Assembly (NCBI GenBank): GCA_022573895.1
Contig: JACZTB010000006.1
Coordinates: 1-62,957, forward strand
DNA length: 62,957 bases
Source of the DNA: Nitrososphaerota archaeon
GTDB taxonomy: Archaea; Thermoproteota; Nitrososphaeria; Nitrososphaerales; Nitrosopumilaceae
Direction: 5' to 3'
Within the stretch, counting starts at the first letter, position 1. Every line of letters begins with the position of its first letter. Both the position numbers and the translations under genes were made by a program. Positions 1 through 62,957 of this stretch are shown piece after piece. The notes under the pieces were generated by a model. It did not search any database, had not been told where the DNA came from, and worked only from the letters and a program-made list of their open reading frames with translations.

Positions 1-208
1 TTAAAGGGTTATTATCTAGTATTATAGTACTTCCAGGATAAAGAAACATATTATCAATTCTTACTGGTTCATCTATGTACTTGTCAATAACTTTTTCATT
101 CGTAGAAGGATCTAGGACAAAAACATTGTCAGATCCATATCCAAGCTCTTTAAGAAGAGCTATTTTTACATCTCGTGGCAAATCCTTTATAGAAAAAAAT
201 TTAGCCAT
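1..208 (-). CDS. Conserved hypothetical protein, C-terminus cut by window edge
   Basis: An ATG at 208 opens 69 codons that run off the left edge without a stop. The product begins MAKFFSIKDLPRDVKIALLK. No motif is recognised. It reads like a soluble, charged protein. The gene behind it (280-474, same strand) is 5'-truncated, and a TATA-like stretch (tatataaatat, about 230-260) lies just upstream of this ATG, so it probably has its own promoter. Function unknown. Confidence 0.55.
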   Translation of the reverse strand, partial: MAKFFSIKDLPRDVKIALLKELGYGSDNVFVLDPSTNEKVIDKYIDEPVRIDNMFLYPGSTIILDNNPL

Positions 209-279
209 ATTTTAATACCCCTTTCAACCATATATAAATATGCTTGTGGTGGTATATAAATATTTTTATTTTCATATTT

Positions 280-474
280 CTACTTCAAAATCTCTCTCAA
301 TTCTTCCAATTTCTTAATTAATTTTTTCCCCTTGTCTGTAATTCCATAACTTTTATCTTTAGAAATAAACTTCTTATCCAACAAATCATTAAGAACTTTT
401 TGAAGAGTCGTGTGACTCACTTTTGTTTCCTTAAATAAAAAAGAATATTTTGATTTTGATAAAAAATATTTAGT
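280..474 (-). pseudogene. Winged-helix HTH protein, 5'-truncated fragment
   Basis: The minus-strand frame ends at TAG 280-282 and encodes a typical winged-helix C-terminal half: a recognition-helix region (KETKVSHTTLQKVLNDLL), a wing (FISKDKSYGITDKGKKL) and a final helix. The frame is open back to a stop at 475-477 but holds no ATG, GTG or TTG start, and the first helix of the domain is missing. It meets a plus-strand endonuclease fragment, also lacking its 5' end, at about 440-460. It was probably a MarR/PadR-type DNA-binding regulator. Now it is a remnant or an assembly-junction artefact. Confidence 0.6.
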
Positions 475-736
475 TTACAAAAATTTTAGGGACAAAGGAT
501 ACATCATCAATCCTGGAATAAAATTTGGTTGTGACTTTGCAGTATATGAAAAAGGACCAGGAATTGATCATGCTCCATATTTAATCCAAGTTTACAATAG
601 AAATGAGTCAATTTCGTCAACTGGAATTGTTCTTGCAGGACGACTTGCAACTACAGTAAGAAAGCAATTCATTTTAGCAATTCCTAAAGGTAAAGACAAA
701 GTAGATTTTCTTGCTTTAGATTGGTGGAAAGCTTAG
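416..736 (+). pseudogene. endA: tRNA-splicing endonuclease catalytic domain, 5'-truncated
   Basis: The plus frame from about 446 to TAG 734-736 encodes the EndA C-terminal catalytic domain: RDKGYIINPGIKFGCDF, then a Tyr in FAVYEKGPG, a His in GIDHAPYL and a Lys in TTVRKQF, which match the Tyr/His/Lys triad of archaeal intron endonucleases. The frame is open only from 416 and has no start codon; the N-terminal domain of roughly 80 residues is absent. The domain would cut bulge-helix-bulge introns from pre-tRNA and is normally essential, so an intact copy is expected elsewhere if this break is real. Its stop overlaps that of the convergent gene ending at 733. Confidence 0.7.
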
Positions 737-1110
737 ATTGATTTTATGTGACCAGCTATTCTATCATAAATTTCAAAAAGTTCTTTGGTAATACCAAATG
801 CGAGATGATTGTCCCATTTACTTCTAATTCTGACTGCTCCTTCAGTAGGTTCAACATAGATAGTAGCATATTTGACGGATTGTTTTACAATCATTTCGTT
901 AAGTTCATTATCTTCATTTAGTTTTGAAGATATGCTACCAGCGCCATCCCATTCAACTTTAACAACAGTTTTTGCACCAAAATGTCCTTTAGTTGTTAGT
1001 TTTGTTTTTGCTAGATAGTCTATAACTGAGGCACCAACATCCTTTCTTACAATGAAATGTGCTTGAAACCTATCTTGTGCGCCCCAATAAAGTGGATTTG
1101 GATCTTGCAT
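733..1110 (-). CDS. Conserved hypothetical protein, 125 aa
   Basis: ATG at 1110. It encodes a soluble alpha/beta protein without transmembrane segments or known motifs (starts MQDPNPLYWG). It lies 2 bases downstream of the 78-residue gene at 1113-1349 on the same strand, so the two probably form an operon. The 3' end overlaps the stop of the endA fragment by a few bases, tail to tail. Not recognised beyond a likely lineage-specific protein. Confidence 0.65.
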   Translation of the reverse strand: MQDPNPLYWGAQDRFQAHFIVRKDVGASVIDYLAKTKLTTKGHFGAKTVVKVEWDGAGSISSKLNEDNELNEMIVKQSVKYATIYVEPTEGAVRIRSKWDNHLAFGITKELFEIYDRIAGHIKSI

Positions 1111-1112
1111 TT

Positions 1113-1349
1113 TTATCCCTTTTGAATAATTTGTATTACGTCGATGTTTGTGTTCTTGACATCAAGACATCCTCTATTAGTTATCATTCTAGCTGTTTGA
1201 GTAAAATATCTACTATAATAATCACCTTTTTCAACATCATCAGTTCCAATTTCTTTGGATTCTGAATCTACTCCAATCTCCTTTAACATATCACTAAACT
1301 TTTCAGGCAATGTTTGATAGACAAATGTATCAGACTCTGCATCATGCAT
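1113..1349 (-). CDS. Hypothetical protein, 78 aa
   Basis: ATG at 1349 and stop 2 bases before the start of the 125-residue gene, suggesting co-transcription. The acidic, Asp/Glu/Ser-rich N-terminal half (MHDAESDTFVYQTLPEKF) is followed by a more hydrophobic C-terminal part. No signal peptide, membrane helix or metal motif is visible. It diverges from the tandem-SDR gene at 1448, with about 100 bases for two promoters. Confidence 0.5.
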   Translation of the reverse strand: MHDAESDTFVYQTLPEKFSDMLKEIGVDSESKEIGTDDVEKGDYYSRYFTQTARMITNRGCLDVKNTNIDVIQIIQKG

Positions 1350-1447
1350 AAAAAATCATGAGTCATACCCACAAATAAAGATATCAAGAAATTGTTTCCA
1401 TGTGGATCAATCCAATTAAATATCATAGAAGACTTGATACCATATCT

Positions 1448-3220
1448 ATGCTGAAATTTCAACATAAAGTTGCTCTAATTACAGGTAGTGGAACTGGCAT
1501 AGGTAAAGCTATAGCCAAAAAATTTGTAGAGAATGGAGCAAGTGTAATTATCCTTGGAAGAAGAAGAGAGCCATTAGAAGAAACATCAAAAATGTTAGAA
1601 GAAATTATTTCTGAAAAAAATACTAGTGCATCAGTTAGAATTTTTTCAGGAGTTGATGTTAGTGAAGAAGCAGGAATAAATGATATGTTTGAGTCACTCA
1701 AAAATGATAAAGTTACTGTGGATTACATTGTTAACAATGCAGGAGTTTCAGGACCTGTCACATGTTTTGCAAATGCGCCACTAGATGAATTCAAAAGTAC
1801 TATTGGGATTCACCTTACTGGTACTTTCTGGGGGTCTGTACAAGCACTCAAAGTAATGAAAGAAGGAGGAAAGATCATTACAATTTCAACATTCTTTACT
1901 GAAGAACGACCATTAGAGCAAAGACCATACAGATTTAGAAGTCCATATACTGCATCTCAAGGTGCTAAGAATAGATTAGCAGAGGCAATGTCATGGGAAT
2001 TAATAGATAAAGGAATTATATCCATTGCAACAAATCCAGGACCAGTACATTCTGATCGAATTTACAAGACGGTTTATCCTAAAGCAGCATCGGAATTTAT
2101 GAGAATTAGTGGATTTGAAGATTTAGTTCCAATTGAAGTGGATGCAGCAAGCAAAGAATTACTACCGTTATTAGGGGAAGATGAAAAAGTAGTCAAAGAA
2201 GGAATTGTCAAGGCTGCAGAAAAACTAGCAAACGGAAAAGATGTTTCCAAACTAACTGAGACATTTACAAATCTTTTAAACAAAATTCAAACTATTGCTG
2301 AAAAAATTCAAAACAATACATCACATATGATTGCAAATCAAGAATTCTTAACACAAGGACAAGTTGCAGAGTCAGTTCTTAACTTGTGTGATGACAAAAT
2401 AGCAAAAATTCTAAATGGAAAAGTAGTTCCTGGAGATAGAGTATTTTATCCTGTAAGACCACATATTGGAACCACAACGCCAGGAGTTCACCAACCAGAC
2501 TTTGGAGGAAAAGTAATTGTGTTTACTATTGACGCAACCGATAAAACAGATGCTGAAAGAGTAGAATTTTTGGCACAACATGTTGAAAAGAATGGAGGAA
2601 AGGCCGCATGTTTTATTTCACAATCAACCCCAACAGAACTTCAGGAATACATTAGTAGTAAATGCCATTCCCACATAGTGGATATCAAGAATCCTGAAGA
2701 GGTTGAAAAATGGCTTAATACTGCTAAAACTAATCATGGTGAAATTTTAGCAGTAATTCATGTTACTGGAAAATTACCGGAAATCTCAAAATTAACTGAA
2801 CTATCAAGAGCAAAATGGGAAGAACTTACTGAAAAATTCATCTTAACCCCAGCAACTGTAGCCCAAAGAGCACTTGAGCAATTTGTCCCAGGTGGAGATA
2901 AAGATCCTCGCCTTTACAAAGACGCAAAAGGTGCAATTATGATTATAGGTCCAGACTTGCCAACGGGAAGGAAAGTAACAGGAACCCAAAGAGCTCAAGT
3001 AGAAGTTTTCAGAGGCGCATTAAGACCGTTTACAGCTACAGTTAACCAAGAATTAAGTGATGTTCTAAAATCAAAAATTAGAATGCTTACAATATTTCCA
3101 GGTACAATAACAGGTGCAGATCCAAGCAATCAAAGAATTGCAGAAGCAATTAATTTCCTTGTGTCAGATAGTGCAGCTTCATCATCAGAAGTTATTTTCT
3201 GTGTTGATGAATTAAGATAA
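1448..3220 (+). CDS. Tandem short-chain dehydrogenase, malonyl-CoA-reductase-like
   Basis: 590 residues from ATG 1448 (MLKFQHKVALITG). An upstream ATG at 1400 would add 16 residues outside the SDR fold and is less likely. Domain 1 (about 1-250) has the cofactor motif TGSGTGIG at 12-19, NNAG at 96-99, Ser147 and Tyr167. Where SDR enzymes have YxxxK, this reads Y167-T-A-S-Q171, so the catalytic Lys is replaced. Domain 2 (about 360-590) is a degenerate SDR fold without the glycine motif. From memory, order and local patterns (GPVxSDR, VFYPVRPHIGT, RPFTATV) resemble one half of the bifunctional malonyl-CoA reductase of Chloroflexus. Inference: a role in malonyl-CoA or malonate-semialdehyde reduction of the 3-hydroxypropionate/4-hydroxybutyrate cycle is possible but unproven. 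Transcribed alone. Confidence 0.75.
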   Translation: MLKFQHKVALITGSGTGIGKAIAKKFVENGASVIILGRRREPLEETSKMLEEIISEKNTSASVRIFSGVDVSEEAGINDMFESLKNDKVTVDYIVNNAGVSGPVTCFANAPLDEFKSTIGIHLTGTFWGSVQALKVMKEGGKIITISTFFTEERPLEQRPYRFRSPYTASQGAKNRLAEAMSWELIDKGIISIATNPGPVHSDRIYKTVYPKAASEFMRISGFEDLVPIEVDAASKELLPLLGEDEKVVKEGIVKAAEKLANGKDVSKLTETFTNLLNKIQTIAEKIQNNTSHMIANQEFLTQGQVAESVLNLCDDKIAKILNGKVVPGDRVFYPVRPHIGTTTPGVHQPDFGGKVIVFTIDATDKTDAERVEFLAQHVEKNGGKAACFISQSTPTELQEYISSKCHSHIVDIKNPEEVEKWLNTAKTNHGEILAVIHVTGKLPEISKLTELSRAKWEELTEKFILTPATVAQRALEQFVPGGDKDPRLYKDAKGAIMIIGPDLPTGRKVTGTQRAQVEVFRGALRPFTATVNQELSDVLKSKIRMLTIFPGTITGADPSNQRIAEAINFLVSDSAASSSEVIFCVDELR

Positions 3221-3248
3221 GGTTGAAAAAATCTGAACTTGAAGTAGA

Positions 3249-3317
3249 TTAATCATCAAATTCGTCATCATTTCTTCTTGATGGCCTTACAGGAATGAAC
3301 ATTATTGTCATAAACAT
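3249..3317 (-). CDS. Possible 22-residue peptide
   Basis: A short frame on the minus strand starts ATG 3317 and ends TAA 3249-3251. The product has a hydrophobic N-terminus (MFMTIMFIPV) and a charged tail (RPSRRNDDEFDD). It sits in the 259-base gap between the tandem SDR and the ParB-like gene, convergent with the former. Nothing but the amphipathic composition supports it. The rest of the gap shows only a short palindrome near 3390. Confidence 0.2.
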   Translation of the reverse strand: MFMTIMFIPVRPSRRNDDEFDD

Positions 3318-3479
3318 GATTTATAGAATTTGTATTTAATTGAGTCGTAGAAATCATACTGATAATTTGTAAATAAAATACTAGGGAGCCGACTAGTAGT
3401 CAACCTTTTTGCACACTAATACAGCCCCATTTAGGCGTGAATTATCAGATTTACAATTATTTTATTTTTTCTATATAGT

Positions 3480-4286
3480 TTACCTTCTCTTCAGATAATC
3501 AGACATTATCTTGTATGCCATCTCTGTTACTTCAACATCATTTCGTATAGCAAGACTGCGCAGTTTTCTTGCATTGCCCTTGCTTAGATCAATTGTAACT
3601 TTTTGCTGTAATAATCCTGCCTTTGCCTTTTTGAGCAGTTTGGGATGAGATGACTTTGGGCTCCTTGTCAGAGTACGTAGATACTGTTTGCGAAGTTTTT
3701 GATCAAGTGGAATTATTTTTTCTGCAATTCGTACTGCCTTTGAAATATTTGGAATGATTTGATATAGTCTGGTAGCATCATCTCGTGAGAGTTCTTTTGG
3801 AACATACTGCTTTAATCTGTCTGGTACTGCTGCAAACCCAAGATATTTTTTGAGGGTTCGAGAAGATATCCCAAGGGATTGAGCTGCCTTTGCCTTTCCA
3901 ACTGATTCAGTCAAAAATACACATGCCGCGGTCATATCCTTTATGTTCAACTTGTTTCTGTGTAGGTTCTCAACTACTGATGCTGCCTTTGCATCCTCTA
4001 AACCATACCTTGTACTTTGAGTAAGTAATAATACGGGTATCTTTTTTGCACCCAGTCTTTTGAGTGCTAAAAGTCTTCTCTGACCAGACATCAAAAGATA
4101 CGAGTTTTTTGATTCCTTTTGGACCATTGGCGGGTTTTGAAGTCCCTCGTTTTTGATGGATTTTGCTAGTTCTGCAATTCCTTCTCTGTCAAGTTTTCTT
4201 GCCTGTACATCCTTCCATATTTTGATCTGTTTTATTGGGATTTCTCTTAGATGGTATGATATTGGTGAATTGTAACGTTTTACCAC
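3480..4286 (-). CDS. ParB/Srx-domain DNA-binding protein
   Basis: 268 residues. Residues about 12-105 form a ParB/sulfiredoxin-like domain: a partner-choice region (LAKSIKNEGLQNPPMV), the GQRRLLALKRLGAKKIPV motif, and VVENLHRNKLN, corresponding to the ENLQR box of ParB proteins. A helix-turn-helix follows (about 125-150, KAAQSLGISSRTLKKYL). The C-terminal about 40 residues (VTIDLSKGNARKLRSLAIRN) resemble a ribbon-helix-helix dimer module. ParB proteins bind centromere-like sites and hydrolyse CTP. No parA neighbour is present, so a role in segregation or as a regulator cannot be separated. Monocistronic; the upstream gap to 4402 holds divergent promoters. Confidence 0.8.
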   Translation of the reverse strand: MVKRYNSPISYHLREIPIKQIKIWKDVQARKLDREGIAELAKSIKNEGLQNPPMVQKESKNSYLLMSGQRRLLALKRLGAKKIPVLLLTQSTRYGLEDAKAASVVENLHRNKLNIKDMTAACVFLTESVGKAKAAQSLGISSRTLKKYLGFAAVPDRLKQYVPKELSRDDATRLYQIIPNISKAVRIAEKIIPLDQKLRKQYLRTLTRSPKSSHPKLLKKAKAGLLQQKVTIDLSKGNARKLRSLAIRNDVEVTEMAYKIMSDYLKRR

Positions 4287-4401
4287 GTCACTTTAAGTGA
4301 TTGATTTTTGTTAAAAAGATTTAGTGATGAGTAAGGTCAAAAAAAATGTGATTATGTTAGAAAAACAAAAAGAGTTTGAACCATAAGGGTATAGAATTAT
4401 C

Positions 4402-4812
4402 ATGAATCAGTCAACCATTACACCAGAGATTGAAAAACTGCTGAAGAGTAAGAATTTTGCTTCTATTGCCACTCTCATGAAGGATGGTTCGCCCCAAGTC
4501 TCTATCACATGGATAGATTATGATGGAACCAACATATTGATTAATACTGCAGAAGGACGTCTAAAAACAAATAATGTTTTACGTGATTCACGAGTTGCAA
4601 TTGTAGTTTCTGAGGAAGGAAACCCGTATAATTCAGTAAACATTAGAGGCAAAGTAATTGAATATGATACTAGTGAAGCAGATGAACACATTGACAAACT
4701 TGCAAAACAGTATTTTGGACTTGACAAGTATCCAAAACAGTCACCAGATGAAAAAAGAATTATTCTTAAGATAAAGCCTGAAAAGGTTTTTCACATGAAG
4801 CCCCCTAGTTAG
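4402..4812 (+). CDS. Pyridoxamine-oxidase-like split-barrel, probable F420-dependent oxidoreductase
   Basis: 136 residues from ATG 4402, spanning the usual length of the PPOX/F420 split-barrel family. Typical elements are visible: LKSKNFASIATLMKDGSPQ (first strands), TAEGRLKTNNVLRDSRVAI (cofactor phosphate region) and an NIRGKVIEYD strand. Family members use F420H2 or FMN to reduce small molecules or bind haem. F420 synthesis genes lie in the same window, so F420 is the likelier cofactor. Transcribed alone, divergent from the ParB-like gene. Confidence 0.75.
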   Translation: MNQSTITPEIEKLLKSKNFASIATLMKDGSPQVSITWIDYDGTNILINTAEGRLKTNNVLRDSRVAIVVSEEGNPYNSVNIRGKVIEYDTSEADEHIDKLAKQYFGLDKYPKQSPDEKRIILKIKPEKVFHMKPPS

Positions 4813-4896
4813 AATTATTCAACTGCAAATGTCCTGATTTAGAGATTGGTTTTAGATTCTCGTCAAAGGGTCTTAGTGTTTTAGTTCAAGACTCTT

Positions 4897-4921
4897 GGTT
4901 CAATCTTTAGAGGCTTGAACC
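4897..4921. other. Hairpin in 386-base intergenic stretch 4813-5198
   Basis: The arms GGTTCAA (4897-4903) and TTGAACC (4915-4921) are exact inverse complements around an 11-base loop, followed by a short T-run (gtttttggg). A related direct motif (ttggttccaatcc) recurs about 30 bases on. It may end transcription of the gene stopping at 4812. Otherwise 4813-5085 shows no coding frame. Confidence 0.3.
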
Positions 4922-5085
4922 GTTTTTGGGAATGATTTTGGTTCCAATCCTTGAGCGAGATTTACATAATTATTTTGATACTTCAAAATCATAGAGACTT
5001 TAACCAATCATGCAAAATATGATGATTTATTTATCTAAAATATTATTTTTTGATCAAAGTATATGTTTAGCTCATGCATAGTTAT

Positions 5086-5187
5086 ATGATTAAATTCAAG
5101 GAACGCCTTTACCGTAGTAGGGAGTTTTCAGATATGTCAAGTGATTTCTGTTCTTCAAAATGTGCTGATGAAGCCTCTTGGAAATAG
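5086..5187 (+). CDS. Possible 33-residue protein with CxxxC
   Basis: ATG 5086 to TAG 5185-5187. The product starts MIKFKERLYRSREFSDMSS and continues with a Cys pair (DFCSSKCADEASWK). It ends 11 bases before the RAM-domain gene on the same strand and could be its leader partner. Composition is natural-looking, but only one Cys pair and short length support it. Unknown function. Confidence 0.35.
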   Translation: MIKFKERLYRSREFSDMSSDFCSSKCADEASWK

Positions 5188-5198
5188 TGTTTTGAAAA

Positions 5199-5435
5199 AT
5201 GAATATTTCATATGTTTTTATAAGTTGTGAAGTTGGTGCAGAAAAATCCATTTTAGCTGAACTAAAGAGTCTAGAATCGGTAAAAGAAGTAAGTGGTCTT
5301 TTTGGAAGTTATGACATTATAGTAAAATTAGAGGCAATGTCAGAAGAAAAAATTAAAGACATTGTGGTATCAAAAATTCGAAGTCTCAAAAAGATAAGAA
5401 CTACTGTAGTATTAACAGTCAAAGATACCCAATGA
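5199..5435 (+). CDS. Stand-alone Lrp/AsnC effector-binding (RAM) domain
   Basis: 78 residues matching the RAM domain of Lrp/AsnC regulators without the DNA-binding helix-turn-helix: VGAEKSILAELKSLESVKEV, then GSYDIIVKLEAMSEE and a closing strand TTVVLTVKDT. Such single-domain proteins form ring oligomers, bind amino acids and may modulate full-length Lrp proteins. Archaea often carry several. ATG start at 5199. Function as a ligand sensor is inferred from the family. Confidence 0.8.
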   Translation: MNISYVFISCEVGAEKSILAELKSLESVKEVSGLFGSYDIIVKLEAMSEEKIKDIVVSKIRSLKKIRTTVVLTVKDTQ

Positions 5436-5543
5436 GGGATTCATTCAGATTTTATAATTTTTTGATCAAGTAATCAAATCCTTCTTCGATTGTGGGTATT
5501 TCATAATCAACTTTTAATCATGTAATGATTTATCATTAACTCA

Positions 5544-6473
5544 TCAAAATCCAACTTTGATCTTTGCCTGATTAAATCCCTTGTAACGATTTCTTATGGT
5601 AACTTCTGTAATACCTGCAGCTTCTGCAAGGACTCGTTGAGTGATAGATACTCCGTTTTGGACACAGGATAGATATAATGCCGCTGCTGCAATACCTATC
5701 GGATCCTTTCCAGACGATTCTTCACGTTCTTGTACCTCTTTGAGTACTTTGATTGCATAACGTTTTGTTTTTTCTGTAATCTCTAGTTTGCTTGAAATCC
5801 TTGCAATGTATTGAATTGAATCCACAACGGGCATCTTTAGCTCTAATTCACGAAGCATTAATCTGTAACATCTTGAAATATCTTTTCGTTTAACATTTGC
5901 AGCAATTGCAATATCTTTTAGTGTTCTAGGTGTTTCGGTGTCTCTGCATGCAACATAAAGTGATGCAGCAATCATTGCGGAGATAGATCTTCCCCGAACT
6001 AGTTTTTTCTCCAGTGCCTTTCTGTAAAGATAAGCAGCTTTTTCAAGAACATTTGCAGAGAGTGTTAGTTTATCTTCGAGACTGTTTAATTCATAGAGTG
6101 CTTGTCTCAAATTTCTATCAGCAGTTGACTGTACTTGACTTCTTCTATCCCTAGTTCTAAGTCGTGTAATTCTACTTTTCATAGATGCAGTTAGTGGTTT
6201 TCCAGTCGCATCCTTGTTTAATGGGTTGATAACTGTAGATAATCCCATATCATGTATAGTAAGTGACGTTGGCGAGCCTGCTCTTGCTCTGTTATCATGT
6301 TCGTCTTGCGAAAAGGATCTCCATTCTGGTCCTGATTCTTGCGATTTTTCAGAAATCACATAACCACAATTTGCACAAAATTGTTCTCCTGTAACTTCAT
6401 CTGTCAATAAAGAGTTTTTTCCACAACGTAGGCAGTTAGAATTTTGTTTGAAAGGTATGGATCTTATTAACAT
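5544..6473 (-). CDS. tfb: Transcription initiation factor IIB, paralogue 1
   Basis: 309 residues, full length for archaeal TFB. The N-terminal zinc ribbon has Cys14, Cys17, Cys33 and Cys36. The B-reader/linker includes GPEWRSF. Two cyclin-like repeats follow (about 110-200 and 210-300), each with the typical KDIxxxxxxKxKDI-type region and a C-terminal helix-turn-helix (TQRVLAEAAGITEVTIRNRY) that contacts the BRE. TFB recruits RNA polymerase to TBP-bound promoters. It is one of three in the window and differs from the others in the linker (TRDRRSQVQ where the others have TWDSRS). Monocistronic. Confidence 0.95.
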   Translation of the reverse strand: MLIRSIPFKQNSNCLRCGKNSLLTDEVTGEQFCANCGYVISEKSQESGPEWRSFSQDEHDNRARAGSPTSLTIHDMGLSTVINPLNKDATGKPLTASMKSRITRLRTRDRRSQVQSTADRNLRQALYELNSLEDKLTLSANVLEKAAYLYRKALEKKLVRGRSISAMIAASLYVACRDTETPRTLKDIAIAANVKRKDISRCYRLMLRELELKMPVVDSIQYIARISSKLEITEKTKRYAIKVLKEVQEREESSGKDPIGIAAAALYLSCVQNGVSITQRVLAEAAGITEVTIRNRYKGFNQAKIKVGF

Positions 6474-6589
6474 GATATAATTACACGCTTATTATAATTA
6501 ACACTTCGATATTATTTTAGAGAAAAAAATTATACATGCGTCTCTCAAAGATTCTTTAGTTATAGGCATTAAACTAAAAGTTGGACAGC

Positions 6590-6692
6590 AATTAACTGAG
6601 GTGAGATATAATCCGAAGGTTAACGTCCACTGACTTGTAAACGTGCTTAACAGATCGACCAAGTTAGCACATCAATCTGTCACTTGGTTTTT
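6590..6692 (+). other. Candidate structured RNA or terminator region
   Basis: In the 435-base gap 6474-6908 two stem-loops follow one another. GTTAA/TTAAC (6619-6623 with 6647-6651) has an inner CGT/ACG extension. ACCAAGT (6658-6664) pairs with ACTTGGT (6682-6688), followed by TTTTTA. A hairpin plus T-run after a TATA-like stretch (gagatataatcc, about 6603-6614) could be a short RNA gene. No known RNA family is recognised. Besides this, only the small ORF at 6756 is seen in the gap. Confidence 0.25.
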
Positions 6693-6755
6693 ACCAGTCA
6701 ATGTTTTTTCAGCTAATTACTACCCAATTAATAATCATGATAATACAATAAAAAG

Positions 6756-6866
6756 ATGATCGAGTTTTCTAAGAAATTTAATGAAGCGATCAAACTTTAC
6801 ACAATGGTATATCAAAAGACGGGTTTGAAAGATTGTGGCACTTACTGTAAGGCTATATGTCGGTAA
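6756..6866 (+). CDS. Possible 36-residue Cys-containing protein
   Basis: ATG 6756 to TAA 6864-6866. An amphipathic helical N-terminus (MIEFSKKFNEAIKLYTMVYQ) is followed by a compact Cys-rich end (CGTYCKAIC). It lies 42 bases upstream of the repeat protein at 6909 on the same strand. The C-x3-C-x3-C arrangement is compatible with metal binding or a disulfide, but no family is recognised. Confidence 0.4.
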   Translation: MIEFSKKFNEAIKLYTMVYQKTGLKDCGTYCKAICR

Positions 6867-6908
6867 TCAAGAAGATTATATTATAGACAGAATGATTTGC
6901 AAGTACTA

Positions 6909-7085
6909 ATGAGATTCTCTAGCTTATTCCGTAAAAAGAAAAAGGAAGAACTAGAACCATCTAAAGAAGAATCAACTCCAGAACCATCTAAAGAAGAATC
7001 AACTCCAGAACCATCTAAAGAAGAATCAACTCCAGAACCATCTAAAGAAGAATCAAAGATGGAAAAAAATAATGAAAATTCGTAG
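6909..7085 (+). CDS. Small tandem-repeat protein (EPSKEESTP repeats)
   Basis: 58 residues from ATG 6909; an in-frame TTG at 6897 is possible but less likely. A basic, hydrophobic head (MRFSSLFRKKKKEE) is followed by three and a partial copy of a nine-residue acidic, Pro/Ser-rich repeat encoded by a perfect 27-base tandem repeat. The tail is MEKNNENS. The head could bind membranes or nucleic acid with a disordered tail. The opposite strand is also open here only because of the repeat. A similar head-and-acidic-tail design occurs in the peptide at 10036. Confidence 0.55.
   Translation: MRFSSLFRKKKKEELEPSKEESTPEPSKEESTPEPSKEESTPEPSKEESKMEKNNENS
6954..7055. repeat. 27-bp perfect tandem repeat, 3 full copies plus partial
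   Basis: The unit begins gaaccatctaaagaag and is 27 bases long. Full copies lie at 6954-6980, 6981-7007 and 7008-7034, with a 21-base partial copy at 7035-7055. All are identical, which implies recent expansion by slippage or gene conversion. It keeps the reading frame of the host gene. Confidence 0.95.
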
Positions 7086-7293
7086 TATTTAATTGAAAGT
7101 TGAAGATCTCTACAATTTGTTCCAACTGGAAAAGTCATCCTTCTACATCTCTGGAATAGATCTTTTCACTTTTCTGACACGCTATTCCTAGAACGAAATT
7201 CGCATAACAGATCAGTTTTTGATCGACCTTTTTTTAATACTCTTTTCTCATTCGTAATTTTACTATGATTACTTATTAGATGACAATACACGA

Positions 7294-7464
7294 TTAACGA
7301 TATTTTGCTTTTCTTTTTGGTCTTAGTAGAGTATTACAACAAGGACATTGTGCTCCTTGATAGTTTAGATATGCTTCGCAAGCAGTGCATCTTTTAATCC
7401 CAAAATCATATCTTTTTTTGTCAGACCTATACCTTTCACAAATCCCTCTACACGTCAAGGCAAT
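7294..7464 (-). CDS. Archaeal zinc-ribbon protein with probable ATT start
   Basis: 56 residues. The family pattern is clear: ALTCRGICERY at the N-terminus, CTACEAYL, then CPCCNTLLRPK, giving four to six zinc-ligand cysteines. Members usually start MALTCRGIC. Here the corresponding codon is ATT at 7464-7462, overlapping the TAA of the upstream zinc-ribbon ORF by one base (TAATT, like the common TAATG). A longer TTG start at 7497 gives residues that do not fit the family. Role unknown, probably nucleic-acid or protein binding. Confidence 0.65.
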   Translation of the reverse strand: MALTCRGICERYRSDKKRYDFGIKRCTACEAYLNYQGAQCPCCNTLLRPKRKAKYR

Positions 7465-7580
7465 TAAGGTACAAGAATTCCTTTGCAGGCAGGACAAACT
7501 TTTTTAGATTTTGTCATTAATGTTACTGAAAAAACATTAGAACAATTAAGACAAACTTTTAGATAACTCCCAGAATTCAC
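7464..7580 (-). CDS. Small zinc-ribbon protein, 38 aa
   Basis: GTG 7580 to TAA 7466-7464. Two CxxC knuckles (VCLNCSNVF and VCPACKGILVP) separated by about 18 residues make a minimal zinc ribbon. An ATG inside (MTKSKKVCPAC) would remove the first knuckle, so the GTG start is preferred. It overlaps the next zinc-ribbon gene by one base, implying translational coupling. Function unknown. Confidence 0.55.
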   Translation of the reverse strand: MNSGSYLKVCLNCSNVFSVTLMTKSKKVCPACKGILVP

Positions 7581-7834
7581 AATTTTCTATCGTGGGGTTT
7601 ACATTAACTAGTTTCGTCCATTCTATTTGTTTATTCTACATTCATAGAACTACAATTTTTTATTTTTTCTTAAATTAATTTGCATTTTAGAACCTTATGA
7701 AAAAACACTAACTAATATTACAAAACATTTGTTAGCTGTTTCATTCAAACAATGAATATTTGGTTAGAATAATCACAAACATCTTATGGTATTATAATGT
7801 GATGAATTATAAAAGGGATTTAGTTTAACGTGAC

Positions 7835-8275
7835 ATGAGCAAACAAACTCAAACATTAGAGAAGCAAACTCAAACATCAGAGGATTTCTTTGATGTATAC
7901 AAGCAAAATGTAGAAAAATATTTTGAAAATGCAATAGATGCTGTTCCACAACATCAACAATCATTGACAAATATTCAATCAGAATGGTATAAAGCTTGCA
8001 AGAATACAATTAGTTCTGCAATCTCTTTGCAACAAGAATTTGCAAAAAAGACTGGAATTGACACTGACATTTCAGTGGCAGCAAAAACTGCTATTGTAGA
8101 TACCAACAAGCAAATTATCATGGCTAAATCTGTACAAAATCAGATAATTCAAGCAACTACTAGTGCAATCCAAAAAAACATTCAGACATGGAACAATAGT
8201 GCAAGTGCTTTTACTGATTTGAATAAAAATATTCTACAATCATGGATTTCAACATTCACACAACCAAGAAATTAG
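7835..8275 (+). CDS. Helical protein, phasin-like
   Basis: 146 residues from ATG 7835. Almost entirely predicted helix, rich in Gln, Asn, Thr, Ser and Ala, with heptad-like spacing and no Cys. The N-terminus carries an imperfect direct repeat (KQTQTLEKQTQTSE). Amphipathic helices of this size resemble phasins that coat polyhydroxyalkanoate granules. No PHA gene is adjacent, so this is only a resemblance. TATA-like stretches (tattataatg, attataaaag) precede it within 50 bases. Monocistronic. Confidence 0.6.
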   Translation: MSKQTQTLEKQTQTSEDFFDVYKQNVEKYFENAIDAVPQHQQSLTNIQSEWYKACKNTISSAISLQQEFAKKTGIDTDISVAAKTAIVDTNKQIIMAKSVQNQIIQATTSAIQKNIQTWNNSASAFTDLNKNILQSWISTFTQPRN

Positions 8276-8438
8276 TGTGATGTTTTTTTCTTTTTTATTT
8301 TTTTGATTATGTGTATTGATGTTCTAGTAAAGAAATTTTCATTTAGTCAACCAGAATAAAAAGAATGAATATATGGCATATCTCACTTTCCGAATCAAAT
8401 CCAATTTTTACCCTAATTTCTGATAAATATGGTCACTA

Positions 8439-8539
8439 CTAGAACGAAAATTCGCTAATAGTGCAAAATCTGTGCTCCTGACTATATTCCCCGCGTCATT
8501 TGCGGGGGTAGAGATAAGGAACACCCATTTGACCTTTTT
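8439..8539. repeat. Dispersed intergenic repeat, copy A, with GC-rich hairpin
   Basis: Three blocks are shared with other gaps: ctagaacgaaaattcgct (8439-8456, again at about 7187-7203), a core at 8475-8508 (again at 13250-13285 with few changes), and tttgacctttttc (8528-8540; inverse complement at 13231-13243, shorter form at 7225). The core holds CCCCGC/GCGGGG arms (8489-8494, 8502-8507) around a seven-base loop. It lies between convergent genes ending at 8275 and 8590, so it could be a bidirectional terminator, a small RNA or a mobile repeat. No ORF occurs in 8276-8589. Confidence 0.7.
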
Positions 8540-8589
8540 CTAAAACTATAATGAAAACTCTAACTTGATAGAAAATGTACAAGTAAAAT

Positions 8590-9057
8590 CTACTTTATCA
8601 ATATAAGATCTTGGATTTTTGTTAATACAACATCTAAAGATACTAAATTTGTTTCTAACTCTTTGTTTGTGGGAGTTGTGAGACCATGTGCGATATTGTT
8701 TCTAAATCTACGTATGCTTTGATAATTTGAATAAATCTCACTTTCGATAATTCTGCCTTCACTTAATTTTCTCATAACTATTCCGGAGCTGAATTGTATG
8801 GATATTGTAGTGATATTGTGTTTTTCCCCTAATTTTACAATCTCTCTTTCCAATAATGCCCATTTGATGTAAAATTTACCAATAGATTTTTCTGTTTTTT
8901 TATCTGATAACATTTTTGTTCTTATTTCATCCAATTCAAAAGAAATTTCAGATATTTGTTCATCTAGTGACGCTCTTCTTTTATTGTCTTTTTCAACCAC
9001 CTCAGATGTTCTTCCTGTTCCTTGTTTATTTTGTAAAAAACGTTTTTCTTGCTTCAA
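8590..9057 (-). CDS. Coiled-coil/HEPN-like protein, probably frameshifted 3' part of the upstream gene
   Basis: 155 residues if started at TTG 9057. The frame is open further upstream (to about 9136) with continuous coiled-coil sequence (ESFKIRELELGEEIKSLKQ) but no ATG or GTG. Residues about 60-155 are helical and contain FRNNIAHG, an R-x4-H signature as in HEPN domains and in DUF4145-like proteins. A -1 shift at the A-run near 9115 would join it to the membrane protein at 9081-9635. Read alone it would be a cytoplasmic helical protein. A HEPN nuclease role is speculative. Confidence 0.5.
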   Translation of the reverse strand: MKQEKRFLQNKQGTGRTSEVVEKDNKRRASLDEQISEISFELDEIRTKMLSDKKTEKSIGKFYIKWALLEREIVKLGEKHNITTISIQFSSGIVMRKLSEGRIIESEIYSNYQSIRRFRNNIAHGLTTPTNKELETNLVSLDVVLTKIQDLILIK

Positions 9058-9080
9058 ACTCTTAATTTCTTCCCCAAGTT

Positions 9081-9635
9081 CTAACTCTCTAATTTTGAAA
9101 CTCTCTTGTCTTTTTTCACTATTATGGTATTATACACAAAGAAACTTGTAGAACTCATGGTGAATACAACTATTAGACCTAGAACAATTGGAAAAATTGT
9201 AAAAATTAAAAATGTTATGTTGTCTGATTGGTCTTTGAAACTCCATGACTTTCCAGGAGCGTCATCGGCTACTACAAGTATGAAAAAGTATTGTTTAAGA
9301 TTTCCATTGAAAAATAACGTACAATCTATGTTTGTTGACATTTTTTCAAATTTGACTATATATTGTGCTCTTTGATTATTTTCTATATTTCCTTCATAAC
9401 ATGTATCTGTGATTAATTTTACATTGTTTGTATTATCGATAAATGCAATGGCATTTTTTGCTTGCGCCCATCCAATATTTTTCATTGTTACTTTGGTACT
9501 ATTATTTGGCATATTTTCTACATCTACTTCAAATTGAGGCGTAAAAAATAACCCTTGAGTTACTGAAAAAATAGATAATGATGATGCAACTATAATCTCA
9601 CTTAAAATAGTAAGAAATAACTGCTTTTTGACCAT
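9081..9635 (-). CDS. Membrane protein with two transmembrane helices
   Basis: 184 residues, ATG 9635. One helix near the N-terminus (about 6-30) and one at about 142-172 flank an extracellular beta-rich domain with two Cys (DTCYEG and NIDCTLF), possibly a disulfide. The tail (VKKDKRVSKLES) stops where the overlapping -1 frame continues as a charged coiled coil followed by a HEPN-like domain. Membrane anchor plus cytosolic coiled coil would be a natural single protein. Either a frameshift mutation, a sequencing indel in the A6 run, or programmed shifting explains the break. Confidence 0.6.
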   Translation of the reverse strand: MVKKQLFLTILSEIIVASSLSIFSVTQGLFFTPQFEVDVENMPNNSTKVTMKNIGWAQAKNAIAFIDNTNNVKLITDTCYEGNIENNQRAQYIVKFEKMSTNIDCTLFFNGNLKQYFFILVVADDAPGKSWSFKDQSDNITFLIFTIFPIVLGLIVVFTMSSTSFFVYNTIIVKKDKRVSKLES

Positions 9636-9749
9636 TTCTTTTTATTCTAAATTGAAAGTTAAAAATGATCTTCTATGATCTAAAAACATCCTTTTTAGAT
9701 AAATTAAGTGAAGATTTTGTGGGGGGAGTTAAAAAAGATAGGCAGTGAT

Positions 9750-9950
9750 TCACTTACAATAACATTCTCTGTATCCTATCTTTTGAAATTTGTCGTTGTT
9801 GAATAATTCTGTCATTAACGTGGTATACAGAAAGAGGTCTAGTGAGGCATCAATTCTATTTAGTAACCATTGTTTTTTCTCATCAGTTTCCAACACATTA
9901 TAGAAAATAAAATCGTAGTAAAAAATATTGTCTTGTCCAGTTGAGGTCAT
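9750..9950 (-). CDS. Hypothetical protein, 66 aa
   Basis: ATG 9950. The protein is hydrophobic and aromatic at the N-terminus (NIFYYDFIFYNVLE), then charged, with a Cys pair at the end (YRECYCK). It has a natural amino-acid mix. It is divergent from the microprotein cluster beginning at 10036, leaving 85 bases for promoters. No family is recognised. Confidence 0.45.
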   Translation of the reverse strand: MTSTGQDNIFYYDFIFYNVLETDEKKQWLLNRIDASLDLFLYTTLMTELFNNDKFQKIGYRECYCK

Positions 9951-10035
9951 AATTGAGATTAATCCATCTAATTCTATTTGCGTCCATTATTTCCGAAAAT
10001 ACACCGGTATATACCAGAGTGAAACAGATTATAGT

Positions 10036-10152
10036 ATGTTTAAAAAAATAATTGAAAAACTGAAATTTGGTTCTTGTAAAACCAAAGTCGCTAGTGACGT
10101 AAATGCATTCACAGAATCTGAGAAGAAGAAACCAGAGGATGCAGAAAAATAA
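10036..10152 (+). CDS. Microprotein 1 of cluster: basic head, acidic tail
   Basis: 38 residues, ATG 10036 to TAA 10150-10152. The basic amphipathic start (MFKKIIEKLKFGSCKTK) and acidic, Lys/Glu-rich end (SEKKKPEDAEK) resemble the repeat protein at 6909. The stop is followed directly by the ATG of the next ORF with no gap. It opens a run of six tiny genes on the plus strand. Function unknown. Confidence 0.5.
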   Translation: MFKKIIEKLKFGSCKTKVASDVNAFTESEKKKPEDAEK

Positions 10153-10260
10153 ATGACATATCATTGCAAACATTGCAGTTTTAGTTGGGATGCATCTGAA
10201 GGTGATATTCAAAAATTACTCCTCCATGAAAAGACTCACCAAAAAAAGGTTTCAACCTAA
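10153..10260 (+). CDS. Microprotein 2 of cluster: C2H2 zinc finger
   Basis: 35 residues, starting immediately after the stop of the preceding ORF. CKHCSF supplies two Cys and HEKTHQ two His at the usual finger spacing with a helix between (GDIQKLLLHEKTH). This is one complete C2H2 finger with a short basic tail. Single-finger proteins of this kind are frequent in this archaeal phylum; targets are unknown. The fourth ORF is a paralogue with the same HEKTH ending. Confidence 0.65.
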   Translation: MTYHCKHCSFSWDASEGDIQKLLLHEKTHQKKVST

Positions 10261-10356
10261 ATGTTGACTTGTAATAAATGCTATAATGAGCATCATGATC
10301 AATGTATGGGAAAAGCTGGAATGTTTAACTGCGGTTGCAAGTGTTTTAAAAAATGA
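10261..10356 (+). CDS. Microprotein 3 of cluster: Cys/His-rich peptide
   Basis: 31 residues, ATG directly after the previous stop. Six Cys and two His in a short chain (TCNKCYNEHHDQC, then CGCKCFKK) suggest metal binding. The spacing CxxC, HH, C, CxCxC is unlike a C2H2 finger and could hold zinc or copper. Its TGA overlaps the next ATG (ATGA), pointing to translational coupling. Confidence 0.55.
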   Translation: MLTCNKCYNEHHDQCMGKAGMFNCGCKCFKK

Positions 10357-10484
10357 AATATCAATGCAACGAATGCGATTTTCATTGGGAAGGAACTTCA
10401 TACACTTTTGAAAAGGTACGTGAACATGAAAAAACTCATTTGAAAAAGAATGTATCTAAAACATTCAGGATAGACATAACGTAA
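10353..10484 (+). CDS. Microprotein 4 of cluster: C2H2 zinc finger
   Basis: 43 residues, ATGA overlap with the previous ORF. CNECDFHWEG gives the Cys pair and HEKTHLKK the His pair. It is clearly related to microprotein 2 (same finger length, Trp after the second Cys, HEKTH), so the two probably arose by duplication. The basic tail may contact nucleic acid. Its TAA overlaps the next ATG by one base. Confidence 0.65.
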   Translation: MKYQCNECDFHWEGTSYTFEKVREHEKTHLKKNVSKTFRIDIT

Positions 10485-10555
10485 TGTCCATTTCTCCTAA
10501 AGACACCATGCTTCTAGAAAACAATGTATTTGAAATGGATAATATCTATGATTAA
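10484..10555 (+). CDS. Microprotein 5 of cluster: 23-residue acidic peptide
   Basis: ATG overlaps the preceding TAA (TAATG); ends TAA 10553-10555 inside the start of the next ORF. Sequence MSISPKDTMLLENNVFEMDN and three more residues. Without Cys or other motif, it may only couple translation between its neighbours. Supported by position rather than content. Confidence 0.35.
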   Translation: MSISPKDTMLLENNVFEMDNIYD

Positions 10556-10664
10556 GAAAAAGTGTGATAGATGTGGATCTATTTTAGGTACTGAAAGCAA
10601 GAAAACTAAACAGCGGTTTTGTGGCAATTGTAAAAAGAAATTTCAATTATGTCGAGACCAGTGA
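10548..10664 (+). CDS. Microprotein 6 of cluster: zinc ribbon
   Basis: 38 residues, ATG 10548 overlapping the previous ORF by eight bases. Two knuckles (CDRCGSIL and FCGNCKKKF) with 14-16 residues between form a typical zinc ribbon, on a strongly basic chain (MIKKK, KKTKQR). This resembles ribbons that bind RNA or DNA. Last gene of the run; 163 bases without coding potential follow to 10828. Confidence 0.6.
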   Translation: MIKKKCDRCGSILGTESKKTKQRFCGNCKKKFQLCRDQ

Positions 10665-10827
10665 TTTTTCCATCTTGATTCCATTGAATCGATTTTGGGA
10701 TTAAGTATACATTATTAAACTATTCTAGAAAAGAATTTCTGAAAAATGTAATCCACAAAGTGGTAGATTTACGTAAAAACTGTTAACTTTTCCACTATAA
10801 GACATAGTTTCTTTTTGAGGATTCAGT

Positions 10828-10977
10828 ATGGCACAAACTAAAGCTCAAAGAAGTGAAGCAGCTAAAAAAGCAGCAAGTAAAAAAACAGCTCCAAAGAGAA
10901 AGGCAGCAAAACGCAAAGCAGCTCCAAAGAAGCGTAGTGTAAAGAAAACTACAAAATCTAAAGGAAGAAAACGATAA
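10828..10977 (+). CDS. Histone H1-like Lys/Ala-rich peptide
   Basis: 49 residues, almost only Lys, Ala, Arg, Ser, Thr and Pro (MAQTKAQRSEAAKKAASKK, then AAPKKRSVKKTTKS). Such chains resemble the C-terminal tail of histone H1 and bacterial Hc1/AlgP-type proteins and would coat nucleic acid without sequence specificity. ATG 10828. A hairpin with a later T-run follows the stop. A second very basic repeat protein lies at 51536. Confidence 0.75.
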   Translation: MAQTKAQRSEAAKKAASKKTAPKRKAAKRKAAPKKRSVKKTTKSKGRKR

Positions 10978-10989
10978 TTGAACATCAAT

Positions 10990-11028
10990 CTTTTTCTAGA
11001 GACTTGTTTAGGCAAAGTCTAGAAAGAG
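10990..11028 (+). terminator. Imperfect hairpin downstream of the H1-like gene
   Basis: The arms cttt-ctaga-actt (10990-11005, with small bulges) and aagtctagaaag (11015-11026) fold back on each other. A long pyrimidine/T-rich stretch (cccccttttcctttttttg) follows about 25 bases later. Position 13 bases after the stop suggests transcript termination or 3'-end protection. The rest of 11029-11224 shows no gene. Confidence 0.4.
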
Positions 11029-11224
11029 ACTTGACTGATAAATCTACTTCCCCCTTTTCCTTTTTTTGTATGTCTAGCTAAGAAGAAAGTTTCTTACATT
11101 TAAGACAGAATAATTCTAATTTTTAACCAATTTTTACTCAACAATTCTTGGTCTTTCCTTTACTGAAAAATATCTAAGATTGTTCTTTAGACTAGTTATT
11201 ATAGAAAAGAAGTTCATGTGAATT

Positions 11225-11353
11225 ATGTCACAAGACAGAAAAATGTACAAATGTACATGTGCTGACTGCGGAAAAGATTCTGAAGTTCCTTTTGAACCAA
11301 AAGAAGGCAGACCAGTATATTGTAAAGAATGTTTACCAAAACACCGAAAGTAG
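11225..11353 (+). CDS. CxxC-x17-CxxC zinc-binding protein
   Basis: 42 residues, ATG 11225. YKCTCADCGKDSEVPFEP and YCKECLPKHRK give CxxC ... CxxC separated by 17 residues with Gly-Arg-Pro-Val before the second knuckle. This is the pattern of the small archaeal/bacterial CxxC-x17-CxxC family. It is probably a single zinc-binding unit; the role is not known. Convergent with tbp. Confidence 0.75.
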   Translation: MSQDRKMYKCTCADCGKDSEVPFEPKEGRPVYCKECLPKHRK

Positions 11354-11427
11354 AAGATTTAGATTAGTTTCGTTTGATTAATTTTAAACTTAATTATTTT
11401 CAAATATTCTTATTTTTTATTTTAATA

Positions 11428-11988
11428 TTAGTCATAGACCATTAATTTTTTCTCTTCAAGCAAACTATGAATTTGATTGACAGAACGATGAACATCTTTT
11501 TCAAGTTTAGCACCAACACGGACTAATTTACCAGATGCAAAAATTAGAATCACAGTTTTTGGATCAAGCATCCTGTGAATCAATCCTGGAAATTGTTCAG
11601 GTTCATACATGCTCCTAGGAAGAGTTCTAGCTGCTTGTTCCAAGTTAACCTTGCCTCCAAGATTAATTGAAGAAACAATATTTTGTATTGAAACTATAGG
11701 TTCATTTTTAATTTTGATTTTACCTTTTCTTAACATTTTCGCTACCCTAAATACTGCAGTTTCTGCTAATTCTTTGGACTTGGCTCCAGTACACACCATA
11801 TTTCCTGTGCTAAAAAGTAATATGCCAGTTTTTGGATTTTTAAGTCTAAAAACAGCTCCTGGAAAGTGTTCTGGATGATACTCTACACCTGGAAATTTTT
11901 TTGTAATATCTACAAGATCTAATCTTTGATTTATTGTTGCAGTAGCTACTACATTGGCTATTGCAATTTTAGGTTTGGTTTTTGTCAT
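11428..11988 (-). CDS. tbp: TATA-box-binding protein
   Basis: 186 residues, the usual archaeal TBP length, with the two-fold repeat clearly visible: FPGVEYHPEHFPGAVFRL ... GILLFSTGNMVCTGAKS in half 1, and MYEPEQFPGLIHRMLDPK ... VILIFASGKLVRVGAK in half 2. TBP bends promoter DNA and recruits TFB and RNA polymerase. ATG 11988. It lies 21 bases behind the TFB gene at 12010-12930 on the same strand, so TFB and TBP are probably co-transcribed. No acidic C-terminal tail. Confidence 0.97.
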   Translation of the reverse strand: MTKTKPKIAIANVVATATINQRLDLVDITKKFPGVEYHPEHFPGAVFRLKNPKTGILLFSTGNMVCTGAKSKELAETAVFRVAKMLRKGKIKIKNEPIVSIQNIVSSINLGGKVNLEQAARTLPRSMYEPEQFPGLIHRMLDPKTVILIFASGKLVRVGAKLEKDVHRSVNQIHSLLEEKKLMVYD

Positions 11989-12009
11989 GTTTTTATAATA
12001 TTTTGTATC

Positions 12010-12930
12010 CTACTGATCTTCACACTTGGATAATCTTAGACCTTTGTATCTATTTCTGATAGTTACCTCAGTTACATTTGCAGCTTCGGCAATATCTCGT
12101 TGAGTCATATTTTCATTATTTTTTACACATGCCAAGTACAGTGCAGCAGCAGCTAATCCCATTGGATCCTTGCCAGCTGATTCCTTAGTTTCTTGAGCAA
12201 TTTTGAGTACTTTAGCTGCATAACGTTTTGTCTTTTCTGTAATTCCAAGCTTACTTGAAATTCTTGCAACACATTGAATTGGATCAACAACAGGCATTTT
12301 TAGTTCTAATTCTTGATGCAGTATTCGATAACATCTTGAAATATCTTTTTTCTTAATGTTACCTGCATCAGCAACATCCTTTAGGGTTCTAGGAGTTTCT
12401 GTATCTCTGCATGCAGCATAAAGGGCTGCTGCAATCAATGCTGAAATGGAACGTCCTCTAACAAGTCCTTTCTCAAGTGCTTTTCTGTAAATGTATGATG
12501 CTTTTTCAATTACATTATCAGAAAGTGAAAGTTTGTCTTTTAGTGTTGATAATTGACTTAATGCTTGTCGGAGATTTCTATCTGAAGATGCATGTACTTT
12601 GCTTCTACTATCCCAAGTTCTTAGTCTCTCAATTGTACTTTTCATAGCCGATGTGAGTGGTTTTCCAGATGAGTCTTTGTTTACAGGATTAATGATAGTA
12701 GAAAGTCCCCTATCATGCATTGCAAGCGTTGTTGGGGCACCAGTTCTAGTAGGATCTGTGCCGCCTTCTTTTGAAAATGATCTCCATTCAGGTCCAGAAT
12801 CTTGCAATTCCTCAGAAACCACATAACCACATTTCCCACAAAATCTTTCCCCTGTTACATCATCTGTCAACATGGTATTTTTTCCACAACGTTTGCAGAT
12901 ACTATCTGTATGGATAACTTCTAAAACCAA
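12010..12930 (-). CDS. tfb: Transcription initiation factor IIB, paralogue 2
   Basis: 306 residues from TTG 12930. The zinc ribbon has Cys12, Cys15, Cys31 and Cys34. The linker includes GPEWRSFSKEGG, followed by two cyclin repeats and the BRE-reading helix (MTQRDIAEAANVTEVTIRNRY). It is closer to paralogue 3 (24242) than to paralogue 1 in the linker TWDSRS and in the repeats. Followed after 21 bases by tbp, so expression of the two general factors is probably linked. No other known start fits the ribbon better. Confidence 0.95.
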   Translation of the reverse strand: MVLEVIHTDSICKRCGKNTMLTDDVTGERFCGKCGYVVSEELQDSGPEWRSFSKEGGTDPTRTGAPTTLAMHDRGLSTIINPVNKDSSGKPLTSAMKSTIERLRTWDSRSKVHASSDRNLRQALSQLSTLKDKLSLSDNVIEKASYIYRKALEKGLVRGRSISALIAAALYAACRDTETPRTLKDVADAGNIKKKDISRCYRILHQELELKMPVVDPIQCVARISSKLGITEKTKRYAAKVLKIAQETKESAGKDPMGLAAAALYLACVKNNENMTQRDIAEAANVTEVTIRNRYKGLRLSKCEDQ

Positions 12931-13077
12931 AAAATAAGCCCGCTACTGTTTAGTTTGTTTCCTATAAGAAGGGGCGTATTTCATGCGTAATTATAGTTGG
13001 GGTGTCAATGTGATCTGACAAATCGCCCTCCCAGCACCATTGATCATTTTCATAAATACATCAAACACAAAAATCAC

Positions 13078-13212
13078 ATGAAGTATCTATCTAATTATTT
13101 ACAAGATATTGGAAAAGAGGGAAAACACTGGATGGATTATCACATAATCATGGACAAAGTCAAAGGTCATGAGAAAAAATATGGAATTAAAATTAAGATA
13201 ATTGTTGAATAA
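13078..13212 (+). CDS. Hypothetical protein, start uncertain
   Basis: 44 residues from ATG 13078; the frame is open up to a TTG at 12997 (71 residues, adding a CQC motif). The sequence is helical and charged (MKYLSNYLQDIGKEGKHWM, then KVKGHEKKYGIKIKIIVE) with a good amino-acid mix. It is divergent from TFB paralogue 2 and is followed by a dispersed repeat. Not recognised. Confidence 0.45.
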   Translation: MKYLSNYLQDIGKEGKHWMDYHIIMDKVKGHEKKYGIKIKIIVE

Positions 13213-13230
13213 ATTCAAAAATAAAATTTC

Positions 13231-13285
13231 AAAAAAGGTCAAACGGCGGCTCCTTGACTATATTCCCCGCGTCATTTGCGGTGGG
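13231..13285. repeat. Dispersed intergenic repeat, copy B
   Basis: The core at 13250-13285 matches 8475-8508 in about 33 of 36 positions (gactatattccccgcg and tcatttgcgg are identical). Upstream, aaaaaaggtcaaa (13231-13243) is the inverse complement of the T-rich end of copy A. The hairpin is weaker (CCGC/GCGG with a bulge). It lies between the 3' ends of the gene stopping at 13212 and the integrase remnant stopping at 13323, the same convergent setting as copy A. Confidence 0.7.
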
Positions 13286-13322
13286 ACCAATTTGAACCCG
13301 ATTGTGGTGTGACTTTGACTAT

Positions 13323-13670
13323 CTAGAAAACAGTCTTGCAAGAAACGAACTCTTTTTTCTTACAGGCGTATACAACCTCATTCATCTCCAACATCAATTC
13401 TATAGGATTAAGCTTGGTGCTGATAGAATTACCCTTTAGATTTTTTAATTTCAAATGATTAATCCATTCTTTTAGTAAGTCCTGTATTTGGGATACAGGT
13501 AGATTGACAAATGTATCATAAGTTCTAAGATAATGAAATGTCATAAACTCGTTTAGTGCCCTGGCATAGTTTTCCAGAGTCTTGTCATTGTTAATTGCTG
13601 AAACAAAGTTATCCCATGCATCATCTTTAGAGATTGGGTCTACTTTACGCACAATATAGTATAGTTTCAA
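13323..13670 (-). pseudogene. Tyrosine-recombinase (integrase) N-terminal remnant
   Basis: 115 residues from 13670. The part KTLENYARALNEFMTFHYL to about residue 95 looks like the SAM-like core-binding domain of archaeal tyrosine integrases. The catalytic domain with the Arg-His-Tyr residues is missing: after LMLEMNEVVY the frame ends in an unrelated Lys/Cys tail. Full enzymes are 300-400 residues, so this is a remnant of an integrated element or a decayed gene. A dispersed repeat sits 40 bases beyond its stop. No partner catalytic fragment is visible in the window. Confidence 0.6.
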
Positions 13671-13730
13671 ATGTACTAAAAGGTATCAATCGTATACCAA
13701 ATGTTTACCTAATTGGTAATTTATGATGCA

Positions 13731-14216
13731 TTAAGGACATGAATTTAGATTACATTCAACTTTGAGAGATTTCACAGTTGTAAAATATGTAACAGTCAAA
13801 ATTGCAATAGCAATTATTCTAATGGGAATCTCATAATTTGTCAGAAATGCGGTAGCCGTAGCCCCAACAGAACCAAATGTTGAGATTACTGCAAACCCAA
13901 CAGGTCCACAGCTACATGCACCAGCGACAGTACCAATAATTGAACCAAAAACTCCCCCACCCATTTTTTGTTTTGAAATTTTGAGAATATTTATCCTGAA
14001 GATATTCATTGGAAGAACCAATGCAGACAATGCTGAAAGTACTACAATAAGGACAAAGCCCAATTCACTTCCAGAAGGAAGATGAGCAACAACATAAGGT
14101 TCTAAGAAAATATATTCTGACAGTATCAATAAGCCGATCATCATTGATACAAAAATTGTAGATGCTAAGACAACATATTTGAAATTAGAATATACAAGTT
14201 TGATTGTTTGTACCAT
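13731..14216 (-). CDS. Four-helix membrane protein paired with DsbA-like oxidoreductase
   Basis: 161 residues with about four transmembrane segments (near 13-32, 50-72, 85-115 and 130-148). A CSC pair occurs in the glycine-rich segment GACSCGPVGF and two more Cys at the end (ECNLNSCP). Its ATG follows the TAA of the DsbA-like gene without a gap, so the two are translationally coupled. The Cys pairs in or near the membrane suggest a redox partner, in the manner of DsbB or CcdA, but no such family is recognised. Conserved unknown. Confidence 0.65.
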   Translation of the reverse strand: MVQTIKLVYSNFKYVVLASTIFVSMMIGLLILSEYIFLEPYVVAHLPSGSELGFVLIVVLSALSALVLPMNIFRINILKISKQKMGGGVFGSIIGTVAGACSCGPVGFAVISTFGSVGATATAFLTNYEIPIRIIAIAILTVTYFTTVKSLKVECNLNSCP

Positions 14217-14876
14217 TTAGGTCATAGAATCCATTATTTGTTTAAAGACTGAGAAGGGTTGCGCTCCGCTAATTTGTTGTTGTCCATCAGGTCCCACAAT
14301 GAAGAAGCCGGGAGTTCCATTTACACCGTTTTTTCTTGCTTGTTGTATGTTATACTGTACACGTTTGGAATATTTTTCAGAATCAAGACAACTTTCAAAC
14401 AGTTCCATATCAAGATCTAAGCTAAATGCAAAAGCTTTTAGTCTTTCAGAATTTGCCCAACCATTATCAATTGATTCTTGTAAATTGTAAAGAATGTCGT
14501 GATATTCCCAATACATTCCTTGGTCTTCAGCACAATATGATGCTTGAGCTGCCTTTGGAGAATCTCTTCCCAAAAATGCCAAATCAACAAACACTAGATT
14601 TGCTTTTCCAGTATCAATATAATCTTGAACTATTGCAGGTTTTGTTTCATGAAACCACGCATAGCATTGTTCACATTGATAATCACCAAATTCAACAATA
14701 GTAATAGCGGCAGAAGGATCACCTAAAATTGGTGAGCCCATAGCAGTAGAAATGGTGCCGTGTGTTCTACCCATGTCAAGATTTACAGTTTCAGATGGAG
14801 ATGATGAATATGATGCAGCTATTCCTGCAACAATTACTACAACAATGACGCTTATAATTACGCCTTTTTTATTCAT
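14217..14876 (-). CDS. DsbA-like thiol-disulfide oxidoreductase, membrane-anchored
   Basis: 219 residues. An uncleaved or signal-type hydrophobic segment (5-22) exports the protein. The thioredoxin-fold domain has the active site FGDYQCEQCYAW with Cys68 and Cys71, and the cis-Pro loop GVNGTPGFFI near the C-terminus. The inserted helical domain carries another Cys pair (SYCAED, ESCLDS). It probably forms or shuffles disulfides outside the cell membrane. Directly followed by the four-helix membrane gene, a candidate electron-transfer partner. ATG 14876. Confidence 0.85.
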   Translation of the reverse strand: MNKKGVIISVIVVVIVAGIAASYSSSPSETVNLDMGRTHGTISTAMGSPILGDPSAAITIVEFGDYQCEQCYAWFHETKPAIVQDYIDTGKANLVFVDLAFLGRDSPKAAQASYCAEDQGMYWEYHDILYNLQESIDNGWANSERLKAFAFSLDLDMELFESCLDSEKYSKRVQYNIQQARKNGVNGTPGFFIVGPDGQQQISGAQPFSVFKQIMDSMT

Positions 14877-14908
14877 TATCTATAACAGTAAAAGTTGATT
14901 AAAAAAAC

Positions 14909-15106
14909 TTATTCCAAATTACGGGAAGATTGTCGTTTAAACATATTTACAAATTTTGAGATGACAATATCAATTGGGCATATCTCACAAGCAACAGTTG
15001 ATGAATGTCTATCAAAATGCTTTTCAAATTTTTCTCGTGATTCAAAAATTAAATCACATCTAGCGCAATAAACCTTTGTTACATTATTTTTTGAAGGTTT
15101 TTTCAT
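14909..15106 (-). CDS. C2H2 zinc-finger protein, 65 aa
   Basis: Start chosen at ATG 15106 (MKKPSKNNVTKVYCARC) because a TATA box lies about 26 bases upstream, as expected for a leaderless transcript; the longer frame from 15160 would place the box inside the gene. A finger CARCDLIFESREKFEKHFDRH is complete, and a further Cys pair (ACEIC) follows. The basic tail (FKRQSSRNLE) may bind nucleic acid. Small single-finger proteins are common around this window. Confidence 0.7.
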   Translation of the reverse strand: MKKPSKNNVTKVYCARCDLIFESREKFEKHFDRHSSTVACEICPIDIVISKFVNMFKRQSSRNLE

Positions 15107-15127
15107 AATTATTTTTGAGGGTTTATG

Positions 15128-15136
15128 CTTATAAAG
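15128..15136 (-). promoter_or_regulatory. TATA box of a leaderless promoter
   Basis: On the minus strand ctttataag is centred about 26 bases before ATG 15106. That distance is typical between box A and the start site in archaea, implying transcription starts at or near the A of the ATG. It decides the start of the zinc-finger gene. Confidence 0.5.
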
Positions 15137-15269
15137 ATCCTGTTGAAAATCAACATACACAAAATTATGTTTTAGAATATCTGGAGAGAGTTCTATTTTA
15201 TGATTTTGTAATACTTGTTTGAATGTTGGAAATTAAAAGAAACACAATTTTCAGAATTTCCAAATAGAT

Positions 15270-15638
15270 TCAGAGATAATGTATCAGCATATGAGTATTA
15301 AGTTCAACCTGATATCTTGTTACAAATCCACAGTGGGTACATGAAAACATATCAGATTGAGGTACAGCATCTCTCTCTATGATTTTGCCAGAGATTGATT
15401 TAATGAGTATAGTTTCATTATTAGATATTACAGCAAAATTGTGGCCTTCTCCAATTGAATTTAAAAATTCTTTGATTGAAGTAATGACTTTGTTAATATC
15501 AATTACTTCATCATCATCTAAAGTGGTTAGAGTAAATTGATGATGTTTTAGAGTAGGAATAGCTGCTGCTTGGTCTGAGACATAAACAACTAATTCATTT
15601 TTTATTGATAAAACATCTTTGCAATCAATTGTAAGCAT
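15270..15638 (-). CDS. Protein with C-terminal C2H2 zinc finger, 122 aa
   Basis: ATG 15638. Residues 1-90 form an alpha/beta domain of unknown type (starts MLTIDCKDVLSIKNELVVYV). Residues about 97-122 are one C2H2 finger (FSCTHCGFVTRY ... HMLIHYL). It is probably a regulator with a sensing or dimerising N-terminal domain. Divergent from the gene at 15711, with 72 bases of shared promoter region. Confidence 0.65.
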   Translation of the reverse strand: MLTIDCKDVLSIKNELVVYVSDQAAAIPTLKHHQFTLTTLDDDEVIDINKVITSIKEFLNSIGEGHNFAVISNNETILIKSISGKIIERDAVPQSDMFSCTHCGFVTRYQVELNTHMLIHYL

Positions 15639-15710
15639 GAAATTTTAGGACTAAATCAGTATTTTAGTTTAACAATGATTATTATGGTTTAATATAGTAA
15701 ATTTTTGTAG

Positions 15711-16097
15711 ATGGCAATTTCAGAAACCTTTGGAATTGAGAAAGGTTATGGAGAAGAAGTCATTACATGGCTAAATGGACAAGCAAAATCCCAGGGTGCA
15801 AAACTTGAAGCAAGATTATATGATTATTACATTACTACTAAAAATTTTGGAGATTTTGAAATGTTTTCATGGATGGGCGATGTGCAAATTGCAAGAAAAT
15901 TAATCATCAAAGCAAGTAAACGATTTAAGATAAAAGTTATTGAAGGAGGATACAAGCCTAAAGAAAGAGTGTTGAGAATGAAAAAATTTGATTTTGCAAA
16001 AGTCAAAAGAGGAAATAAAACAATAGGACAATTAGAATTTGTAGTATCAAGATTTGGAAATAATCAATGGGAAATTCAAAGTGAAGAACGCCATTAA
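15711..16097 (+). CDS. Conserved hypothetical protein, 128 aa
   Basis: ATG 15711. Soluble and basic, mixed alpha/beta (starts MAISETFGIEKGYGEEVITW), with no metal or catalytic motif evident. It ends 27 bases before the hydroxyisobutyrate-dehydrogenase-like gene, same strand, possibly the same transcript. Appears lineage-specific. Function unknown. Confidence 0.7.
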   Translation: MAISETFGIEKGYGEEVITWLNGQAKSQGAKLEARLYDYYITTKNFGDFEMFSWMGDVQIARKLIIKASKRFKIKVIEGGYKPKERVLRMKKFDFAKVKRGNKTIGQLEFVVSRFGNNQWEIQSEERH

Positions 16098-16124
16098 ACT
16101 TAGAATTTCATAGAATGAATAAAG

Positions 16125-17003
16125 ATGATAAAAATAGGAATTATTGGACTTGGAATGTTAGGAAATGCAGTTGCTTTACACTTACTAGATTCAGGTTTTG
16201 AAGTAACAGTATACAATAGAACAAAAGAAAAAACAACAAAGGCAAGAGAAAAAGGAGCCAAAGTTGTAACATCGCCAAAAGAGATTGCAGAAAATTCAGA
16301 ATTAATCATTACAGTGGTAAAAGATGCAACCGCAGTGAAAGAAATATCATTTGAGAAAGATGGAATCATAGAAGGAATGCATGAAAAACTAATTGTTGCA
16401 GATATGAGTACAATTGACCCGTCAGAATCCAAAAATATTACAAGAAAATTTCAAGAACACAATATCCATAAATTGGACATTCCAGTAATGGGTGGACCAA
16501 ATGTTGCCATAACAGGAGACTTGGTCATGATGGCATCAGGAAACAAAGAAAGTTTTGATCATTGTAAAAATGTCTTTGAAAAAATTGCAAACAAAGTATT
16601 TTTTCTAGGAGAAAGTGGTGTAGCTCACTCTGTTAAACTAGCCATGAATCTACAAATAACCATGCTGGCACTTGCATTATCTGAAGGAATTATTCTTGTC
16701 AAAAAGGCAAATGTAGATCCAAAAATTTTTCTTAAAATTTTAAACTCTACGTATTTCAAAACTGGAATGAGTGAAAAAAAGGCATTCAAGATGATTGACG
16801 GTAAATATGATGCAACATTCTCACTTATCAATCTAAAAAAAGACATTAGTACAATAACAAGTGCTGCAAAATCATTAGGAATTGAACTTCCAATGATCAA
16901 AAAAGCAGAAGAAGTGTATGAAAATGCAGTCAAAGAGGGATTTGGGGAATTGGACTATACAGGAATTATCAAATACATTAAAAAAATTAATCAACCCAAA
17001 TAA
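16125..17003 (+). CDS. 3-hydroxyisobutyrate-dehydrogenase-like NAD(P)-dependent oxidoreductase
   Basis: 292 residues, normal length. The N-terminal Rossmann domain has GLGMLG (8-13) and VYNRTKEK. The substrate loop is DIPVMGGPNVAITGDL. The catalytic Lys lies in GVAHSVKLAMN, where many relatives have GxGxxxKxxNN. The C-terminal helical domain dimerises. The family oxidises beta-hydroxyacids or reduces semialdehydes and succinic/glyoxylic compounds. Substrate cannot be read from the sequence; a semialdehyde of the carbon-fixation cycle is one option. An SDR gene follows 61 bases on. Confidence 0.85.
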   Translation: MIKIGIIGLGMLGNAVALHLLDSGFEVTVYNRTKEKTTKAREKGAKVVTSPKEIAENSELIITVVKDATAVKEISFEKDGIIEGMHEKLIVADMSTIDPSESKNITRKFQEHNIHKLDIPVMGGPNVAITGDLVMMASGNKESFDHCKNVFEKIANKVFFLGESGVAHSVKLAMNLQITMLALALSEGIILVKKANVDPKIFLKILNSTYFKTGMSEKKAFKMIDGKYDATFSLINLKKDISTITSAAKSLGIELPMIKKAEEVYENAVKEGFGELDYTGIIKYIKKINQPK

Positions 17004-17064
17004 AATCAAATTTATGAATGGGGCAAAACAAAAATTCTATAAGTTATGACACTAATATGATTTT

Positions 17065-17826
17065 ATGCGATTAAATGACAAAGTTGCTATTGTTACAGGT
17101 GCATCAAGTGACATAGGGAAAGGAATCGTAAAGAGATTTGCAGAAGAGGGTGCCAAAGTTGTTCTAGTTGCAAGAAATCTAGAAGGATTAGAAAAGACTA
17201 GAAAAGAAGTAGGAAATGAAGATTCTACTGCATCAATAACATGTGATTTGACTGATGAATCACAAGTATTACAAGCTGTCAATCAAATTATGGACACATA
17301 TGGTAAAATCGATATTTTAGTGAACAATGCAGGAGCAATTAATGATCCTGTACATTTTCATGATATGCAAGATTCAGAAATTAAAAAACTCATTGACATT
17401 AACATGTTAGGTGCATTTCACATGACAAAGGCAGTTCTTTCAAAAATGTCAGATGTCAAAAGTGGGACAATTGTAAACATTGGTTCCATTTCAAGTGAAA
17501 GGGCAATTCCAAGAGTTCATTTGGCAGTATATTCTGCCACTAAAGCAGCAATTTCGATGTTTACAAAATCAATTGCAATAGAATATGCAAGAAGAAATAT
17601 CAGATGTAATTGTGTCAATCCAGGGATTATTAATTCAGGAATGATAAAGCCATATCTTGATGATCCTAAAGCAAGAAAAGTTCTTGAGGAAAGATTACCC
17701 CTTGCAAGGATAGGAGAACCGTTAGATGTTGCAAATGCAGCACTGTATTTAGCATCAGATGAGGCAAATTGGGTTACAGGGATTATTCTAAATGTTGATG
17801 GTGGCAAAACAGCTTCAGAAGGATAA
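17065..17826 (+). CDS. Short-chain dehydrogenase/reductase
   Basis: 253 residues, classical [13 protein letters not shown] cofactor motif (about 12-21), NNAG (about 89-92), catalytic Ser in [13 protein letters not shown] with Tyr and Lys, and a PGIINSGM segment. Arg in the second strand (VARN) suggests NADP(H). Likely acts on a 3-oxoacyl or sugar-type carbonyl. ATG 17065. Its stop abuts the convergent DUF99 gene with no gap. Unlike the tandem SDR at 1448 it keeps the complete catalytic set. Confidence 0.88.
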
Positions 17827-18396
17827 TCATTTCTGAAGTAATGTTTTTGCAAGTAATTGTGATACACGAATAGATTCTGGAACAGAACCATGTAATGTTA
17901 ATTTATTTAGAAGATGTTTTACATCACCTAAAGTACAACCCTCTTTTCTAACAAAAACATCATGAGAGGTACTTAGAGTAATTTTTTCTCGTTTACCTAA
18001 TTTTTGATATGCAGAAATTTTTGATTCAAATGAATTTGGAAAATGGTGTTTGATTGCATCTTCAATCCCCAGAGAATCATTGTAAGATATTCCAATTATT
18101 GGGATTTTCAAAGAATCATATAATTTTTTGATGTTAATTATATTATACATAGATACTATCAAACCAGAAATCAAAACATAATTAATATCAGATCTCTGAA
18201 GTTTATCATACATCTCTAAGATTGTGTCAGTGGCATCATCCCCTTCTAATGTTGCACTTCCAAAGACAAAACCATCTATTACAAAATCTCGTCGCATTAC
18301 AATTCCAGCAAAGATAGATTTTGAAGAATTTTGTTTGAAGCTTTCCGCAATTGCGAGTCCACGTAATCCCTTTTTTTCAAGATGGAGAGATCTCAT
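17827..18396 (-). CDS. DUF99 family protein (endonuclease dU-like)
   Basis: 189 residues covering the archaeal DUF99 family: GLRGLAIAESF near the start, FAGIVMRRDFVIDGFVFG, then TILEMYDKLQRSDINYVLISGL and IPIIGISYND. Annotated in databases as endonuclease dU for similarity to a deoxyuridine nuclease, with little direct proof in this lineage. ATG 18396. A small single-helix ORF (18377-18502) overlaps its start and may be its operon leader. Confidence 0.85.
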   Translation of the reverse strand: MRSLHLEKKGLRGLAIAESFKQNSSKSIFAGIVMRRDFVIDGFVFGSATLEGDDATDTILEMYDKLQRSDINYVLISGLIVSMYNIINIKKLYDSLKIPIIGISYNDSLGIEDAIKHHFPNSFESKISAYQKLGKREKITLSTSHDVFVRKEGCTLGDVKHLLNKLTLHGSVPESIRVSQLLAKTLLQK

Positions 18397-18502
18397 GATT
18401 CTTGCTCCTCAAATATACACGATAACTTAGTCCAGTAATTATCATAATAATTCCAGTAACTACGGACCACATTACAAAAGACGAGATTTCAGCTTCATCC
18501 AC
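18377..18502 (-). CDS. Small single-helix membrane protein, 41 aa
   Basis: GTG 18502 to TGA 18379-18377. The acidic N-terminus (DEAEISS) is followed by one membrane helix (MWSVVTGIIMIITGLSYRV) and a basic tail, the arrangement of a type I small membrane protein. It overlaps the start of the DUF99 gene by 20 bases in another frame. No family known. Confidence 0.45.
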   Translation of the reverse strand: MDEAEISSFVMWSVVTGIIMIITGLSYRVYLRSKNHEISPS

Positions 18503-18554
18503 AATAAATTACAAATCAGTAAACATCTAAATAGATTTAGTACAAACTGAATTT

Positions 18555-18764
18555 ATGCCTGAATTCATATGTCCTGATTGTGGAAAACGCCTATTTCATG
18601 AAAATGAAACCACATTAAAAATAGAAGAAACAGTTCATTCAAAATTCTGTAGAAAAAAAGAGGGAGAAACTCACAGTTTTATGCACAGAGATCCAGCACA
18701 TATGCAAACTTATGATTCAGAAAGAGAATATGATACCGCAGGAACAGCTATTTTGAAAAAATAA
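18555..18764 (+). CDS. Small zinc-binding protein, 69 aa
   Basis: ATG 18555. Begins MPEFICPDCGKRLFHEN, with one CxxC knuckle, a further Cys (KFCRKK) and several His (THSFMH, PAHMQ) that could complete a metal site. The C-terminal part is hydrophilic. It lies 51 bases before the flavoprotein gene, same strand. Unknown role. Confidence 0.65.
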   Translation: MPEFICPDCGKRLFHENETTLKIEETVHSKFCRKKEGETHSFMHRDPAHMQTYDSEREYDTAGTAILKK

Positions 18765-18815
18765 TTCCTACAACATACCTCAAAATTATATCCTAGGTCG
18801 AATGATTCAAGTCAA

Positions 18816-20030
18816 TTGTCAGAAGAATACTATTATGATTTGGTAGTTGTGGGTGGAGGTCCAGCAGGGTCATCTGCAGCATTTGTGGCTGCAAAAAATG
18901 GAATTAAAGTAGCATTACTTGAAAAAGAAAGTTCAATTGCAGAGACAGTTAGAACCAGTGGAGTCACATGGATACAAAGTATCAAAGAGTTTGGAATTCC
19001 AGATGATTGTTTTAATCCAATTAGAAATTTTTCGTTTTGTTCACCAAATAATGAAATCACCATCAGTGATTCAATTCCAAGAGCAGCAGTATTAGATGTT
19101 AGAAAAACATACAGATGGTTAGCACATGAAGCAGAAAAAGCAGGTGCAGATATTTTTGTTAAAGTTAATGTTAATGAAGTTGCAAAAAATGACAAAGGTG
19201 ACATTGTTGGGGTAAGTGGAGTTGGACCTAATGGAAAAATGACATTTCATTCTAAAGTAGTGATTGATGCAAGTGGATTTCCTTCAACAGTTTGTAAAGC
19301 AATGGGTTTTGTTACTCAATGGAAAAGATTTGGGGCAGGAGCTGAATATGAAGTGAAAGTTGAGAATGTAGATTCTGAAACGTGGTGGTTAATGGTAGGA
19401 AAACAATATTCACCTGCAGGATATGCATGGATTTTTCCTTTAGGAAACAATATCGTAAGAATTGGGGTGGGCATAGGGAAACCAGAATCAAATATTGATC
19501 CAACACAAAGACTAGAAGAATTAATGAAGAAAAAACCAGGTCCAATTAAAAAACTAGGAAAAATAACACCAATAGAATTTCACTATGGATTAATTCCAAA
19601 TGATGGGTTGTCAAGAAAAACAGTCTTTAATAATTTGATGCTTATAGGAGATACTGCAGGACATGCAAATCCACTTGTTTTAGAAGGAATTCGTTACGCA
19701 ATAAAATTTGGAAGAGTAGCAGGAAAAGTGTCATCTGATGCCATAAAATCTGGAACGACTGATGAATCTGCACTTTATCCATACGAAAAAAACTGGAGGA
19801 AGGAAATTGAATCAAAAATCAAATATGCAGGAAAAGTTCAGGACAGATGGATTAATCTATCAGACGAAGAATGGGACAAAGAATTGGATATAATCAAGGA
19901 ATTAAAAGCTGAAGAATTTATTGATTTCATTAAAGCCGATTTTGGATTATCTAACATGATTAAATTGGCAACACATCATCCAAAATTTGTGGTAAGACAA
20001 CTCTTCAATTTAGTGAAAGGAAAAAATTAG
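18816..20030 (+). CDS. Geranylgeranyl reductase family flavoprotein
   Basis: 404 residues from TTG 18816. FAD-binding GGGPAGSSAA (about 13-22) with EKE at the end of strand 2; the second FAD motif GDTAGHANPLVLEGIRYA is typical of the family, as is YAWIFPLG. Relatives saturate isoprenoid chains of archaeal ether lipids or menaquinone, or oxidise other lipids. Two or more paralogues per genome are usual, so the exact substrate is open. Ends 2 bases before a methyltransferase gene, suggesting joint action on a lipid or quinone (inference). Confidence 0.88.
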   Translation: MSEEYYYDLVVVGGGPAGSSAAFVAAKNGIKVALLEKESSIAETVRTSGVTWIQSIKEFGIPDDCFNPIRNFSFCSPNNEITISDSIPRAAVLDVRKTYRWLAHEAEKAGADIFVKVNVNEVAKNDKGDIVGVSGVGPNGKMTFHSKVVIDASGFPSTVCKAMGFVTQWKRFGAGAEYEVKVENVDSETWWLMVGKQYSPAGYAWIFPLGNNIVRIGVGIGKPESNIDPTQRLEELMKKKPGPIKKLGKITPIEFHYGLIPNDGLSRKTVFNNLMLIGDTAGHANPLVLEGIRYAIKFGRVAGKVSSDAIKSGTTDESALYPYEKNWRKEIESKIKYAGKVQDRWINLSDEEWDKELDIIKELKAEEFIDFIKADFGLSNMIKLATHHPKFVVRQLFNLVKGKN

Positions 20031-20032
20031 TC

Positions 20033-20662
20033 ATGAATGGAGTTAGACAAACGTTTGACAAATGGGCTCAAAATGGCAGAGCAGAATTAATGGAGAAAGA
20101 ACATGACAATAATGTCTCAAAATTTTTAAAAACTATATCATTTGATAAACCATTTACATTTCTTGATGTTGGATGTGGAAATGGATGGGTGGTAAGAAAA
20201 ATTGCTAAAGAAAACAATTGTAAAAAATGTATAGGGATCGACATAAGTAAGAAGATGATTGTTCAAGCTAAAAAGAAACAGGATAATAATAAAGAAGAGT
20301 TTCTTCATGTGGATATTGAATCGTGGAATTACAAAGGAAAATTTAATTTTATTTTCTCAATGGAAACACTTTACTATGCAGACTCGATTGAAGTGGCACT
20401 TGAAAAAATTTACAAATTGTTGAAACCTAGTGGACAGTTTTTTTGTGGAACTGACTTTTACTCAGATAACAAGGCAACTGCAAGATGGGCAGTTAATATG
20501 AAAATACAAATGCATCTTCATTCAAAAAAAGAATGGAAGAAATTTTTTCGAAATGCAGGATTTGAAGTAAAAACAAAACATATCAAAGATTTAAAAAACA
20601 AAAAGAAATGGAAAAGAGAATTTGGGACTTTGTTCATTACAGGCACAAAACCTGAAAAGTAA
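20033..20662 (+). CDS. Class I SAM-dependent methyltransferase
   Basis: 209 residues. Motif I FLDVGCGNGW (about 44-53), acidic strand-2 end GIDISKKM, motif near METLYYAD and a post-motif LKPSGQFFCGTDF define the fold (Methyltransf_11/25 type). The C-terminal basic region (KDLKNKKKWKRE) is unusual for small-molecule enzymes. ATG 20033, 2 bases after the reductase gene, so the two are an operon. Substrate unknown. Confidence 0.85.
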   Translation: MNGVRQTFDKWAQNGRAELMEKEHDNNVSKFLKTISFDKPFTFLDVGCGNGWVVRKIAKENNCKKCIGIDISKKMIVQAKKKQDNNKEEFLHVDIESWNYKGKFNFIFSMETLYYADSIEVALEKIYKLLKPSGQFFCGTDFYSDNKATARWAVNMKIQMHLHSKKEWKKFFRNAGFEVKTKHIKDLKNKKKWKREFGTLFITGTKPEK

Positions 20663-20692
20663 AACTCAAATGCAATAAAGGGATATTATTTC

Positions 20693-20978
20693 TATGTGAG
20701 CTGGAGCACGACACACTGCTACGGCAGAGGAAACTCCTCCCTCCATACAGGAAATGTGATCTGGAGATAGATAATCAGAGATGATTGGCAACGGAACAGA
20801 AAAAAATCCAATATGGCGCACAATGATGGCGAAACCTGAGATTTCCATAAAAGGAATGAAAAAAGCCGACCCACATGGAGCAAGGCCAAACAGAACTCAA
20901 GGTTCCTGTACCAAGTTCAGGTAGGCTGCAAAGCGAAATATCGTGAAAACAGAAGGAGGGTTACTCCCAGCACACATA
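20693..20978 (+). ncRNA. rnpB: RNase P RNA
   Basis: A 286-base non-coding stretch carries the conserved RNase P elements: gaggaaactcc (P4 5' side, CR-I) at about 20727 and acagaaggagggttactccc (CR-V/P4 3' side) at about 20949. The ends pair to close helix P1: tatgtg (20693-20698) with cacata (20973-20978), and gctgg (20700-20704) with ccagc (20967-20971). The RNA cuts 5' leaders from pre-tRNAs with archaeal Rpp proteins. A T-run follows the 3' end. It fills the gap 20663-21017, which has no ORF. Confidence 0.9.
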
Positions 20979-21017
20979 ATTTTTTAAAAATAAAAAATAA
21001 GATTGTAATTAGATATC

Positions 21018-22466
21018 TTACGACAATTGTCCTACAGCTTCTTTACAAACGTCGGTTCCACATTTGCAATCTGCACTGCATATACAATGTCCTTGCATTG
21101 CACAATCACATGAGTAATCAGGATCACCTGTATCTGCTTCGCAACCACAGGCTTGATCTACCATGGTAGGAGTTGCTGTTTGTGGTGGAGGGCTTTGTGG
21201 TGGAGGGCTTTGTGGTGGAGGGCTTTGTGGTGGAGGGCTTTGTGGTGGAGGGGGACTCGTTTGTGGAGTATCTCCATAAACACTTCTTGTTTTTTGATAT
21301 TCAGCATCATCTCTTAATTGTGCCTCGCCTCTATTGGTTTGATAACCACCAGATGATGCACTAGTTTGATAGCTTACTAATTTACTAGGATCAATTCCTT
21401 GTTGGCCTTGTGGTATCTTTTTGAGTGATCTGCTACTATAAATAAAAAATCCAATTCCTCCAAGAGCTGCCATTCCTGCCATGCCATAAACTATCATAAT
21501 TGGAAAGCCACCAGTTGAAGTTGTTGCATATCCAGATGGAGGTCTTGGGGTGACTCCTGCAATTTCAATTTCATCCAATGTATCTAATGCACCAAAACCA
21601 ATTAATGCTAAGCTACCTTGATCAGCAGATTGTACACTTCTAATAATATATTTTTGGTCAGACATTATCTCTGCTTCATAGATTTTTTCAATTTGTATTC
21701 CTTCTCTAATACTGCTTTCTCCCATAGTCCAGATAGAGACAACAAATCCGGAAATGCTTTCATCCAATCCAAATGTTCCAGCATCTACGTTGATTCCTGT
21801 TGGATCAAACAAAAAGTGCCAGTTTGTCATTGGTTGTTCTAAAATAAAGTCTGCATTAATGAGAGGTCTGGTAAGAACATTTTCTGCTTCAGTTCTAGCA
21901 AAGAACGTATACACTTGTGGTTCTTTGTCTCTAAGAATGTTTATTGGGATATTGATGTCCACACCGTCAATTAAAATTTCACCATCAACGCTTAATCCCC
22001 TCCAACCCAAATCAACTAAAGTTTTCTGAGTATCTTTTGTAATTACATAATTAGTTAATGTTCCTTCTAGAATTACTTTATAATCAATTGATGTACTGAT
22101 GTTTCTTGCTTTAAGATGAATATCATAAGTGACATTCAAGTCTGAAATTCTTACTTGGCTTCCATCAGAAATAATTTTTTGATTAAGTTTAGCTATTAAA
22201 TTTTGAACTCCAGGATTTGATGAATCAGCAGTGCCGGATATAGTCCATACTTTCCCACGTAATTCATCAAATAGATTTCCACCGTTTGGGTATTCGATAA
22301 AGATAGTTTTGAGATAACTCATTTTAAACGGAGATGAATCATTGTCTGGGTTAATTCTAGCATCTAATTGTGCAGCCCATGTAGGAGTACTAGTACCTAC
22401 AACGATAAGGCTTACAAGTAGGATTGTTAAAATAATAACCCTAGACACGAGAAAAATCAAGGCCAT
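21018..22466 (-). CDS. Membrane-anchored surface protein with PPPQS repeats and Cys-rich tail
   Basis: 482 residues from ATG 22466; a TTG at 22487 would add seven. An N-terminal signal segment (MALIFLVSRVIILTILLV, ending near WAAQ) leads to a beta-rich exported domain of about 300 residues. A transmembrane helix follows (FPIMIVYGMAGMAALGGIGF). The cytosolic tail has four PPPQS repeats and a terminal Cys-rich block of about 14 Cys (CGCEADTGD, CDCAMQGHCIC, CKCGTDVC), likely a metal-binding module. Topology suggests outside sensing linked to an inside metal site. No family recognised. Convergent with the RNase P RNA gene. Confidence 0.75.
   Translation of the reverse strand: MALIFLVSRVIILTILLVSLIVVGTSTPTWAAQLDARINPDNDSSPFKMSYLKTIFIEYPNGGNLFDELRGKVWTISGTADSSNPGVQNLIAKLNQKIISDGSQVRISDLNVTYDIHLKARNISTSIDYKVILEGTLTNYVITKDTQKTLVDLGWRGLSVDGEILIDGVDINIPINILRDKEPQVYTFFARTEAENVLTRPLINADFILEQPMTNWHFLFDPTGINVDAGTFGLDESISGFVVSIWTMGESSIREGIQIEKIYEAEIMSDQKYIIRSVQSADQGSLALIGFGALDTLDEIEIAGVTPRPPSGYATTSTGGFPIMIVYGMAGMAALGGIGFFIYSSRSLKKIPQGQQGIDPSKLVSYQTSASSGGYQTNRGEAQLRDDAEYQKTRSVYGDTPQTSPPPPQSPPPQSPPPQSPPPQSPPPQTATPTMVDQACGCEADTGDPDYSCDCAMQGHCICSADCKCGTDVCKEAVGQLS
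21181..21251. repeat. 15-bp tandem repeat encoding PPPQS
   Basis: The unit tgtggtggagggctt is perfectly repeated four times (21181-21240), followed by a partial copy. It encodes Pro-Pro-Pro-Gln-Ser on the minus strand in the linker between the membrane helix and the Cys-rich tail. Identity of copies indicates ongoing length variation. Confidence 0.9.
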
Positions 22467-22562
22467 TAAAGTAATAAACTTATCCAAAAAAATGATCGGT
22501 ATTTTTTGAAAAAGTAATATTGAGTGATGTAAGAAGACTTTGCAGTTTTAGGAGAAAATGAT

Positions 22563-23483
22563 ATGATTACAGTTTTAGCAGGTGGGACAGGTTCAGTTAA
22601 ACTTGTTAGAGGTTTAGTTTCTCAAGAACCAAAAATCAATGTAATTAGCAATGTTGGAGACAATTACTGGCTTTATGGGCTCTACATATGTCCAGATATA
22701 GATACTATTGTTTATGGTTTAGCAGATTTACTTGATCAAGAAAAAGGTTGGGGGATTAAAAAAGATACATTCAATTTTTTACGTCAAATGGAAGTTTTTG
22801 GAGAACCAACTTGGTTTAGAATAGGAGACAGAGATGCTGCAACACATCTGATTAGAACAAACATGTTAAAGAATGGAAAGAATCTAAGTGACATTACAAA
22901 ATGGATGTGCGACAAATTTGCAGTTGCTGCAAATATCATACCAGTTACAGATAACACTATTGAGACAAGAATTACTACAGAGAAAGGAGAATTACATTTG
23001 CAAGAATACTGGGTCAAACATAGAGGAAAAGATCCAATTATCGGAATTCAATATATTGGGGCAGAGAAAGCTCGTCCAAATCCTGAAGCTGTTAATGCAA
23101 TACATGATGCAGACATGGTAATTTTGGCTCCAGGAAATCCACTTACATCAATTGGACCAATGCTTCAGATTAAAGGAATTAAAAAAGAGTTATCAAAGAT
23201 AAAGAAAAAGGTAGTAGCAGTTAGCCCATTAATTGGAGATAATGCAATTAGTGGACCTGCAGCGAAATATATGCAAGCCGCAGGAATAGAATCAAACGCT
23301 TATGGATTAGCGAAAATGTATTCTGATGTTTGTTCAAATATCATTGTAGATACTAAAGACAGAATACTGATAAAGAAAATTCAGAGTTTAGACATGAAAG
23401 TTTTTGAAACAAAAATTACTATGAAAAATAAAATAGCTGAAGATGCATTAGCGAATTTTATCTTAAAGCAAGTACACGTATAA
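22563..23483 (+). CDS. cofD: 2-phospho-L-lactate transferase
   Basis: 306 residues. The start ITVLAGGTGSVKLVRGL is the CofD nucleotide-binding motif; SNVGDN, PDIDTIVYGL and FRIGDRDAATH are further family marks, with PGNPLTSIGP in the second half. The enzyme moves phospholactate (or phosphoenolpyruvate) from the GDP-activated form to Fo, giving F420-0. Followed after one base by cofC, which makes the activated substrate, so the two steps are encoded as a pair. ATG 22563. Confidence 0.95.
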   Translation: MITVLAGGTGSVKLVRGLVSQEPKINVISNVGDNYWLYGLYICPDIDTIVYGLADLLDQEKGWGIKKDTFNFLRQMEVFGEPTWFRIGDRDAATHLIRTNMLKNGKNLSDITKWMCDKFAVAANIIPVTDNTIETRITTEKGELHLQEYWVKHRGKDPIIGIQYIGAEKARPNPEAVNAIHDADMVILAPGNPLTSIGPMLQIKGIKKELSKIKKKVVAVSPLIGDNAISGPAAKYMQAAGIESNAYGLAKMYSDVCSNIIVDTKDRILIKKIQSLDMKVFETKITMKNKIAEDALANFILKQVHV

Positions 23484-23484
23484 C

Positions 23485-24123
23485 TTGAAAATAGCAGCAA
23501 TAATTCCTGTAAAGACTTTCTCTAATGCAAAGACTCGTTTAGATTTATCTCCACATCAAATAGAAGACTTGTGTAAAGTAATGTTAGAAGAAATCCTACA
23601 TACAATATCAATATCACCACAAATTGAAAGATCAATCTTAGTAACAAAAGAGGAAAAAGCTATAGAGATTGGAAAAAAATTTAACACAATTACAATAATT
23701 GATGAAAAAGAAGAAAGCGTCAATACCGCAGTTGCGCTTGCAGATAAGTATCTTTTAGAAAATAATTTTGATGCTTCAATCGTATTTCCTCAGGATATCC
23801 CATACATCAAAACTCAGGATATTGATTTTATGTTAAACTATAAGGCGGCGCCAAACTTTGCAATAGTTGTACCATCAAGAAGATTTGATGGGACCAACGC
23901 ACTTGTAAGAATGCCTATAGATCTGATGGAGACACATTATGATGAGGACAGTTACAAGATTCATATGAATACCGCCAAAGTACACACACTAAATGTCGCA
24001 ATGGTTTTTGTAAAAAGAATCATGTGGGATGTAGACAATATAGAAGATTTGAAATTTCTGTTAGAACAAAATGAAAAGCCCCAGATAGAAGAAAAAATCA
24101 AAAAAATTTTGGGTACAAACTAA
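23485..24123 (+). CDS. cofC: 2-phospho-L-lactate guanylyltransferase
   Basis: 212 residues from TTG 23485. The N-terminal IIPVKTFSNAKTRLDL is the typical CofC nucleotidyltransferase loop; FPQDIPYI carries the metal-binding acidic residue, and VVPSRRFDGTNAL lies at the substrate site. It activates phospholactate (or phosphoenolpyruvate) with GTP for CofD. One base after cofD. The remaining route genes cofG and cofH lie at 42482-44907; cofE is not in the window. Confidence 0.95.
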   Translation: MKIAAIIPVKTFSNAKTRLDLSPHQIEDLCKVMLEEILHTISISPQIERSILVTKEEKAIEIGKKFNTITIIDEKEESVNTAVALADKYLLENNFDASIVFPQDIPYIKTQDIDFMLNYKAAPNFAIVVPSRRFDGTNALVRMPIDLMETHYDEDSYKIHMNTAKVHTLNVAMVFVKRIMWDVDNIEDLKFLLEQNEKPQIEEKIKKILGTN

Positions 24124-24241
24124 TAGAATTTATCAATAAAATAACAAAATTGGTGTTTTTTCCATATTACCTTCAACAAACTTATAAGTAATGAATTAGA
24201 AAATGTTAAATATTATCATTAAAGGTTTTGGTGAATATAAA

Positions 24242-25150
24242 ATGGTTAAAACAGAAAATACAAAGGAAAAATGCCCAAGATGTGGACAAGGTGCCCTAGT
24301 TACAGACGCCAGTACTGGCGAGAATTTTTGTGGAAAATGTGGATTTGTGATTATTGATAAAGTGGACGAGTCAGGACCGGAATGGAGATCATTCGGAAAT
24401 GAGGGTGAAAACAAAAATAGAGCAGGGGTTCCAACTTCACTTGCTATGCATGATATGGGATTAGCAACTGTCATCAATCCACAAAATAGAGATGCAACTG
24501 GAAAACCACTTTCTGCTGCTATGAAAAGTACAATTGAAAGACTCAGAACATGGGATAGTAGAAGTCAAGTTCATGAACCAGTAGATAGAAACTTTAGACA
24601 AGCATTTAGTGAATTAGATAGACTAAAAGACAAACTTGCAGTAGGAGATGCAGTAATTGAAAAAGCTGCATACATTTACAGAAAAGCACTTGAAAAAGGA
24701 CTTGTTAGAGGACGTTCCATTTCAGCATTGATTGCATCAGCACTCTATGCAGCATGTAGAGATACAGAAACTCCTAGAACATTAAAAGACATTGGGCAAG
24801 CAAGTAACATTAAACGAAAAGACATTGCTAGATGTTATCGTCTTTTATTAAGAGAACTAAATTTAAAAATGCCGGTGGTTAATCCGATCAAATGTATTTC
24901 AAGAATTGCGAGTAAGGCAGGATTATCTGAAAAAACAAAAAGAAAAGCAACAAAAATTTTAGAGAGTGCTGAAGAACTCAAAATTTCTGCAGGAAAAGAT
25001 CCAATGGGATTAGCCGCAGCTGCACTTTATGTTGCATGTGTAACAAATGGCGAAAATAAAACACAGAGAGACGTAGCTGAAGCAGCAGGAGTGACAGAGG
25101 TTACAATTAGAAATAGATACAAAGGCTTGAAAGTAGCTCTAAATCTCTAA
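24242..25150 (+). CDS. tfb: Transcription initiation factor IIB, paralogue 3
   Basis: 302 residues from ATG 24242 (MVKTENTKEKCPRCG). An upstream ATG at 24203 adds 13 residues before the ribbon and is less likely. Zinc ligands are Cys11, Cys14, Cys30 and Cys33; then GPEWRSFG, TWDSRSQVHE, two cyclin repeats and the BRE helix (TQRDVAEAAGVTEVTIRNRY). It is the only one of the three on the plus strand. The stop overlaps the convergent CPBP protease gene by 12 bases. Confidence 0.95.
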   Translation: MVKTENTKEKCPRCGQGALVTDASTGENFCGKCGFVIIDKVDESGPEWRSFGNEGENKNRAGVPTSLAMHDMGLATVINPQNRDATGKPLSAAMKSTIERLRTWDSRSQVHEPVDRNFRQAFSELDRLKDKLAVGDAVIEKAAYIYRKALEKGLVRGRSISALIASALYAACRDTETPRTLKDIGQASNIKRKDIARCYRLLLRELNLKMPVVNPIKCISRIASKAGLSEKTKRKATKILESAEELKISAGKDPMGLAAAALYVACVTNGENKTQRDVAEAAGVTEVTIRNRYKGLKVALNL

Positions 25151-26128
25151 ATCAGTTACTTTTTTAGAATAAAATCTACTTAGAAATAATATAAAAATTG
25201 ATAGAGTACCTGTAATTACTAACAGTAATTCTAATGATGACATTAGTGAATGAGAAAATGCACCCTCAATTGAAATATAATTTAACTGAGAAATAAAATT
25301 TGCATATGAAAATACAAAATAATTTGTAGCCCAATGAATTAAAAGCGAAGCTACAAAACCATATCTAAGATAGACCCATCCTAAAATAATTCCACTTGCT
25401 GCGGCTTGAGCAAATTTACCTTCACTCCAAGATTCACCAAAAGCAATATGTGCAAACCCAAAAATAATTCCAACAAAAACAATCAAGAAAATTGCTTTTT
25501 TAGAATCATGAATATCTAAAGTACTGGGGTTCCATAAACATTTGATAAAATATTTTGCAGAAGATTTATGAGAATAAATAGTAAATATTGGAATCCCAAT
25601 TAAGATTAGACGGAATCCAAATTCTTCTGTCAATGGAGCAATACTTGCATAAAAAAATTGGATAAGATCATTATCAGTCGAGGGCGGAATAGTTACAATA
25701 CCAAATTGTTCTTGAACAAAATTAATCAATACAGAAATCAAAATCAAAATAGAAAACCACGTTGTTACACTAATCAGGTAGTTTGACTGAGGGTCATATT
25801 TTCCAAAAGATATTATCGGTGAAAGGGATTTCAAAAATCCATGCTTTGGACCTAACATTGCAATTACAAAAATTACAACATAAAAAGTCCACAATATAAC
25901 AAACACATCCCCAATACTGACATCAATTGAGGCTTGATACATTTCTGTTCCATTAAAAATTTCTAAATGAGTAATTGGATACTCATAATTGATATCTCCA
26001 CCAATTTCACTTTCAAAAACAACAAAAATTCCAATTGGAAATGAAACAAGAAGTAAACCACAAATTACAGATAATAATGCACTGTAAGGAATTCCAATAG
26101 CTTGGAGAATTTTGTGTGAATTGTGCAA
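25139..26128 (-). CDS. CPBP family intramembrane metalloprotease
   Basis: 329 residues, about eight membrane segments. The family motifs are present: EEFGFR (Glu-Glu-x-x-x-Arg) after SIAPLT, and a His in FGFAHIAFG in the next helix, with a final motif around NYFVF. CPBP (CAAX-protease-like/Rce1) enzymes cleave within the membrane or act in peptide tolerance and anchoring. Start TTG 26128, 6 bases after the aIF1 stop, so possibly translated from the same message. Substrate unknown. Confidence 0.85.
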   Translation of the reverse strand: MHNSHKILQAIGIPYSALLSVICGLLLVSFPIGIFVVFESEIGGDINYEYPITHLEIFNGTEMYQASIDVSIGDVFVILWTFYVVIFVIAMLGPKHGFLKSLSPIISFGKYDPQSNYLISVTTWFSILILISVLINFVQEQFGIVTIPPSTDNDLIQFFYASIAPLTEEFGFRLILIGIPIFTIYSHKSSAKYFIKCLWNPSTLDIHDSKKAIFLIVFVGIIFGFAHIAFGESWSEGKFAQAAASGIILGWVYLRYGFVASLLIHWATNYFVFSYANFISQLNYISIEGAFSHSLMSSLELLLVITGTLSIFILFLSRFYSKKVTDLEI

Positions 26129-26134
26129 TTTGTT

Positions 26135-26443
26135 CTAATGTAATTCTATACTATCTTGAGGAAATCCCAAGCCAACCAAAGTTTCTTTGATGGTTTCTCT
26201 ATGATCGCCTTGTAAGAAGATATAGCCTTCTTTGGCAGTTCCGCCACAAGCATATTTATTTTTGAGGTTTCTCGCAACATTTTCTAAATTGTTTATTTTA
26301 GGATCTAATCCTTCTATCATGGTTCCCTTTTTCTTAAATCGTCTAGTCTCTAATCGAATTATAATTTTTGTACTGTCTTTGGCAAGTTCACCACAAGCAC
26401 ACAAATCTTCTGGAAGACCACAAACATTACAAATTACTGCCAT
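26135..26443 (-). CDS. Translation initiation factor 1 (SUI1 family)
   Basis: 102 residues, ATG 26443. The SUI1 fold is evident: KIIIRLETRRFKKKGTMIEG, LKNKYACGGTAKEGYIFLQG and a final GFPQDSIEL. aIF1 binds the small ribosomal subunit and checks start-codon choice. A Cys-rich N-terminal extension (CNVCGLPEDLCACGE) could hold zinc, as seen in a subset of archaeal homologues. First gene of a probable pair with the CPBP protease. Confidence 0.92.
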   Translation of the reverse strand: MAVICNVCGLPEDLCACGELAKDSTKIIIRLETRRFKKKGTMIEGLDPKINNLENVARNLKNKYACGGTAKEGYIFLQGDHRETIKETLVGLGFPQDSIELH

Positions 26444-26547
26444 TCGTTCGAAATAAAGTCACTTCTACGCACTATTAAGCCTTGTTTGGATGCAAATTAA
26501 TAATTAAAAACAAACAAATTTTTTAGATAGAAAATCAAAGAAAAACT

Positions 26548-26868
26548 GTGTCAGAAGATCTCAGAAAAAAAGCAGTTGAAATGTTGCTAAAAGGTGCAAC
26601 ATTGCTTAGTGAACATTGTCCATATTGTAAAGGGGTAAGAGTTATGAAAGATGGGTATGCGTTGTGCATCAGTTGTGGACGTGAACCTGAAAAAAAAGAC
26701 ATTCCAAAAGAAAAACCCCAACAAAGAACATCCTTAGAAGAAACTCTAGAAAAAAAGATGGAATCGTTATCAAACGAACTTAAACAGGAAAATAATCATG
26801 AAAAACAGCAAGAGATTCTAAAATCGATCAATTTGTTATTGGAAATTAGAAAAAAAATGAAGGATTGA
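26548..26868 (+). CDS. UPF0148 / autoantigen p27-like zinc protein
   Basis: 106 residues from GTG 26548. The N-terminal part KAVEMLLKGATLLSEHCPYC, then GYALCISCGRE gives a zinc ribbon typical of the Sjogren/scleroderma autoantigen p27 (UPF0148) family. The C-terminal half is a coiled coil. Function in archaea is unknown. It lies upstream of the Sec61-beta gene on the same strand but 137 bases away. Confidence 0.85.
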   Translation: MSEDLRKKAVEMLLKGATLLSEHCPYCKGVRVMKDGYALCISCGREPEKKDIPKEKPQQRTSLEETLEKKMESLSNELKQENNHEKQQEILKSINLLLEIRKKMKD

Positions 26869-27005
26869 CAATAATCAACAATTGTATGGGAGTTGAAATC
26901 TGAAATCATAGAGTTGTACTATCTTAAGACAGAAATTTTGTCTTAAGGTCAAATTTCAGGCATAGAATAAGGTTTTTATGTTAAAATTCAGGTTTTTGAA
27001 TTGTT

Positions 27006-27176
27006 ATGAGTAGTAAAAAGAGCAAAGCAGCACCGCTTCCAGCATCAAGTGGCGGCCTCATGAGATTCTTTGAAGATGAGACAAGAGGATTCAAAGTAGA
27101 TCCAAAAATTATAGTAACAATTCCCATTAGTTTAATTGTAGTTTCATGGTTAATCGATATCTTTCTATCTCCGTGA
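27006..27176 (+). CDS. secG: Preprotein translocase subunit Sec61-beta
   Basis: 56 residues, ATG 27006. The charged start (MSSKKSKAAPLPASSGGLM) leads to the conserved GLMRFFEDETRGFKVDPK and one C-terminal membrane helix (IIVTIPISLIVVSWLIDIFL), exactly the Sec61-beta layout. It associates with SecYE in the membrane. Seven bases before the DUF2070 gene, so the two form an operon; linkage of DUF2070 with export is suggested by this context only. Confidence 0.9.
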   Translation: MSSKKSKAAPLPASSGGLMRFFEDETRGFKVDPKIIVTIPISLIVVSWLIDIFLSP

Positions 27177-27183
27177 AAAGACA

Positions 27184-28923
27184 ATGCAAAAAGCTTCAGA
27201 TGATGTTTCAAATATTCACAACAGATTTTCGCTTACTCTAATCAATCCATCATCACATTACTTTTCTTTAGTTGGTTCATTAATTACTGCAGTAGTAATT
27301 ACAGTTACAACATATTTGGGATATCTTGGTTCAGAAGATTTTTTGTTTAGAATTCCTCTAGTCATATTGGTTTTAGCAATTACACAATTACTTGATACTA
27401 GATTTACAAAAAAGAAAGAATATTCTAAAGTACTTCACGTATCACTCTTTGCAAACTTGTTATGGGTGGCAACTCTGTTAATGGGATTATTAGCAAGTGT
27501 TGTATTATCAAAAGAAACATCTTTGTTTTTTATAACATTGGGAATGTTTTTGTTTGCAAGTATAAGAATTGGTGTTTTTACAACTACTCTAGGAGTTAGT
27601 ATCAAAAAGATTTGGGCAATTTGTTTGATACAACCACTTGCAATGTTTCTAGTATTAATTCCACAAGACATGTGGATTCCAATGCTTACAAATCCATTGT
27701 CATTAGGATATGGAATAACATTTTTGATCATTGCTAGTGCTTGGTCATTATTAACAGATAAAGCTGGAAGACCGGGAATGCACAGTACGCATAAAACAAT
27801 TCAAGCATATTTGGCTTCACAAGGAAATGACTTTACTGAAGCAGAGATGATGATGGAAGAACGCTCAAGTGAGACAAAAGTATCTACATCTCAAATAAGG
27901 TTGTTATCGTCTAATGGGAATACAGAATTTAGGATGATTTTACCAGAAATTCATCCAGGACCGTATCATCCAGTAGGAGGAAGCAACATACCTTATCTAA
28001 TTTACAAAAATTTCAATTCATCAGCCATGGTATTACATAGCATATCAGATCATTCACTTAACTTACCTTCAAAAAATGAAGTGAATTACTATCTAGAAAA
28101 TCTAAGAAACAGTGAGGTTAAAGAAGAAGGAATTGTTTGCACAGAACCAGTAACAGTTCAAATTAACAAAGCAAGGGTCGCGGGTTTATTATTTGGGAAA
28201 AATCCATTATTGTTTTTGTCCTTATCGCCACATGGAATGGAAGATATTCCATGTTACATGAAAACAGAAATAGAGCAGTATGCAAAAAATCGAGATTACA
28301 TAAGAACAATGATCGTTGATAGCCATAATGCAATGGGTTCTGAAATCTCAAAAGAGGATGGAGAAGACATGTTAAATGCTGCCAAGTCTTGTTTAGATTC
28401 ATTAATAACAAAAGAGAATTACCCAATTGAATTTGGATATGCAAATTCTGATGACATGGATGTCTGGTCTGAAGATTTGGGAATGGGTGGCCTTGGAATA
28501 ATATGTCTAAAAATTAATAATAAAAAATACTTCATAGGATGGGCAGATGCGAACAATATGGAAAATGGGGTAAGGGAGAAAATCGTAGAAAATTTTGCAA
28601 AAAGAGACTATAATCTTTTAGAGATTTGCACATCAGATACTCATTATGCACCGGTTAAAGCTAGAAACAGAAATGGATACTATCAATTAGGTTTGGTTAC
28701 AGGATCTGAAAAATTATCAAAATGGTTTTTGAACATTGCCAAAAATGCTGAAACAAAAACAACATCGGCAAAGTATGAAATATTGGAAAACCAAGTAGAT
28801 GTAAAAATTATGGGGCAGGGAATATTTGAGGACTTTTCTAAAGCACTTGATAATTCTTTGAAACTATCAAAAGGATTTATGATTGGAGCAGTGTGTTTTT
28901 TCATAACTAGTTTGTTTCTATAG
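27184..28923 (+). CDS. DUF2070 family membrane protein
   Basis: 579 residues. Six or so membrane helices fill the first 180 residues, a large soluble domain follows (about 200-555), and one helix ends the protein (GFMIGAVCFFITSLFL). The soluble domain has the family motif EIHPGPYHPVGGSNIPY with His residues, and later VDSHNAMG and TSDTHYAP, suggesting a metal-dependent hydrolase or phosphatase-like site (inference from His/Asp motifs). Seven bases after Sec61-beta. The stop overlaps the convergent nuclease gene by 17 bases. Confidence 0.85.
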   Translation: MQKASDDVSNIHNRFSLTLINPSSHYFSLVGSLITAVVITVTTYLGYLGSEDFLFRIPLVILVLAITQLLDTRFTKKKEYSKVLHVSLFANLLWVATLLMGLLASVVLSKETSLFFITLGMFLFASIRIGVFTTTLGVSIKKIWAICLIQPLAMFLVLIPQDMWIPMLTNPLSLGYGITFLIIASAWSLLTDKAGRPGMHSTHKTIQAYLASQGNDFTEAEMMMEERSSETKVSTSQIRLLSSNGNTEFRMILPEIHPGPYHPVGGSNIPYLIYKNFNSSAMVLHSISDHSLNLPSKNEVNYYLENLRNSEVKEEGIVCTEPVTVQINKARVAGLLFGKNPLLFLSLSPHGMEDIPCYMKTEIEQYAKNRDYIRTMIVDSHNAMGSEISKEDGEDMLNAAKSCLDSLITKENYPIEFGYANSDDMDVWSEDLGMGGLGIICLKINNKKYFIGWADANNMENGVREKIVENFAKRDYNLLEICTSDTHYAPVKARNRNGYYQLGLVTGSEKLSKWFLNIAKNAETKTTSAKYEILENQVDVKIMGQGIFEDFSKALDNSLKLSKGFMIGAVCFFITSLFL

Positions 28924-29560
28924 TCTTCATTTGATCAAGATTTCCATAAAATTCATCAATAAATGAAGAAAATTTGAAAATAGGCACTATGGGTACGTTT
29001 TCAATAAAATCCACTTTATCGCTATACAATGCAACAATTACAGGTACAGCAATTACTCCCTGAGTTTTTGCAACATAGTGTTTTGTCCGTTTAATCTGTT
29101 TTTTGACAACAGTTGTTAATGATGAAATGCTATAACGCTTCCAATGTTTACAATCAATTAAAATTGTAACACCTAATCGAATACCAATAATATCAATTTC
29201 CATTCTAGGTTTGGTCAGAATTAGGTTCTTGATCACTGTAAAATCTTTAGACGTCAAAATTGCTGCAGTCAAACCTTCAAAATCTTTCCAATCTAACGCA
29301 ACTGAAATTTCATCAATAGGAAGGCCATTCTCAAGTAATGCAACAGCAATTTTTAATTTATCGCCATCTTCAAAATAATATGAATTGTCTTGTTTTGTTC
29401 CAATATCATTTTTTATGAATTCATCTAAAATTATTTCTGAGTCTGTGACATTCAGCGTCGTAACAGCAGAAAAATCCTCTACTGAAATTCCACCTGAAAT
29501 AATTCCCTGTAATCCAATAATTATGTTAGGGTGAATTTTCAACTGTTTTTTCTGATTCAC
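28907..29560 (-). CDS. Restriction-endonuclease-like PD-(D/E)xK protein
   Basis: 217 residues, GTG 29560. The C-terminal half has MEIDIIG followed 11 residues later by IDCKHWKR, the D-x(n)-(D/E/C)xK arrangement of Mrr-like nucleases, here with Cys in the middle position. The N-terminal half is helical with a possible helix-turn-helix. It may cut branched or damaged DNA; no modification methylase is adjacent, so a classical restriction role is unlikely. Tail-to-tail overlap with DUF2070. Confidence 0.7.
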   Translation of the reverse strand: MNQKKQLKIHPNIIIGLQGIISGGISVEDFSAVTTLNVTDSEIILDEFIKNDIGTKQDNSYYFEDGDKLKIAVALLENGLPIDEISVALDWKDFEGLTAAILTSKDFTVIKNLILTKPRMEIDIIGIRLGVTILIDCKHWKRYSISSLTTVVKKQIKRTKHYVAKTQGVIAVPVIVALYSDKVDFIENVPIVPIFKFSSFIDEFYGNLDQMKTIETN

Positions 29561-29641
29561 GTAAGTGATATAGGTTTTATGAGATAATAACTTCAGAGTA
29601 TTATGAAATAGATTTTATTACAAGCATTTTAAATTAGGATT

Positions 29642-32098
29642 GTGAAAAAATTGCTAGCTATCATACTAGTTCTTTCAATTGCAACCATACTATATGATGA
29701 ATCATTTGCAGAAAAAAGCACATTTTTTGATTCAGTAAAATTCATTCAGTATCTAGATGAGAATACGGCGTTAGAGGAAGTACGGAACGGAAATCTAGAT
29801 GTTTATTATTATACAATTTCGCCAGACAGATTAGAAAATTATCAGGCAAGAGAGGGATTACAAGTTTTTGATTCTACAGGAGGATCATATAGTATTCTAG
29901 TCAATCCTGCAGAATCTGAAAAATTTAATCCATTTTCAAGCAGAGATATCAGATTTGCTCTAAATTATTTGATAGATAGAAAGTTAATTGTAAATGAATT
30001 GATGGGAGGTTATGGGCAGCCAATTATTTCTTACTATGGTCCATCTGATCCAGAATATTTTACAGTTATTGAACAACTAGAGACATTTAATTTCAAATAC
30101 AATCCTGCACTTGCAGAAGAAATTATCTCTAGGGTACTAAAAGAAAAAGGAGCTGTTAAAATTGATGATAGATGGCAAATTGATACAAAACCAATTGAAA
30201 TTACAATTTTTATCAGAAGTGATGATATAGTCAGAAAATCAATAGGTGAGATTTTAGCAGCTGAATTACAGAAAATTGGATTTATAGTCAAAAAAGATTT
30301 TGGGGATCTGAACAAAGCATTTGTTGTTGTTTATGGCTCAAATCCTTCAGATTTGAAATGGAGTTTATACACTGAAGGATGGGGACGTTCTGCATTTGTA
30401 AGATATGATTCTGTAGGATTAGGACAGATGTATGCCCCTTGGTTTTCAACCATGCCAGGATTTAACAATCCGTCATACTGGAATTACAAAAATGATAGAT
30501 TAGACACGCTTACTCAGAAAATATTCACTGGGGGTTTTGAATCAGCAGAAAAAAGATCACAGTTGATTCAAGAAGCAGTTATTGAAGGAGTTAACGAGTC
30601 GGTTAGAATTTTTTTGGCAAGCAAAATTGATCAATATGTTGCAAATGAAAAAGTTAAGGGAATAGTTAATGACTTTGGTGCTGGAGTTCCAAGTAGATTT
30701 ACTCCCATTAACGCTAAAAGTGATAATAATGAGTTTGTAATTGGTGTAAAACAGATTTATCAAGGAGCGTGGAATCCAGTTATGGGATTAACGGATACTT
30801 ATAGTAGACATATTTGGGGAATAATTTCAGATCCTGCAACATTCAAGCACCCTTTTACAGGAGAAACATTTCCTGTTAGAGCAAAATGGCAAGTTGAAAC
30901 TGCAGGACCGAGTGAGAAACTACGTGTTCCTCAAGAGGCAATAATTTGGAATACATCATTACAAAAATGGGTGAATGTTGCTTCAGATACACTTGCAACA
31001 AGTAAGGTAACATTTGATTATGAATTTAGTAATTGGCATAATGGACAAGAAATGGATATGAATGACATTATGCACTCACTGTATTTTACAATAGAGTGGG
31101 GAACTCGAACTGATGAGAATGATAGAACGTTTGACACAGAATTTACTCCAAGAGCTTCTCAGATTATTCAAACAATCATTGGAGTAAATCCAATTGATGA
31201 GGATTCAATTGAAGTTTATGTTGACTATTGGCATTTTGATGAAGGGGAGATTGCAGATTGGGCAGTACTGTGGAATTCAGTGCCATGGGAAATTTCATCT
31301 GCAATGGAGAAGGCAGTAATGGACGGAAAAGTATCATTTTCAAGATCTGGAGCTACAAGTAAAAATGTAAACTGGTTATCACTAATTATTCCAAAAGATG
31401 CAAATCTTATCAAAGATTATTTGCAAGAGTTCAAAGATTCAGACTACATTCCTGTATCGTTAAAAGGAAATTATCAGAATTCTCAATATTTTCAAAATAG
31501 GTATGATTCTTCAATAGAATGGATTGAATCTAACAATCATGCAGTAATTAGTAATGGTCCATTTTATTTTAAATCATATTCTCCAGAATCACGGACAATT
31601 AGAGTTAGTGCATTTGATGATGATTCATATCCATTTAAGATTGGAAAATGGGCAGAATTTGAAATGCCTGAATTGCCAATCATCAAGAACATAGAAATGA
31701 AAAAGATCATTCAGATAGGGGAAGAATTGAAAATAATAGTTGAGGCTGACCGCTCAGACTCCATTCTATACTTTTTGACAAATAGTGAAGGGAAAATAAT
31801 ATCATCAGAGACTCTCAAAATAGGTGGAAATAGTATTACTATTACTGTACCTTCAGAGAATACAAAAGATTTGGGAATAGGGGCAAACAATATCAAGATA
31901 TTTGCAATTTCAAATTCTGTGTTAAAACCTGATTTTTATGAATCAAGTTTTATTGTAACTAATGACAAATCGGAGTTACCAGAAAGTTTGTCTGGCAACA
32001 TGGAATTAACTGAAAATAAATCAGAGTATTGGATTTGGATTATTCCAATACTAATCGTTATTGGAATAGGGATTTATCTAAAGAAGAAGCGTCTATAA
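29642..32098 (+). CDS. Membrane-anchored family 5 solute-binding protein
   Basis: 818 residues, GTG 29642. Signal peptide (1 to about 24, LLAIILVLSIATILYDESFA). The body matches oligopeptide-binding proteins: DIRFALNYLIDRKLIVNEL near 100, a second lobe with NGQEMDMNDIMHSLYF near 465, and AVISNGPFYFKSY near 630. A beta domain (about 670-770) and a C-terminal helix with basic stop (WIIPILIVIGIGIYLKKKRL) anchor it outside the cell. No permease or ATPase genes are adjacent, so it works with an unlinked ABC system or as an orphan receptor. Confidence 0.85.
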   Translation: MKKLLAIILVLSIATILYDESFAEKSTFFDSVKFIQYLDENTALEEVRNGNLDVYYYTISPDRLENYQAREGLQVFDSTGGSYSILVNPAESEKFNPFSSRDIRFALNYLIDRKLIVNELMGGYGQPIISYYGPSDPEYFTVIEQLETFNFKYNPALAEEIISRVLKEKGAVKIDDRWQIDTKPIEITIFIRSDDIVRKSIGEILAAELQKIGFIVKKDFGDLNKAFVVVYGSNPSDLKWSLYTEGWGRSAFVRYDSVGLGQMYAPWFSTMPGFNNPSYWNYKNDRLDTLTQKIFTGGFESAEKRSQLIQEAVIEGVNESVRIFLASKIDQYVANEKVKGIVNDFGAGVPSRFTPINAKSDNNEFVIGVKQIYQGAWNPVMGLTDTYSRHIWGIISDPATFKHPFTGETFPVRAKWQVETAGPSEKLRVPQEAIIWNTSLQKWVNVASDTLATSKVTFDYEFSNWHNGQEMDMNDIMHSLYFTIEWGTRTDENDRTFDTEFTPRASQIIQTIIGVNPIDEDSIEVYVDYWHFDEGEIADWAVLWNSVPWEISSAMEKAVMDGKVSFSRSGATSKNVNWLSLIIPKDANLIKDYLQEFKDSDYIPVSLKGNYQNSQYFQNRYDSSIEWIESNNHAVISNGPFYFKSYSPESRTIRVSAFDDDSYPFKIGKWAEFEMPELPIIKNIEMKKIIQIGEELKIIVEADRSDSILYFLTNSEGKIISSETLKIGGNSITITVPSENTKDLGIGANNIKIFAISNSVLKPDFYESSFIVTNDKSELPESLSGNMELTENKSEYWIWIIPILIVIGIGIYLKKKRL

Positions 32099-32584
32099 CA
32101 ATCTAAAATCTTTTAGAATTGATTCTATTTGGTCTTCACTTTCAAGTTTTGAATATTCGTTTAAGAGATTTTGATTAAGTTCATAGAAAGTATGTCCCCA
32201 TTTGAATTTGTCAAGTAATTCAAAACCTTGTTCTTTGAAACCTAAAATGAATAATGATGCAGATAATGCTTCTACAGTGGTTAGTTTACTTAGTTTTGCA
32301 TAATTAACAGGATTTCCTGCAAGTAATGGTGGAAGTTTTCGTTTGATTCCATTAAATTTTTTAAAAAATGTTTGATCTGTCAAATTCCAAGAACAGTCAA
32401 TTCCAACAATAGAATTGATTAAAGATTTATCTTTAGGTAACAGAGTCTTTTTAGAAAAAGGATCTAAAATTAATCCTTTTTTACCAATTTTTCTGATATT
32501 TTGAGCAAGACCAAATTTTACCATCTTTGCAGCTGTACATTTCTTCGGATCATCTTGATAAAACATCAAAACTTGTAACTTCAT
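32093..32584 (-). CDS. tsr3: 16S rRNA aminocarboxypropyltransferase Tsr3 (DUF367)
   Basis: 163 residues from ATG 32584; a TTG at 32593 adds three. Family marks: YQDDPKKCTAAKMVKFGLA, then ILDPFSKKTLLP, GIDCSWN, RKLPPLLAGNPVNYAKLSKL and TTVEALSASLFILG. Tsr3 transfers an aminocarboxypropyl group from SAM to a hypermodified pseudouridine in small-subunit rRNA. Tail-to-tail overlap with the solute-binding gene by a few bases. Confidence 0.9.
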   Translation of the reverse strand: MKLQVLMFYQDDPKKCTAAKMVKFGLAQNIRKIGKKGLILDPFSKKTLLPKDKSLINSIVGIDCSWNLTDQTFFKKFNGIKRKLPPLLAGNPVNYAKLSKLTTVEALSASLFILGFKEQGFELLDKFKWGHTFYELNQNLLNEYSKLESEDQIESILKDFRLL

Positions 32585-32618
32585 TTCACTCAATTATAAA
32601 ATGAATAGTATTTTGAAT

Positions 32619-35600
32619 TTACTCTAGAGACTTGTATGTGACTTTGTAGTAGAATCGTGAAACTTGGTCATCCTTAATGATTTCAACATTCCAATTTGTG
32701 TCAGGTAAAAATGCAGAAGAGGATTCAGGTAGAATGCTGAATTTTTCTAGGCGTACATCTGGACCACTATATCTCACATTGAGGCTAATTCCATCAACTT
32801 CAACAACATCATAGATCTGTCCTTGTTTTCTTGTAGATTCTCTAACTAGACAATCAGCATCAGAGCCAATAATACATGTGCCAGTTACCGTTGATACTTT
32901 AAGATTCACGTTGAATTCATCTCCTCTTGTAGTAATCAAAGAACCAGAAAGAACTCTAGGGGCAACAGTTACATTGTCAATAATTTTTTCCTCAGTAAAG
33001 ATAGTAATTATTTTTTCAGAGATTCGGTTTTCTTTCTCAATTATAGTAGTTTGAGGTTTTTTAATTACATCAAAGCGAACGGATTTTATCTCAAAGTCAA
33101 CATCAACTGTTACTTCATATGATCCAACAGCAGACACAAAATTAGGAATTATAAATTCATGTGTAAATGAACCAGATGGACTTGGACGAATAGAAGTTAC
33201 AGGACCTACATGTATTCCACAAATAAATGAACCACATGTGATCTCAGTATCTGCTTTTTGAATAACACTTACGTCAAATTTTTCGAGATAGATTAGCTTG
33301 TTTAGTTTTCCATTAATTATTACTGTATCACCGGGATGATATTTTGATTTGTCAGTAGATACTAAAAGAGATATAGGTTCGTCAAGACCGAAAACAAAAT
33401 CATTGGTTACACTAAATGTTGTTTCAGCCAGAATACTGGTGTAAAGTGCTTTTACAGTATAGAATCCTTGACTAAAAATTGTGACAGGTAATTCAAAGAT
33501 AGTTGAGAATTCACCGCCTTGATTTGGATAAACAGAAGATTCATGAATTTTCTTGTATGGGAAAGTTCCATCAAGTACTGTGATATGTACTCTTTCTGGA
33601 ATAACTAACCCTTCATCACCTTGGTCACGTTTGATAACATTTCCAATTACTTTTAATTTTTCGCCAACCTTGTACAGTGATTTGTCAGTAGACACAAAGA
33701 GAGGGGTAGTAGACAAAGAGTCATTTTCTGGATCTGCAGAGACTTTGAAGAAAAGATCTATGCTGGATGAATCAGTAGCTGCCCTAATTTTGTAAATTCC
33801 AAAGTTCGATTTTATTATATCGCGTCCATCATCGGTTTTGATATTTTGATATTTTTCAGCAATAGGAGTATTCCAGAACCATGAGAAATGTTGGTTGTCA
33901 ATTGACGTGCCAGAATTTATTACAGATCCATCTGGCTTTGTCAATGAGATATCAACACTTCTAGCACCAGTAGGAGGAAGTATGCCTGTTAGATAGACAG
34001 TTTCGCCTAGACCATAAACTTCCTTGTCAAGTGAAATGATTGCTCCATCTTTCAAATCAAGTGAATTAATGACTGTGAAAGTTTTTGTTGCAGTGTTGTC
34101 AAAATATTGTGCTTTTACAACATAGTTTCCATCAGCAAAGATAAGCTTAGCAACATCAATCTGAACTGAATAATTTCCAGAAGTTTCAGGAACTGCTGTA
34201 AAATCAAAGGAAACAACAACACCACTATCTGCTCTTGATCCTCCTTTTGCTTCTTTTGGCAAACCGATAATCTCTAGAGGAGAACCATCTTCATGAGAAA
34301 TGGAAATTTTGACAGAAGAGCCAGTTTTATAACTTGAATTTTCAAATGGGTCTTTGACAAGTCCGGTAATGATCATTATATCGCCAAGTTCATAGATTTC
34401 TTTATCAGAAAGAATTGTTAATGCTTCATTAGAAGCAACAAATTCATCGGGATTTGGAACAACATGAATAATTTTAGTTGCAGAGCCTAGATCCTTCCAA
34501 ACGCTAATTCTATAATCACCTAATCTAATTTGATTGTCTGGAATTGTGAAAGTGTAACTAAAAAAGCCATCTCCCATTATTCTTACTCCGTCTTGTATTT
34601 TAAATCCAGAGGAAGTTCCAGAGTATGAGGCGGTTAATGCTGATTGTTTTGTTTGTATAATCTCCAAGTCTAATGTACTAATCCAAACTTGGTTTACTCT
34701 ACCAGTAATTTTTACTTCGTCACCTATAGCATAAGCTTCTTTGTCAGTCCAAAGCGAAATTGGTACAGATTCTTTAATATCCTCGACTACCTCAAAAGTA
34801 GTTAAAGCAGACTTGTCAAAATATTCAGCAATAATCTCATAAGTTCCATAGTGAGGTTCTACAGTTGTAATGAAAATAGTAGTAAAAAATTCACCATTAG
34901 TTGGAAATAGGTGTCCATTATAGATTACCTGGCCACGAGAATCTTTGACAGTAAATTTCATTCCCTCAAGAGGAATAATTTCTGTAGCAAAACCAGTAAT
35001 TGAAACTGTTTGTCCTGGAATGTATTGAGATTTATCAGTGGTAATACTAAGTGAACTAACTTCTTTTGTTTCCTGTTCAATCAATTCAAACCCTACTGAA
35101 AAACTTGTGTTTGCAGTTGCCCCGCCATAATTAACAGATACGTCAAAAGTTCCTTCATTGATTCCAAGAACTTGATGCAGATTGAGAGTTGTTTCATAAT
35201 TTAGATTTAGACCTGGATATAGTTGATAAGTTGTGTAAAAGTTAGGACCAGAGATTTTCACTATAATGGATTCAGGTGTGAACTCTGGTTTTACAGGAGT
35301 GATTGCTTCAGAAACATTCCCTTCAATTACTACAACCTCGCCAAATAGATAAGATGATTTTTCTGATGAAACCGTTACAGTAATTTCTGTTGATTCTTGT
35401 GTTTGTATTAGTTTTCCATTTGATGAACCAGTTGTAGATATTACAAACTTCCAATCATCAGAACTATCCAAGTCATAACCATCATAGATTCTCTGCCAAG
35501 ACGTAAAGTCATTTTTAATATCAGAAATTATAGGAGTTTTATCAATAACAATTCCATTTTCGTCTCTAAGTTCAACAGATTCACTAGAATCTGTAAACCA

Positions 35601-35897
35601 AACAGTCTGATAAGAATATGTCAAGAATTGTCCCGGTTTAATTATTGTGCCATATGAAATAGTCATTGTTTTTTTGAGAACAGTTGTAGATGCTATTTCC
35701 CAACCACCTAAATCAATGTCAGAATCAGTAGGATTGTAAAGTTCGACCCATTCAGATACACTTGCTGCATCATCTCCAGGAGGGTTAATTTCTACTTCGT
35801 TAATTACAACATTATCAGAACTTGTCTGAGCATATACAGGAACTATAATTCCTACAAGTAAGAAGATAGAAAATACAATAGACAGATTCCGATTCAT
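32619..35897 (-). CDS. Large secreted surface protein: lamin-tail domain plus seven repeated modules
   Basis: 1092 residues, ATG 35897. Signal peptide 1-23 (VGIIVPVYAQ). Residues about 27-120 match a lamin-tail domain (INEVEINPPGDDAASVSEW, GGWEIAS). Seven beta-sandwich modules follow, each opening with a TDKxxYxxGxxVxxxG motif (for example TDKSQYIPGQTVSITG and TDKEAYAIGDEVKITG), spaced about 100-130 residues. The last part is a different beta domain. No transmembrane anchor is seen at the end. Probably an S-layer-associated, adhesion or stalk protein. Monocistronic. Confidence 0.8.
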   Translation of the reverse strand: MNRNLSIVFSIFLLVGIIVPVYAQTSSDNVVINEVEINPPGDDAASVSEWVELYNPTDSDIDLGGWEIASTTVLKKTMTISYGTIIKPGQFLTYSYQTVWFTDSSESVELRDENGIVIDKTPIISDIKNDFTSWQRIYDGYDLDSSDDWKFVISTTGSSNGKLIQTQESTEITVTVSSEKSSYLFGEVVVIEGNVSEAITPVKPEFTPESIIVKISGPNFYTTYQLYPGLNLNYETTLNLHQVLGINEGTFDVSVNYGGATANTSFSVGFELIEQETKEVSSLSITTDKSQYIPGQTVSITGFATEIIPLEGMKFTVKDSRGQVIYNGHLFPTNGEFFTTIFITTVEPHYGTYEIIAEYFDKSALTTFEVVEDIKESVPISLWTDKEAYAIGDEVKITGRVNQVWISTLDLEIIQTKQSALTASYSGTSSGFKIQDGVRIMGDGFFSYTFTIPDNQIRLGDYRISVWKDLGSATKIIHVVPNPDEFVASNEALTILSDKEIYELGDIMIITGLVKDPFENSSYKTGSSVKISISHEDGSPLEIIGLPKEAKGGSRADSGVVVSFDFTAVPETSGNYSVQIDVAKLIFADGNYVVKAQYFDNTATKTFTVINSLDLKDGAIISLDKEVYGLGETVYLTGILPPTGARSVDISLTKPDGSVINSGTSIDNQHFSWFWNTPIAEKYQNIKTDDGRDIIKSNFGIYKIRAATDSSSIDLFFKVSADPENDSLSTTPLFVSTDKSLYKVGEKLKVIGNVIKRDQGDEGLVIPERVHITVLDGTFPYKKIHESSVYPNQGGEFSTIFELPVTIFSQGFYTVKALYTSILAETTFSVTNDFVFGLDEPISLLVSTDKSKYHPGDTVIINGKLNKLIYLEKFDVSVIQKADTEITCGSFICGIHVGPVTSIRPSPSGSFTHEFIIPNFVSAVGSYEVTVDVDFEIKSVRFDVIKKPQTTIIEKENRISEKIITIFTEEKIIDNVTVAPRVLSGSLITTRGDEFNVNLKVSTVTGTCIIGSDADCLVRESTRKQGQIYDVVEVDGISLNVRYSGPDVRLEKFSILPESSSAFLPDTNWNVEIIKDDQVSRFYYKVTYKSLE

Positions 35898-36035
35898 TGT
35901 TGTTCCTTGATTTGTTTGACTAAAAGACTCATTTTAGAATGAAATTGAGGAAAAGTTGAGCTTATTGTTAAAGTCATATATCTTAAAACCAACAAAAATT
36001 AACTCAATTTTTCAGTATTAAGGGATGCGTATGAA

Positions 36036-36290
36036 TTATTTCTGAGAATAGTCACAATTTGGACATTTCTTATTGAATATTTTAGAACCACACTCCATAC
36101 AGATTCCTTCTCCTACATCTCTTTCAATTGATTGTTTTCTTTTTCCTACATACACTTTAATTCCAAAATACATGATTATCACTATAATTAGCGCATAAAC
36201 AAGTCCAGTGAATGGTGTCAAGCCAACCATAAAAAGCAATAGTCCTACAATCAAAAGGATATCTCGTCTTTCAAATTTCAATAAAATCAA
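36036..36290 (-). CDS. Two-helix membrane protein with zinc ribbon
   Basis: 84 residues from TTG 36290. Two adjacent membrane helices (about 10-27 and 29-46) are followed by a basic loop and a cytosolic zinc ribbon (ICMECGSKIF and KKCPNCDYSQK). Similar small membrane ribbons occur widely in archaea; function unknown. It is transcribed towards the big surface-protein gene on the same strand. Confidence 0.7.
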   Translation of the reverse strand: MILLKFERRDILLIVGLLLFMVGLTPFTGLVYALIIVIIMYFGIKVYVGKRKQSIERDVGEGICMECGSKIFNKKCPNCDYSQK

Positions 36291-36425
36291 AATATCATAG
36301 AATTAATAAAAACATGCCGGAGCTCAGAGCCAATTAGTTACTTCATTTCAAAGTCATTACTCTAACTCTTCCTCATTGCTCGGCAGTAGTATTGTGTAAC
36401 AATTTGATAATAAGATAATGATGAG

Positions 36426-36502
36426 TGGTGGGATCGGCGAGATTCGAACGCGCGATCTCTGCGTCCCAAACGCAGAATCATACCAAGCTAGACCACGATC
36501 CC
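36426..36502 (-). tRNA. tRNA-Pro (anticodon TGG)
   Basis: Acceptor GGGATCG (36502-36496) pairs with CGATCCC (36436-36430); discriminator A at 36429, followed by an encoded CCA (36428-36426). The anticodon stem CTGCG/CGCAG holds the loop TTTGGGA, anticodon TGG. T-loop TTCGAAT is present, with one mismatch in the T stem. No intron. The methionine aminopeptidase gene on the other strand begins 73 bases away. Confidence 0.95.
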
Positions 36503-36574
36503 AGTAAATTCTAAAAGTTGCCCAATTTAAGCTTCACAGATAATCATTTTAATGGTACTCAAAAGATCAAAAAT

Positions 36575-37471
36575 GTGCAAATCGAAGATTACATCAAAGC
36601 AGGAAAGATTGCGGGGGAAGTAAGAGAAATAGTCAGAGTAAAAGATTGGATTGGAAAAACAGTTTACGAAATTTGTGAAGAAGTTGAAGGACAGATTAAA
36701 AAAAGAGGTGCAAAATGCGCGTTTCCAGTAAATACAAGTATTAATGAAGTTGCAGCTCACTATACTGCAGAACCAAATGATCCAATTACAATCAAAGATA
36801 CAGACTTAGTAAATATTGATCTTGGAGTACAGATTAATGGATACATTGCGGATACTGCAGTAACTGTTTGTTATGATACTCAATTTGATGGCTTGGTTCA
36901 AGCAGCTGAAGAAGCATTAAGAAATGCAATGTCTATGATAAAATCTGGAGTGAAGGTAAGTGATATTGGACGCACTATTGAATCCACAATTAAACAAATG
37001 GGATTCAAACCAATTGCTAATCTTAGTGGACATTCATTAGAACAATATACAATACACGCTGGAAAATCCATTCCAAACATTTGGTCAATTGGCGGATTTT
37101 CCCTTTCAGAGAATTCTGCTTATGCATGTGAACCGTTTGTAACAACTGAACAAGGAGGAGGATTTGTCAGAAACGGGCAAATAAAAAATATTTTTGCGTT
37201 GAATTCACGAAAGAAAACAAAAGATTCTGAAGCAGATAGACTACTAGATTTTATTTGGGAAAATTTCAATATGCTACCATTTGCATTAAGATGGATTACA
37301 AAAGAATGGGAAGAAAAAAAGGCAAGAGAATTACTAGAAATTTTGATTAAGAAAAAAGCAGTGCAAGCTTATCCTATTCTTATTGAAGTAAATGAACAAA
37401 GAGTTTCTCAAGCCGAACATACATTCATTCCAATTGAAAATGGAGTGACTATAACAACTATTACTCAATAA
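36575..37471 (+). CDS. map: Type II methionine aminopeptidase
   Basis: 298 residues from GTG 36575 (QIEDYIKAGKIAGEVREIV). The frame is open to a TTG at 36518, only 16 bases from the tRNA gene, which would add 19 unlikely residues. Metal ligands are seen in NIDLGVQINGYIADTAVT (two Asp), SGHSLEQY (His), CEPF (Glu) and the final QAEHTF (Glu). The type II insert with LDFIWENFNMLPFALRW is present. Removes initiator Met from new proteins. Confidence 0.92.
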   Translation: MQIEDYIKAGKIAGEVREIVRVKDWIGKTVYEICEEVEGQIKKRGAKCAFPVNTSINEVAAHYTAEPNDPITIKDTDLVNIDLGVQINGYIADTAVTVCYDTQFDGLVQAAEEALRNAMSMIKSGVKVSDIGRTIESTIKQMGFKPIANLSGHSLEQYTIHAGKSIPNIWSIGGFSLSENSAYACEPFVTTEQGGGFVRNGQIKNIFALNSRKKTKDSEADRLLDFIWENFNMLPFALRWITKEWEEKKARELLEILIKKKAVQAYPILIEVNEQRVSQAEHTFIPIENGVTITTITQ

Positions 37472-37486
37472 AAAATTTAAAATTTA

Positions 37487-37666
37487 TTATTCGATAGTTT
37501 CGCCAAATATTTTTTCAATACTTGTCACTCCATCACATGAAGTGCAATTTGATGATTCAGCAAATAAAACATCACCTTCAGTGAATTTTCTTTTTCTTAG
37601 CATTCCACATTTTTTACATTTTTCAACAGTATATGCAATAGTAATTTTTTTCTTAGAGAACATCAT
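37487..37666 (-). CDS. Small zinc-ribbon protein, 59 aa
   Basis: ATG 37666 overlaps the TGA of the DUF1512 gene (ATGA), so the two are translationally coupled. CKKCGMLRKRKF and NCTSCDGV form a zinc ribbon with about 20 residues between knuckles. The chain is soluble and basic. Function unknown; its pairing with DUF1512 may be informative. Confidence 0.7.
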   Translation of the reverse strand: MMFSKKKITIAYTVEKCKKCGMLRKRKFTEGDVLFAESSNCTSCDGVTSIEKIFGETIE

Positions 37667-38796
37667 TGTGGTACTCCAACAGTATTACCTACACCAATTA
37701 TCAACACAGATTGACCTTGTGTGGTGTTTTCTAGAATCATTTCATAAACTTGTGAACGCACAACATCTGCTTGATCAGCAATCTCTTTTGTCATCAAAGT
37801 TATTGCTTCCTTAACAGATTGTTTAACCACTATAGAATAGACGGGGATGTTATTGTTCGTTGCAATTGCTTCAATCTGAAATCTATCAACTCCGATTCCA
37901 CCAATTGCTGCTCCAAAACCTTGAGCAACAGATGCAGAATCTTCACCTTCCATTTTTAATGCAGCGTCAATCATTATTATCACATCAAGTTTGTTGCTAG
38001 AAACAATTGTTTGTAATGCATCAGCAGGTCGTCCAACAGTAGAACCTGGTCCATCAGCTTTTAAAAGAAATAATGTCCTATCCTCAAATTCAGTTTTTAC
38101 AAGAACAGTTTGAAACGCAATAGTTTCTTTTTCACTACCCAACATCATTTTTCCTACGACCATTGGACCAATTCCATCTCCAACAGGTTGTCTTGCTTTA
38201 AATGCAGGAATTGCTTCTTTCATTGCTTCTGCTTGCTCCATCACAAAAGGAAGAAGCATTTGAAGGGGAAGAATTAAAGGATAGTTATTTTGTTTTTTTG
38301 CAGTCAAGTACATGTGATTAACTATTTTGTAAATCATTTGTAACGAAGAAGCAATTTCAAGTAAAGTTTGTACTTTGGTTAATTCCAAATCACTAATTTC
38401 TGGAGAAAGTAATTTTACATGTTTTCTGGTATAGTCTTCTCTCGATCTGACAGTATGTCTTACTTTGTCAACTATGCCATTAGGATCCATATCAACAGGC
38501 ATGATTGTAAAATGATCTAAAAATCGGTCTATTTTTTTCACTGAACTATCTGTTGGTTTCAAATTTTTAGTGATATAATCAATTAGTTCATTTCTTGATT
38601 CTTCTCTATATCTGTCTAGTTTTTTGATTCCTTTTTTGATTTCACCAGAAGTAATGTACAGTTGAATGCGCTGCCCATAAAACACAAAAAGAATTATTGG
38701 AATTATCCAGATGAGCATCATTATTGGATTTGTGTCATCAGTCATTCCAAACAGCTGATCAAAATCAAAATTTGTAAAATTCACTAAACTCAGCAC
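37663..38796 (-). CDS. DUF1512 family membrane-associated protein
   Basis: 377 residues. One N-terminal membrane helix (IMMLIWIIPIILFVFYG, about 26-42) followed by a long soluble domain: helical (50-180) and then alpha/beta with GDGIGPMVVGKMMLG, KADGPGSTVGRPADA and VIIMIDAALKMEGE, which fit the archaeal DUF1512 family. The second half may bind a nucleotide or phosphate. Function unknown. Coupled with a small zinc ribbon downstream. Confidence 0.82.
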   Translation of the reverse strand: MLSLVNFTNFDFDQLFGMTDDTNPIMMLIWIIPIILFVFYGQRIQLYITSGEIKKGIKKLDRYREESRNELIDYITKNLKPTDSSVKKIDRFLDHFTIMPVDMDPNGIVDKVRHTVRSREDYTRKHVKLLSPEISDLELTKVQTLLEIASSLQMIYKIVNHMYLTAKKQNNYPLILPLQMLLPFVMEQAEAMKEAIPAFKARQPVGDGIGPMVVGKMMLGSEKETIAFQTVLVKTEFEDRTLFLLKADGPGSTVGRPADALQTIVSSNKLDVIIMIDAALKMEGEDSASVAQGFGAAIGGIGVDRFQIEAIATNNNIPVYSIVVKQSVKEAITLMTKEIADQADVVRSQVYEMILENTTQGQSVLIIGVGNTVGVPQ

Positions 38797-38888
38797 TTGT
38801 CAAATCTAAATTAAATCATTCGTCTGACCTGCTTTGAAAATATAGATGAGGAAAGATTATTTGAACTTGCTTTCAAAAATTAATGAGG

Positions 38889-39218
38889 TTATTTAATAGC
38901 ACTTCCTAAAGGGACAGATTCATTTACGGTCAACCAAAAGGGCTTATCCTTAACATCAGCTGCTAACAACATTGCATTAGATTCAACTCCCGCTATCTTT
39001 TTTGGCTCCAGATTGGCAATGACAATAACTGTTTTTCCTACAAGATCTTCTGGTAGATAGTATTGTGCACCACCGATTATCACATCTCGATGGTCGTCAT
39101 TTCCCAAATCAATTCTCCCTTTGATAATTCTAGATTTCCCTTCAATTGGTTCAGTTTCAATAATTTTTGCAACTCTAATGTCTAATTTTGTAAAATCATC
39201 ATATGATACATTTGGCAT
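38889..39218 (-). CDS. tRNA-binding OB-fold protein (MetRS-beta/CsaA-like)
   Basis: 109 residues from ATG 39218; a GTG at 39227 would add three. The EMAPII/Trbp111 fold shows: FTKLDIRVAKIIETEPIEG, then ITLG-like GRIDLGND, IVIANLEPKKIAGVESNAML and a final PLGSAIK. Such stand-alone domains bind the tRNA elbow as dimers and may support methionyl-tRNA synthetase. It precedes, on the same strand, no obvious partner apart from the 71-residue gene upstream. Confidence 0.88.
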   Translation of the reverse strand: MPNVSYDDFTKLDIRVAKIIETEPIEGKSRIIKGRIDLGNDDHRDVIIGGAQYYLPEDLVGKTVIVIANLEPKKIAGVESNAMLLAADVKDKPFWLTVNESVPLGSAIK

Positions 39219-39257
39219 AACAAACACTGATTTTTCCTGTTAAAATGAATTTCGAAT

Positions 39258-39473
39258 TTATTGTAGATCTTTTTTATCTAGTCCACTAGTTTCGATTTCA
39301 TATTTAAGAGCAGCAGGAAGCTCCATGTACTTTCTGTTAACTAGTAGAATAATTTGATCTTCTGGAACATTGACTTTTTTTAACAATTTTCCACGTTGAT
39401 GAGCGTATGCGTTTTTCCAAAAGCCAGCACCATCAAAAGTTTCAATTTTTGGCATGTATTTTGAGGGTTTCAT
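39258..39473 (-). CDS. Conserved hypothetical protein, 71 aa
   Basis: ATG 39473. Soluble, basic N-terminal half (MKPSKYMPKIETFDGAGFWK) and acidic C-terminal half (EIETSGLDKKDLQ). It lies 39 bases upstream of the tRNA-binding gene, same strand, probably the same transcript, so a link with translation is possible. Not recognised. Confidence 0.6.
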   Translation of the reverse strand: MKPSKYMPKIETFDGAGFWKNAYAHQRGKLLKKVNVPEDQIILLVNRKYMELPAALKYEIETSGLDKKDLQ

Positions 39474-39628
39474 TTTCTTTCAAATATTAATTGACTGTGA
39501 TGGAAGAATGGCAAATGCCATTGGAACTGGAGTTAATGTTCCGGATTTTAGGCATGTTGCCCACCACAGTCTATTTGAAATCAAATTGTAATCTAATATA
39601 TTTAATGCGGAACAAATGTTTGTAGAAC

Positions 39629-40045
39629 ATGGCAACAATTCAAGTCGAAATTGAAATCAATGCCACAGTTGACAAAGTTTGGAATGTTGTTTCAGATATT
39701 GATAACGAGCCAAAATTTTGGAAGGGAACAAAACAAGTCAAAAACTTGTCGAAAGAGGGAAACACAGTCAAACGAGAGATCATAATAGCATTTAGAGATC
39801 AAAAATGCCTGCAAGAGGTTAAACTTTTTCCTAAAGAAAAGATAGAAGCAAAATTCACAAAAGGCATCATAGGTGGAGAAAAAATCATATCGCTCATTCC
39901 CAAAAATGAAAAAACAATTCTTTGTACAGTGTGGGACATAAAACTAACAGGGATGATGAGGATGTTTACAGGTATGATTATAAAACACATCAAAAGTGGC
40001 ACTGAGCAGGCAATGCAAAGCATCAAAGAAGAAATCGAGAGATAA
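39629..40045 (+). CDS. SRPBCC (START-like) family protein
   Basis: 138 residues, ATG 39629. The N-terminal strand and helix pattern VEIEINATVDKVWNVVSDID, then EPKFWKGTKQVKNLS is typical of polyketide-cyclase/SRPBCC folds, as is the long C-terminal helix (GTEQAMQSIKEEIE). These bind hydrophobic ligands or catalyse aromatic chemistry. It is followed after 4 bases by a glycosyltransferase, so a lipid ligand is plausible (inference). Confidence 0.8.
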   Translation: MATIQVEIEINATVDKVWNVVSDIDNEPKFWKGTKQVKNLSKEGNTVKREIIIAFRDQKCLQEVKLFPKEKIEAKFTKGIIGGEKIISLIPKNEKTILCTVWDIKLTGMMRMFTGMIIKHIKSGTEQAMQSIKEEIER

Positions 40046-40049
40046 ATTC

Positions 40050-41258
40050 ATGGAATGGATTATTGATGTTTTCAATTATGCACTAACTGCAATTCTAATC
40101 GGGGTTTGTGGGGCTTGGGTATTTCTCATCAAATCAATGGTTGATTCATTTAGATTAACACCATATCTTGACAAATTTGAAAATACTTCAAAATCATCTC
40201 CCAAGGTTTCAATTATTCTCCCAGCGAGAAATGAAGAAGAGTTTATTGGTAAATGTTTAGACTCGTTAATTAAACAAGATTATGAAAATTATGAAATTAT
40301 CGTTATTGATGACTCATCCAATGATGCAACAGGTAAAATAATTTCAGAGTACGCAGAAAAATATTCTAAAATAATTCCAGTTTCTGCAAGACCTAAACCA
40401 GAAGGATGGATGGGTAAAAACTGGGCATGTATGGAGGGATATAGAAAAGCTACAGGAGAACTCTTGTTGTTTACTGATGCAGATACAAAACATTCTAAAA
40501 ATATAATATCACTTGCAGTAGCTCATTTAATTTCATTTGATTTAGATGCATTATCGACTATTCCAAGAATGCTAACGTTTGACTTTTGGACAAAGATTAC
40601 ACTTCCAATGATTTCTATATTTTTACATACTAGATTTTCAGCATTGAATGTAAACAATCCATCAAAAAAAACAGGTTATTTCTTTGGAAGTTTTTACATT
40701 TTGAAAAAAAATACATACGAACAAGTAGGTATGCATGAAGGAGTAAAGCAAGAAATTATTGAAGATGGTGCACTTGGAAAAAAAGTAAAAGAATTAGGAT
40801 ATAAAATAAAGATGGTAAGAGGAGAACATCTAATTGATGCTGTTTGGGCTAGAGACAAAATTACTTTATGGAATGCATTAAAAAGACTAATGGTTCCACT
40901 ATACCTTCAAAGTGGAAAAATTGCAATTGGTATTTTCTTTGCGGTGTTATTTTTGTTATTTATTCCATTTCCTGTATTTGCCATATCGGCATCATTGCCA
41001 ACAGAAACCACATCTACAAAGATACTTTGTATTACTGCAGCAATTGCTTCAATTCTAATTTACATTGGTGCAATAATTGAGGTAAAAATTGGACTTGAAT
41101 TAAGATTTGTTCATGCATTATTTGCGCCACTAGGAGGTCTAGTAGTAGTTTTAGGATTTTTGAGTGGACTACTTCATGCAAAGAGTACATCATCGGTTAC
41201 ATGGAAGGAAAGAACCTATTCAATGAAAGAACACACTCAAAATTCAATCAGCGTATAG
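40050..41258 (+). CDS. Membrane glycosyltransferase, family 2
   Basis: 402 residues from ATG 40050. N-terminal membrane helix (about 10-30), GT-A domain (SIILPARNEEEFIGKCLDSL, VIDDSSND, then FTDADT as the DxD motif and EDGALG), and three C-terminal membrane helices. Relatives (CrtQ/hopanoid-type GT2) glycosylate carotenoids or lipids. 4 bases after the SRPBCC gene. The following HtrA gene starts 26 bases after its stop. Confidence 0.85.
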   Translation: MEWIIDVFNYALTAILIGVCGAWVFLIKSMVDSFRLTPYLDKFENTSKSSPKVSIILPARNEEEFIGKCLDSLIKQDYENYEIIVIDDSSNDATGKIISEYAEKYSKIIPVSARPKPEGWMGKNWACMEGYRKATGELLLFTDADTKHSKNIISLAVAHLISFDLDALSTIPRMLTFDFWTKITLPMISIFLHTRFSALNVNNPSKKTGYFFGSFYILKKNTYEQVGMHEGVKQEIIEDGALGKKVKELGYKIKMVRGEHLIDAVWARDKITLWNALKRLMVPLYLQSGKIAIGIFFAVLFLLFIPFPVFAISASLPTETTSTKILCITAAIASILIYIGAIIEVKIGLELRFVHALFAPLGGLVVVLGFLSGLLHAKSTSSVTWKERTYSMKEHTQNSISV

Positions 41259-41284
41259 CAAGCCTTTTAGATGAAAAACAGAGA

Positions 41285-42439
41285 ATGAAAAATCTCATGG
41301 ACAAATCAGGTGTTTTTGTAGGTGGGGCTATTGGAGCCATAATTGTTATTGTCATATTTGCAGTACTATTTGTATCACCGCCAGAATCAATAAAACCTGA
41401 AATCATAGTTAGTAATGGTCATACGCCAAGTACAGTTGGAGAAGTAACTCCACTTTATTCAAGTAGTTTATCATTAATTGAGATTTTTGAGAAATCTGAA
41501 TCTGGAGTGGTAAGAGTTAATGTTAAAAGAAGTGAAGCAGTTGAGGGAGAAAGCGGGCTAGGTTCAGGTTTTGTTTTTGATAGAAAAGGGCACATAGCTA
41601 CAAATGCTCACGTAGTTGATGATGCAGAAAAAATTGTAGTTACATTTCTTGACGGTAGATCATATAATGCTGAAATTATTGGAACAGATGAGTATACTGA
41701 CCTGGCAGTAATCAAAGTTAATGCAGACTTGATACTTTTACACCCATTAGCACTTGGCGATTCATCTAATCTCAAAGTAGGAGAAGCAATAGCCGCAATT
41801 GGAAATCCGTTTGGATTATCAGGTTCAATGACTTCAGGAATAGTAAGTCAATTAGGAAGATTACTTCCATCAGGTTCAGGATATTCTATTCCAGATGTAA
41901 TTCAAACGGATGCTGCCATCAATCCTGGAAATTCAGGAGGACCATTACTTAACATGAGAGGCGAGGTCGTGGGCATGAATACTGCAATTCAATCAACAAC
42001 AGGTGAATTTACAGGAGTTGGATTTGCAATACCATCAAAGACTATTGTCAAAATTATTCCAACTCTAATTGAGAAAGGAGAATACAAACATCCATGGATT
42101 GGAATCTCAGGTCGTGACATTGGTCCAGATCTAGCAAAAGTTTTGGGTCTAAAAGATGCAGTTGGATTTTTGATAGTGACAGTAGTGGAAAATAGTCCAG
42201 CTTCTAAAGCAGGATTGATTGGATCTGAAAAAACCATTCAATCTCAAGGAATTAATTATCCAATAGGTGGAGATATCATTTTATCAGTAGATGAAATTGA
42301 AGTTAGAAAGATTGATGACATTTTGGTACATCTTCAAAGAGCAAAATCTGTTGGAGACGAGATGGTTTTAGAGATTCTGAGAGATAATAGAACGACAAAT
42401 ATTACAATTGTTCTCCAAGAAAGACCAAATCTAAAGTAG
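41285..42439 (+). CDS. HtrA/DegP-type serine protease, membrane-anchored
   Basis: 384 residues from ATG 41285; an upstream ATG at 41201 lies within the preceding gene and is less likely. One N-terminal membrane helix (about 10-30). Catalytic triad His109 (TNAHVV), Asp139 (YTDLAV) and Ser217 (GNSGGP). A single PDZ domain (about 280-380) with GVGFAIPSKT before it. Acts outside the membrane in protein quality control. Archaeal HtrA proteins are rather rare, making it a likely bacterial acquisition in the lineage (inference). Confidence 0.92.
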   Translation: MKNLMDKSGVFVGGAIGAIIVIVIFAVLFVSPPESIKPEIIVSNGHTPSTVGEVTPLYSSSLSLIEIFEKSESGVVRVNVKRSEAVEGESGLGSGFVFDRKGHIATNAHVVDDAEKIVVTFLDGRSYNAEIIGTDEYTDLAVIKVNADLILLHPLALGDSSNLKVGEAIAAIGNPFGLSGSMTSGIVSQLGRLLPSGSGYSIPDVIQTDAAINPGNSGGPLLNMRGEVVGMNTAIQSTTGEFTGVGFAIPSKTIVKIIPTLIEKGEYKHPWIGISGRDIGPDLAKVLGLKDAVGFLIVTVVENSPASKAGLIGSEKTIQSQGINYPIGGDIILSVDEIEVRKIDDILVHLQRAKSVGDEMVLEILRDNRTTNITIVLQERPNLK

Positions 42440-42481
42440 TACAATACAAGCATAAATACTTCTAATCAAGAATCTTTTCTG

Positions 42482-43651
42482 TTGAGTAAGCTTGTGTTAA
42501 ACTCTGAGAGTTTAAACAATATTTTAGAGAACAAAGTAATTTCTCGTCAAGACATTATTGAGATTTATCAAAATGCAATAAAGGACTCTAGTGAACTTTT
42601 TTCAGTTGCGCAGAACTTGAGAAAAAAATTCAAAAAAGATTCAGTTACATTTTCAAAAAAAGCATTTTTAAACATAGTTAATCTCTGCAAAGATACTTGT
42701 TCATACTGCACATACAAAGCAGAGCCAGGAGAAGAAAAACTGTCCTTAATGTCAAAACAGCAAATATTTGAACTATTACAACTTGCAAAAAAATACAGAT
42801 GTGTTGAAGCACTTTTTGTTACAGGTGAGAGACCAGAACAGAAATATCAAGAAGCGCGAGACTGGCTAAAAGAAAATGGATTCAAATCAACTGCTGAATA
42901 TCTCATTCATGCATCAGAACTTGCATTAGAATTAGGGTTATTCCCACATACAAATGCTGGTAACCTGAATTTTGAGGAGATGAGAGAATTGAAGAAAACA
43001 AATGTATCAATGGGAATAATGCTTGAAAATATTAGTGAAAGATTAACAAAAAAAGGAATGCCACACTATTTAGCTGCAAGTAAAAGACCAAAAGCAAGGT
43101 TAGAAGTATTGAAAAATTCTGGAAAATTAGGAATTCCAATGACAACAGGAATTCTTATAGGAATTGGAGAGACTGTAGAGGAGTTAATTGATTCAATTTT
43201 TGCAATAAAACAATTGCATCAAAAATATGGAAATATTCAAGAAGTGATTCTACAAAATTTTCAACCAAAACCAGATACAATGATGAAGAATGTACCATCA
43301 GTTGATGAAAACTATTTCAAAATAATTGTGGCGTTATCAAGGATCATCATGCCAGAGATGAACATACAGATTCCCCCAAATCTATCCCCAAAATCATATC
43401 AAAGTTTCTTATCAGTTGGAATAAATGACTGGGGGGGAATATCGCCATTAACTCCAGATTTTGTTAATCCAGAATTCTCCTGGCCAAAAATTGACAAAGT
43501 AGATGAAAATTCAAAAAATGCAGGATTTGAATTAAAGTGTAGATTTCCAATATATCCTGAATTTTTTTCTTTTGTTAGTAAAGAGTTAAGAGAAAAGATA
43601 TCAGTTATTGAAAATGAAGAAGGACTAGTAAAAGAGGAGTATTGGAGATGA
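42482..43651 (+). CDS. cofG: FO synthase subunit 1 (radical SAM)
   Basis: 389 residues from TTG 42482. Radical-SAM cluster Cys69, Cys73 and Cys76 (CKDTCSYC). EALFVTGERPEQKY and MGIMLENISERL, then HYLAASKRP are CofG signatures, as is NDWGGISPLT near the end. With CofH it condenses a tyrosine-derived radical with a pyrimidine to build the deazaflavin core of F420. Its TGA overlaps the cofH start by four bases. Confidence 0.95.
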   Translation: MSKLVLNSESLNNILENKVISRQDIIEIYQNAIKDSSELFSVAQNLRKKFKKDSVTFSKKAFLNIVNLCKDTCSYCTYKAEPGEEKLSLMSKQQIFELLQLAKKYRCVEALFVTGERPEQKYQEARDWLKENGFKSTAEYLIHASELALELGLFPHTNAGNLNFEEMRELKKTNVSMGIMLENISERLTKKGMPHYLAASKRPKARLEVLKNSGKLGIPMTTGILIGIGETVEELIDSIFAIKQLHQKYGNIQEVILQNFQPKPDTMMKNVPSVDENYFKIIVALSRIIMPEMNIQIPPNLSPKSYQSFLSVGINDWGGISPLTPDFVNPEFSWPKIDKVDENSKNAGFELKCRFPIYPEFFSFVSKELREKISVIENEEGLVKEEYWR

Positions 43652-44907
43652 CAATTAACATAGATTCATTTTTTAAAAATGCAGATCCAATAGTGTCTAA
43701 AATCTTGAACAATGCATTATCAGACAAGGAAATTTCTGTAGAAGATGGTTTGATATTATACAATACAATTGGGATCGACTTTCATCTAGTAGGGCTAGTT
43801 GCAGATGAAATCAGAAGAAGAAAAGTAGGCGATGTTGTATCATACGTAGTTAACAGAAATATCAATTTCACAAATGTTTGCATCAAGCAATGTGGTTTTT
43901 GTGCATTTAGTAGAGACTTTCGAGAAGAAGAAGGGTATTTCCTGCCAACTGAAGAGATTGTACGAAGAGCAAAAGAGGCTCATCAATTAGGTGCAACTGA
44001 AGTCTGTATTCAGGCAGGACTGCCACCAGACATGGAAGGAGATTTGTATGAAAACATATGCAGAGAAATCAAAAAAGAGATTCCAGACATCCACATTCAT
44101 GGATTTTCGCCTGAAGAGATTCTATATGGTGCAAAAAGATCAGATACATCAATTAAAGAATTTCTGAAGAGAATGAAAGAAGCAGGAGTAGACACACTTC
44201 CAGGAACATCTGCTGAAATTCTTGATCAGAAACTTCGAGATAAAATTTCCCCAGGCAGAATCAGTGTAAAAGAATGGGAAGAGGTTATCAAGACTGCTCA
44301 CAAAATGGGTATCAATACAACATCAACTATGATGTTTGGTCATCTAGAAACACTTGAACATAGAGTAAGACACATTGCAAAACTAAGAGAAATTCAAAAA
44401 GAGACAGGTGGATTTACAGAATTTGTTCCCCTAAATTTCATTCCTGATGAAGCACCAATGTACAAACATCAGTTACATGAAGGAATTAAAGACGGAGCAA
44501 GTGGAAATGATGTTTTACTCACACATGCAATTGCAAGAATAATGTTGAATAATTCTATTAATAATCTTCAGATGTCATGGGTAAAAGAAGGTCAAAAGAT
44601 GTCTCAATTATTACTGATGTGGGGAGCAAACGATTTTGGAGGAACGCTGATCAATGAGAGTATATCAACATCTGCAGGTTCAGAGCATGGTCAGTTATTA
44701 AGACCAAAAGAAATAAGGAGGCTGATAAAAGAAATTGGAAGAATTCCAGCAGAAAGAGATACCAATTACAAGATTCTGAGAAAGTTTGAGAATGGAAATG
44801 AAATTGAGAATGGACTTGACAAAGTCATAGATACCTCTCAATTTGGATCATATGTAGAATTAATTAAAATTAACAAATTCAATTATAAAAATCCAAGGAG
44901 AAAATGA
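43648..44907 (+). CDS. cofH: FO synthase subunit 2 (radical SAM)
   Basis: 419 residues from ATG 43648 (ATGA overlap with cofG); a TTG six bases earlier is possible. Cluster Cys78, Cys82 and Cys85 (CIKQCGFC). HIHGFSPEEI, LPGTSAEIL and TTSTMMFGH are family marks, with GANDFGGTLINESIS near the end. Uses SAM to make the first radical step from tyrosine in Fo synthesis. Directly followed, without a gap, by a PmbA/TldD-like gene. Confidence 0.95.
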   Translation: MTINIDSFFKNADPIVSKILNNALSDKEISVEDGLILYNTIGIDFHLVGLVADEIRRRKVGDVVSYVVNRNINFTNVCIKQCGFCAFSRDFREEEGYFLPTEEIVRRAKEAHQLGATEVCIQAGLPPDMEGDLYENICREIKKEIPDIHIHGFSPEEILYGAKRSDTSIKEFLKRMKEAGVDTLPGTSAEILDQKLRDKISPGRISVKEWEEVIKTAHKMGINTTSTMMFGHLETLEHRVRHIAKLREIQKETGGFTEFVPLNFIPDEAPMYKHQLHEGIKDGASGNDVLLTHAIARIMLNNSINNLQMSWVKEGQKMSQLLLMWGANDFGGTLINESISTSAGSEHGQLLRPKEIRRLIKEIGRIPAERDTNYKILRKFENGNEIENGLDKVIDTSQFGSYVELIKINKFNYKNPRRK

Positions 44908-46266
44908 TTGTCTGCCTTAGACAAGGCATTAAATCATTCAAGGAACATAGGAATCAATGAATGTGAGATAGTTGTTGTAAAAAAGAAGATCATTACTGTA
45001 AGAATCACAGATTCTGAGATTGTAGAAATTAAGCAAAACTTTGATGAAAATTATGGTATAAGATTAATTCATGACAAAAAAATTGCGTCAATTCAAACAA
45101 CCAACCAACAAGAGATAGAAGAAAAAATAGATAGTTCATTTAAAACATCATCAAAACTCAAGCCAAGAGATTTTTGGGATGGATTACCATACGACGCTAC
45201 ACTCAAGCGACTTGATGGAACATTTGATAAGAAACTGGAGAAGATTTCCGGTGCAAAAGTAATGGATATCGCACAAAATATGATAAATTCGGCAAATAAT
45301 GATAAGGTAAATACGATTACAGGTTCTCTAAACATAGTTTCAGAGAATTTTGAGATAGCAAATTCTAATGGATTGAATCTAAATGACAAGGCCACATACA
45401 TTTCAGGAATCATTAACGCAGAATCTGAATATGGGACCTTACCCGTATCAGGAATAGGATATACAAGTGGTAGAACTTTATCAAATTTTTCTGCAGAACA
45501 AATTGGAAATGATGCAAAAATTATGTGCATTGAATCAATCAATCCGCAAAAAATTGATTCAGACAAGTATTCTATAATTTTTGAACCGTATTCAGTAGGA
45601 GAATTATTTGCATTTGTTGTTGCATCTAATTTTAATTTTAAAACATTTTCAGAAAAGAAAAGTTGTTTTTCAAATAATTTTGAAGAAAAAATAGCAGTGG
45701 AACAACTTAGCTTGATTGATGATCCTCATATACCAGAAGGTATTGGAACGAAATCTGTAGATGATGAAGGAATAGAAACTCAAAAAAGAAATTTGATTGA
45801 AGAGGGAATTTTTAAAAATACTTTTTCGAATCTTTTTGATAGTTACAAAGAAGGAAAACAATCTTCAGGCAATGCATCTAGATCAGGATCACCTATGGGA
45901 AGAAGTTCAGAACCAATTCCAATTTCAGCACCTCACAATCTCAAAATAAATCCAGGAGATAGTTCTCAAGAAGACATGATTAAAGATACAAAACATGGAT
46001 TGTTAGTTGGAAGATTATGGTACACATATGCAGTAAACCCAATTAAAGGGGATTTTTCATGTACAGCAAGAAGTGGGATAAGAATTATTGAAAATGGGGA
46101 GATAAAAGGACCTGGAAAATCAGTTAGAATAATCCACAACCTTCCAACTCTGATAAAAAATATTTCAGAAATTGGAAACAACCAAAAAAATGTTATTCAA
46201 TGGGCATCACTTCCATCTATTGTACCATCAATAAAAGCAGAAAATATTTCTGTAAACTCTATCTAA
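44908..46266 (+). CDS. PmbA/TldD family protein
   Basis: 452 residues from TTG 44908, immediately after the cofH stop. Family features include YGIRLIHDKKIASIQT at the N-terminus, FEPYSVGELFAFVVASNFN, GTKSVDDEGIET and the C-terminal FSCTARSGIRIIENGEI. TldD carries a zinc HExxxH motif; none is visible here, so this is the PmbA/TldE-type partner rather than the catalytic subunit. A TldD subunit is expected elsewhere. Known pairs degrade or mature modified peptides; the cofGH link is unexplained. Confidence 0.85.
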   Translation: MSALDKALNHSRNIGINECEIVVVKKKIITVRITDSEIVEIKQNFDENYGIRLIHDKKIASIQTTNQQEIEEKIDSSFKTSSKLKPRDFWDGLPYDATLKRLDGTFDKKLEKISGAKVMDIAQNMINSANNDKVNTITGSLNIVSENFEIANSNGLNLNDKATYISGIINAESEYGTLPVSGIGYTSGRTLSNFSAEQIGNDAKIMCIESINPQKIDSDKYSIIFEPYSVGELFAFVVASNFNFKTFSEKKSCFSNNFEEKIAVEQLSLIDDPHIPEGIGTKSVDDEGIETQKRNLIEEGIFKNTFSNLFDSYKEGKQSSGNASRSGSPMGRSSEPIPISAPHNLKINPGDSSQEDMIKDTKHGLLVGRLWYTYAVNPIKGDFSCTARSGIRIIENGEIKGPGKSVRIIHNLPTLIKNISEIGNNQKNVIQWASLPSIVPSIKAENISVNSI

Positions 46267-46286
46267 ATGGTAGATTCAGGCATAAG

Positions 46287-47222
46287 TTACTTGAAAAATG
46301 TGACTGCCAGATATGCAACATAGCCAATAGTTAAACAGACACCCATGACTCTACTGATAATTCCAGTTTTTATAGCAATTAGTAATGAAAGACTAAAGAT
46401 AATCATTATTGCATAATCAACATAAACATCAGAGTCAATCATCACACCACCAAGTGCAGCGCCAACTCCCATTATCATCAAAATGTTGTAGATATTACTT
46501 CCAACGATAGTTCCAATACCAATATCTGTATGTCCCTTTCTAATTGCAATAATCGATGTGATTAATTCTGGGAGAGATGTTCCGATTGCAATTACCGTTA
46601 ATCCAATAATTTTTTCTGATAATCCAAACTCTTTTGCTAAAATTATAGCATTATCAACTGTAAGAATTGCACCAACATACAAAAGTGTAATACCTATTCC
46701 AATTAGTCCTACAGATTTTAGATATATGTTGTTTTTTCCTTTTTCAATTTTCTCTTTGTTTTCTTCTCTATGTTTCATTATATCTTTGTATGTATAAAAT
46801 GCAAATACTCCTAATCCACCAAGTAATAATATTCCATCATGCTGAGAAATTTCACCATCAATTGAGAGTAAAACAAGTAAAAGAGAAACTCCCAACATAA
46901 TTAGAATTTCTTTTCGTAAAATAGATTTTCTTACTACAAGTGGAACAAGAATTGCAGATACACCAATTACCATACCAACGTTTGCAATATTGCTTCCAAT
47001 AATATTTCCTAAAATAATTGCACTATGTTCTCCGGCTGCAGCAACACTAGCAGCAAGTTCTGGAGTGGAAGTACCATATGCCACAATAGTCATTCCAATT
47101 ACAAGATTACTTATTCTGAATTTTCTTGCAATAGTAACACCGCCGTTGACTAGCCAATTTCCACCAAAACATAACATCGCCAGTCCAACTACAGTTAGAA
47201 TAACATTTACTGCTACTTCCAC
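46287..47222 (-). CDS. Calcium/sodium antiporter family protein
   Basis: 311 residues with about ten membrane helices in two inverted halves. Each half has the ion-binding motif of the CaCA family: GTSTPELAAS with NIIGSNIANVGM in the first, GTSLPELITS with TIVGSNIYNILM in the second. Exchanges Na+ (or H+) for Ca2+ across the membrane. ATG 47222. Convergent with the PmbA-like gene; monocistronic. Confidence 0.92.
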   Translation of the reverse strand: MEVAVNVILTVVGLAMLCFGGNWLVNGGVTIARKFRISNLVIGMTIVAYGTSTPELAASVAAAGEHSAIILGNIIGSNIANVGMVIGVSAILVPLVVRKSILRKEILIMLGVSLLLVLLSIDGEISQHDGILLLGGLGVFAFYTYKDIMKHREENKEKIEKGKNNIYLKSVGLIGIGITLLYVGAILTVDNAIILAKEFGLSEKIIGLTVIAIGTSLPELITSIIAIRKGHTDIGIGTIVGSNIYNILMIMGVGAALGGVMIDSDVYVDYAIMIIFSLSLLIAIKTGIISRVMGVCLTIGYVAYLAVTFFK

Positions 47223-47434
47223 AAAGAACTTTCAGATTTTGGTTGTTTAAAGGAGATTATTTACTATAATTTCACAATTTTAACAATTCAAGCTAATGCT
47301 AAAATGAGTTATAACACAAAAGGGTTTTTGAGTTGTTCAGGATTACAAAATGTCAACAAGCATAAAATTCAGGTACGAAAAATCAGCTAGAAAGATCAAT
47401 AAAGCTCAAGTTAAAGATTAATAAAGTAATATAC

Positions 47435-47455
47435 CGTACCATACAGTATGGTACG
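47435..47455. promoter_or_regulatory. Perfect palindromic operator over a start codon
   Basis: CGTACCATAC (47435-47444) and GTATGGTACG (47446-47455) are exact inverse complements around one A. The ATG of the winged-helix gene (47448) lies inside the right arm. With an AT-rich TATA-like stretch (ttaataaagt, about 26 bases upstream), a bound dimer would block a leaderless start. A half-site-like ggtacgaa recurs near 47373. Likely the autoregulatory site of the encoded protein. Confidence 0.6.
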
Positions 47456-47795
47456 AACAAGACTAACATATGTGCCACTAGAAGTGGCAGATCAATTTGA
47501 GGATTTCATCATAAAAAGAGAGGAGCAAGTGCTTGATGCAGTAAAAGCAAGAACAAGAGATTACAGTACACTAACTCTGTTGAAATTGTTGTATCAGCTT
47601 AGAGGAAATTCTATGACGTTTTCGAATTTGTATTCAAGATCAAAGATCAGAATGAAAAAATCATATTTGAATTATCTACATCTATGCGTAGATTACAACT
47701 TTATCAAAAAAGAACCAGTAGGGCCAAATGTGATCTATTCGATTACAGATAAGGGTCAAACCATGTTGAATCTCTTCATGCATAAAGGTAATTAG
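47448..47795 (+). CDS. Winged-helix transcriptional regulator
   Basis: 115 residues, ATG 47448. The fold is seen in STLTLLKLLYQLRGNSMTFS (helix 1), KKSYLNYLHLCVDYNFIKK (recognition helix and next) and a wing (NVIYSITDKGQTML). Length and pattern are of the PadR/ArsR-like or SSO-type archaeal wHTH group. Its own start lies in a perfect 21-base palindrome, suggesting negative autoregulation. The PAC2 gene follows by 22 bases and may share the control. Confidence 0.75.
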   Translation: MVRTRLTYVPLEVADQFEDFIIKREEQVLDAVKARTRDYSTLTLLKLLYQLRGNSMTFSNLYSRSKIRMKKSYLNYLHLCVDYNFIKKEPVGPNVIYSITDKGQTMLNLFMHKGN

Positions 47796-47817
47796 ACAGA
47801 AAAAATCGACGCAAGAT

Positions 47818-48543
47818 GTGCAGAAAGAATTTCCTGAAGCAGAAGTCTTTGAGACAAAGAAAGTAGAATTAAAAAATCCAATAATTTTTGCAGGCTTTGT
47901 CGGAGCAGGTCTTGTAGGTCCTGTTGCAATTAATCACATTATTGAAAAATTGAAAATGGAGCAGATTGGAGTGATGAGATCAAAATACCTTCCCCCATCA
48001 ACAGTTTTCATGAGAGGCAGATTACGTCATCCATTTAGGTTTTATGCAAATCAAGATGGAACAATATGTGCAATAATTTGTGAGATTACATTGAAGATGG
48101 AAGGACTTTACTGTCTGGTATCATCAATTTTAGATTGGGCAGCAGAAAAAGGATCCAAAGAAATTGTGATCCTAGATGGGGTTGCAAGTAATGAACATGA
48201 TAACAAAGCATACTGTGCAGCTGAAGAAGATCTGATAAGAACAATGGCAGACAAAGACATCAGCGTGATTCCTCAAGGATTTATCACAGGCATTCCAGGA
48301 GGCATACTAAACGAATGTCTAGTAAGAGAAATTCAGGGTTTGACTCTATTGGTAAAAGCAAACAAGACAATGCCTGATTCTGCTGCGGCAGCAACTCTGA
48401 TTGAAGCACTAAATAGATTCTATGAAATGGAAATAGATACAACAGAGCTTAAAGAAGACAAAGAGAGAATTAAATCAGAATTTAGGGAACTGTCTCAGAA
48501 ATATGTAGAGCATAGAGAAGAGACATCTGGAATGTATATGTGA
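47818..48543 (+). CDS. PAC2 family proteasome-assembly-chaperone-like protein
   Basis: 241 residues from GTG 47818. The PAC2 fold is indicated by IIFAGFVGAGLVGPVAINHI at the start, VILDGVASNEHDNK in the middle and FITGIPGGILNECLV, then DSAAAATLIEALNRFY. Archaeal members may assist proteasome assembly or bind small ligands. It lies 22 bases after the winged-helix gene, probably co-transcribed, and ahead of purM. Confidence 0.88.
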   Translation: MQKEFPEAEVFETKKVELKNPIIFAGFVGAGLVGPVAINHIIEKLKMEQIGVMRSKYLPPSTVFMRGRLRHPFRFYANQDGTICAIICEITLKMEGLYCLVSSILDWAAEKGSKEIVILDGVASNEHDNKAYCAAEEDLIRTMADKDISVIPQGFITGIPGGILNECLVREIQGLTLLVKANKTMPDSAAAATLIEALNRFYEMEIDTTELKEDKERIKSEFRELSQKYVEHREETSGMYM

Positions 48544-48592
48544 TCAAAATAATAGGCAAATTCTTTTATTCACAGCAAATACGCATCAAACT

Positions 48593-49615
48593 ATGGTTCT
48601 AACCTACAAAAAAGCAGGTGTAGACATTTCTAAAATTAAACAAAGTCAAACGGCAATTGGTAAATTAATTACATCAACTCACAAGCTTCAGAAAAAAGTA
48701 AAGATAACACATGGATTTGGACATTATGCAGGAATTGTAGAGATTCCAGGTGGTAAACTTTTGGCTACACATACAGACGGTGTTGGAACTAAAGTAGTAA
48801 TTGCAAATATGATGAAAAAATATGACACAATAGGAATTGATTGTGTTGCAATGAATGTTAATGACATAATCTGTATTGGTGCAACACCAATCTCATTTGT
48901 AGACTATATTGCTGCAAACAAAAATGATGTAAAGTTATTTAAAAAAATTGTAGAGGGTTTAGTAAAAGGTGCAAAAAAAGCAGCGGTGCCTATTGTAGGA
49001 GGAGAAACTGCAATTATGCCAGATTTAATTTCAGGTAAAGGATTTTCGTTTGATTTAGCTGGAATGGTTTTAGGATTAGTTTCAAAAAAAGAATTAGTTT
49101 TAGGAAATAAAATAAAATCAGGTGATGTCATAATTGGTGTAAAAAGTTCTGGAATCCATTCAAATGGTTTTTCACTTGCAAGAAAAGCTTTGTTAACAAA
49201 ATATTCTTTGAAAGACAAGATCAATGGAGTGGGCGTATTAGGAAATGCATTACTCATCCCAACAGAAATTTATGTAAAACCAGTTTTAGAAGTAAATCAA
49301 AAATGCAAAGTAAATGGTTTGGCACATATCACTGGCGGTTCATTCACAAAACTACTACGATTAAAAAATATTGGGTATGAGATTGATGCATTACCAAAAA
49401 TTCCACCCATTATGGGTCTGATCGAAGAACAGGGAGTAAAACCAGAAGAGATGTACAAGACGTTTAACATGGGTGTTGGTTTTTGTTTGATCTCACCAAA
49501 AAATCAAGTTAAAAAAATAAGAAAAATTTTCAAAAGACATAGAATGACCACATATGAAATTGGTCATGTTAGTAAAAAGAAAGGTGTCTTTGTAAACTCT
49601 AAAAAGATAGCATAA
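48593..49615 (+). CDS. purM: Phosphoribosylformylglycinamidine cyclo-ligase (AIR synthetase)
   Basis: 340 residues, ATG 48593. Core motifs: HTDGVGTKVVIAN, DCVAMNVNDIICIGATP, VGGETAIMPDL, GVKSSGIHSNGFSLAR and HITGGSFTKLLR. Step five of purine synthesis, FGAM + ATP to AIR. Dimer of mixed alpha/beta halves. The gene is 49 bases after the PAC2 stop and is probably transcribed alone or with it. Confidence 0.95.
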   Translation: MVLTYKKAGVDISKIKQSQTAIGKLITSTHKLQKKVKITHGFGHYAGIVEIPGGKLLATHTDGVGTKVVIANMMKKYDTIGIDCVAMNVNDIICIGATPISFVDYIAANKNDVKLFKKIVEGLVKGAKKAAVPIVGGETAIMPDLISGKGFSFDLAGMVLGLVSKKELVLGNKIKSGDVIIGVKSSGIHSNGFSLARKALLTKYSLKDKINGVGVLGNALLIPTEIYVKPVLEVNQKCKVNGLAHITGGSFTKLLRLKNIGYEIDALPKIPPIMGLIEEQGVKPEEMYKTFNMGVGFCLISPKNQVKKIRKIFKRHRMTTYEIGHVSKKKGVFVNSKKIA

Positions 49616-49652
49616 ATAGACTCAATTTTAATCAAAATGAGCGGGTATTAGA

Positions 49653-51065
49653 TTGCAAAAAATTATGCCAATAATAGGACTCACGCTTGTTGGCGTTGTC
49701 ATTATGATGTTTACATTACCCCAAATGATTGGGTTAGAGTTTACAATTGCAATGGCGATGACCATGTCAGTTTTGATGGGAATTTATGTGATTTTAGTTA
49801 CTGAAGTGATACACAGAACAGCACTTGCAATGATTGGTGCACTCATCATCATCATTATTCTAATTTACACTGGCCTAATTCCTGCACACGATACTGTAGA
49901 CTTTGTAATAGGTTCCATTGATTTCAACACAATTGGTTTACTTTTAGGAATGATGATAATTGTTGGAATTCTTGGAGAGACAGGAATTTTTCAGTATATA
50001 GGAATTAAGGCGGCAAAACTGTCCAAGGGAAATGTATGGAAGCTTATGTTATTGTTGTCAGTTATTACAGCAGTTGGTTCTGCATTTTTGGACAATGTTA
50101 CTATGATTCTTCTAATGGTTCCTGTAACCATTTCTGTTTCAAGAATTCTGAACATAAATCCAGTAGCTATAATTCTTGCTGAAATTTTTGCGTCAAACAT
50201 TGGTGGGGCATCTACGCTCATTGGTGATCCTCCAAACATTATGATTGCATCTGCTGCGAATATTGATTTTATGAGTTTTGCATACCATATGACTCCAGAA
50301 GTTATTATCACATTTTTAGCATCATTAGTGATTCTTAAAATCTTGTTTAGAAAAGATCTTAAACAAAACCCAGAGAATGTTGAGAAGCTTATGCAAATTG
50401 ATGAAAAAAAGGAAATCAAAGATCCTGCACTACTCATAAAAAGTGCGATAGTTCTTTTCGGAGTAGTTATTGCATTTATGTTCCATGGAGCTTTGGATTT
50501 GGAAGTATCCATTATTGCTCTAGCAGGAGCTGCAATTCTTTTGGTGATTACAAGAATTAATCCAGCAAAATCATTTACTCATGTAGAATGGCCTACCCTG
50601 ATGTTTTTCGCAGGGTTGTTCATTATTGTATCAGGTGTTGAATTAACAGGAGCGCTGGAACTCTTTGCGCATCAAATAGTTACAGTAACTGGAGGTAATT
50701 TTGAAGCAACGGCGGTCATGATTATATGGTCATCAGCATTTGCTTCAGCATTTGTTGACAATATCCCATATACTGCCACAATGATTCCAATTATTGAAAA
50801 CATTTCACTAGACCCAAACATAGCAAAGAGGTTAGATACGCTTGACTACAATCCTTTGTGGTATGCTTTAGCAATAGGTGCAGATTTTGGAGGAAATGGA
50901 ACTTTAATTGGTGCTAGCGCAAATCTTGTTGCTATTGCACTTGTTGAAAGACACGGTTACCGCTTGGCGTTCAAAGATTTCATCATAAAAGGAATGCCAT
51001 ACATGATTGCAACAACAGCAATCGGTACAGGAGTATATTTGGTAAGATTGATGCTAAATGTATAA
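49653..51065 (+). CDS. ArsB/NhaD-type ion transporter
   Basis: 470 residues from TTG 49653, about eleven membrane helices. Two repeated signatures of the ion transporter superfamily: FASNIGGASTLIGDPPNIMI in the first half and VDNIPYTATMIP with GADFGGNGTLIGASANLVAI in the second. Could be an arsenite pump, a Na+/H+ antiporter or a tricarboxylate-type carrier. No ars regulator lies next to it, so ion specificity is open. Confidence 0.85.
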   Translation: MQKIMPIIGLTLVGVVIMMFTLPQMIGLEFTIAMAMTMSVLMGIYVILVTEVIHRTALAMIGALIIIIILIYTGLIPAHDTVDFVIGSIDFNTIGLLLGMMIIVGILGETGIFQYIGIKAAKLSKGNVWKLMLLLSVITAVGSAFLDNVTMILLMVPVTISVSRILNINPVAIILAEIFASNIGGASTLIGDPPNIMIASAANIDFMSFAYHMTPEVIITFLASLVILKILFRKDLKQNPENVEKLMQIDEKKEIKDPALLIKSAIVLFGVVIAFMFHGALDLEVSIIALAGAAILLVITRINPAKSFTHVEWPTLMFFAGLFIIVSGVELTGALELFAHQIVTVTGGNFEATAVMIIWSSAFASAFVDNIPYTATMIPIIENISLDPNIAKRLDTLDYNPLWYALAIGADFGGNGTLIGASANLVAIALVERHGYRLAFKDFIIKGMPYMIATTAIGTGVYLVRLMLNV

Positions 51066-51107
51066 CAATTTCTTTGGCTTTTTATTTGAGATGATGAGGG
51101 ATAAAGA

Positions 51108-51407
51108 ATGGCATTAGAAAAAGAATTTCAAGCGAAAATAAAATCGTTGATTGATGAATGTCTCATTCCTCATGGAATTCAAACGTATGAATGTGAGAAA
51201 GAACATTGGAAGTTCAACTCTGAGGATGATTTCAAGTATGGTCACAAAGCGGGCGTTGTAATAGGAATAATTATTGGATACTATATTGCAAAATATGGCA
51301 AACTTCCTGTAGATGAAGATTTGACGGAAATGACAGAAATGGTTGAATTACGTACAGATGACATTAAAAAAAGTTTTTCAGACATACACTTTTTCTATAA
51401 AGTATAG
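51108..51407 (+). CDS. Hypothetical protein, 99 aa, paralogue A
   Basis: ATG 51108. Helical, with a short hydrophobic stretch (GVVIGIIIGYYIAKYG). The segment HWKFNSEDDFKYGHKAGVV matches the layout of IWKCDNEVDFLYGYYVGKI in the 99-residue gene at 56912 (W-K-x3-E-x-D-F-x-Y-G-x3-G), so the two are likely paralogues of equal length. Function unknown. Confidence 0.65.
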   Translation: MALEKEFQAKIKSLIDECLIPHGIQTYECEKEHWKFNSEDDFKYGHKAGVVIGIIIGYYIAKYGKLPVDEDLTEMTEMVELRTDDIKKSFSDIHFFYKV

Positions 51408-51535
51408 AATCATTACAATTTTTGAATTCATTATGATAATCTAGTACCAAAAAATTGTAAATTTATCTAATGTTAGTTGCTCAAACTACAAGTCATAAAG
51501 TCTTAAATCGTGCAAAAAAATTTAAATGATAAGAT

Positions 51536-51823
51536 ATGTCAACTGAAACAAACAATGATTCATTCATAGAAAATATGCTTGCAACGATCAAAGAAATTCA
51601 AGGAGAACTAAACGAATTAAAAATTATTAAAAGTGGTATTCTGAAAAAATCAACTAAGAGAAAAACAGCTAGAAGAACTGTAAAGAGAAAAACAGCTAGA
51701 AGAACTGTAAAGAGAAAAACAGCTAGAAGAACTGTAAAGAGAAAAACAGCTAGAAGAACTGTAAAGAGAAAAACAGCTAGAAGAGGAACTAAAGCTAAAA
51801 GAAAGACGAATAGGCGAAGATAG
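51536..51823 (+). CDS. Basic tandem-repeat protein, H1-like
   Basis: 95 residues, ATG 51536. Residues 1-36 form an acidic amphipathic helix (MSTETNNDSFIENMLATIKE). From 37 on, the nine-residue repeat KRKTARRTV runs four times and part of a fifth, followed by KAKRKTNRRR. The tail would bind DNA or RNA by charge while the helix could dimerise. It resembles the Lys/Ala-rich peptide at 10828 in style. Followed by elp3. Confidence 0.75.
   Translation: MSTETNNDSFIENMLATIKEIQGELNELKIIKSGILKKSTKRKTARRTVKRKTARRTVKRKTARRTVKRKTARRTVKRKTARRGTKAKRKTNRRR
51656..51784. repeat. 27-bp perfect tandem repeat, 4 full copies plus partial
   Basis: The unit aagagaaaaacagctagaag and seven more bases (27 total) occupies 51656-51682, 51683-51709, 51710-51736 and 51737-51763, with 21 bases of a fifth copy. 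The copies are identical at DNA level, so they are under recent turnover. Same unit length as the unrelated repeat at 6954. Confidence 0.95.
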
Positions 51824-51879
51824 GTTCTAGGTAAGCCAAGTTATTTAACGAATTTATGTCCAAATTAATATGAGAATTC

Positions 51880-53466
51880 ATGAGTAAACAAGATTCTGTT
51901 TTTTCTAAAGCATGCAGTGAAATCACCCAGAATCTGTTGACAATTAATGAGCCTAGTAAAAAGCAGGTAAAACAAGAAATCATAAAAATCTGTGCCAAAT
52001 ACGCACTAGAAAGAATTCCAAGAAATCATGAGATTCTATCAATGGTAAAAGAATCTGATTTTAATAAATTAAGAAAAGTTTTGTTGAAAAAGCCAGTTAA
52101 AACTGCATCAGGGGTGGCAGTGGTTGCACTCATGCCAAAACCATATGCATGTCCACATGGCAGATGTACATTTTGTCCAGGCGGAATTGAATTTAATACT
52201 CCAAATAGTTACACAGGAAAAGAACCATCTACACTTAACGCAATTGGAAATGAATATGATCCTAAATTACAAATCACATCAAAGATTGACAAGCTGATTG
52301 CATTTGGACACGACATATCTAAAATGGAGATTGTAATTGTTGGGGGTACTTTTCTCTTTATGCCAAAAGACTATCAAGAAAATTTTATCAAATCATGTTA
52401 TGATGCCCTAAATAGAACAGATTCAAAAGATTTGCAAGAAGCCAAATCAAATAATGAACATGCAGTAATAAGAAATGTAGGATTTACAATTGAAACAAAA
52501 CCAGACTACTGTAAGAAAACACATGTAGATTTAATGTTAAACTATGGAATCACAAGAATAGAGATTGGTGTTCAATCATTACAAGAACGAGTTTATAAAA
52601 TAGTCAACAGAGGTCACAACTATAATGACGTTTTAGAATCATTTCAAATTTCAAAAGATGCAGGTTACAAAATTGTTGCGCATATGATGCCAGGTTTACC
52701 TACAATGACTCCAGAAGGAGACATTGCGGATTTTAAAAAACTATTTTCTGATTCACTGTTACGTCCAGACATGTTGAAGATTTATCCATCGTTAGTAATC
52801 GAAAACACACCACTTTATGAGGACTATAAACAAGGAAAATACATTCCATATTCTGATGAAGACATGATCAAAGTACTAACAGAAGTGAAAAAGAATGTTC
52901 CAAAATGGGTTAGAATCATGCGGATACAAAGAGAGATTTCTCCAAATGAAATAATCGCAGGGCCAAAATCAGGCAACCTAAGACAAATTGTCCATCAAAA
53001 TTTAGCCAGACAGGGGCTTTCATGTAGATGTATCAGATGCCGAGAAGCAGGTCTTTGTAACAAAAAATCATATGGGAAAGATGTGAAACTAACCAGAATA
53101 GATTATGATTCCTCAGGAGGGAAAGAAGTATTCTTGTCTTATGAGGACAAAAATGAATTCATATATGGATTTTTGAGATTAAGAAAACCGAGCATTAATG
53201 CTCACAGAGATGAGATAGAACAAGACACTTGTATTGTAAGAGAAATTCATGTCTATGGAAAATCATTGAAACTTGGAGAAAAAGGAGAAAATGAGATTCA
53301 GCATTCAGGATTAGGAAAAAATTTGATGAGAGAAGCAGAAAAAATTTCCAAAGAAGAGTTTGATGCAAAGAAAATTTTAGTAATTAGTGCAGTTGGTACA
53401 AGAGAATATTATCAAAAGTTAGGGTATTCGTTATATGGACCATACATGTCCAAAATATTAAACTAG
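51880..53466 (+). CDS. elp3: tRNA uridine(34) acetyltransferase Elp3
   Basis: 528 residues, ATG 51880. Radical-SAM Cys91, Cys96 and Cys99 in CPHGRCTFCPGG; GTREYYQKLGYSLYGPYM at the end closes the GNAT acetyltransferase domain, and HSGLGKNLMREAEKISKEEF is its acetyl-CoA loop. GITRIEIGVQSL and a Cys-rich zinc segment (CRCIRCREAGLC) are also present. Makes the cm5U-type modification of wobble uridine. Ten bases before lysS, so probably an operon. Confidence 0.95.
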   Translation: MSKQDSVFSKACSEITQNLLTINEPSKKQVKQEIIKICAKYALERIPRNHEILSMVKESDFNKLRKVLLKKPVKTASGVAVVALMPKPYACPHGRCTFCPGGIEFNTPNSYTGKEPSTLNAIGNEYDPKLQITSKIDKLIAFGHDISKMEIVIVGGTFLFMPKDYQENFIKSCYDALNRTDSKDLQEAKSNNEHAVIRNVGFTIETKPDYCKKTHVDLMLNYGITRIEIGVQSLQERVYKIVNRGHNYNDVLESFQISKDAGYKIVAHMMPGLPTMTPEGDIADFKKLFSDSLLRPDMLKIYPSLVIENTPLYEDYKQGKYIPYSDEDMIKVLTEVKKNVPKWVRIMRIQREISPNEIIAGPKSGNLRQIVHQNLARQGLSCRCIRCREAGLCNKKSYGKDVKLTRIDYDSSGGKEVFLSYEDKNEFIYGFLRLRKPSINAHRDEIEQDTCIVREIHVYGKSLKLGEKGENEIQHSGLGKNLMREAEKISKEEFDAKKILVISAVGTREYYQKLGYSLYGPYMSKILN

Positions 53467-53475
53467 TGAAAATAA

Positions 53476-55062
53476 ATGTCAGAGCAAAAAGTTATTGGGA
53501 AGGGAACTTGGATAGACAAATTAACTTATGAATTACTTGAACGTGAAAAATCTCTTGGTAGAAATTTAGATATCATAAAAGTTGAAAGTGGTCTTGGTGC
53601 ATCAGGTGTTCCACACATTGGAAGTTTAGGAGATGCAGTAAGAGCATATGGAGTAAAATTATCATTAGAAAATTTTGGTTACAAATCAGAGCTAATCGCT
53701 TATTCAGATGATCTTGACGGATTAAGAAAAATTCCAGAAGGATTTCCGGATTCTCTAGAAGAACACTTAGCAAAACCAGTATCATTAATTCCTGATCCTT
53801 TCGGATGTCATGAATCATATGGCATGCATATGAGCAGCATTCTTTTAGATGGGCTGGACAAGGTCGGAATAAAGTATGAGTTTAGAAGAGCTGTAGATAC
53901 TTACAAACAAGGACTGCTAAAAGACCAAATCCACACAATCTTACAAAACAGTTCAAAGATTGGAGACAAAATTTCAGAACTCGTAGGGCAGGAAAAATAT
54001 CAAAAATATCTTCCATATTTTCCAGTTTGTGCAAATTGTAATCGGCTATACACAGCAGAATCTACTGAATACATTGCTGATGAAAAGAAAGTAAAGTACA
54101 GATGCCATGACACAGAAATTGGCTCAAAAATGATCAAGGGATGTGGTCACGAAGGAGAAGCAGACATTACAAAGGATCTTGGAAAACTAGCCTGGAAAGT
54201 AGAGTTTGCAGCAAGATGGTCCGCATTTGATATCAGATTTGAAGCATATGGAAAAGACATAATGGATTCTGTAAAGGTGAATGACTGGGTAGCAGATGAA
54301 ATTTTGGGATTCCCACATCCCCATCATGTAAAATATGAGATGTTCTTAGACAAGGAAGGAAAAAAGATTTCAAAATCATTAGGTAATGTCATAACTGCAC
54401 AAAAATGGTTAGAGTTTGGTAGTACAAAATCAATTCTATTATTACTATACAAAAGAATTTCAGGTGCACGAGAACTAGGATTTGAAGATATTCCATCTTT
54501 GATGAATGAATATAACGAATTAGAAGATATTTACTTTGGAAGAATTAAAATAGATAACCAAGAAAAGATGACAAAATTAAAAGGACTCTACGAGTATGTA
54601 AATCTACTTTGTCCTCCAAAACAATCAAGCATGCATGTTAACTATAGACTCTTAATCGAATTAACAAAGATCTTCAAAGAAAACAGGAAAGAAAGAGTAA
54701 TGAAAAAATTAGTAGACTATGGAGTAATAAAAAATCCTGAACCAGAAATCGAAAAACTCATTGATCTTGCAGGAAACTTTTCAGATGAGTTTGATCAGCA
54801 AGAAAAAATTCAGATCAATTTAGATGATTCCGTAAAAAAGGCATTAAAGATACTTGTAGATGTACTTGGTGCAGAAGAAGATCCAGAAGACATTCAAAAT
54901 ACAATTTATCAGATTGCAAAATCAAATGACGTGCAACCAAAAGATTTCTTTAAAATATTATATCAAATAATACTTGGAACCTCAAAAGGACCAAAGATAG
55001 GACCTTTCATATTGGACATTGGAAGAAAGCAAGTAGCAAAAACACTTTCAGAGTATGCATAA
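53476..55062 (+). CDS. lysS: Lysyl-tRNA synthetase, class I
   Basis: 528 residues, ATG 53476. HIGH-type motif HIGS at 47-50 and KMSKS-type KISKS at 297-301 mark the class I enzyme of archaea, distinct from bacterial class II LysRS. A zinc region with Cys185, Cys188, Cys210 and Cys223 lies between. The C-terminal helical domain recognises the anticodon. Charges tRNA-Lys. Grouped with elp3, which modifies the wobble base of tRNA-Lys-type anticodons. Confidence 0.95.
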   Translation: MSEQKVIGKGTWIDKLTYELLEREKSLGRNLDIIKVESGLGASGVPHIGSLGDAVRAYGVKLSLENFGYKSELIAYSDDLDGLRKIPEGFPDSLEEHLAKPVSLIPDPFGCHESYGMHMSSILLDGLDKVGIKYEFRRAVDTYKQGLLKDQIHTILQNSSKIGDKISELVGQEKYQKYLPYFPVCANCNRLYTAESTEYIADEKKVKYRCHDTEIGSKMIKGCGHEGEADITKDLGKLAWKVEFAARWSAFDIRFEAYGKDIMDSVKVNDWVADEILGFPHPHHVKYEMFLDKEGKKISKSLGNVITAQKWLEFGSTKSILLLLYKRISGARELGFEDIPSLMNEYNELEDIYFGRIKIDNQEKMTKLKGLYEYVNLLCPPKQSSMHVNYRLLIELTKIFKENRKERVMKKLVDYGVIKNPEPEIEKLIDLAGNFSDEFDQQEKIQINLDDSVKKALKILVDVLGAEEDPEDIQNTIYQIAKSNDVQPKDFFKILYQIILGTSKGPKIGPFILDIGRKQVAKTLSEYA

Positions 55063-55064
55063 TA

Positions 55065-55265
55065 ATGGTTCACGAAGAACACAACAGACAAAAAAACAAT
55101 GGAGGATTTGCCCTGATAATTTTAGGTGCATTATTGTTATTTCTCGCACCAAACATCTACCCAGAAATGTCAGGATTAGGTACGATGGCATTGGTAGGAG
55201 GAATGATTATTGGTAGTATTGGGTTTTATCTAAAATTTTTCAGAAACCGTATTAAAAAAGAGTAA
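55065..55265 (+). CDS. Small two-helix membrane protein, 66 aa
   Basis: ATG 55065, two bases after lysS. A hydrophilic start (MVHEEHNRQKNNGG) is followed by two membrane helices (FALIILGALLLFLAPNIY and MALVGGMIIGSIGFYLKFF) and a basic tail. No known family. Its position makes it the last gene of the elp3-lysS run. Confidence 0.7.
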   Translation: MVHEEHNRQKNNGGFALIILGALLLFLAPNIYPEMSGLGTMALVGGMIIGSIGFYLKFFRNRIKKE

Positions 55266-55302
55266 AGAAAGATTCATCTTTTGGGCATAATCATCTAGTG
55301 AT

Positions 55303-56052
55303 ATGGGTCTTTTTGGTAAGAAAAAAGTCGAAGAAACAACTCATGAGCAAAAAGAAGACATTAAGACAGAAATAGAAAATATTCAAAATGAATTTAGAAC
55401 AAAACAAGAAGAGCTTGATGGCATCACACTAAAAATCCAGACTGTAAAAGAAGAGTATGGTAACATAGTTAGCAACCTGATGTTAGTTAAAAAAGAACTT
55501 AATCAAAAAAAGATGGAACTTGATTTGACTCAACTGGAATGTAGAAAAATTACAGAAAAAATTATAAATTCTAAGCAACTCAAAGATTCAAAATCAATTA
55601 GTAAATTCAATAAAACTGAAGAAAATCTTTCAAAAATAAAACAAAAGTTAGTAGAAATCACAGAAGAACACGGTCAGATTAAAAAACAAGTTTCACAAGA
55701 ACAATCTACACTTCATAACATCAAAAAACTGCAGATAGAATATGAAAAAGAACTAGATGAAGCAAGATCCAGACTGTATAATGCAAAAGAAGAATTAGAA
55801 AAAAAAGATCGTTTTCAAGACACAGATATTTTAACGCCTAAAGAAAGAGAATTCATCCAAGGAGAAGGTTCAAATCAAAAAAATTCTGCCGGAATTATTG
55901 AAGCAGCAAGTACAGTAGTAAGTTCATTAAAGTCAAAACTCAATATGGCACAAAAAGAACTAGAAGCAATTCAATTACTTTTAGAAAAAGAAAGAGGTGA
56001 GCATGAAAAAACTAAACAAAAATTGGAAAAACTCAAGACATCAACAAAATAA
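55303..56052 (+). CDS. Coiled-coil protein, 249 aa
   Basis: ATG 55303. Begins MGLFGKKKVEETTHEQ, then two long heptad-rich coiled-coil stretches (about 20-165 and 205-245) separated by a less charged segment around DILTPKEREFIQGEG. Lys/Glu-rich, no membrane helix. Could be a structural or scaffold protein, such as those linked to chromosome or membrane organisation. No sequence family is recognised. Confidence 0.7.
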   Translation: MGLFGKKKVEETTHEQKEDIKTEIENIQNEFRTKQEELDGITLKIQTVKEEYGNIVSNLMLVKKELNQKKMELDLTQLECRKITEKIINSKQLKDSKSISKFNKTEENLSKIKQKLVEITEEHGQIKKQVSQEQSTLHNIKKLQIEYEKELDEARSRLYNAKEELEKKDRFQDTDILTPKEREFIQGEGSNQKNSAGIIEAASTVVSSLKSKLNMAQKELEAIQLLLEKERGEHEKTKQKLEKLKTSTK

Positions 56053-56061
56053 TTAGGAGTA

Positions 56062-56511
56062 TTACAAACTTTCAAAATGCTTTTTCCATTTTGATTTTAT
56101 TTCTTGTTCGGAAATTCCCAAATCATATAATGGAGAAATCACTTCAGATACGTCTGAGACATCAACTAATACAATTGAATTAATTGGACTCTTAATTCCA
56201 TTTTTTCTATAGTGATTAAGAATTTCATCGTACAAAGAATTATCTTTAATGATTCGAGCCTGGCCTTTGAACAGATATCCTTTACGTAAAAGAGGGTCAA
56301 TTACATTAATTTCCACATAAGGATTGTTCTGCAAATTCTTCATAGTATCAGGTGAGCGAATATCTGCAAATGCCAACACTTCGGATGTCCAACCAATGAT
56401 AGTTCCTTTTGGTGAAATGTTTGGTTTGCCATCAATAGTAACAGTTGCCACATAGCCTAGCTTTTGAAGATCCAAAAAGTCCTTAATTTTTTGAGTAATC
56501 ATAGTAATCAT
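56062..56511 (-). CDS. Pyridoxamine-oxidase-like split-barrel protein
   Basis: 149 residues from ATG 56511 (MITMITQKIKDFLDLQK). The start is chosen because a TATA-like ctaaatac lies about 25 bases upstream; the longer frame from 56529 would include it. LGYVATVTIDGKPNISPKGT and LAFADIRSPDTMKNLQNNPY, then KGQARII are family strands. May bind FMN, F420 or haem. Related in fold to the gene at 4402, but a different branch. Convergent with the coiled-coil gene. Confidence 0.75.
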   Translation of the reverse strand: MITMITQKIKDFLDLQKLGYVATVTIDGKPNISPKGTIIGWTSEVLAFADIRSPDTMKNLQNNPYVEINVIDPLLRKGYLFKGQARIIKDNSLYDEILNHYRKNGIKSPINSIVLVDVSDVSEVISPLYDLGISEQEIKSKWKKHFESL

Positions 56512-56547
56512 TACTACAGATAACCACAATGTATTTAGTTTTCAGAA

Positions 56548-56646
56548 TTATCGCATAATTTCAGTCATCCATTGAGAAAAGAAGAAAAATCCAATCATTC
56601 CTCCAATTATTGCAATCCAAGCAACAATCTTTTCATTTTTAGACAT
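56548..56646 (-). CDS. Small single-helix membrane protein, 32 aa
   Basis: ATG 56646 to TAA 56548-56550. MSKNEKIVAWIAIIGGMIGF leads into FFFSQWMTEIMR: a single membrane helix with charged ends. Natural hydrophobic profile, and it lies 37 bases upstream of the split-barrel gene on the same strand. Unknown; similar micro-membrane genes occur at 18377 and 56733. Confidence 0.5.
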   Translation of the reverse strand: MSKNEKIVAWIAIIGGMIGFFFFSQWMTEIMR

Positions 56647-56732
56647 TATGAACATAATTTTCTAAACTTACTATTGAATATAATTGAATTTTCCCAGACA
56701 ATTATAATTAGACTAGCAGTAAATTAGCATTA

Positions 56733-56882
56733 TTGGCAAGTATCAAAGATGTGGGAAAATTGTTTATGTTCATAGTTGGGGGAATAGTAGCCATAATAGT
56801 AGGTTCTTTTATGATTAGGGGAACTATGCATCTTTGGGACAACCCTGAAAATAAAAAAACAGATGAGAAAGATAATGACTAA
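56733..56882 (+). CDS. Small single-helix membrane protein, 49 aa
   Basis: TTG 56733 to TAA 56880-56882. Sequence ASIKDVGKLFMFIVGGIVAI and on: a membrane helix (about 10-30) followed by a hydrophilic, acidic tail (WDNPENKKTDEKDND). A minus-strand frame over the same bases (56730-56930) lacks any sensible composition. It ends 29 bases before the 99-residue gene at 56912. Function unknown. Confidence 0.55.
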   Translation: MASIKDVGKLFMFIVGGIVAIIVGSFMIRGTMHLWDNPENKKTDEKDND

Positions 56883-56911
56883 AAAGTAAGTTCTACCTAA
56901 TAACATCAGAA

Positions 56912-57211
56912 TTGTTTCAAGACGCTTCAATTAGAAGATCACTTGACCTATACATCAAAAGAAGAATTCAAGAGATACCAACTGAAATAAAACAGACATT
57001 TCCAAAAATCAAACAAATTTGGAAATGTGATAATGAGGTGGATTTTCTTTATGGATACTATGTTGGAAAAATTGAAGAAGGATCTTTACATTATTTGCTC
57101 AAAGCAACTCGTGCATCAGCTGGAGGCTATGTAGATACTTTTGAAATAAGAGGAATTATTGAAACACGAAAGATAGAATTACAAGATGTAATAAAATCTG
57201 CGATCAATTAG
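56912..57211 (+). CDS. Hypothetical protein, 99 aa, paralogue B
   Basis: TTG 56912. Helical and charged (RRSLDLYIKRRIQEIPTEIK). The segment IWKCDNEVDFLYGYYVGKI lines up with HWKFNSEDDFKYGHKAGVV of the equally long gene at 51108, so a shared family is likely. The rest has diverged strongly. Here the mid-part is less hydrophobic than in paralogue A. Function unknown. Confidence 0.6.
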   Translation: MFQDASIRRSLDLYIKRRIQEIPTEIKQTFPKIKQIWKCDNEVDFLYGYYVGKIEEGSLHYLLKATRASAGGYVDTFEIRGIIETRKIELQDVIKSAIN

Positions 57212-57246
57212 TGAAGTAAAAATACTACATCAATTAAGTAAAAAAC

Positions 57247-57420
57247 ATGGTAGGGCCACAAGATGGGGGTTTTGGATTTGATCAATCTAAAAAATATTCA
57301 AGTATAGATAATCTTGAGGAGGTTTGTGTCCAGTGTCAGGCAGGTCAACACAAAAAATGTTTGAAGAAAGCAAAACAGCAAGAGGTTTGTGAGTGTGAAC
57401 ACTGCATAATTTATGGTTAA
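57247..57420 (+). CDS. Cys-rich small protein, 57 aa
   Basis: ATG 57247 to TAA 57418-57420. The first half is Gly-rich and polar (MVGPQDGGFGFDQSKKYSS). The second half contains six Cys and a few His (VCVQCQAGQHKKC, then CECEHC), a probable zinc or metal site. Leads a pair with the C2H2 gene at 57474. Unknown role. Confidence 0.6.
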   Translation: MVGPQDGGFGFDQSKKYSSIDNLEEVCVQCQAGQHKKCLKKAKQQEVCECEHCIIYG

Positions 57421-57473
57421 ATAAAAAGACGGATCAGATAATTTTTAATAATAATAGAAATAAAGATCTAATC

Positions 57474-57590
57474 TTGTCAAATCGGTACACATTCGAATGT
57501 AAGTTTTGTGGAAAGGATTTTGGCATAGATGTCATAGGGCTAGCATTACATATTGGTAGAGTTCATGATAAATCAAGGAATTCGTTTTAG
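57474..57590 (+). CDS. C2H2 zinc-finger peptide, 38 aa
   Basis: TTG 57474 to TAG 57588-57590. Contains one complete finger (CKFCGKDFGIDVIGLALHI, ending GRVH), with short basic ends (SNRYTFE, KSRNSF). It is 53 bases after the Cys-rich gene and ends 8 bases before the convergent gene at 57598. Resembles the single-finger peptides near 10153. Confidence 0.6.
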   Translation: MSNRYTFECKFCGKDFGIDVIGLALHIGRVHDKSRNSF

Positions 57591-57597
57591 TTAAAAA

Positions 57598-57768
57598 TTA
57601 AAGACTTGATAACTTGTTTTCAAGTTCCTGAATCTCTTTTTGATAGGAATCAGAAACATTTTGAGCAAACTCTTTGTGTGCTAAAATGATTGTAGACAAA
57701 GCCTCCTTGTAATTTGGGTATCCTTTCTTAATTACATCACAGGGTTTTCTTGTAACAATAACTGTCAT
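57598..57768 (-). CDS. Hypothetical protein, 56 aa
   Basis: ATG 57768 (MTVIVTRKPCDVIKKGYPNY); an upstream ATG at 57789 adds a hydrophobic heptad and seems less likely. The rest is helical and charged with a leucine-spaced end (YQKEIQELENKLSSL), suggesting a coiled-coil dimer. Follows ferritin on the same strand by 49 bases. Not recognised. Confidence 0.5.
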   Translation of the reverse strand: MTVIVTRKPCDVIKKGYPNYKEALSTIILAHKEFAQNVSDSYQKEIQELENKLSSL

Positions 57769-57816
57769 GAAGTATGAAAAAATATACAATATTAATGATT
57801 TTAGAAAAAAGATTTT

Positions 57817-58335
57817 CTAGGCAGTCGTATCAGCTGTAAAAGTTGTAGCATATACTGCCAGAGTTTTGTCAATCTCATTTATGGCAATCTTGTCTCTTCC
57901 GATCAGTTCAAACTTTTGTATCAAAGTTTCAAACTTTGTTTCTTCTTGGACTTGCTCATTGACAAACCATTCTAGAAATGCATATGTTGAATGATCCTTG
58001 TCTTTTTGTGAGATTTCAACCATCTTGTGAATTGCAGTAGTAACTGTTTGTTCATTCTTTAGCGCAGTCTTAAGAATAGACTCTAGAGATTTAAAATTAC
58101 TTGAAGGTGATTTTGTAGCAGGCATAACTGCAGAAATGCCCAAATTATTCAGATAGTGAATAAATTTTAGCATGTGTGTTCTCTCTTCATCAGATTGTGC
58201 ATAAAAGAAGCTAGTGCCACCTTCATATCCAGTAACCTCACACCACGATGCCATTGCCATGTAGTTATTTGATGCGTTTGCTTCTAGAGCAATTTGGTTG
58301 TTTAATGCTTTTTGCATGTTATTTGAAATTTTCAT
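57817..58335 (-). CDS. Ferritin
   Basis: 172 residues, ATG 58335, full length for a bacterial/archaeal ferritin. Di-iron ligands appear in order: Glu in LEANASNNY, Glu and His in DEERTHML, and Glu in NEQVQEETKF, plus the conserved Tyr of NNY. Stores iron in a 24-mer shell and limits Fenton damage. The Nramp-like transporter lies upstream on the same strand, which fits a shared metal function. Confidence 0.93.
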   Translation of the reverse strand: MKISNNMQKALNNQIALEANASNNYMAMASWCEVTGYEGGTSFFYAQSDEERTHMLKFIHYLNNLGISAVMPATKSPSSNFKSLESILKTALKNEQTVTTAIHKMVEISQKDKDHSTYAFLEWFVNEQVQEETKFETLIQKFELIGRDKIAINEIDKTLAVYATTFTADTTA

Positions 58336-58383
58336 AATATTTTCATACTTGAATTTAATTTAAACAATTCGAATTATTAAAAA

Positions 58384-59643
58384 TTAAAATCTAGTTAGAA
58401 CGAATACTATTGCAAATCCAGATAAAAATATAATTCCTGCAAAACTCAAAATTTTTAACAACATCGAAGGTTGAGACTCTTTTGCAAGATATTTGCCTGT
58501 GACTAGTCTGAAATTAAAAATGGCAATTACAGGAGCTATTAGAAATGACAAAACTGTTGCAAAGTCTACTAGTTCTTTTAGATTATTTTCAAATTGAAAT
58601 ATGATTACAAGGGCTCCAACAGATATTACAAGTAAGAAAATAACGTATAATGGACGGAATTTTGTGCTTATTTTGTCTTCTTTTTCAGTAAAAATCAATT
58701 CCACAGTTCTCTGTAATGACCTAGAATAACCATCCAAAACAGCAATGATTGTTCCAAACATTACGGTAAATGCAGATGCTGCAATGATGATGTAACTCCA
58801 ATCTCCAATTGTCTGAGTGTATAGTGATACTACTTTGTTTGCAAAAAGAGAATTGTTGTTTGGCAACTCTTCACCTGAACCATAGAAAATAAAAGTACCA
58901 AGTGTAACAAACATCACTGCAAGAATTCCTGTTATTAGATATGCTAATCTGAATTCAAAAAGGGTTTCCTTGAGTTTTGGTTTGTAGTTTGTTTGTTTCA
59001 TTCTCTCTAATGTCCATAAACTATTCCAGCTTGAAAGATCAATAGCAGTAGGCATCCAGCCCATTAAAGCAAGTAAGAAAAAGATTCCTGAAGCAGTCCA
59101 AAGTTCTTTTGGTTCAAATCCTACTACTGGTTCTATAGGACCATTATGTAATGCAAACAAGAAAGCAGAAACTGTAGAAACCACTAAGACAATAACTATA
59201 ATCTTGATCAGACTGTCAAGTATTTTGTATTTTCCAACAGCTAAAATTGAAACACATATTAAAAACAAAATGATTATAGTCCATTCTCCAAGAAAATCAA
59301 TTCCAAAAAGATTTTCAAAAAATCCTGCAGCGACAAACCCCACAGCTCCTGTAACAAAAAACATTGAAGCAATTGTCAGTATAAAGTATAACCACAAAGC
59401 AGGCTTGCCAAGTTTCTTGTAACCATCAATGATACTTGTATGTGTAGAATTTGCATAACGAGATCCATACTCAAAGAAAGGATATTTCAATAAAGTAACT
59501 ACAATGACAAATCCTAAAATCATTAAACCAAAATCAGCACCAGCCCTAGTTGATTGCACTAAATGAGAGACACCAATTGCTGTACTTGCAAACAGTATTC
59601 CAGGACCAGCTGTCTTTGAAAAGCGAGATAATTTCTCATTCAT
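58384..59643 (-). CDS. Nramp-like divalent metal transporter, non-canonical
   Basis: 419 residues from ATG 59643, about eleven membrane helices. The family outline is recognisable (GPGILFASTAIGVSHLVQS in helix 1, GWMPTAIDLSSW in helix 6), but the DPGN motif of helix 1 is replaced by AIGVSH and the helix-6 MPH site by MPTA. Key metal ligands therefore differ, as in an Nramp-related branch that may carry other substrates. It lies just upstream of ferritin. Confidence 0.8.
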   Translation of the reverse strand: MNEKLSRFSKTAGPGILFASTAIGVSHLVQSTRAGADFGLMILGFVIVVTLLKYPFFEYGSRYANSTHTSIIDGYKKLGKPALWLYFILTIASMFFVTGAVGFVAAGFFENLFGIDFLGEWTIIILFLICVSILAVGKYKILDSLIKIIVIVLVVSTVSAFLFALHNGPIEPVVGFEPKELWTASGIFFLLALMGWMPTAIDLSSWNSLWTLERMKQTNYKPKLKETLFEFRLAYLITGILAVMFVTLGTFIFYGSGEELPNNNSLFANKVVSLYTQTIGDWSYIIIAASAFTVMFGTIIAVLDGYSRSLQRTVELIFTEKEDKISTKFRPLYVIFLLVISVGALVIIFQFENNLKELVDFATVLSFLIAPVIAIFNFRLVTGKYLAKESQPSMLLKILSFAGIIFLSGFAIVFVLTRF

Positions 59644-59765
59644 TGTGCTCAAAAATGATTCTGAAATCTTGCATATAACCTAAAGTTACAAGTTTTCCTT
59701 CAGTCATGATTAATCTAACCTCAAACTTTTTGATATAAATTCAGATAAACATTCTAGTTTAAAAA

Positions 59766-60320
59766 TTATTTTTGATATCTAAAACAATTAACGGTATGAT
59801 CATTTACCATGCCTACTGCTTGCATTAATGCATAACAAATTGTAGGTCCAACAAAATTGAATCCACGTTTTTTTAGATCTTGGCTAAGTTTCTCTGAAAT
59901 TTCTGTTGTTGCTGGTAAATCTGATAATTTTTTGAATTTGTTTTGGATTGATTTGTGATCCACAAATCCCCAGATATAGTAATCGAATGAGCCAAATTCT
60001 TCCTGAATTTTAAGAAACTGTTTTGCATTGTTAATTGCTGAAGTGATTTTCAGCTTGTTTCTAATGATAGATTTGTCTTTGAGCAATTTTTCAACATGTT
60101 TTTGAGTGTATTTTGAGACTTTCAGGGCATCAAAATCAGAAAATACCTTTCTATAGCCTGCCCTATGTTTGAGAATAGTAATCCAAGATAGGCCAGCCTG
60201 AGCCCCTTCTAGTATTAGAAATTCAAACAATTTTTGATCATTGTGTTGTGGCCGACCCCATTCTTTGTCATGATATGTAATGTTTAGTTCATCTTTTGCC
60301 CACTCGCATCTTTTTTTCAT
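59766..60320 (-). CDS. tag: DNA-3-methyladenine glycosylase I
   Basis: 184 residues, ATG 60320. Zinc ligands Cys5 (RCEWAK), His17 (YHDKEW), and His and Cys of VNDHTVNCF are conserved. FEFLILEGAQAGLSWITIL and FDYYIWGFVDHKS, then GFNFVGPTICYALMQA are TagA signatures. Excises 3-methyladenine from alkylated DNA. The family is mainly bacterial, so transfer into the lineage is likely (inference). Divergent from the membrane gene at 60352. Confidence 0.93.
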   Translation of the reverse strand: MKKRCEWAKDELNITYHDKEWGRPQHNDQKLFEFLILEGAQAGLSWITILKHRAGYRKVFSDFDALKVSKYTQKHVEKLLKDKSIIRNKLKITSAINNAKQFLKIQEEFGSFDYYIWGFVDHKSIQNKFKKLSDLPATTEISEKLSQDLKKRGFNFVGPTICYALMQAVGMVNDHTVNCFRYQK

Positions 60321-60351
60321 AATTTGTCTACCAGTTAATACAAAATATTAG

Positions 60352-60798
60352 TTGTCAAATATCAGAGGAATTATGAAATTAAACCAACAATTATTACAAA
60401 TTAACAGAAATTTTCTGATCTGTTTTATTGTTTCAGCATCACTATCAGCAATAGTTGCTCAGTTGTTATCAGATTATGGAAATCATCTAAACACAACTTT
60501 TACCATAATTTTTGGATACATAGTTTACTTTGCTATTTTTTCATGTTTGTTTTATAGAGACAACAAAAGACGCTACAATACTATGAAGTCAAGTTTGATC
60601 AAAAGAGAATTGTTAGCTTTGGTCTCATCATTTGGCGTAGGTGAAATAATATATCTTGGAACAAGATGGCCAACGTTGTATTATTTTCTTGAGATTGGGA
60701 TAGAACCATTCTTGGCATCATTAATTTCAGAAATTATTTCAACTGCTGTTTATATGGTAACAGTTACCGTGTTTCTTAGAAAAACAAAGACGTTTTAG
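60352..60798 (+). CDS. Integral membrane protein, 148 aa
   Basis: TTG 60352 or, equally possible, ATG 60373 (MKLNQQLLQINRNFL). Four membrane helices (about 22-42, 50-66, 86-105 and 120-140) with basic loops (YRDNKRRYNTM). No signature recognised; size and layout resemble small GtrA-like or DUF membrane families. Its stop touches that of the convergent CBS gene. Confidence 0.7.
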   Translation: MSNIRGIMKLNQQLLQINRNFLICFIVSASLSAIVAQLLSDYGNHLNTTFTIIFGYIVYFAIFSCLFYRDNKRRYNTMKSSLIKRELLALVSSFGVGEIIYLGTRWPTLYYFLEIGIEPFLASLISEIISTAVYMVTVTVFLRKTKTF

Positions 60799-61206
60799 TT
60801 ATTTTGCAAGCTGGTTAACCAAATCAGTAGACGTGATTAGTCCAACAATATTTCCGTTTTCAGAAACTGCAAGTTTTCTTATTTTTTTACTACTCATCAT
60901 TTCTGCTGCAATAGAGATAGATTCGTCGTGATTAATTGTGATTAGTGGAGAAGACATTATTTTTTTAGCTGCAGTATCAAATGGAAGGTTGTTTGCAGCA
61001 ATTTTTGTTGCAAAATCTCTATCTGTAACGATACCAACAAGAGTCTCGTTTTCTTTGACAAGAATTGCACCTATTCCTACTTGTTCCATCATTTTTGCTA
61101 TTTGAAATGCTGTAGTCGTAGAATTTACAGAGATAAGAGATTTGGTCATAATATCTTTAACTAGAATTGAAGAGGAGTTGAAATCTTTACTGTTCATTAC
61201 TGTCAT
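60799..61206 (-). CDS. Tandem CBS-domain protein
   Basis: 135 residues, ATG 61206. Two CBS motifs: VKDIMTKSLISVNSTTTAFQ to GIVTDRDFATK, and AKKIMSSPLITINHDES to GLITSTDLVNQL. A CBS pair binds adenosine nucleotides or SAM and acts as an energy sensor; as a single pair with no catalytic domain, partner unknown. It lies beside tRNA-Arg on the same strand. Confidence 0.92.
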   Translation of the reverse strand: MTVMNSKDFNSSSILVKDIMTKSLISVNSTTTAFQIAKMMEQVGIGAILVKENETLVGIVTDRDFATKIAANNLPFDTAAKKIMSSPLITINHDESISIAAEMMSSKKIRKLAVSENGNIVGLITSTDLVNQLAK

Positions 61207-61252
61207 TAATGATTATAATATTTAAGATCTTAAGAAAATTACAAATAGTAAA

Positions 61253-61327
61253 CGGACCCGAAGGGATTCGAACCCTCGACCTAACGCTCCGCAAGCGTTC
61301 GCACTATCCAAGCTGTGCAACGAGTCC
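61253..61327 (-). tRNA. tRNA-Arg (anticodon GCG)
   Basis: Acceptor GGACTCG (61327-61321) pairs with CGGGTCC (61260-61254), discriminator G at 61253; CCA is not encoded. D stem GCAC/GTGC, anticodon stem AACGC/GCGTT with loop TTGCGGA (anticodon GCG), T arm GAGGG-TTCGAAT-CCCTT. All stems close. No intron. The antisense frame here gives the familiar false peptide GPEGIRTLDL. Confidence 0.95.
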
Positions 61328-61362
61328 GAAAAGTTTTGGAAATTTACGCTTAATGTGGATTG

Positions 61363-62190
61363 CTATTTGTCAGAAACTGTTTCTGCAAAAACATAAGGAG
61401 TTTCTTCTGATTCATGGAATGTCCAAACAGTTGGCAGAGTAATGGTTTGAATAGATTTGAGATTGTTTTTCTCAATTAATGTGCCCCAACCAGCCATATT
61501 TTTTGGATCTGGTTGATATTTTTGAGAGTTAGTACCAACAAATACCCAACCAGTATTTTTCTTAAGATTAGAGATTGAATTAATTTTTTTCAAGACACCA
61601 GATGCTAATGCAATTCCCCCCATTTGTGCAAGACCTCCAATGAAAAAGATTGGTTGTGAAAGATTCAATAAAGAATAATCAAATGTTTCTGCATCAGAGC
61701 AATATGGATGAAAGTCAAGTGTAGTCAAAAGTTTTTGAAGATCAACCAACATATTATCAATTTCTATGCTATATGATTCCAAATCTAACACTTTTGCACA
61801 AAATGCAATTCTTCCATCTCCAGAGCCGATATCGATTACTTCTCGATATCCTAGTTCTTTTGCAAGCAAGACACATACATATGCAGACACAATCCATGTT
61901 GGAGAAAAAGGTGCGCAACTTGAACTATGCTGAATGCTATTTAGCCAGTATTTGTTAATGTCACCTTCATAAATAATACAGTGAGTTTTACCAATAGTTT
62001 TTTCATACGAGTTATAGTAGATAGGATTCTTTGTTGCAAACTGGTGTAATAATTCCAAATCTTGTTGTTTGATTGGAAATATTTCAGATTTTGAAACAGG
62101 TATTACTTCCTGAATATGACTTGTACCATCATAAATTTTTGCAAATTCTTTTTTTAGATTTACTAAGTTTTTACTAAGTTTTTCAATCAT
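61363..62190 (-). CDS. Methyltransferase-fold protein, 275 aa
   Basis: Start ATG 62190, overlapping the upstream gene by eight bases; a longer frame from 62220 is possible. Residues about 110-135 contain LGYREVIDIGSGDGRIAF, a SAM-binding motif I, followed by YSIEID. The C-terminal part (GWVFVGTNSQKY, MAGWGTLIEKNN) fits a Rossmann-type ending. The N-terminal 100 residues are helical with several Cys/His. Substrate unknown. Coupled with the helical gene at 62183. Confidence 0.7.
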   Translation of the reverse strand: MIEKLSKNLVNLKKEFAKIYDGTSHIQEVIPVSKSEIFPIKQQDLELLHQFATKNPIYYNSYEKTIGKTHCIIYEGDINKYWLNSIQHSSSCAPFSPTWIVSAYVCVLLAKELGYREVIDIGSGDGRIAFCAKVLDLESYSIEIDNMLVDLQKLLTTLDFHPYCSDAETFDYSLLNLSQPIFFIGGLAQMGGIALASGVLKKINSISNLKKNTGWVFVGTNSQKYQPDPKNMAGWGTLIEKNNLKSIQTITLPTVWTFHESEETPYVFAETVSDK

Positions 62191-62620
62191 GAGATAATTC
62201 TTTGTCATACTGTTCAACAAATTCTTTAGTGCTCATTATTTGACGTAATTCTTCATATTCTTTGGCTTTGTTTTCAATTTCTTCTTTTGATTTTTCCTCA
62301 TTACCAGATTGTAGATTCTTTGTAGTATTTTGAATTGAATTTGCAAGTTTCTCCATAATCTGAGGATGAATATTAGAATTAAATTTATCAGATATCACTT
62401 TATCAATTTTTGCAATTTTATCTAACAATGTTTGGTGTTCATTGGCATTAATCTGCTGCTTTAGTACGGTAGACATTGAGGAAACATTTATGATTTGATA
62501 GTAGGTCTCAATAATTTCAGGTATAGATAATTCCGATTTTTTTGTTACATTATTGATTAGATGTTCTAGTTTTTCAGATTCAGTATGAAACATACTGGAT
62601 ATATCATCAATAGATGCCAT
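62183..62620 (-). CDS. Helical protein, 145 aa
   Basis: Start ATG 62620 (MASIDDISSMFHTESEKLEH); the frame is open to 62701 but those 27 residues overlap the aquaporin gene end and are rich in Asn/Lys/Phe. Entirely helical, acidic, no Cys. Its stop overlaps the ATG of the methyltransferase-fold gene by eight bases, suggesting translational coupling. Possibly a partner subunit. Not recognised. Confidence 0.6.
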   Translation of the reverse strand: MASIDDISSMFHTESEKLEHLINNVTKKSELSIPEIIETYYQIINVSSMSTVLKQQINANEHQTLLDKIAKIDKVISDKFNSNIHPQIMEKLANSIQNTTKNLQSGNEEKSKEEIENKAKEYEELRQIMSTKEFVEQYDKELSHD

Positions 62621-62666
62621 ATGGAAAAATAATATCAAATTTTTAAAAATGTTGGTATTTGAAAAA

Positions 62667-62957
62667 TTATGCTTCTTTTTCTGCCTTGTTGACATAAACA
62701 TAGTTCATGAGCAAACCGGCAATTATTCCACCTAAGATTGGTGCTGCCCAATACAACCAGTGGAATTCCCAGAATCCAGAGATTAATGCTGGACCAAATG
62801 TTCTTGCAGGATTTACTGATGCACCAGTAAGTGGAACACCAACTAGGTGAATAAGGAAAACCATTCCACCAATTGTAAATCCAGCCCATCCAGGAGATGC
62901 TTTCTTGTGAACAGCAGTCATAAAGATTACAGTTACTAAGAAGAATGTCAAAACTGC
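62667..62957 (-). CDS. Aquaporin (MIP family), N-terminus cut by window edge
   Basis: The C-terminal about 97 residues are present; the frame runs off the right edge without a start. SPGWAGFTIGGMVFLIHLVG, then GASVNPARTFGPAL is the second NPA half of MIP channels, followed by the last helix (YWAAPILGGIIAGLLMNYVY). The Arg after NPA is the selectivity-filter residue. The first half with the other NPA lies outside the window. Water or small neutral solutes. Confidence 0.9.
   Translation of the reverse strand, partial: AVLTFFLVTVIFMTAVHKKASPGWAGFTIGGMVFLIHLVGVPLTGASVNPARTFGPALISGFWEFHWLYWAAPILGGIIAGLLMNYVYVNKAEKEA

Follow-up and report, generated by a model that had tools for sequence, protein, structure and literature searches.

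The window, by which we mean the whole stretch of 62,957 nt of nitrososphaerotal DNA that was analysed, carries a succession of six very short open reading frames at 10036-10664. A preliminary description of this DNA had taken them for six overlapping microproteins, four of them Cys-rich or zinc-finger-like, translated in a coupled manner and acting as a regulator complex or a metal-handling group. The question is whether these frames are genes and, if so, what kind of unit they form.

Results

All six ORFs are present with the lengths and junctions described. Read from the sequence, the junctions from ORF1 to ORF6 are TAA/ATG, TAA/ATG, ATGA, TAATG and an 8-nt overlap. The features of the run are:

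9987-10017, plus strand: module-specific promoter, match to sequence model R1 (E=2.1e-5), with a core ACACCGGTATATACC that ends near 10015
10036-10152, plus strand: ORF1, the head gene F1, 38 aa, motif MFKKIIEKLKFG..DVNAF.ESEKKK
10153-10260, plus strand: ORF2 (F2), 35 aa, a single C2H2 finger, Y-x-C-x2-C-x-F-x-W ... H-E-x2-H
10261-10356, plus strand: ORF3 (F3), 31 aa, a Cys/His-rich peptide, CxxCxxxxHxxC...CxC
10353-10484, plus strand: ORF4, a second F2-family finger, 43 aa, in ATGA overlap with ORF3
10484-10555, plus strand: ORF5, 23 aa, probably no gene and a spacer between the second F2 and F4, absent in genome G116
10548-10664, plus strand: ORF6 (F4), 38 aa, a basic zinc ribbon, CxxCG...CxxC

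A chance run of ORFs was ruled out by dN/dS, by the gene order kept in relatives and by a Markov control: among 60 first-order Markov versions of the window, no chain (junctions of -8 to 0) was longer than four ORFs, versus the six observed, so that the run exceeds chance. Extraction of homologues by HMM from other loci showed that the order F1-F2-F3-F2-F4 is kept in two further Nitrosopumilus genomes (G114 and G116), three in all with the present one. Moreover, ORF1-ORF2-ORF3 correspond to a trio F1-F2-F3 that recurs in related genomes, and an F2 copy right after F3, the position of ORF4, is also found in G002, G111, G114 and G116. Pooled Nei-Gojobori dN/dS over the less saturated pairs was 0.39 for F1, 0.38 for F2, 0.18 for F3 and 0.12 for F4 (the latter from few pairs), with F1 sometimes weakly constrained in individual pairs (pN/pS of 1.28 versus G116). 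The two signs of gene reality that the preliminary description had named, conserved order and dN/dS below 1 in relatives, were thus both found. On this comparative evidence we regard ORF1, ORF2, ORF3, ORF4 and ORF6 as conserved genes, and ORFs 2, 3, 4 and 6 are indeed the four Cys-rich or zinc-finger-like frames. ORF5 was dropped as a gene: F4 homologues in other genomes carry no ORF5, and in G116, which keeps the flanking genes in order, F2 and F4 are only 22 nt apart, so this frame is probably not a gene. The real set therefore consists of five genes, the last of which is set off by a gap of 63 nt. Nor was F4 kept as a fixed member of the head, since it is also found free-standing; three genomes nevertheless share the order of five genes.

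F1 is hydrophilic, basic at its N-terminus and conserved along the whole peptide (MFKKI..KL and DVNAFKESEKK); it displays neither a cysteine-ligand motif nor conserved ligands, and no transmembrane segment was seen by inspection. F2, F3 and F4 are in contrast putative zinc binders, to judge from their motifs and invariant Cys and His. In F2, residues C5, C8, H25, H29 and W12 are invariant, and the ligand spacing is C-x2-C-x16-H-x3-H, with a C-H gap of 16 instead of the usual 12. Its AF2 model (mean pLDDT 82) predicts a ββα unit (strands at 2-4 and 11-13, helix at 19-33) which, together with the two Cys and two His, would make F2 a classical C2H2 fold. The nearest PDB folds in Foldseek were mostly C2H2 fingers, although none was significant at the length of F2 (E above 4), and matches to curated Pfam families were below the cut-off. 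A lone C2H2 finger usually binds DNA weakly unless it is extended or multimerised. F3 packs six to seven Cys into 31 aa; its fold model is of low confidence (pLDDT 60), and for this reason a weak PHD-like sequence similarity was set aside. F4 depicted zinc-ribbon matches below threshold in Pfam and NCBIfam, the best NCBIfam match being HVO_0758 with 13 bits versus a cut-off of 70. For F1, F2 and F3 there were no above-threshold matches in Pfam, NCBIfam, PHROGs or PADLOC.

The consensus that most copies in Nitrosopumilus (about 40 homologous loci) have ahead of F1 is AATTAMGYCRGTATATAYC, in which GTATATA begins 29-31 nt before the F1 ATG. Given this distance, an mRNA started there should be leaderless. 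A strict pattern, MGYCRGTATATAYC, was found at 21 exact sites in 20 genomes; all 21 were located 20-22 nt before an F1-type ORF, which was followed by F2 in 20 cases, and the reversed pattern, used as a control, gave no site in the same 20 genomes. The promoter of the window, with its TATA about 27 nt ahead of the ATG and CGGTATATACC at 10005-10015, is a variant that was missed by the strict pattern and found by the model R1. Wherever they were inspected, significant R1 matches (E below 0.002) were upstream of F1-like ORFs, including modules with a truncated or divergent F1. This promoter type, for which we use the short name GCCGGTATATA, did not occur elsewhere in the tested genomes and is thus specific to the module. 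It precedes 50 of the F1 loci that have F2, and another promoter, for example TTTATA in other genera, precedes 32; its conservation could partly reflect the descent of duplicated cassettes. An inverted repeat GGCGTAA...TTACGCC showed 46% complementarity at the best offset versus 18-38% at others, and 6 of 56 promoters reached 6/7 in it; this putative repeat, of modest complementarity, is left as a lead.

The position of F1, always first and straight under the promoter, could also mean that it is mainly a leader peptide, whose translation primes the zinc-microprotein genes behind it and whose product is of minor importance. This would agree with those loci in which a truncated or divergent F1 still precedes zinc microproteins (L162, L152, L154 and L363). 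However, F1 is under selection at the amino acid level, as its pooled dN/dS indicates, and keeps its two motifs along the whole peptide, and we consider this explanation improbable.

To delimit the family, we carried out profile searches in 136 Nitrosopumilaceae genomes with a completeness of at least 90%. The architecture count gave 109 F1, 144 F2 and 97 F3, and examination of the DNA of all the F1 loci placed F2 directly downstream of F1 in 82, mostly at coupling distance. What follows F1-F2 is variable: F3; F3-F2-F4, as in the window; F3-Z4; F3-Z5; Z1; Z1-Z2; Z3; Z3-F2-Z1-Z2; Z4; or Z6. The Cys-rich microproteins of these tails belong to at least eight families, namely F3, F4 and Z1-Z6; members of Z1-Z6 are likewise Cys-rich and measure about 29-60 aa. 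The run of the window is, then, a single representative of a family of modular microprotein operons in the Nitrosopumilaceae. In a wider sample of the order, F3 was present in 105 of 300 genomes, all within this one family and mostly Nitrosopumilus, Nitrosarchaeum and other Nitrosopumilaceae. The junctions are also characteristic: F1 to F2 is mostly -4, 0 or +1 across genomes, F2 to F3 mostly -1, 0 or +1, and F3 to F2 always -4. Such a set has the geometry of termination-reinitiation, from which coupling is predicted, and the recurrence of the same offsets across genomes argues strongly for the translational coupling proposed in the preliminary description.

The second module copy of the present genome (G000, contig C51) has lost the promoter and carries Trp instead of the first F3 Cys, and on these grounds may be decaying. 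This copy and other degenerate ones (L162, L046), the multi-copy and patchy distribution, the two-gene core with overlapping frames and the swapped neighbours are all traits that a toxin-antitoxin or defence-like selfish cassette would share, with F1 as a toxin held by F2 and the tails as accessories. Nevertheless, PADLOC gave no match, F1 had no above-threshold match in Pfam or NCBIfam and is a hydrophilic peptide without an evident transmembrane segment, and the pair F2-F3 exists without F1, joined to Alba. Nor were relatives of F3 found in IMG/VR or PLSDB, or of F4 in IMG/VR, and a viral or plasmid origin is unsupported for F3 and F4 by these searches. We judge such a cassette very unlikely.

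On the side opposite to the promoter, the module of the window converges with genes of the general transcription machinery:

11428-11988, minus strand: TBP gene, convergent with the module (PF00352, E=1.7e-52)
12010-12930, minus strand: TFB gene beside the TBP gene (PF00382, E=5.7e-41)

This vicinity is statistically supported for TBP. Of 67 clusters in 19 genomes, 9 had a TBP gene at a distance of 2 kb or less, versus 0.48 expected under uniform placement; the nine include orthologous loci (G013/G097/G047 and G000/G016), so that the effective placements are about six. Adjacency to TFB and Alba is documented by examples. Among the matches listed, about a third of the distinct modules had a TFB gene in their locus of roughly 3 kb, and most modules adjoin neither TBP nor TFB. 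In at least five genomes, F2 starts directly behind an Alba stop codon, with zero-nt junctions, and is followed by F3 (loci L171, L051, L053, L057, L019 and L006). At L171:2615-4357, Alba-F2-F3 is followed by a 79-aa gene without assignment and then by TFB, a layout that has the appearance of a chromatin/transcription operon.

Several observations accompany these. Stand-alone F3 genes at G000:C79:52343 and G000:C74:3242 are within about 100 bp of TBP genes, on the opposite strand. The whole G000 genome carries five TBP genes and 35 TFIIB-repeat matches which, at two repeats per TFB, correspond to about 17 TFB genes; this exceeds the 4-11 reported for ammonia-oxidizing archaea (PMC7554672), for an assembly that is fragmented and has 2.5% contamination. 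Of the microproteins that the preliminary description placed around the run, those at 10828 and 11225 are separate genes: 10828-10977 (plus strand) encodes a Lys/Ala-rich basic protein of 49 aa that resembles an H1 tail and had no family match, and 11225-11353 (plus strand) a 42-aa protein of the known CxxC-x17-CxxC family (TIGR04272, PF23477), separate from the module. Farther upstream, a small ORF at 6897-7085 (plus strand) shows a tandem PSKEESTPE repeat behind a basic N-terminus (RFSSLFRKKKKEE), and 7294-7580 (minus strand) holds a pair of overlapping Cys-rich ORFs, of which the one with 38 aa (CLNCSNVF...CPAC) is similar by eye to the Z3 tails.

The neighbourhood bears on two further explanations. 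According to the first, the products handle metal, as metallothionein-like zinc or copper buffers or chaperones under a promoter induced by metal stress; F3 and several tails are Cys-rich, and the conserved promoter implies a common control. Yet F1 lacks conserved ligands, F2 is a predicted folded finger with one site, an unsystematic look at the inspected flanks revealed no metal transporter or copper-oxidase gene, and the recurring neighbours are TBP, TFB and Alba, all of which makes this explanation unlikely. The second, that these are RNA- or ribosome-associated zinc microproteins acting as translation rather than transcription factors, draws on sub-threshold matches of F4 to eS31/S27ae and of F2 to L37ae zinc motifs, and on Alba, a protein that binds RNA as well. 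The modules are, however, accessory and patchy, so no core ribosome parts, and the TBP association and the TFB neighbours also speak against this possibility, which we hold to be slight. Between the two roles put forward in the preliminary description, the predicted C2H2 fold and the TBP, TFB and Alba neighbours thus favour the regulator complex, and the metal-handling role gained no positive support.

Discussion

The explanation to which we give about an even chance is that the modules encode a coordinated set of zinc microproteins, associated with nucleic acids or transcription and made up of a core, F1-F2, that stays constant while the tail varies. A promoter dedicated to the module, with a TATA box and, upstream, a conserved GCCGG element, would start the transcript without a leader, at the F1 ATG or close to it. 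From F1, ribosomes would then proceed to F2 and to the variable Cys-rich tail (F3, a second F2 and F4 in the module of the window) by termination-reinitiation at the overlapping stop and start codons, yielding coordinated amounts of each microprotein. The zinc-binding products might act jointly as small nucleic-acid- or transcription-associated factors, with F1 and F2 as the common core and the tail setting the partner or target. More tentatively, they could represent a new class of regulatory operon, the co-translated peptides of which form alternative complexes that tune TBP/TFB or Alba functions. Such a class would be defined by the dedicated promoter, a constant core of F1 and the one-finger F2, and interchangeable zinc tails, and could place a combinatorial layer on top of the general transcription factors, which are expanded in ammonia-oxidizing archaea.

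Few classical regulators are known from ammonia-oxidizing archaea, which have many TBP/TFB paralogues, and the modules are candidates for the missing regulatory parts. These microprotein operons are repeated, conserved and largely unannotated, and they illustrate that genes as short as 31-38 codons, which gene callers are likely to miss, can form swappable sets that are predicted to be co-translated. The exact frames can now be looked up in existing ribosome-profiling, RNA-seq and peptide data. Searches of a set of open-access papers, a part of the literature, turned up neither these families nor microprotein operons of a head-plus-tail type, and those for zinc-finger small proteins of Nitrosopumilus gave nothing on the present genes.

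The closest known proteins are the one-domain zinc-finger µ-proteins of Haloferax volcanii (HVO_2753, HVO_0758 and others; PMC6562870, PMC10716476, PMC11241148), which are likewise below 70 aa and have one predicted zinc site. They are C(P)XCG zinc ribbons, which F4, Z3 and Z5 resemble; F2 is in contrast a C2H2 finger, and the ligands of F3 follow a different pattern. The haloarchaeal proteins are recognised by two C(P)XCG motifs, whereas F2 has one CxxC plus HxxxH, F3 CxxC..HxxC..CxC, and F4 only CxxCG plus CxxC. The word "operon" is absent from PMC6562870, and several motif-predicted zinc-finger microproteins of Haloferax are reported to be zinc-free (PMC11241148). Similarly, Brz of Halobacterium salinarum (PMC2253796) is a small archaeal zinc-finger protein that affects transcription, but it is encoded by a single gene regulating its neighbour bop and not by an overlapping microprotein array. 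Brz and the Haloferax µ-proteins are precedents for proteins of this size serving in regulation or as stress factors (PMC6562870, PMC10716476, PMC11241148, PMC2253796). Ros-type regulators, named in PMC6562870, share with F2 the presence of one C2H2 finger in a prokaryote; F2 differs in being a stand-alone finger of 33-43 aa, and no Ros match was seen in the family searches that were run. Finally, ammonia-oxidizing archaea carry 4-11 TFB and 2-5 TBP genes; the excerpts of the paper that reports this (PMC7554672) mention no microprotein partners, and in the same lineage the modules are found near TBP genes above chance, with TFB genes as neighbours in several examples.
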